From Elusimicrobiota bacterium (GTDB lineage: Bacteria; Elusimicrobiota; Elusimicrobia; UBA1565; UBA9628): a DNA stretch of 14,289 bases. The first letter of the stretch is position 1. Each line of letters starts with the position of its first letter. Location: contig JAHFCD010000006.1 in NCBI GenBank assembly GCA_023249695.1, positions 1 to 14,289 on the forward strand, in the 5' to 3' direction. A program made the position numbers and the translations under genes. Shown here in pieces: positions 1 through 14,289 of the stretch. The notes beneath the pieces are model-generated. The model had not been told where the DNA came from. It did no database searches and saw nothing but the letters and a program-made list of their open reading frames with translations.

Positions 1-808
1 GGGGATCGAGGCCCGCGCGCTCGAGGGCCTCCGGGTCGCCGGCCTTGACGCCGCGGATGCGCTCCATCGTCAGCACCCGCGGGGAGCTCAGGTCCCGGTG
101 GACCTCCGGGACGCGGACGGTGGCGTCGCCGGCGAATTGGCGGGCGAAGCGCTCGGCGTGCGCGGCCTCGAGCGCGAAGTCCATTTCGCGGTCGAGCGAG
201 CGGGAGATCTCGGCGATCACGCGCCTCGGCTTGCAGCGGGCCCATTCGGGGGAGTGCTTCTCGGCCAGCGCCGCGAGGTGCGCCATGATCTCGAAGTCCA
301 CGGCGACGACGCGGCGTATGTCGGGGCGCTCGACCTTGACGACGACCTCGCGCCCATCCGGCAGGCGGGCCGCGTGTATCTGGGCGATCGAGGCCGCGGC
401 GAGCGGGCGGCTGTCGAAGCGCGCGAAGAGCCGGGAGATGGGACGGCCCAGCTCCACTTCGACGACCCGGCGCGCCTCCTCCGAGGAGAAGGGAGGCACC
501 CGGTCCTGAAGCTTGGCCAGCTCGCGCAGGTACTCGCCGGGGAGAAGGTCGGCGCGCGTGGACAGGTATTGTCCCGCCTTGACGAAGGTGGGCCCCAGGT
601 CCTGCACGGCCAAACGCACGCGCTCGGCGCGCGAAGCCGTGTCCACGGGAGGATGGCGCATGATCCCCCTCAAGCCCGCCTCGAGACGTGAATCGAGGCG
701 CAGCATGTGAAGCAGGTCCCCGAAGCCGTGCTTGGCCAGGATCGCGGCCACCTCGCGGTAGCGGTTGATGTGGCGGTAAGTCCTCTCCAGGACCCGAAGG
801 CCGCCCAT
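1..808 (-). CDS. ABC1/AarF/UbiB-family protein kinase-like protein, N-terminal part (cut by window edge)
   Basis: Atypical protein-kinase-like ATPase of the ABC1/UbiB family, linked in bacteria to ubiquinone or other isoprenoid-lipid metabolism. Only the first 269 residues are in the window. Translation of the minus strand shows the family signatures in order: KAGQ (about residues 77-80, the KxGQ motif), then LSTRADLLPGEY and LQDRVPP, the Ala-rich nucleotide loop AAASIAQIH (about 137-145), the lysine in VVVKVERPDI (K158), and MERIRG (about 248-253). The HxDxHPGN catalytic region and any C-terminal membrane helices lie beyond the left edge. The ATG at 808-806 follows a GGGGAGGAG site and sits 12 bases after the Hsp20 stop, so the two genes are probably co-transcribed. 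The family is certain from the motifs; the substrate is unknown, and a quinone-biosynthesis role is inference. Confidence 0.93.
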   Translation of the reverse strand, partial: MGGLRVLERTYRHINRYREVAAILAKHGFGDLLHMLRLDSRLEAGLRGIMRHPPVDTASRAERVRLAVQDLGPTFVKAGQYLSTRADLLPGEYLRELAKLQDRVPPFSSEEARRVVEVELGRPISRLFARFDSRPLAAASIAQIHAARLPDGREVVVKVERPDIRRVVAVDFEIMAHLAALAEKHSPEWARCKPRRVIAEISRSLDREMDFALEAAHAERFARQFAGDATVRVPEVHRDLSSPRVLTMERIRGVKAGDPEALERAGLDP

Positions 809-820
809 GGCTCCTCCCCG

Positions 821-1300
821 CTAATCGACTTTGACGCTGCGGCCGGCGTGCGCGTGCGCGCGCGTCAAGGTCACCCGCAGGACGCCGTGGCGATAGGCGG
901 CCTTCGCCGACGCGGGCCGGATCTCGTCGGGAAGCCGGACGCGGCGCAGAAATTCCCCGGAGTTCATCTCCCGCCGGCCCGCCTCGGGCGCGCGGGCTTC
1001 TTCGCGGCGTCGCCCGCTGACGGTCAGCAAGGTTTCGGTGACGTTCACCCGGATGTCGGATTTGTCCACGCCGGGCAAGGCGAAGGAAACGGTGATCTCG
1101 CGCGCGCCTTCCTCGACGTCGACCTCGGGAACCCAGTGCGCCAGCTGAGGCCTCGCGACCTCCGCGAGACGGGACAGCAGCATGCGGCGCGCCGGATACC
1201 AGCCCCCGGCCACGGCCTGCTCCACGCCCTCCAGAATGTCGTGCACCGGCTCCCATGCGAAGCCGTCCTTCTCACGCGGCGAGCGCTTGATTGCAGTCAT
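821..1300 (-). CDS. Hsp20/alpha-crystallin small heat-shock protein
   Basis: ATP-independent holdase chaperone of the Hsp20 family, cytoplasmic, 159 residues from the chosen start. The N-terminal region (1-55) is variable. The alpha-crystallin domain begins at about WVPEVDVEE (57-64), carries the ALPGV signature (74-78) and ends with HGVLRVTL (138-145). The C-terminus finishes with VKV (156-158), which resembles the I/V-x-I/V oligomerisation motif of the family. The ATG at 1300-1298 is preferred over an in-frame TTG at 1336 because AGGAGG (1311-1306) sits five bases before it. It lies between the terminator of the cyclase gene and the UbiB-like gene. No sigma32-type promoter was recognised in the 64 bases upstream, so heat regulation is not shown. 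Confidence 0.93.
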   Translation of the reverse strand: MTAIKRSPREKDGFAWEPVHDILEGVEQAVAGGWYPARRMLLSRLAEVARPQLAHWVPEVDVEEGAREITVSFALPGVDKSDIRVNVTETLLTVSGRRREEARAPEAGRREMNSGEFLRRVRLPDEIRPASAKAAYRHGVLRVTLTRAHAHAGRSVKVD

Positions 1301-1305
1301 GGCCG

Positions 1306-1311
1306 CCTCCT
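1306..1311 (-). promoter_or_regulatory. Shine-Dalgarno site that fixes the Hsp20 start
   Basis: AGGAGG on the minus strand, five bases upstream of the ATG at 1300. It decides for a 159-residue protein rather than the 171-residue reading from the TTG at 1336, which has no comparable site. Confidence 0.75.
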
Positions 1312-1350
1312 CGTCCCGTCGCCCATGTTGGTGCAACAGAGCGGCCAGGA

Positions 1351-1390
1351 GGGGTAAAAGGGAAGGCCGGGCGGTTCGACCCGTCCGGCC
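1351..1390 (-). terminator. Probable intrinsic terminator of the diguanylate cyclase gene
   Basis: GGCCGGGCGG (1365-1374) pairs over its full ten bases, with one G-T wobble, with CCGTCCGGCC (1381-1390) around a six-base loop. On the minus strand the hairpin begins three bases after the cyclase TAA stop (1395-1393) and is followed by TTCCCTTTTACC, a moderate T-rich tail. This separates the cyclase operon from the Hsp20 gene. The tail is not a pure U-run, so termination may be partial. Confidence 0.65.
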
Positions 1391-1392
1391 CT

Positions 1393-2394
1393 TTACGCCC
1401 GGATCGCCGTCTCATGGGCCCTGAGGTGCTTCCGGTCCGGCTTTACGGCTCTCGCGACGCCTTCTCTGTGAGAAGGCGTCGAGGTACGTCGCAACGAAAC
1501 GGCCCGTGTCCAGAACTGGAAGTCGTCGCGCCCGCGCTTCTTGACGGCGTACATCGCCCGGTCGGCCTTGGCGATCATCCGCTCCGGCGAGGCTCCGCCC
1601 TCGAGGATGCAGCCGCCGATGCTGACGGAGGTTCGGGTTTGGCAGCCGTGCCAGGTGAACGGCAGGCGCATGAGGCGCAGGATCTTGCGGGCCACGCGGG
1701 CGGCGTCGCCCCGGCCGGACACGGGGTTGAGCAGGACGGCGAATTCATCTCCCGCCCAGCGGGCCACGGTGTCCGTCCGGCGCACGCAGCCGCGCAGGCG
1801 CGCGCCGACCGCCCGTAGGAACATGTCTCCCGCGGCGTGGCCCCAGTGATCATTGATCTCCTTGAAGTGGTCGAGGTCGAGGAAAAGCACGGCCAGACGC
1901 CGGGCGGCCGAACGGTTCTCGAGAGCGGACTTCAGCCGCTCATGGAAGAGGCGCCGGTTGGGCAGCCCGGTGACGGGATCGTAATGAGCGAGGCGGTCGA
2001 GCCGCTCCTCGTGCTGCTTGGGGCTCGTGATATCGCGGGAGACGCCGACGTAGCAAAGGGTATGGCCCCGCGCGTCCTTGATCGCGCTGATCGTGAGCCA
2101 CTCCGGATAAAGCTCGCCGCTTTTCCGCCGGTTCCAGATCTCGCCCTGCCAGCGTCCGGCGCGCAGGATGCAGTCCCACATCCGGGCGTAGAAATCGCCG
2201 GCCTGCCGGCCGGAGTGCAGGAAACGAGGATTGCGGCCGATGACCTCCGCCCGCTCGTACCCGGTGACGGCGCAAAAGGAATCGTTGACGGCCATGATCG
2301 CGCCGCGAGGGTCCGTCACCAGGACCCCATCCAGCATCGACTGGATCACCTGCCATGCGGAAATGGACATCGCCGGCGCGCGCGTCTTGGCCAT
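1393..2394 (-). CDS. PAS-GGDEF diguanylate cyclase (AGDEF variant)
   Basis: Predicted cytoplasmic sensor enzyme making cyclic-di-GMP from two GTP; no membrane segment is visible. Residue numbers here count from the TTG at 2403-2401. A PAS domain covers about 15-125 (VNDSFCAVTGY, GRNPRFLHSG, then YVGVSRDIT). The GGDEF domain starts at the YDPVTGLPNR motif (141-150) and continues with FLDLDHFKEIND (174-185). The signature loop reads AGDEF (217-221) instead of GGDEF. The allosteric I-site RRTD (208-211) lies exactly five residues before it. No EAL or HD-GYP domain follows; the tail after about 300 is basic and unstructured-looking. The ATG at 2394-2392 is favoured over the TTG nine bases upstream, though both have weak ribosome sites. 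The gene follows the permease by about 50 bases and is probably in the same transcript. Confidence 0.92.
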   Translation of the reverse strand: MAKTRAPAMSISAWQVIQSMLDGVLVTDPRGAIMAVNDSFCAVTGYERAEVIGRNPRFLHSGRQAGDFYARMWDCILRAGRWQGEIWNRRKSGELYPEWLTISAIKDARGHTLCYVGVSRDITSPKQHEERLDRLAHYDPVTGLPNRRLFHERLKSALENRSAARRLAVLFLDLDHFKEINDHWGHAAGDMFLRAVGARLRGCVRRTDTVARWAGDEFAVLLNPVSGRGDAARVARKILRLMRLPFTWHGCQTRTSVSIGGCILEGGASPERMIAKADRAMYAVKKRGRDDFQFWTRAVSLRRTSTPSHREGVARAVKPDRKHLRAHETAIRA

Positions 2395-2446
2395 TCCGTT
2401 CAACGGCGCAACGCATCGGCCAAGGCGGTGGAGGCCGAAAAGCGGC

Positions 2447-3379
2447 TCAAGCGCCGCGGCTCCGCTCGCGAATGATGTCGAGAACGCCCAAGGCGAGCGC
2501 GATTACCAGGGGTCCGATGAACAATCCGGCGAAGCCGAAGGCCTTCATCGCGCCGATCACGCTGATAAAGACCAGCGGGATCGGGAGCTTCATCTTGGTC
2601 CCCAGTAGGATGGGGCGCGCGACGTTGTCGGCCATGCCCACGACCACGGCGAACCAGAGGGCGAGCGCCGCGGCCTTGGCCGCGGCGCCCGAAAGATAAA
2701 GATAGAGGACGACCGGCGCGCCGATGAGGGCCGAGCCGACGAGCGGGATCGGCGAGAGCACGACGCACAGCGCGCCCAGGAGGACCGCGAAGGGCACCTG
2801 GAACAAGGCCAGGCCGGCCCAGGCGAGGCCGCCCTGCAGCAGCGCGATCACGAAGACGCCGTTGATGACGGCCCGCAGGACGTCCCGCACCCGCTCCAGC
2901 AGACGCTCCGTCGCCTCCCGCGGCAGCGGGATGAGCTCGGCCCCGCTCCGGATCATGCGCGGGCCGTCGCGCAGGAAGAGGAAAAGCGAAGCCGCGAACA
3001 CGGCCGCGTTGAGAAGGACCTCGAGCGTGTTCTTGACCAAGGCGCGGGCGAAGATCGCGGCCCACGCGCTCGCCTGCTCGAGGTTCTCGAGCAGGAGCGC
3101 CCGCGGATCGAGCGCGCGCGGAATGGGCAGGCCTTCGAGCCAGGCTCGCGCCGCGGGGTAGGCCTCCGCGGCTTCCCGCGCGATCGTCCAACCGCCCAGA
3201 AAGAAGGGCACGGAGATCAGCAGCGAGATCATCCCCGTCAGCGTCGCGGCGACCGCCGTGGGGTGCTTCGGCGCGCGGGCGGCCAGGGATTCGTGAACGG
3301 GCGCGAGCAGGAGCGCGACGGCGGCGGCCGCGAGCAGGGCGCTGTCGAAAGGGGCGAATATCCTCCTTCCCACCAGCAC
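2447..3379 (-). CDS. AI-2E/PerM-family permease (5' end uncertain)
   Basis: Multi-pass inner-membrane protein of the AI-2E transporter (UPF0118/PerM) family; different members export autoinducer-2 or exchange ions. Residues from the GTG start at 3379: hydrophobic segments at about 10-27, 42-66, 118-137 and 165-300. The family hallmark is clear at the C-terminal end: DNVARPILLG (251-260), LPIPLVFISVIGAMKAFG (265-282) and LFIGPLVIALAL (286-297). The 310 residues are short for the family (about 350). The open frame continues upstream as a hydrophobic stretch (SRYFLLGAGLILVLV), so the real N-terminus is probably at least 21 residues longer. No ATG, GTG or TTG lies in that extension; a CTG at 3442-3440 follows a GAGGG. 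The gene sits directly behind the methyltransferase. Substrate unknown. Confidence 0.87.
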   Translation of the reverse strand: MLVGRRIFAPFDSALLAAAAVALLLAPVHESLAARAPKHPTAVAATLTGMISLLISVPFFLGGWTIAREAAEAYPAARAWLEGLPIPRALDPRALLLENLEQASAWAAIFARALVKNTLEVLLNAAVFAASLFLFLRDGPRMIRSGAELIPLPREATERLLERVRDVLRAVINGVFVIALLQGGLAWAGLALFQVPFAVLLGALCVVLSPIPLVGSALIGAPVVLYLYLSGAAAKAAALALWFAVVVGMADNVARPILLGTKMKLPIPLVFISVIGAMKAFGFAGLFIGPLVIALALGVLDIIRERSRGA

Positions 3380-3464
3380 GAGAATCAGCCCCGCGCCGAG
3401 GAGGAAATAGCGGCTATTCCCGTTCTCGTCGCCGCTGTTCAGGAGACGCCCTCGCGCGCGCCGG

Positions 3465-4631
3465 TCATGTCTTGAGCTCCAGCGTGATCCAATACAGCAG
3501 GACGAAGCTCACGCGCTTGCGGTGCTCGGGGTCGTACTCCCGGCTGTAGGCGTCGTCTCCGTAAAAGTACATCCAGGAATCGCAGGCGTAATAAAGGAAC
3601 CGATGAAGGACGAAGGGATCGAGCAGCAGAAGGAGAGCCGCGTAGGCCGCCTTGCGCGGCGTCGGGCGAACGGCGACGGCTTGAAAATGACGGCGATCCT
3701 CGACTCCGGTCAGGCGGTAATCCTCCGTCTTGTCGGCGACGTTCAGCACATCGAACCAGGTCCGGCACAACGCGAGCGGGCCTTCGTCCACGAAGGGGTA
3801 GTGCCCCGAATACATCTTGTCCATGAAGTAAGCGTGCCAGTAGAACTTCCAGCTCCGGGGCTTGCGGGTCTGGTGGAGGCAGGAGATGAATACGCGGCGG
3901 GAGGGGGACGCGTCGGCGATGAGGTTGGCGGCGAGGGCGCACATGTCCGAATAGATCTCCGTCTGCTTCGCGAGGTCGCGGCGGTCCTCCATGCCGACGT
4001 AGTGCTCGACGGTGTCCATGAAGGTGACCGCGTCGAAGCGGCCGTACAGCCGTTCCTGGAGGCGAGGATCCTCGAGGATGTCCTTCCAGTTCGTCGTGTG
4101 CACCTCGAGCGCGTGCTGCCGGCGGGCGTATTCGGCCTGCTCGGGGGTGACGTTGACGCCGACGGCCGTGCAGCCGAGCTCGTCGCGGCAATACTTGAGC
4201 CAGTCTCCGTAGCCGCAGCCCACGTCGCAGACCGCCATGCCCTTCTTCAGCCCCAGCTGGCCCGCCATGTGCTCGAACTTGGCGCGCTGGGACAGCCGGC
4301 CGTTCGCCATCAAATTGAAGCCGAGATCCCTCCCGGCGCCGGCGGTGCCGTCGTACATGGCGTGAATCCATTGATAGGTCCGGCGCACGCGCAGCTCCGA
4401 GTCGAACAGCAGCGTCTTGCCGAGCCCCCAGAAGAGGGCGTCGTCGAGCGCGAGAGCCGCCAGCCAGAAGAGGCCGCCCCATGGGCCCGTCGCCGCGGCC
4501 AGGCCGGCCGAGGTCAGGAGCAGCCCCCACCAGATGAAGGTGTTCCGGTCGGCGAAATTGAGGAGGGCGTCCGAGCGCGTGTTGTCGGCGCCCGCCCGGT
4601 CGAGGCTCGCGACGGCGGCATCTTTTATCAT
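3465..4631 (-). CDS. Membrane-anchored CFA-synthase-like SAM-dependent methyltransferase
   Basis: 388 residues. Two hydrophobic segments near the N-terminus (about 31-50 and 54-72) suggest membrane anchoring. They are followed by a class I SAM-methyltransferase domain with motif I VCDVGCGYGDW (134-144), GVNVTPEQAEYAR (158-170) and DTVEHYVG (206-213). The last two resemble the GITLSPEQ and EHVG elements of cyclopropane-fatty-acyl-phospholipid synthases and mycolic-acid methyltransferases. A further hydrophobic stretch lies at about 328-348. The likely reaction is methylation of a lipid or small hydrophobic substrate at the membrane; the exact substrate is not readable. The ATG at 4631 begins the conserved-looking sequence MIKDAAVASL but has no good Shine-Dalgarno. 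An in-frame ATG at 4715 would overlap the divergent hydrolase start and is less likely. The stop (TGA 3467-3465) overlaps an ATG that opens only a nine-codon frame before the permease. Confidence 0.88.
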   Translation of the reverse strand: MIKDAAVASLDRAGADNTRSDALLNFADRNTFIWWGLLLTSAGLAAATGPWGGLFWLAALALDDALFWGLGKTLLFDSELRVRRTYQWIHAMYDGTAGAGRDLGFNLMANGRLSQRAKFEHMAGQLGLKKGMAVCDVGCGYGDWLKYCRDELGCTAVGVNVTPEQAEYARRQHALEVHTTNWKDILEDPRLQERLYGRFDAVTFMDTVEHYVGMEDRRDLAKQTEIYSDMCALAANLIADASPSRRVFISCLHQTRKPRSWKFYWHAYFMDKMYSGHYPFVDEGPLALCRTWFDVLNVADKTEDYRLTGVEDRRHFQAVAVRPTPRKAAYAALLLLLDPFVLHRFLYYACDSWMYFYGDDAYSREYDPEHRKRVSFVLLYWITLELKT

Positions 4632-4713
4632 CGTGACGGCGTGCGACGCAACGGTGCGACCAAGGCGCAGATGGCCGCATTGATGCGCACGAACGAAGCG
4701 CGGAGGAGGCGTC

Positions 4714-5400
4714 ATGGCGAAGACCGAGACGAGGCCGGCGTCCGTCCGGATTCCGGCCGACGGAGCGTACCTGAGCGGAGACCTGCGGCTGCCGCCGCGA
4801 GCCCGCGGCCTCGTGGTCTTCGCGCACGGCAGCGGCAGCGGACGCTTGAGCCCGCGCAATCGGTTCGTCGCGGAGTTTCTCGAGCGGCGCGGCCTGGGAA
4901 CCCTGCTCCTCGATCTGCTGACGCCGTCGGAGCAGACCCTCGACGACGCGACGGCGATTCTGCGCTTCGACATCCCCTTGCTGGCCCGCCGCCTGGAGGC
5001 GGCTTCGGACTGGCTGAGGAGCCGGCCGGACACCCGGAAGGCGGCCCTCGGATATTTCGGAGCCAGCACGGGCGCCGCCGCCGCGCTGACGGCCGCGGCG
5101 GCGCGCCCGGGCGAAATCTTCGCCGTGGTGTCGCGCGGCGGCCGGCCGGACCTGGCCTTGGAGTCGCTCGCGCGGGTGCGGGCGCCGGTGCTGCTGATCG
5201 TCGGCGGGAACGACCGCGAAGTGCTCGCGATGAACGAGTCGGCCGCGAGCCTGATGAAGGCGGAGCGAAGGCTCGACGTCGTCCCCGGAGCGACGCACCT
5301 TTTCGAGGAGCCGGGAGCCTTGGAGGCCGCGGCGCGCCTGGCCGCGGATTGGTTCATGGGGCACCTCCCGGCCGCTTCGTTGCGCCCGATCCGGGCATGA
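4714..5400 (+). CDS. Dienelactone-hydrolase-like alpha/beta hydrolase
   Basis: Cytoplasmic alpha/beta-fold hydrolase of the dienelactone hydrolase type, 228 residues, full length for the family. Visible elements are the oxyanion region FAHGSGSG (36-43), the nucleophile elbow GASTG with Ser118, the acid Asp167 in IVGGNDREV (162-170) and the catalytic His195 in GATHLFEEPG (192-201), so the triad is complete. There is no signal peptide. GGAGGAGG (4702-4709) lies four bases before the ATG. It is transcribed divergently from the methyltransferase, whose start is 82 bases away. Its TGA overlaps the ATG of the stress protein gene (ATGA), implying translational coupling. Proteins of this type often sit in stress loci; the natural ester or lactone substrate is unknown. 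Confidence 0.9.
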   Translation: MAKTETRPASVRIPADGAYLSGDLRLPPRARGLVVFAHGSGSGRLSPRNRFVAEFLERRGLGTLLLDLLTPSEQTLDDATAILRFDIPLLARRLEAASDWLRSRPDTRKAALGYFGASTGAAAALTAAAARPGEIFAVVSRGGRPDLALESLARVRAPVLLIVGGNDREVLAMNESAASLMKAERRLDVVPGATHLFEEPGALEAAARLAADWFMGHLPAASLRPIRA

Positions 5401-6296
5401 GACGCTTTCCTCCCCGGCGCATCCTCGTCGCCGCCGACCTCTCCGGACCGTCCCTCTCCGCGATCGAGGCCGGCAAGGCGCTCGCGCTGCGCTGGGGCGC
5501 GGCGCTCGAAATCGTGCACGTCCAGCATCCGCCGTTGGTCGCCGCCTGGGCCGGCTTCGACGGCATGCCGGCGAGCGTGCGCTCTTCGACGCACGAGACC
5601 CGTCGAAAGATCGAGGAGCGCCTCCGCCGCGCCGCGGGAGATTTCCCGGTCGAGCGCCTGAAGCTGGTCATGGTGCACGGCTGGCCGCAGACGGAGCTTC
5701 AAGAGCTGGCGCGTCCGGACCGCGCGGATTTGATGGTCATGGGCACGCACGGCTACGGCGGGCTCGACCGCATGCTCGCGGGCTCGGTCTCCGAGGGCGT
5801 CCTCCGCCGCGCGCGCATTCCCGTGCTCGTCGTGCCCGAGAAAAAGGCCGTCGCCGGCGCCTCCCGGATTCTCGCGCCGTGGAACGGGCGGCCTTACGCG
5901 ACGCGCGCGCTGCGTTGGGCGCGCGAGCTGGCGCGCAGCCTGGGCTCGACGCTGGACGTGCTCTACGTCAACGAGTTCGGGGCGCCGATCGAGAAGGACG
6001 AGGCGATGTGCCGGCGCCTCGTGACGGCTCTCGGCACCGGCCCGGACTGGACGCTGCGCAAGCGCGGAGGGGACGCGCGCGCGCGCATCGCGGCGGAGGC
6101 CAACTCCGGGCGCTACGAGCTCGTGGTGCTGTCCGCGCACCGTCGGGCCCGTCCCGCGGATCTCGTGCTCGGTTCGACGGTGGAGCGCGTGCTGCGGCGC
6201 TCCTCCGTTCCCGTGCTCGCGGTGCCCACCGGCCGTCCCCGCTCGCGCCTGGTCCGGCGCCTGGCCGCGCGCGCCGGGGCGCGCCTTTTTTCCTGA
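5397..6296 (+). CDS. Tandem-domain universal stress protein (UspA family)
   Basis: 299 residues made of two UspA domains, cytoplasmic. Domain 1 starts at RRILVAADLS (7-16) and carries the full ATP-binding signature G-x2-G-x9-G-S as GTHG (116-119) and GS (129-130), followed by IPVLVVP (141-147). Domain 2 (about 157-277) ends with SVPVLAVP and keeps the second half of the signature (GS at 259-260), but the GxxG is replaced by SAHR (246-249), so it probably binds nucleotide poorly or not at all. The start overlaps the hydrolase stop by four bases and the PEBP gene begins six bases after the stop, so all three form one operon. Such proteins help survival under starvation, oxidative or energy stress; the specific trigger here is not visible. 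Confidence 0.92.
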   Translation: MRRFPPRRILVAADLSGPSLSAIEAGKALALRWGAALEIVHVQHPPLVAAWAGFDGMPASVRSSTHETRRKIEERLRRAAGDFPVERLKLVMVHGWPQTELQELARPDRADLMVMGTHGYGGLDRMLAGSVSEGVLRRARIPVLVVPEKKAVAGASRILAPWNGRPYATRALRWARELARSLGSTLDVLYVNEFGAPIEKDEAMCRRLVTALGTGPDWTLRKRGGDARARIAAEANSGRYELVVLSAHRRARPADLVLGSTVERVLRRSSVPVLAVPTGRPRSRLVRRLAARAGARLFS

Positions 6297-6302
6297 GAAG
6301 GC

Positions 6303-6770
6303 ATGGAATTGAAGAGCGCCGCGTTCCGCGACGGTGGCGGGATTCCCGTCAGGCACACGTGCGACGGGGGGGACTCCTCTCCTGCGTTGGAGTGGTCCGC
6401 GGTCCCGGCGGGTGCCCGCAGCCTGGTCGTGATCATGGAGGACCCGGACGCGCCCGCGGGGACCTGGGTCCATTGGGTGCTGTACGATCTTCCCGGCGAC
6501 GCGCAAGGCTTGAACGCGGGCCTGCCCAAGACCGAGACTTTGTCCGGCGGGGGCGCGCAGGGCGCCTGCTGGGGCGTGAACGATTTCTCGCGGATCGGCT
6601 ATCACGGCCCCTGTCCTCCGCCGGGGCGTCCCCACCGCTATGTCTTCACGCTGTATGCCCTCGACGCGGCCTTGGCGCTGCCGCCGCGGAGGACCAAGAA
6701 AGAGGTCCTGCGGGCGATGAAGGGCCACGTGCTGGCCCAGGCCGCCTTGACCGGCATGTACGGCCGTTAG
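6303..6770 (+). CDS. YbhB/YbcL-family PEBP-like protein
   Basis: 155 residues, full length for the bacterial phosphatidylethanolamine-binding-protein/Raf-kinase-inhibitor-like family. The two ligand-pocket signatures are present: DPDAPAGTWVHWVLYDLP (47-64) and GYHGPCPPPGRPHRYVF (99-115). There is no signal peptide, so it is probably cytoplasmic, like YbhB and unlike periplasmic YbcL. GAGAAGG lies just before the ATG, and the gene starts six bases after the stress protein stop. Biochemical roles of bacterial members are poorly defined; small anionic or phospholipid ligands are typical of the fold. A GGGGGGG run at 6366-6372 encodes the Gly-Gly in CDGGDS. Confidence 0.93.
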   Translation: MELKSAAFRDGGGIPVRHTCDGGDSSPALEWSAVPAGARSLVVIMEDPDAPAGTWVHWVLYDLPGDAQGLNAGLPKTETLSGGGAQGACWGVNDFSRIGYHGPCPPPGRPHRYVFTLYALDAALALPPRRTKKEVLRAMKGHVLAQAALTGMYGR

Positions 6771-6892
6771 GCCGCGCCCCCCCCCGTTTCCAACGTTGGA
6801 AGCGACGCGGTTGTCCGCCGAGCGCGAGCGGGTCATAGCGTTGCGTCGAGCGCGAGGACGGCGAGCCGAGATCCCTATCAAGGAGGCCTTCC
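6771..6892 (+). other. Intergenic region with a C9 tract and a perfect 14-base palindrome
   Basis: The 122 bases between the PEBP gene and the small Ig-like protein gene hold nine consecutive C (6777-6785) and the perfect palindrome TTCCAACGTTGGAA (6788-6801). The palindrome has no loop and no T-run, so it looks more like a protein-binding site than a terminator. A weak TTGTCC...CATAGC pair 17 bases apart lies downstream but is too poor to call a promoter. Confidence 0.5.
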
Positions 6893-7222
6893 ATGGCGAC
6901 GACGAGAAGACGCAAGCATCCGCGCACGCTCATGCTGGCGGTCGAGTATCCCCGGCAGGGAGAGAAGGTCGCGTCCTCCATTTACAGCGTCCGCGTCCAC
7001 GCCCCGGAGAGCGCCAAGCGCGTGGGCATTTCGATCGATCAGGGGCGCTGGAAATCCTGCCGGCCCGCGGTCGGGTATTGGTGGTACGACTGGGAGGGGT
7101 ACGAGAACGGCGAGCACCAGATCGTCGTCTCCATGGAGACCGAAGCGGGGACGCGGATCATCTCGGAGCCGCACGAATTCTTCGTCGAGCTCGCGGACCA
7201 GCCCGTCAGTACATCCCTCTGA
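6893..7222 (+). CDS. Small protein with predicted Ig-like beta-sandwich fold, function unknown
   Basis: 109 residues starting at an ATG six bases after AGGAGG (6881-6886). A short basic N-terminus (TTRRRKHPR) is followed by a sequence typical of Ig-like/Big-type domains: VEYPRQGEKVASSIYSVRVHA (about 17-37), then VGISIDQGRWKSC, the aromatic block GYWWYDWEGYENGEH, and EPHEFFVEL near the end. This order (opening 'pattern to be kept', middle 'xSIDxGxW', then 'DGxH' before a closing strand) is what bacterial Ig modules that present a mock substitution of a property usually show. There is no signal peptide or anchor, so an intracellular or partner-binding role is likely. I do not recognise a named family. 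It sits alone, between the stress operon and the promoter of the biosynthetic operon. Confidence 0.8.
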   Translation: MATTRRRKHPRTLMLAVEYPRQGEKVASSIYSVRVHAPESAKRVGISIDQGRWKSCRPAVGYWWYDWEGYENGEHQIVVSMETEAGTRIISEPHEFFVELADQPVSTSL

Positions 7223-7246
7223 TTCATTAGCTTCACCTTCCGACAA

Positions 7247-7275
7247 TTGAGCCGCGGCGAGTAACCGTCTACAAT
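7247..7275 (+). promoter_or_regulatory. Sigma70-type promoter of the five-gene biosynthetic operon
   Basis: TTGAGC (7247-7252) and TACAAT (7270-7275) are separated by exactly 17 bases, a close match to the -35/-10 consensus in an otherwise GC-rich region. Transcription would start near 7282, giving a leader of about 25 bases before the ATG at 7308, with GAGGTG as ribosome site. The preceding bases (7223-7246) are unusually AT-rich for this window, which supports a regulatory region. Confidence 0.7.
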
Positions 7276-7307
7276 CACGGCAATCAATCCCTAAGCGAGG
7301 TGCGCCG

Positions 7308-8840
7308 ATGATTCTGGTCCAGGATTTTCTTCAGACGAGCGCCGCGCGGCAGCCGCGGAAGGTCGCCTTGGTGTGCGGCGAGCGGCGGTTCACGTATGAG
7401 CGGCTCGACGGGATGGTTAACCGGCTGGCCAACGCGCTCATCGAGCGGGGCGTCAGGCGCGGCGATCGCGTCGGACTGTACCTCGACAACTCCGTGGAAT
7501 CCGTCGTGGGGCTCTTTGCCGTGCTGAAGGCGGGGGGGGCGTTCGTCGCGATCAGCCGCGGGGTCAAGCCGGAGAAACTCCTCTCCATTTTGAACGACTG
7601 CGCGGCGTCGGCCGTCATCCTGGACGTCGCCGCCCTGGGGCAGGGCCTGCTCGAGCGCTTGGCCGAGGAAGTGGGCTCGCTGCGCGCCGTCGTCGCCTGC
7701 GGCGGCGCGCCGCGCCCGCGCGCGCCGCTGCTGCTCGACTTCGCCGAGATTCAAGCCTCGGCCTCGGAGCGGGCGCCCGCGGTGCGCAGCATCGATCTGG
7801 ATCTCGCCTGCCTCATCTACACGTCGGGGACGACGGGAGAGTCCAAAGGCGTGATGTGCGATCACGGCAACGTGATCTTCGCCGTGAACGCGATCGCGCG
7901 CTACCTCAAGATCACGGACCGCGACGTCGTTCTGAGCGTGCTCCCGCTGGCCTACAGCTACGGGCTGTACCAGCTGCTGCCGATCTTCTTCAGCGGCGGA
8001 ACCTTGGTGCTCGAGGAGTCCTTCGCGTTTCCCGATCTCGTGCTGGCGAAGATGGCTCAGGAGAAGGTGACCGGGTTCGCGGCCGTGCCCACGATTTACG
8101 CGCGTCTTCTCGGCATGGACCTCGCCCATCTCGATCTCTCGGCGCTGCGCTACCTGACCAACGCCGCGGCCGCGCTGCCCGTCGAGCAGGTCAAGCGCGT
8201 GCGCCGGCTTTTCCCGCGGACGGACCTGTACCTGATGCATGGGCTGACCGAGGCGGCCCGGACGATGTATCTGCCTCCCTCCGAGGTGGACGCGCGCCCG
8301 GCGTCGTCCGGGATCGCGCTCGAAGGCACGGAGCTTTGGCTCGAGGACGAAGACGGCGGCCGGCTCGGCCCGGGAGAGGTGGGCGAGCTCGTCGTGCGCG
8401 GCCGTCACGTGATGCGCGGCTACTGGCGGGCGCCGGAGCAGACGGCCCGGCGCTTTCGGCCCGGCCCGCTGTCGGGGGAGCGGCTGTGCTACAGCGGGGA
8501 CCTGTTCCGGACCGATGAGGCGGGCTATTTCTATTTCGTCAGCCGCAAGGACGACATGATCAAGACGCGGGGGCAGAAGGTCTCTCCCCGCGAAACCGAA
8601 GACGTGCTGTACCGCCTGCCGGGGGTGCAGGAGGCGGCCGTGATCGGCGTGCCGCACCCCGAGCTGGGGCAGGCCGTGAAGGCCTTCATCGTCGCCCCGG
8701 GCGCCGGGCTCATCGAAGCCGCCGTGATCGCGCACTGTAAGAAGCACCTCGAGGAATTCATGGTGCCGCGCGCGGTGGAATTCGTTTCCGAGCTCCCGAA
8801 GACGCCGTCGGGCAAGGTGCGCCGCAGGGATTTGCGCTGA
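7308..8840 (+). CDS. AMP-forming acyl-CoA/acyl-ACP ligase (ANL superfamily)
   Basis: 510 residues. Activates a carboxylic acid with ATP to an acyl-adenylate and passes it to a thiol, either CoA or a carrier-protein phosphopantetheine. All adenylation motifs are present: YTSGTTGESKGVM (171-183), YSYGLYQLLP (217-226), HGLTEAA (311-317), YSGD (395-398), RKDDMIKTRGQKVSP (413-427) and PKTPSGKV (498-505) with the catalytic lysine K503. The domain layout resembles the acyl-CoA ligases associated with exosortase A loci and D-alanine-carrier ligases, but no exosortase is in this window. It is the first gene of the operon; its TGA overlaps the amidotransferase ATG by one base (TGATG at 8838-8842). The ACP encoded four genes on is a plausible acceptor. 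The acid substrate cannot be read from the sequence. Confidence 0.93.
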   Translation: MILVQDFLQTSAARQPRKVALVCGERRFTYERLDGMVNRLANALIERGVRRGDRVGLYLDNSVESVVGLFAVLKAGGAFVAISRGVKPEKLLSILNDCAASAVILDVAALGQGLLERLAEEVGSLRAVVACGGAPRPRAPLLLDFAEIQASASERAPAVRSIDLDLACLIYTSGTTGESKGVMCDHGNVIFAVNAIARYLKITDRDVVLSVLPLAYSYGLYQLLPIFFSGGTLVLEESFAFPDLVLAKMAQEKVTGFAAVPTIYARLLGMDLAHLDLSALRYLTNAAAALPVEQVKRVRRLFPRTDLYLMHGLTEAARTMYLPPSEVDARPASSGIALEGTELWLEDEDGGRLGPGEVGELVVRGRHVMRGYWRAPEQTARRFRPGPLSGERLCYSGDLFRTDEAGYFYFVSRKDDMIKTRGQKVSPRETEDVLYRLPGVQEAAVIGVPHPELGQAVKAFIVAPGAGLIEAAVIAHCKKHLEEFMVPRAVEFVSELPKTPSGKVRRRDLR

Positions 8841-10843
8841 TGTGCGGCATCGCGGGGGTCTTCGACCGCAGCGGGCGCGAGCGGGCCTCCGAGGAGGGCC
8901 TGCGGCGCATGCTGGCGATGCTGCGCCACCGCGGGCCCGATGAGTTCGGGATTCTGCTCGATCGGGAGGCGGGGCTCGGCAGCGCGCGCCTGAGCATCAT
9001 CGATATCGGGGGGGGGAGCCAGCCGATCGCCAACGAGGATCGCACGTTGTGGATCGTCTTCAACGGCGAGATCTTCAACTACCTCGAGCTGCGCGCGGAG
9101 CTGGAAGCGCTCGGCCACCGGTTTCGGACGGCGACGGACACCGAGGTCGTCCTTCACCTTTATCAGCGCTACGGCTCCCGCTGCCTGGCGCGCCTCAACG
9201 GGCAGTTCGCCATCGCGATCTGGGACACCCGGAAGAGGAAGCTCTTTCTCGGCCGCGACCGCCTCGGGGTGCGGCCGTTGTTCTACACGGAGACTCCCGG
9301 CAAGACGCTCCTGTTCGCCTCCGAGATCAAATCCCTTCTGAGCGACCGGCGCGTGCGCGCGGAGATCGACTCCGACGTCGTCCGCCAGATCTTCCTTTTC
9401 TGGGCGCCGCCGGCGCCGCACACGGCGTTTCGGGGCGTCGTCGAGCTTCCACCCGGCCATTTTCTCTCGGCCGACGAGCGCGGCATACGCGTCGAGCGGT
9501 ATTGGGAGAACCGCTTCCCCGAGGAGGGCGGCGGCGCCCCGGCCCCGCGCCGCTTCGAGGAGGTCGTCGAGGAGTTCCGCGCGCTCCTGACCGACGCCTG
9601 CCGCCTCCGGCTGCGCGCCGATGTGCCGGTGGGCGCGTACCTGAGCGGGGGGCTCGATTCCTCGGCCATCGCCGCGCTCGTTCGCCGCAGCAGCGCCAGC
9701 CGCCTCTCGACGTTCTCGATCTCCTTCAGCGACGAGCGATACGACGAAAGCGCCTTCCAGCGGGAGATGGCGTCTCATCTGGGCACCGAGCACCACATGA
9801 TCCGGGCGACCCACGAGGACATCGGCCGGGTTTTCCCGGAGGTGGTCTGGCACGCCGAGGTCCCCATGATGCGCACGGCGCCCGCGCCCATGTTCCTGCT
9901 CTCGAAGCTGGTGCGCGACCGCGGGTTCAAGGTCGTCCTCACGGGGGAGGGAGCCGACGAGTTCCTGGCCGGGTACGATATTTTCAAGGAAGCGAAGGTC
10001 CGCCGGTTCTGGGCGCGTCAGCCGCACGCCTTGCGGCGCGCGACCTTGCTCAAACGCCTCTATCCCGACATCGGCGGCCTGGCGCAAAGCCACCCCGAGC
10101 TGCTCGCGGCGTTCTTCGGCGAGGGCCTCGACGAGACCGAGTCTCCCTGGTACTCCCACGCGGTGCGCTGGCGGAACAACGCACGCACCTGGCGCTTTCT
10201 GCGGGGCGACGGCCCGGCGGCGGAGGCGCCGCATTTCGAGCGCCTGGCGGCCGCGCTGCCGACGAATTTCGGAAAATGGAGCCCGTTGGCCCGGGCCCAG
10301 CATCTGGAGATCGATATATTTTTGTCCCATTACCTCCTCTCTTCCCAGGGCGATCGCATGGGCATGGCCCATTCCATCGAGGGGCGCTTCCCGTTCCTCG
10401 ACTTCCGCCTCACCGAGTTCTGCAACCGCCTCGATCCGCGCCTCAAGCTGCGCGTTCTCGCCGAGAAGCGCCTCTTGAAGGCCGCCGCCGAGCCGTGGCT
10501 GCCGGAGCTGATCCGCGGGAGGGTCAAGCGCCCGTATCGCGCGCCGGTTCATCGCAGCTTCTTCCACGAGGGGGCCCCGGACTATGTCCGCGAGCTCCTC
10601 GGGCCGCGCGCCCTCAAGGACTCCGCGCTGTTCCGTCTCGCGCCCGTGGCGCAGCTCGTCGCGAAGATGTCGAAGGGCGCCCCCGTCGGAGAGACCGACG
10701 ACATGGCGCTGGCGGGCATACTCTCGACCCAGCTCGTACACTACCTGTTCGTGAAGAACTTCCGGCCCGCGCCGCCGCTCCGGGCGACCGAGCCGGTGAA
10801 GGTCTGCCGGCTCAATTCCAGACACAGCGAGGATAATCCATGA
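8840..10843 (+). CDS. Glutamine-hydrolysing asparagine-synthase-family amidotransferase
   Basis: 667 residues, cytoplasmic. The N-terminal class II glutaminase has the nucleophile Cys2 exposed after Met1 (MCGIAGVF), RLSIID (50-55), NGEIFNY (75-81) and Asp100. The C-terminal synthetase domain has the PP-loop SGGLDSS (269-275), TGEGADEFLAGYD (about 365-377) and EGRFPFLD, so both half-reactions look intact: glutamine to ammonia, and ATP-dependent activation of a carboxylate for amide formation. In a free-standing gene this would be called AsnB. Its tight coupling to an acyl ligase and NadE-like gene suggests a pathway-specific amidotransferase, as in polysaccharide and peptide loci. TGATG couples it to the ligase, and ATGA (10840-10843) couples it to the next gene. 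A nine-G run (9008-9016) lies in the coding sequence. Confidence 0.92.
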   Translation: MCGIAGVFDRSGRERASEEGLRRMLAMLRHRGPDEFGILLDREAGLGSARLSIIDIGGGSQPIANEDRTLWIVFNGEIFNYLELRAELEALGHRFRTATDTEVVLHLYQRYGSRCLARLNGQFAIAIWDTRKRKLFLGRDRLGVRPLFYTETPGKTLLFASEIKSLLSDRRVRAEIDSDVVRQIFLFWAPPAPHTAFRGVVELPPGHFLSADERGIRVERYWENRFPEEGGGAPAPRRFEEVVEEFRALLTDACRLRLRADVPVGAYLSGGLDSSAIAALVRRSSASRLSTFSISFSDERYDESAFQREMASHLGTEHHMIRATHEDIGRVFPEVVWHAEVPMMRTAPAPMFLLSKLVRDRGFKVVLTGEGADEFLAGYDIFKEAKVRRFWARQPHALRRATLLKRLYPDIGGLAQSHPELLAAFFGEGLDETESPWYSHAVRWRNNARTWRFLRGDGPAAEAPHFERLAAALPTNFGKWSPLARAQHLEIDIFLSHYLLSSQGDRMGMAHSIEGRFPFLDFRLTEFCNRLDPRLKLRVLAEKRLLKAAAEPWLPELIRGRVKRPYRAPVHRSFFHEGAPDYVRELLGPRALKDSALFRLAPVAQLVAKMSKGAPVGETDDMALAGILSTQLVHYLFVKNFRPAPPLRATEPVKVCRLNSRHSEDNP

Positions 10844-11835
10844 TCCGATTCAGCACGAACGTCATCGACATCGATTCAGGCGCGGAAACGGACCGCATCG
10901 TCGCGTTTCTGCAGCGCAACGTGCGCCGGGAGATGAAGCGGCGGGGCGCCGTCGTCGGCATCAGCGGCGGCATCGACTCGGCCGTCGTGCTGGCCCTGTC
11001 CGTGCGGGCCTTCGGCGCCCGGAACGTCACGGCGGTGATGATGCCCGACCGGGACTCCGATCCGATCAGCGAACGGCTCGCGCGCGCGCTTGCCGCCCGC
11101 TACGGCGTCGAGCCCCTCCTGGAGGACATCACGGCGGCCCTGGAAGGCTTCGACTGCTATCGACGGCGCGACGACGCCATTCGCCGGGTGTTCCCCGAAT
11201 TCGACGCGGCCAAGGGCTACAAGTCGAAGATCGTCCTTCCGCAGGATCTGCTCGAGGCCGGAACCTTCAACGTGTATTCCGTCACGGTCGTCGCCCCGGA
11301 CGGGCGGGAGGAGACCCGCCCGCTCGGCGCGCGGGAGATGCTGGAGATCACGGCCGCCTCGAACCTCAAGCAGCGCTCGCGCATGAGCGTCCTCTATTTC
11401 CACGCCGAGGCGCGCCAGTTCGCCGTCATCGGCACCTCGAACAAGAACGAGCACGCGCAGGGTTTCTTCGTCAAGCACGGCGACGGGGGGGTCGACATCC
11501 AGGCCATCGCGCACCTGTTCAAGACCCAGGTGTATCAGCTGTCCCGGCATCTCGACGTGCCGGTGAGCATCCAGCAGCGCACGCCGACGACGGACACCTA
11601 CAGCGCGCCCTGCGACCAGCAGGAGTTCTTCTTCCGGCTGCCGTTCGCGACCCTGGATCCCATCTGGTTCGCGCGGGAGAATCGCATTCCCGTCCCCGAG
11701 GTCGCCCGGGGCATGGGCTTGCCCGAAGTCCAGGTCCAGCGGGTCTACGACGACATCGCCGGAAAGCAGAGCACGACCGAGTATCTGCGGCTGAGCCCGC
11801 CGATCCTCGACCCGGCGAAGCCGGCATACGCGTGA
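10840..11835 (+). CDS. Divergent NAD+-synthase-like ATP-dependent amidating enzyme
   Basis: 331 residues, NadE-type adenine-nucleotide alpha-hydrolase fold without a nitrilase (glutaminase) domain. Visible are the PP-loop GISGGIDSAVV (40-50), ASNLKQRSRMSVLYF (173-187, where true NadE has NxxARxRM), GTSNKNEHAQGFFVKHGDGGVD (198-219) and FKTQVYQLSRHLDVP (227-241). It differs from housekeeping NadE in two ways. About 60 extra residues (roughly 105-170) sit between the PP-loop half and the NLKQRSRM motif. The DExxLG element after PTAD is replaced by CDQQEFFFRLP (258-268). It probably adenylates a carboxylate and attacks it with ammonia, but perhaps not on deamido-NAD. Ammonia might come from the adjacent amidotransferase. 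The start overlaps the upstream stop by four bases (ATGA). Confidence 0.87.
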   Translation: MIRFSTNVIDIDSGAETDRIVAFLQRNVRREMKRRGAVVGISGGIDSAVVLALSVRAFGARNVTAVMMPDRDSDPISERLARALAARYGVEPLLEDITAALEGFDCYRRRDDAIRRVFPEFDAAKGYKSKIVLPQDLLEAGTFNVYSVTVVAPDGREETRPLGAREMLEITAASNLKQRSRMSVLYFHAEARQFAVIGTSNKNEHAQGFFVKHGDGGVDIQAIAHLFKTQVYQLSRHLDVPVSIQQRTPTTDTYSAPCDQQEFFFRLPFATLDPIWFARENRIPVPEVARGMGLPEVQVQRVYDDIAGKQSTTEYLRLSPPILDPAKPAYA

Positions 11836-11849
11836 TTGGAGGCTGAGAT

Positions 11850-12146
11850 ATGGATAGGCACACGATCGACGGACACATCGAAGCCGCGTTGAGAGGCTTC
11901 ATCGCGGAAAATCTGCTCTTCAGCGAGCAGGGCTTCCCGTATCCCGACGACGTCTCCCTGCTGCGCGAAAGGATCATCGATTCGCTCGGGGTGGTGGAGC
12001 TGGCCGCCTTCGTGGGCCAGCGCTTCGGCGTGCGGGTGGAGCAGACGGAGGTCCGCCCGGAGAATTTCGACTCGATCGCCAAGCTGGCCGCCTTCGTGAG
12101 GCGAAAGCAAAGCGGCGTGCGGCCCGAAGCCGCTCACCCGGCCTGA
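11850..12146 (+). CDS. Acyl carrier protein
   Basis: 98 residues with the four-helix carrier-protein pattern. The phosphopantetheine attachment site is Ser45 in [11 protein letters not shown] (41-51), equivalent to the DSL motif. The acidic recognition helix follows ([15 protein letters not shown]), and [13 protein letters not shown] closes the fold. The DSLG context and the relatively neutral charge are unlike the housekeeping fatty-acid ACP (DSLDTVEL, strongly acidic), so this is a specialised carrier. GGAGG (11838-11842) lies seven bases before the ATG, and the gene starts 14 bases after the NadE-like stop. It needs a phosphopantetheinyl transferase from elsewhere in the genome. Likely partners are the acyl ligase (loading) and the LpxD-like enzyme (off-loading). 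Confidence 0.92.
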
Positions 12147-12154
12147 GGCGGGCG

Positions 12155-13024
12155 ATGGGTAAGCAGCTGCTGCGTCCGATTCGGGCTTCCCGGCTGAGCC
12201 GGGAGCTGGGGCTCGAGCTCTTCGGCGTCGATCGCGAGATCCGGGAGCTGTGCGGCGTGGACGCGCTTTCCGCCCACGCCCTTTCGTTCTCGCGGGACCG
12301 GCGGCCGGGCGCGGCCTCCTCCGGCACGCTTTTCGCCGCGGAGCCGCCGGACTCGGAGGCCTTGACCGTGCTCCGGTCGATCAAGCCGAGGCTCGAGTTC
12401 ATCCGCGCCCAGCATTTGCTGATGGCCTCTCCGGGGTTCGTCGACGACGAGTCGCCTCCCGACATTCACGCCACGGCGCGGATCGGGCGAGGCGCGGTCG
12501 TCGAGAACGGCGTCCGCATCGGGGAAGGCACCCGAATCGGCAGCCTGGCGGTGATCAAGTCCGGCACGACGATCGGCAAGTTCTGCGTCGTCAAATCCGG
12601 CGCCGTGATCGGGGAATCCGGCTTCGGCCCCGAGCGCGACGCGCTGAACCGGCCGCTCATGATGATCCATTTCGGGGGGGTGCGCATCGGAGACCACGTG
12701 GAGATCGGGAGCCTGACCACGGTCTGCCGGGGCGCGCTCGGCGACACCGTGGTCGGGAGCCACGTCAAGATCGACGATCATTGCCACATCTCCCATAATT
12801 GCCGCATCGGCGAAGGCGCGATGATCACGGCTTGCGTCGAGATCAGCGGGTCGGTCGAGATCGGGAAGAACGCCTGGTTGGCGCCCGGCTGCGCCTTGAT
12901 CCAGAAGATCTTCATCGGCGAGGACAGCTTCATCGGCATCGGGGCGGTCGTGACCCACAGCGTCCCCGCGCGATCGCGGGTCTTCGGAAATCCGGCGCGG
13001 CCGCTGCCCCCCGCCGCGATGTAG
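12155..13024 (+). CDS. LpxD-like left-handed beta-helix N-acyltransferase (short form)
   Basis: 289 residues. An LpxD-like N-terminal domain (about 15-95: [15 protein letters not shown], then LSFSRD) is followed by hexapeptide repeats of the left-handed beta-helix ([26 protein letters not shown]...). The catalytic region matches LpxD closely: [11 protein letters not shown] (191-201), [16 protein letters not shown] (204-219) with the presumed catalytic His214 (equivalent of E. coli His239), and [18 protein letters not shown]. The C-terminal helical extension of true LpxD (about 340 residues), which helps bind ACP, is missing. It probably transfers an acyl group from the neighbouring ACP to an amine, perhaps of a nucleotide sugar. 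No lpxA, fabZ or bamA lies nearby, so it is unlikely to be the lipid A enzyme. It begins eight bases after the ACP stop, with GAGG before the ATG. Confidence 0.9.
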
Positions 13025-13126
13025 CTCCGCTTCAACGAAGAATCCTTTACATCGCCGCAATGGCCGAAGGACGCCGTCTTTCCTATTGTCCCCGCAGACG
13101 CGATTCGTTTCAACCAGGAGGAAGCC
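13025..13126 (+). other. Intergenic region after the biosynthetic operon
   Basis: The 102 bases contain only a short CTTC-AAC-GAAG hairpin (about 13029-13040) and no convincing terminator or consensus promoter. A TTTACA at about 13047 resembles a -35 element but has no matching -10 at a normal distance. The following small gene could therefore be read through from the operon or use a promoter I cannot recognise. Confidence 0.4.
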
Positions 13127-13447
13127 ATGAGGACATTGCTGAAGATCACCATGCCGCCCGAGCCGGCCAATAAGGCCATCAAGGACGGCAGCCTGCCCAA
13201 GCTGTTCCAGACGCTGACCGAGTCCGTGCATCCCGAGTCGAGCTACTACTATTCCGAAAACGGCAAGCGCACGGCGTTCTTCGTCTTCGACATGAAGGAC
13301 GCCTCGCAGATCCCGTCCTTGTGCGAGCCCTTCTTCATGAGCCTCAACGCCGACGTGTCCTTTTACCCGGTGATGAACTCCGAGGAGCTGAAGGCCGGCT
13401 TGGAAAAGGCGATGCGGAACATCGGCCGCCTCCCCGTCGGAGTCTGA
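13127..13447 (+). CDS. Conserved small protein of unknown function (often mis-named 'pantothenate synthetase')
   Basis: 106 residues, starting at an ATG five bases after AGGAGG (13116-13121). The sequence has a repetitive beta-alpha-beta feel of a ferredoxin-like fold: MRTLLKITMPPEPANKAIKDG, then GSLPKLFQTL, YYYSENGKRTAFFVFDMKDASQIP (about 40-63), EPFFMSLNADVSFYPVMNSEEL (about 67-88). The blocks GSLPK, NGKRT, DASQIP, EPFF and PVM recur in a family of roughly 95-residue bacterial proteins of unknown role, some labelled pantothenate synthetase without support from PanC motifs; none of the PanC ATP-binding HxGH signatures is here. This family match is from memory. It is followed by a very strong terminator, so its transcript ends immediately downstream. 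Confidence 0.85.
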   Translation: MRTLLKITMPPEPANKAIKDGSLPKLFQTLTESVHPESSYYYSENGKRTAFFVFDMKDASQIPSLCEPFFMSLNADVSFYPVMNSEELKAGLEKAMRNIGRLPVGV

Positions 13448-13473
13448 CCGAGGCCGGAGCCGCGCGCCGGACT

Positions 13474-13526
13474 TGGCTGCCGCTCCTTCGTTCGCCGCGG
13501 CGAACGCGGGAGCGGCGGCCATTTTT
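13474..13526 (+). terminator. Strong intrinsic terminator
   Basis: A long hairpin: TGGCTGCCGCTCC (13474-13486) pairs with GGAGCGGCGGCCA (13509-13521) with one wobble, and CGTTCGCC (13489-13496) pairs with GGCGAACG (13499-13506). A two-base internal loop (TT against CG) separates the two arms, and the tip is GC-rich. TTTTT (13522-13526) follows on the plus strand. It ends transcription of the 13127-13447 gene. On the minus strand no T-run follows the hairpin, so it should act in the plus direction only, although transcription from the right converges here. Confidence 0.85.
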
Positions 13527-13531
13527 CCGGC

Positions 13532-14029
13532 TCAGCGATGCCGGCGACCCGTCTGGGTTCGTCCGCCCGCCGCGCGCCGCCGGTCGGGCCGCTCCTGGCG
13601 CCGTTCCGGTCTCGCCTCCCCCGCGGGGAGCGCCTCGGCGGGCCGGGTCGTCCCCGTCACCGCCCGGAGAATCGAGAGAAGCTCGTGATCCTCGGCGGGC
13701 TTGAGCAGGACCTCCGAGACGCCTTCGTCGATCGCGCGCTTGTGCAGATCCTCGGTGGACCAGGCGGTCATGATCACGATCGGGATCGTCCGCGTGTCCG
13801 GATCGTCCCGCAGGCGGCGGCACACCTCCCACCCGTCGACGCGGGGCATCGCGAGGTCGAGCAGGATCACGTCGGGCCTGAAAACGGCCGCCTTGCGGAG
13901 GCCCTCGTCCCCGTCGTGGGCCACGGCGACCGTGAAGCCCCACCCCGAAGACAGGCGTATCGCGAGCACCTCGGTCAGGTCGCTCTCGTCATCGACGATG
14001 AGCACCCTTCTATTTTTTAGATTCGGCAT
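13532..14029 (-). CDS. Single-domain (CheY-like) response regulator with Arg-rich tail
   Basis: 165 residues. Receiver domain from RRVLIVDDESDL (7-18) with the acidic pair D13/D14, phospho-acceptor Asp58 in ILLDLAMPRVDG (55-66), Thr88 in IVIMTAW (84-90) and Lys110 in LLKPAED (108-114), all conserved. No DNA-binding or enzymatic output domain follows; residues 125-165 are a Pro/Arg/Glu-rich low-complexity tail (ERRQERPDRRR). It may act as a phospho-relay intermediate or through protein interaction. The ATG overlaps the end of the histidine kinase gene by 20 bases, so the two form a cognate pair. The tail is atypical and could be a late frame opening; the receiver itself is certain. Confidence 0.92.
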   Translation of the reverse strand: MPNLKNRRVLIVDDESDLTEVLAIRLSSGWGFTVAVAHDGDEGLRKAAVFRPDVILLDLAMPRVDGWEVCRRLRDDPDTRTIPIVIMTAWSTEDLHKRAIDEGVSEVLLKPAEDHELLSILRAVTGTTRPAEALPAGEARPERRQERPDRRRAAGGRTQTGRRHR

Positions 14030-14289
14030 GGCGTCCTCCCGCCGCGGCCGCGGCGGCCGGAACGGCGATCGGCAGGGCGATGTGGAACCCGGCGCCCTTG
14101 CCCTTTTCGTTCTCCGCCCAGATGCGTCCCCCGTTGATGCTCATGATCTCGCGGCAGATGGCGAGGCCGAGCCCCGTGCCCTTGTAGCCCTCGCCGCCTC
14201 TGGGGCGGTCGAGCTGGACGAACTTGTCGAACAGATCGGCGAGCTTCTCCGCCGGGATCCCGGGACCGTCGTCGGCGACGCAGACCTCG
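14010..14289 (-). CDS. Sensor histidine kinase, C-terminal end (cut by window edge)
   Basis: The last 92 codons of a histidine kinase run off the right edge. The ATP-binding HATPase domain shows the G1 box (VADDGPGIP), F box (LFDKFVQLD) and G2 box (GTGLGLAICREIM), then GGRIWAENEKGKGAGFHIALPI. An Ala-rich linker (PAAAAAAGG) precedes the TAG stop at 14012-14010. The phospho-acceptor histidine, N box and any sensory domain are outside the window. It overlaps the response regulator start by 20 bases and is read in a different frame. Confidence 0.92.
   Translation of the reverse strand, partial: EVCVADDGPGIPAEKLADLFDKFVQLDRPRGGEGYKGTGLGLAICREIMSINGGRIWAENEKGKGAGFHIALPIAVPAAAAAAGGRHAESKK

Follow-up and report, generated by a model that had tools for sequence, protein, structure and literature searches.

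The putative operon and its setting

Five open reading frames, all called in one direction on the forward strand, form a putative operon that spans positions 7308-13024 of the window (the whole 14,289-nucleotide stretch of Elusimicrobiota DNA analysed here); their coordinates, with those of an upstream promoter match, are given in Table 1. The assignment to Elusimicrobiota is backed by named relatives with 86-88% identity and by a tree. Rereading the junctions from the sequence reproduced exactly what the initial annotation of this DNA had described: the ligase and AsnB-type genes overlap by 1 base (TGATG), the AsnB-type and NadE-like genes overlap by 4 bases (ATGA), and gaps of 14 and 8 bases separate the carrier gene from the NadE-like gene before it and the LpxD-like gene after it. 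The five family assignments made there held as well (PF00501 288 bits, PF00733 299, PF02540 165, Hexapep 84). The further claim that one promoter serves all five genes is plausible and goes no further than that, since a single weak sigma-70-like match precedes the first ATG, 32 bases 5' of it; three sigma-70-like sites were found in 7000-13200, against 0.5 expected in shuffles. Neither an Rfam scan nor a tRNA scan gave a match in the window, and no polysaccharide gene was recognised in it.

Table 1. Genes and promoter match of the operon (window coordinates)
Feature	Position	Strand	Evidence
Weak sigma-70-like promoter match TTGAGC-17-TACAAT	7247-7275	+	9/12 positions
AMP-forming acyl ligase, 510 aa	7308-8840	+	PF00501, PF13193; best NCBIfam model TIGR03098, below cut-off
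AsnB-type glutamine-dependent amidotransferase, 667 aa	8840-10843	+	PF13537, PF00733; TIGR01536 over cut-off
NadE-like PP-loop enzyme without glutaminase domain, 331 aa	10840-11835	+	NF002048 over cut-off
Small acyl/peptidyl carrier protein, 98 aa	11850-12146	+	PDB carrier matches, DS motif
LpxD-like left-handed beta-helix acyltransferase, 289 aa	12155-13024	+	TIGR01853 161 bits; LpxD structures

The five proteins

The motifs of the ligase, the AsnB-type protein and the carrier were read from alignments of copies that were long enough and, for the ligase and the AsnB-type protein, also scored above 400 bits. The ligase, whose best PDB matches are NRPS proteins, keeps its end motif G-K in 51 of 51 aligned copies and has a conserved pocket stretch, PLxxxYGLYQLL; it probably loads the carrier protein. 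In NRPS adenylation domains the Asp of the FD motif, D235 of GrsA, binds the alpha-amino group of the substrate. We take ligase position 217 to be the equivalent of D235; it is Asp in 40 of the 51 copies, Ser in nine (the window's among them) and Gly in two. Given this pocket Asp, the acid activated in most relatives may be an amino acid; the window's ligase and those closest to it have Ser instead, so that theirs may be a different acid. A pairwise alignment instead sets the Tyr next to position 217 opposite the NRPS Asp. The reading that the acid has no alpha-amino group rested on that alignment, and we dropped it in view of the Asp in 40 relatives and the Ser here.

The AsnB-type protein has both marks of a glutamine-hydrolysing asparagine synthase: it passes TIGR01536 (510 bits, cut-off 267) and carries an N-terminal Cys. 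Cys2, SGGLDSS and GEGADE are conserved in 68 aligned copies, as is a family motif, RxKxPYRAP. Its best PDB match is a hydroxyamidotransferase.

The NadE-like protein passes the NAD(+) synthase subfamily model NF002048 (423 bits, cut-off 313) and has the NadE fold and PP-loop ATP site: its AlphaFold model (pLDDT 88.6) finds solved NadE structures in Foldseek, and SGGxDS is invariant in 44 copies. NadE closes over NaAD with a loop of the type PSA-x-L-x3-Q-x-DE, present in three solved NadE enzymes. That loop type is absent here; in its place stands PTxDTYSxxxxQxEFF, of which P, D, T, Y, Q, E and the first F are invariant in 47 copies, and the insertion also differs from NadE. We considered a housekeeping NadE and rejected it, because a further NAD synthetase gene fragment is present in the genome (on C195) and the NadE-like gene occurs in just five of 340 Elusimicrobiota genomes; the enzyme is probably something other than housekeeping NadE. 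The differing loop and insertion, together with the gene neighbourhood, suggest that it may amidate a substrate other than NaAD. Of the 8000 candidates scored in a search for NadE-like proteins, 6215 matched at E <= 0.001, a lower bound that takes cassette-type and other copies together.

The carrier protein has no Pfam match at 1e-3. It matches three small-ACP models, all below their cut-offs, the ornithine-lipid ACP model weakly (37 bits, cut-off 130). Of the five PDB matches, four are named carrier proteins, and most are peptidyl carriers; the top match, 6cxt_A (77 residues), was deposited under another name. The DS motif is kept in all 21 aligned copies.

The fifth protein shares with LpxD, the UDP-3-O-acyl-glucosamine N-acyltransferase, a hexapeptide helix, and solved LpxD entries are its best matches both by sequence and by fold. 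The first 24 structure matches are all LpxD, with TM-scores that are low because the model is weak overall (pTM 0.59). It nevertheless differs from lipid A LpxD: its TIGR01853 score of 161 bits (157.9 in the genome search) falls under the cut-off of 242.5, and LpxD genes that exceed this cut-off lie elsewhere in the genome, the fifth gene being their paralogue. We therefore rejected a lipid A LpxD. A further difference is the C-terminus, GNPA, an ending common to many CoA-dependent acetyltransferases, which makes carrier use by this enzyme putative.

A four-gene core with changing neighbours

The initial annotation had asked whether all five families occur together across genomes. Four of them do, and the fifth is exchanged. 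At 42 of 50 eligible loci the ACP, ligase and AsnB genes all lie no more than 6 kb from the NadE-like gene; when near copies are left out, the count is 35 of 43. Eligible loci are named ones with sufficient flanking sequence among the best 80 of the 450 found, near copies included. This recurrence exceeds chance. Among the best 80 of the 450, the core occurs in Verrucomicrobiota, Acidobacteriota, Chloroflexota, Cyanobacteriota and other phyla, and the protein distances of its genes co-vary between loci. Eight near copies were left out of this co-variation check and of the recounts, and one further comparison was also made without L019, L020 and L022. The rare Elusimicrobiota copies (5/340 genomes) look laterally acquired.

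The LpxD-like gene does not belong to the core in general. It lies directly beside the cassette in four of the five Elusimicrobiota genomes with the NadE-like gene, the fifth cassette (G027) having no LpxD-like gene within 1.2 kb after the carrier, and it adjoins the cassette (> 200 bits) at only one of the 80 named loci. Elsewhere its place is taken by hexapeptide, GNAT/FemAB, acyltransferase-3, SGNH-like or NRPS C-T-TE genes, in many cases surrounded by polysaccharide genes. An acyl-transfer-type gene lies within 2.5 kb of the cassette at 32 of 42 loci (26/36 without near copies) and is missing from that distance at the other 10; downstream, such genes number 26/48 at 0-2.5 kb against 2/42 and 1/37 further out, the families for all these counts having been picked after inspection of the same loci. 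Pfam families of the adjacent ORFs (n=96) include Hexapep (8), Acyl_transf_3 (5) and Condensation (3), none of which ranks in the top 25 families by frequency in a set of 120 distal ORFs. A C-T-TE-type protein family is found near the cassette at five loci, four cyanobacterial and one acidobacterial, the C-T-TE arrangement being that of one member scanned alone. Glycan genes occur within 10 kb at 26 of 42 loci, and are equally common distal and adjacent to the cassette. Because a simple script called the neighbouring ORFs, some of them may be in the wrong frame. Sequence clusters were labelled DegT, epimerase, GT2, GT4, sugar transferase or Wzz by visual inspection, and other clusters were named from a single member compared with Pfam.

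A proposed donor pathway, its rivals and known systems

We propose, with a probability of roughly one half, that a portable four-gene module makes an amidated acyl-carrier donor, accompanied in this genome by an LpxD-like transferase for an amino sugar; here we infer the substrate, the amidation sites, the order of steps and the acceptor. The ligase would adenylate a carboxylic acid and then load its own carrier, in line with the acylated ACP obtained with the S. meliloti pair SMb20650/SMb20651 in E. coli (PMC7232532). Before or after this loading, the AsnB-type enzyme, with glutamine as its nitrogen source, and the NadE-like enzyme, with ammonia or another amine, would turn the acid's carboxylate or carboxylates into amides. 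The finished acyl-carrier, perhaps often an aminoacyl-carrier, would then pass to a transferase that was recruited independently and determines the acceptor; the LpxD-like enzyme would most likely N-acylate an amino sugar that is nucleotide-linked and destined for a surface glycan. An acylated, amidated product had already been suggested in the initial annotation, and that scheme fits and is partly supported, by the acyl-transfer and polysaccharide neighbours and by LpxD-like copies that lie near another carrier-charging enzyme. Counting against the proposal are the 10 loci that have no nearby acyl-transfer gene, the even spread of glycan genes around and away from the cassette, the lack of a recognised polysaccharide gene in the window, the LpxD-like copies with other neighbours, the G027 cassette and the Sinorhizobium genes, which run without a transferase or glycan gene among them.

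A wider form of this proposal is more tentative. In it the core is a horizontally moving donor cassette that makes a new amide-bearing (amino)acyl-carrier thioester through two PP-loop amidations and serves interchangeable transferases (LpxD-like, hexapeptide, GNAT/FemAB, acyltransferase-3, NRPS), giving undescribed amidated surface substituents in many phyla, where NadE and AsnB would be misnamed. If this is true, NAD synthetase annotations need correction on a large scale. Because the cassette recurs beside acyltransferases of different kinds, the question is open to experiment.

A possible objection to the donor pathway is that the operon serves lipid synthesis: the ligase would recycle fatty acids, or activate them, onto a special ACP, the LpxD-like enzyme would acylate a lipid A-like or aminolipid acceptor, and the AsnB-type and NadE-like enzymes would amidate the head group. 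LpxD itself uses long 3-hydroxyacyl-ACP, and a 2009 study of Sinorhizobium meliloti reportedly saw C12/C18 chains on the carrier SMb20651; the weak match of the window's carrier to the ornithine-lipid ACP model points the same way. According to the accessible text of PMC7232532, the S. meliloti ligase SMb20650 is a predicted long-chain ligase whose co-expression in E. coli gave acylated SMb20651, a result that concerns the S. meliloti pair only; in that same text, however, SMb20650 does not substitute for FadD, giving neither growth on oleate nor removal of free fatty acids. Also against lipids are the peptidyl carriers that dominate the PDB matches of the carrier, the ligase pocket Asp in 40 of 51 copies, and the fact that none of the 25 families most often met in adjacent ORFs is a phospholipid-type acyltransferase. 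We consider this reading unlikely.

We give similarly little credence to a diffusible small molecule, in which the acyl unit would feed an NRPS-like step to yield a secreted amide (siderophore-like or signalling) decorated by the hexapeptide enzyme. The five loci with a C-T-TE-type protein, the hydroxyamidotransferase match of the AsnB-type enzyme and the NRPS matches of the ligase would suit it, but most loci showed no such protein, no exporter or receptor family ranks in the 25 most frequent ones of the adjacent ORFs, and glycan genes lie near 26 of 42 loci. Least credible by far is ordinary nitrogen and NAD metabolism, that is, a spare asparagine synthetase and a NAD synthetase sharing an operon with unrelated lipid genes: both TIGR01536 and NF002048 are passed and annotation pipelines use these names, but the four genes stay linked in phyla that are very far apart, their distances co-vary, the genome has its other NAD synthetase gene piece, the loop and insertion are unlike NadE, and the NadE-like gene is so rare in its phylum (5/340). 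A four-gene unit that many phyla share, and whose members are annotated separately under asparagine, NAD and fatty-acid metabolism, more likely constitutes a single pathway.

Besides LpxD itself, three known systems come close to this donor pathway. XrtA-associated ligases (TIGR03098) and amidotransferases (TIGR03108) sit in exopolysaccharide loci; among NCBIfam models, TIGR03098 ranks first for the ligase gene and TIGR03108 second for the AsnB-type gene. The resemblance to exosortase-A systems that the initial annotation saw thus stands at the family level (464 and 416 bits) and stops there: both proteins are under the curated cut-offs (592 and 817), for which reason we rejected an XrtA system, and no exosortase, PLP decarboxylase or glycosyltransferase was recognised in the window.

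In amino acid:[carrier protein] ligase systems, such as Bradyrhizobium Bll0957, a dedicated ligase charges a small carrier. A gene resembling such a ligase lies near three of the five LpxD-like copies found outside the cassette (the other two have other neighbours). Those systems differ in using a class II aaRS-type ligase, with no amidating enzymes seen beside its gene, where the cassette uses an AMP-ligase.

The third system is that of S. meliloti. In the open-licence literature we found nothing on the five-family set or its product, which agrees with the earlier view that no characterised pathway matches; that view is nonetheless too broad, for the core lies on S. meliloti pSymB, where its ligase and ACP have been studied. 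As far as their accessible text goes, PMC9386255 and PMC10315480 cite or list SMb20650/SMb20651, the NadE1 of PMC7196632 is a glutamine-dependent enzyme of other bacteria, PMC2922099 concerns another system and PMC11631085 offers aminolipid background only. The window differs from pSymB in gene order (ligase-asnB-nadE-ACP-lpxD), and the Sinorhizobium run of four genes has no LpxD-like gene and no transferase or glycan gene. What the two share is the core itself. The pSymB operon, whose order we take to be asnB - SMb20651 (ACP) - SMb20650 (ligase) - nadE1, carries the four core genes side by side, with 46-51% identity to their counterparts in the window (39% for the ACP), and the window likewise holds asnB, ACP, ligase and nadE genes together in one direction.

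Conservation and inheritance of the four-gene core

The junctions between the five genes of the operon are, in order, TGATG, ATGA, 14 bases and 8 bases. GC content of the genes is 0.65–0.68 versus 0.69 for the whole window, with GC3 of 0.85–0.91, and their base composition resembles that of neighboring genes. The source genome is a 2.97-Mb draft, 73% complete, in which the window is contig C340.

Positions of features in the window and of related observations at other fetched loci (L numbers)
Feature	Location	Strand	Remarks
Five-gene run	window 7308-13024	+	ORF calling, all in the same direction; by family and structure matches, in gene order: AMP-forming ligase, AsnB-type amidotransferase, NadE-like enzyme, small carrier, LpxD-like hexapeptide acyltransferase
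Ligase gene	window 7308-8840	+	Ser at position 217
Weak promoter-like match	window 7247-7275	+	ahead of ligase gene
Small protein	window 13127-13447	+	just 3' of operon; sub-threshold DUF3303 match
Methyltransferase	window 3465-4697	-	weak cyclopropane-fatty-acid-synthase similarity; similar-looking protein upstream of cassette in L120
Phosphoenolpyruvate synthase-like gene	L120:3256-5631; L121, about 2922-5438		by eye; directly upstream of ligase; absent at that place in window
Non-cassette LpxD-like gene near amino acid:[carrier protein] ligase-like gene	L118:9473-12204; L116:6383-9356; L117:9986-12427		Elusimicrobiota; L118 also with carrier and HetI-like PPTase; AurF-like protein in L116 and, judged by eye, a comparable one in L118
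Condensation-carrier-thioesterase protein near cassette	L084:2794-5418; L087:2447-5206; L090:1972-4548; L094:3416-6103; L044:11017-13569		cyanobacteria and one acidobacterium; protein itself lacks an adenylation domain; domains scanned singly in L084 only
Two SGNH-like families (by eye) adjoining cassette	L051:11012-11941; L099:8778-9581; and relatives		N-terminal signal-like stretch; GHQSVG or HHSTG motif; almost no Pfam matches

A search of named genomes, based on an alignment of 21 NadE-like proteins, yielded 450 confirmed relatives; Elusimicrobiota are the closest named relatives of the window, and the best 80 loci were fetched. When these best 80 of 450 were searched by tblastn with the window and rhizobial proteins, genes for the ligase, AsnB and carrier were repeatedly found adjoining the NadE-like gene, in variable order. 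Flanks of 5 kb or more upstream and 1.5 kb or more downstream were available for 50 of the 80, and in 42 of these all three partners lay within 6 kb of the NadE-like gene (35 of 43 without the eight near copies); with short contigs included, all four genes were present in 50 of the 80. The eight loci that fall short include L064, whose four genes extend over a longer stretch, and L074, in which AsnB and carrier were not found by the tblastn/6-kb criterion.

Pairwise protein distances of the ligase, AsnB and NadE-like enzyme were compared over the 40 rows in which each of these large genes is present, made up of the window, 35 of the 80 fetched loci and four loci on rhizobial plasmids. The correlations were 0.77–0.87, or 0.67–0.78 in the 36 rows left after removing the rhizobial ones, among which two share the same NadE-like sequence; in both tests 0 of 999 permutations reached the observed correlation. 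Such co-variation, together with the repeated adjacency, indicates that the core genes are inherited largely as a unit.

Within the genome set taken as the window's phylum, the NadE-like gene is rare, with matches in five of 340 genomes (E ≤ 1e-60), four from the window's genus and one from another family of the same order. The three Elusimicrobiota members of an 85-protein NadE-like tree (window, L022 and L023) form a single clade within a ten-member group with Verrucomicrobiota and Acidobacteriota (support 100/99). This patchy presence and nested position suggest that the Elusimicrobiota copies were acquired from Verrucomicrobiota- or Acidobacteriota-like bacteria.

Candidate transferases and the proposed acyl transfer

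We propose, with a probability of about 0.5, that the ligase would load an acid onto the carrier, that AsnB and the NadE-like enzyme would amidate the acid, and that a locally recruited transferase would pass the acyl group to an acceptor; in the window's genome this transferase would be the LpxD-like protein, acting probably on an amino sugar.

The neighbors of the cassette were counted at the 42 loci where the sequence extends 2.5 kb to either side (36 after removing near copies). The acyl-transfer-type families counted were hexapeptide, acyltransferase-3, GNAT/FemAB, the condensation-carrier-thioesterase NRPS protein, and two secreted-looking SGNH-like families assigned by eye, one with a weak GDSL match. 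Such a gene lay within 2.5 kb in 32 of 42 loci (26 of 36), a glycan gene within 10 kb in 26 (23 of 36), and one or the other in 41 (35 of 36). Downstream, acyl-transfer-type genes occurred at 26 of 48 loci at 0–2.5 kb, 2 of 42 at 2.5–5 kb and 1 of 37 at 5–7.5 kb, a contrast inflated because the families were picked after the loci were seen. As a less biased check, 96 cassette-adjacent ORFs gave Hexapep 8 times, Acyl_transf_3 5 times and Condensation 3 times; none of these was among the 25 commonest families (the last listed having n=3) of 120 distal ORFs picked at random from 179. Glycosyltransferases and epimerases were common in both sets and thus mark the wider locus rather than the cassette edge. 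After the cassette, L026 has genes for an FdtA-type protein and a flippase, and L024 has a GNAT gene, a FemAB-like gene (weak matches) and relatives of FdtA, of a hexapeptide protein and of a DegT-like protein, which points to amino-sugar acylation at these two loci. A lipid pathway and a small-molecule product are each less likely readings of the cassette, at equal odds.

Against TIGR01853, whose cut-off is 242.5 bits, the LpxD-like protein reaches 161 bits, and its best sequence and fold matches are solved LpxD entries. LpxD genes passing TIGR01853 were found in all seven Elusimicrobiota genomes examined, in the window's genome on contigs C144 (partial) and C315. The LpxD-like gene occurs in eight of the 340 phylum genomes (E ≤ 1e-60) and adjoins the cassette in G000, G006, G015 and G016; in G027 there was none within the 1.2 kb examined 3' of the carrier, and a piece lies on another contig than the cassette. 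Five copies lie outside the cassette: those of G002, G024 and G031, which have no NadE-like match, a second copy in G016, and that of G027. Three of these (G002, G016, G024) have within about 1 kb an amino acid:[carrier protein] ligase-like gene, recognized by PF00587 or, below cut-off, NCBIfam PRK07080; for the G016 protein the best PDB match is a solved enzyme of that kind. In G016 the surroundings also include a small carrier and a PPTase that resembles HetI (below cut-off), and in G002 an AurF-like gene (PF11583) and a carrier read by eye. The neighbors in G031 and G027 differ from this type. The loci L116, L117 and L118 look like a second, different carrier-charging module, and the occurrence of the LpxD-like gene beside two unrelated carrier-charging routes suggests that a carrier protein donates the acyl group to the transferase.

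Apparent specialization of the core enzymes

The cassette enzymes look active and specialized. Among 51 aligned ligases, window included, none departs from the end-motif G-K, and the pocket stretch has the consensus PLxxxYGLYQLL. Position 217, taken here as the counterpart of the FD-motif Asp in amino-acid adenylation domains, carries Asp in 40 of them, Ser in nine and Gly in two, so that an amino acid may be the substrate of most cassette ligases. The Ser ligases are those of the window and of L023, L024, L025, L027, L029, L030, L033 and L063; a hexapeptide gene adjoins the cassette in five of the eight others (L023, L024, L025, L029, L033), a link that may reflect descent, the Ser-group loci being mostly close kin in the tree.

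Across 68 aligned AsnB copies Cys2, SGGLDSS and GEGADE are conserved, followed by a family motif RxKxPYRAP where E. coli AsnB has RQKEQF. The predicted NadE-like structure (pLDDT 88.6) matches solved NadE entries, the top one with TM 0.82 by target length and 24% identity. The loop PSAGLWEGQTDED of one solved NadE corresponds to PTTDTYSAPCDQQEF in the window protein, conserved among relatives as PTxDTYSxxxxQxEFF, and residues about 105 to 168 are unaligned to NadE. At the start of contig C195 in the window's genome lies part of a further NAD synthetase gene. Ordinary asparagine or NAD metabolism is a highly improbable role for the cassette.

Comparison with Sinorhizobium meliloti

The same four genes lie together on pSymB of S. 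meliloti 1021, with identities to the window proteins of 50% (ligase), 51% (AsnB), 46% (NadE-like) and 39% (carrier). In annotated S. meliloti and S. medicae strains the order is asnB, ACP, ligase, nadE, and no transferase gene was found within the four-gene run. PMC7232532, which cites Ramos-Vega 2009 as the primary paper on SMb20650 and SMb20651, states that the ligase SMb20650 and the ACP SMb20651 are encoded by cotranscribed genes, that acylated SMb20651 appears in E. coli once SMb20650 is added, and that SMb20650 cannot substitute for FadD. From product, neighbor and plasmid, we infer that these are the pSymB genes found here. The literature searched gave no product for the S. meliloti-type set, nor any description of the core as widespread among phyla, laterally mobile or paired with an exchangeable transferase. 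One organism is already known to have the four-gene core, with no product assigned to it; the window has a variant whose partner gene is LpxD-like.
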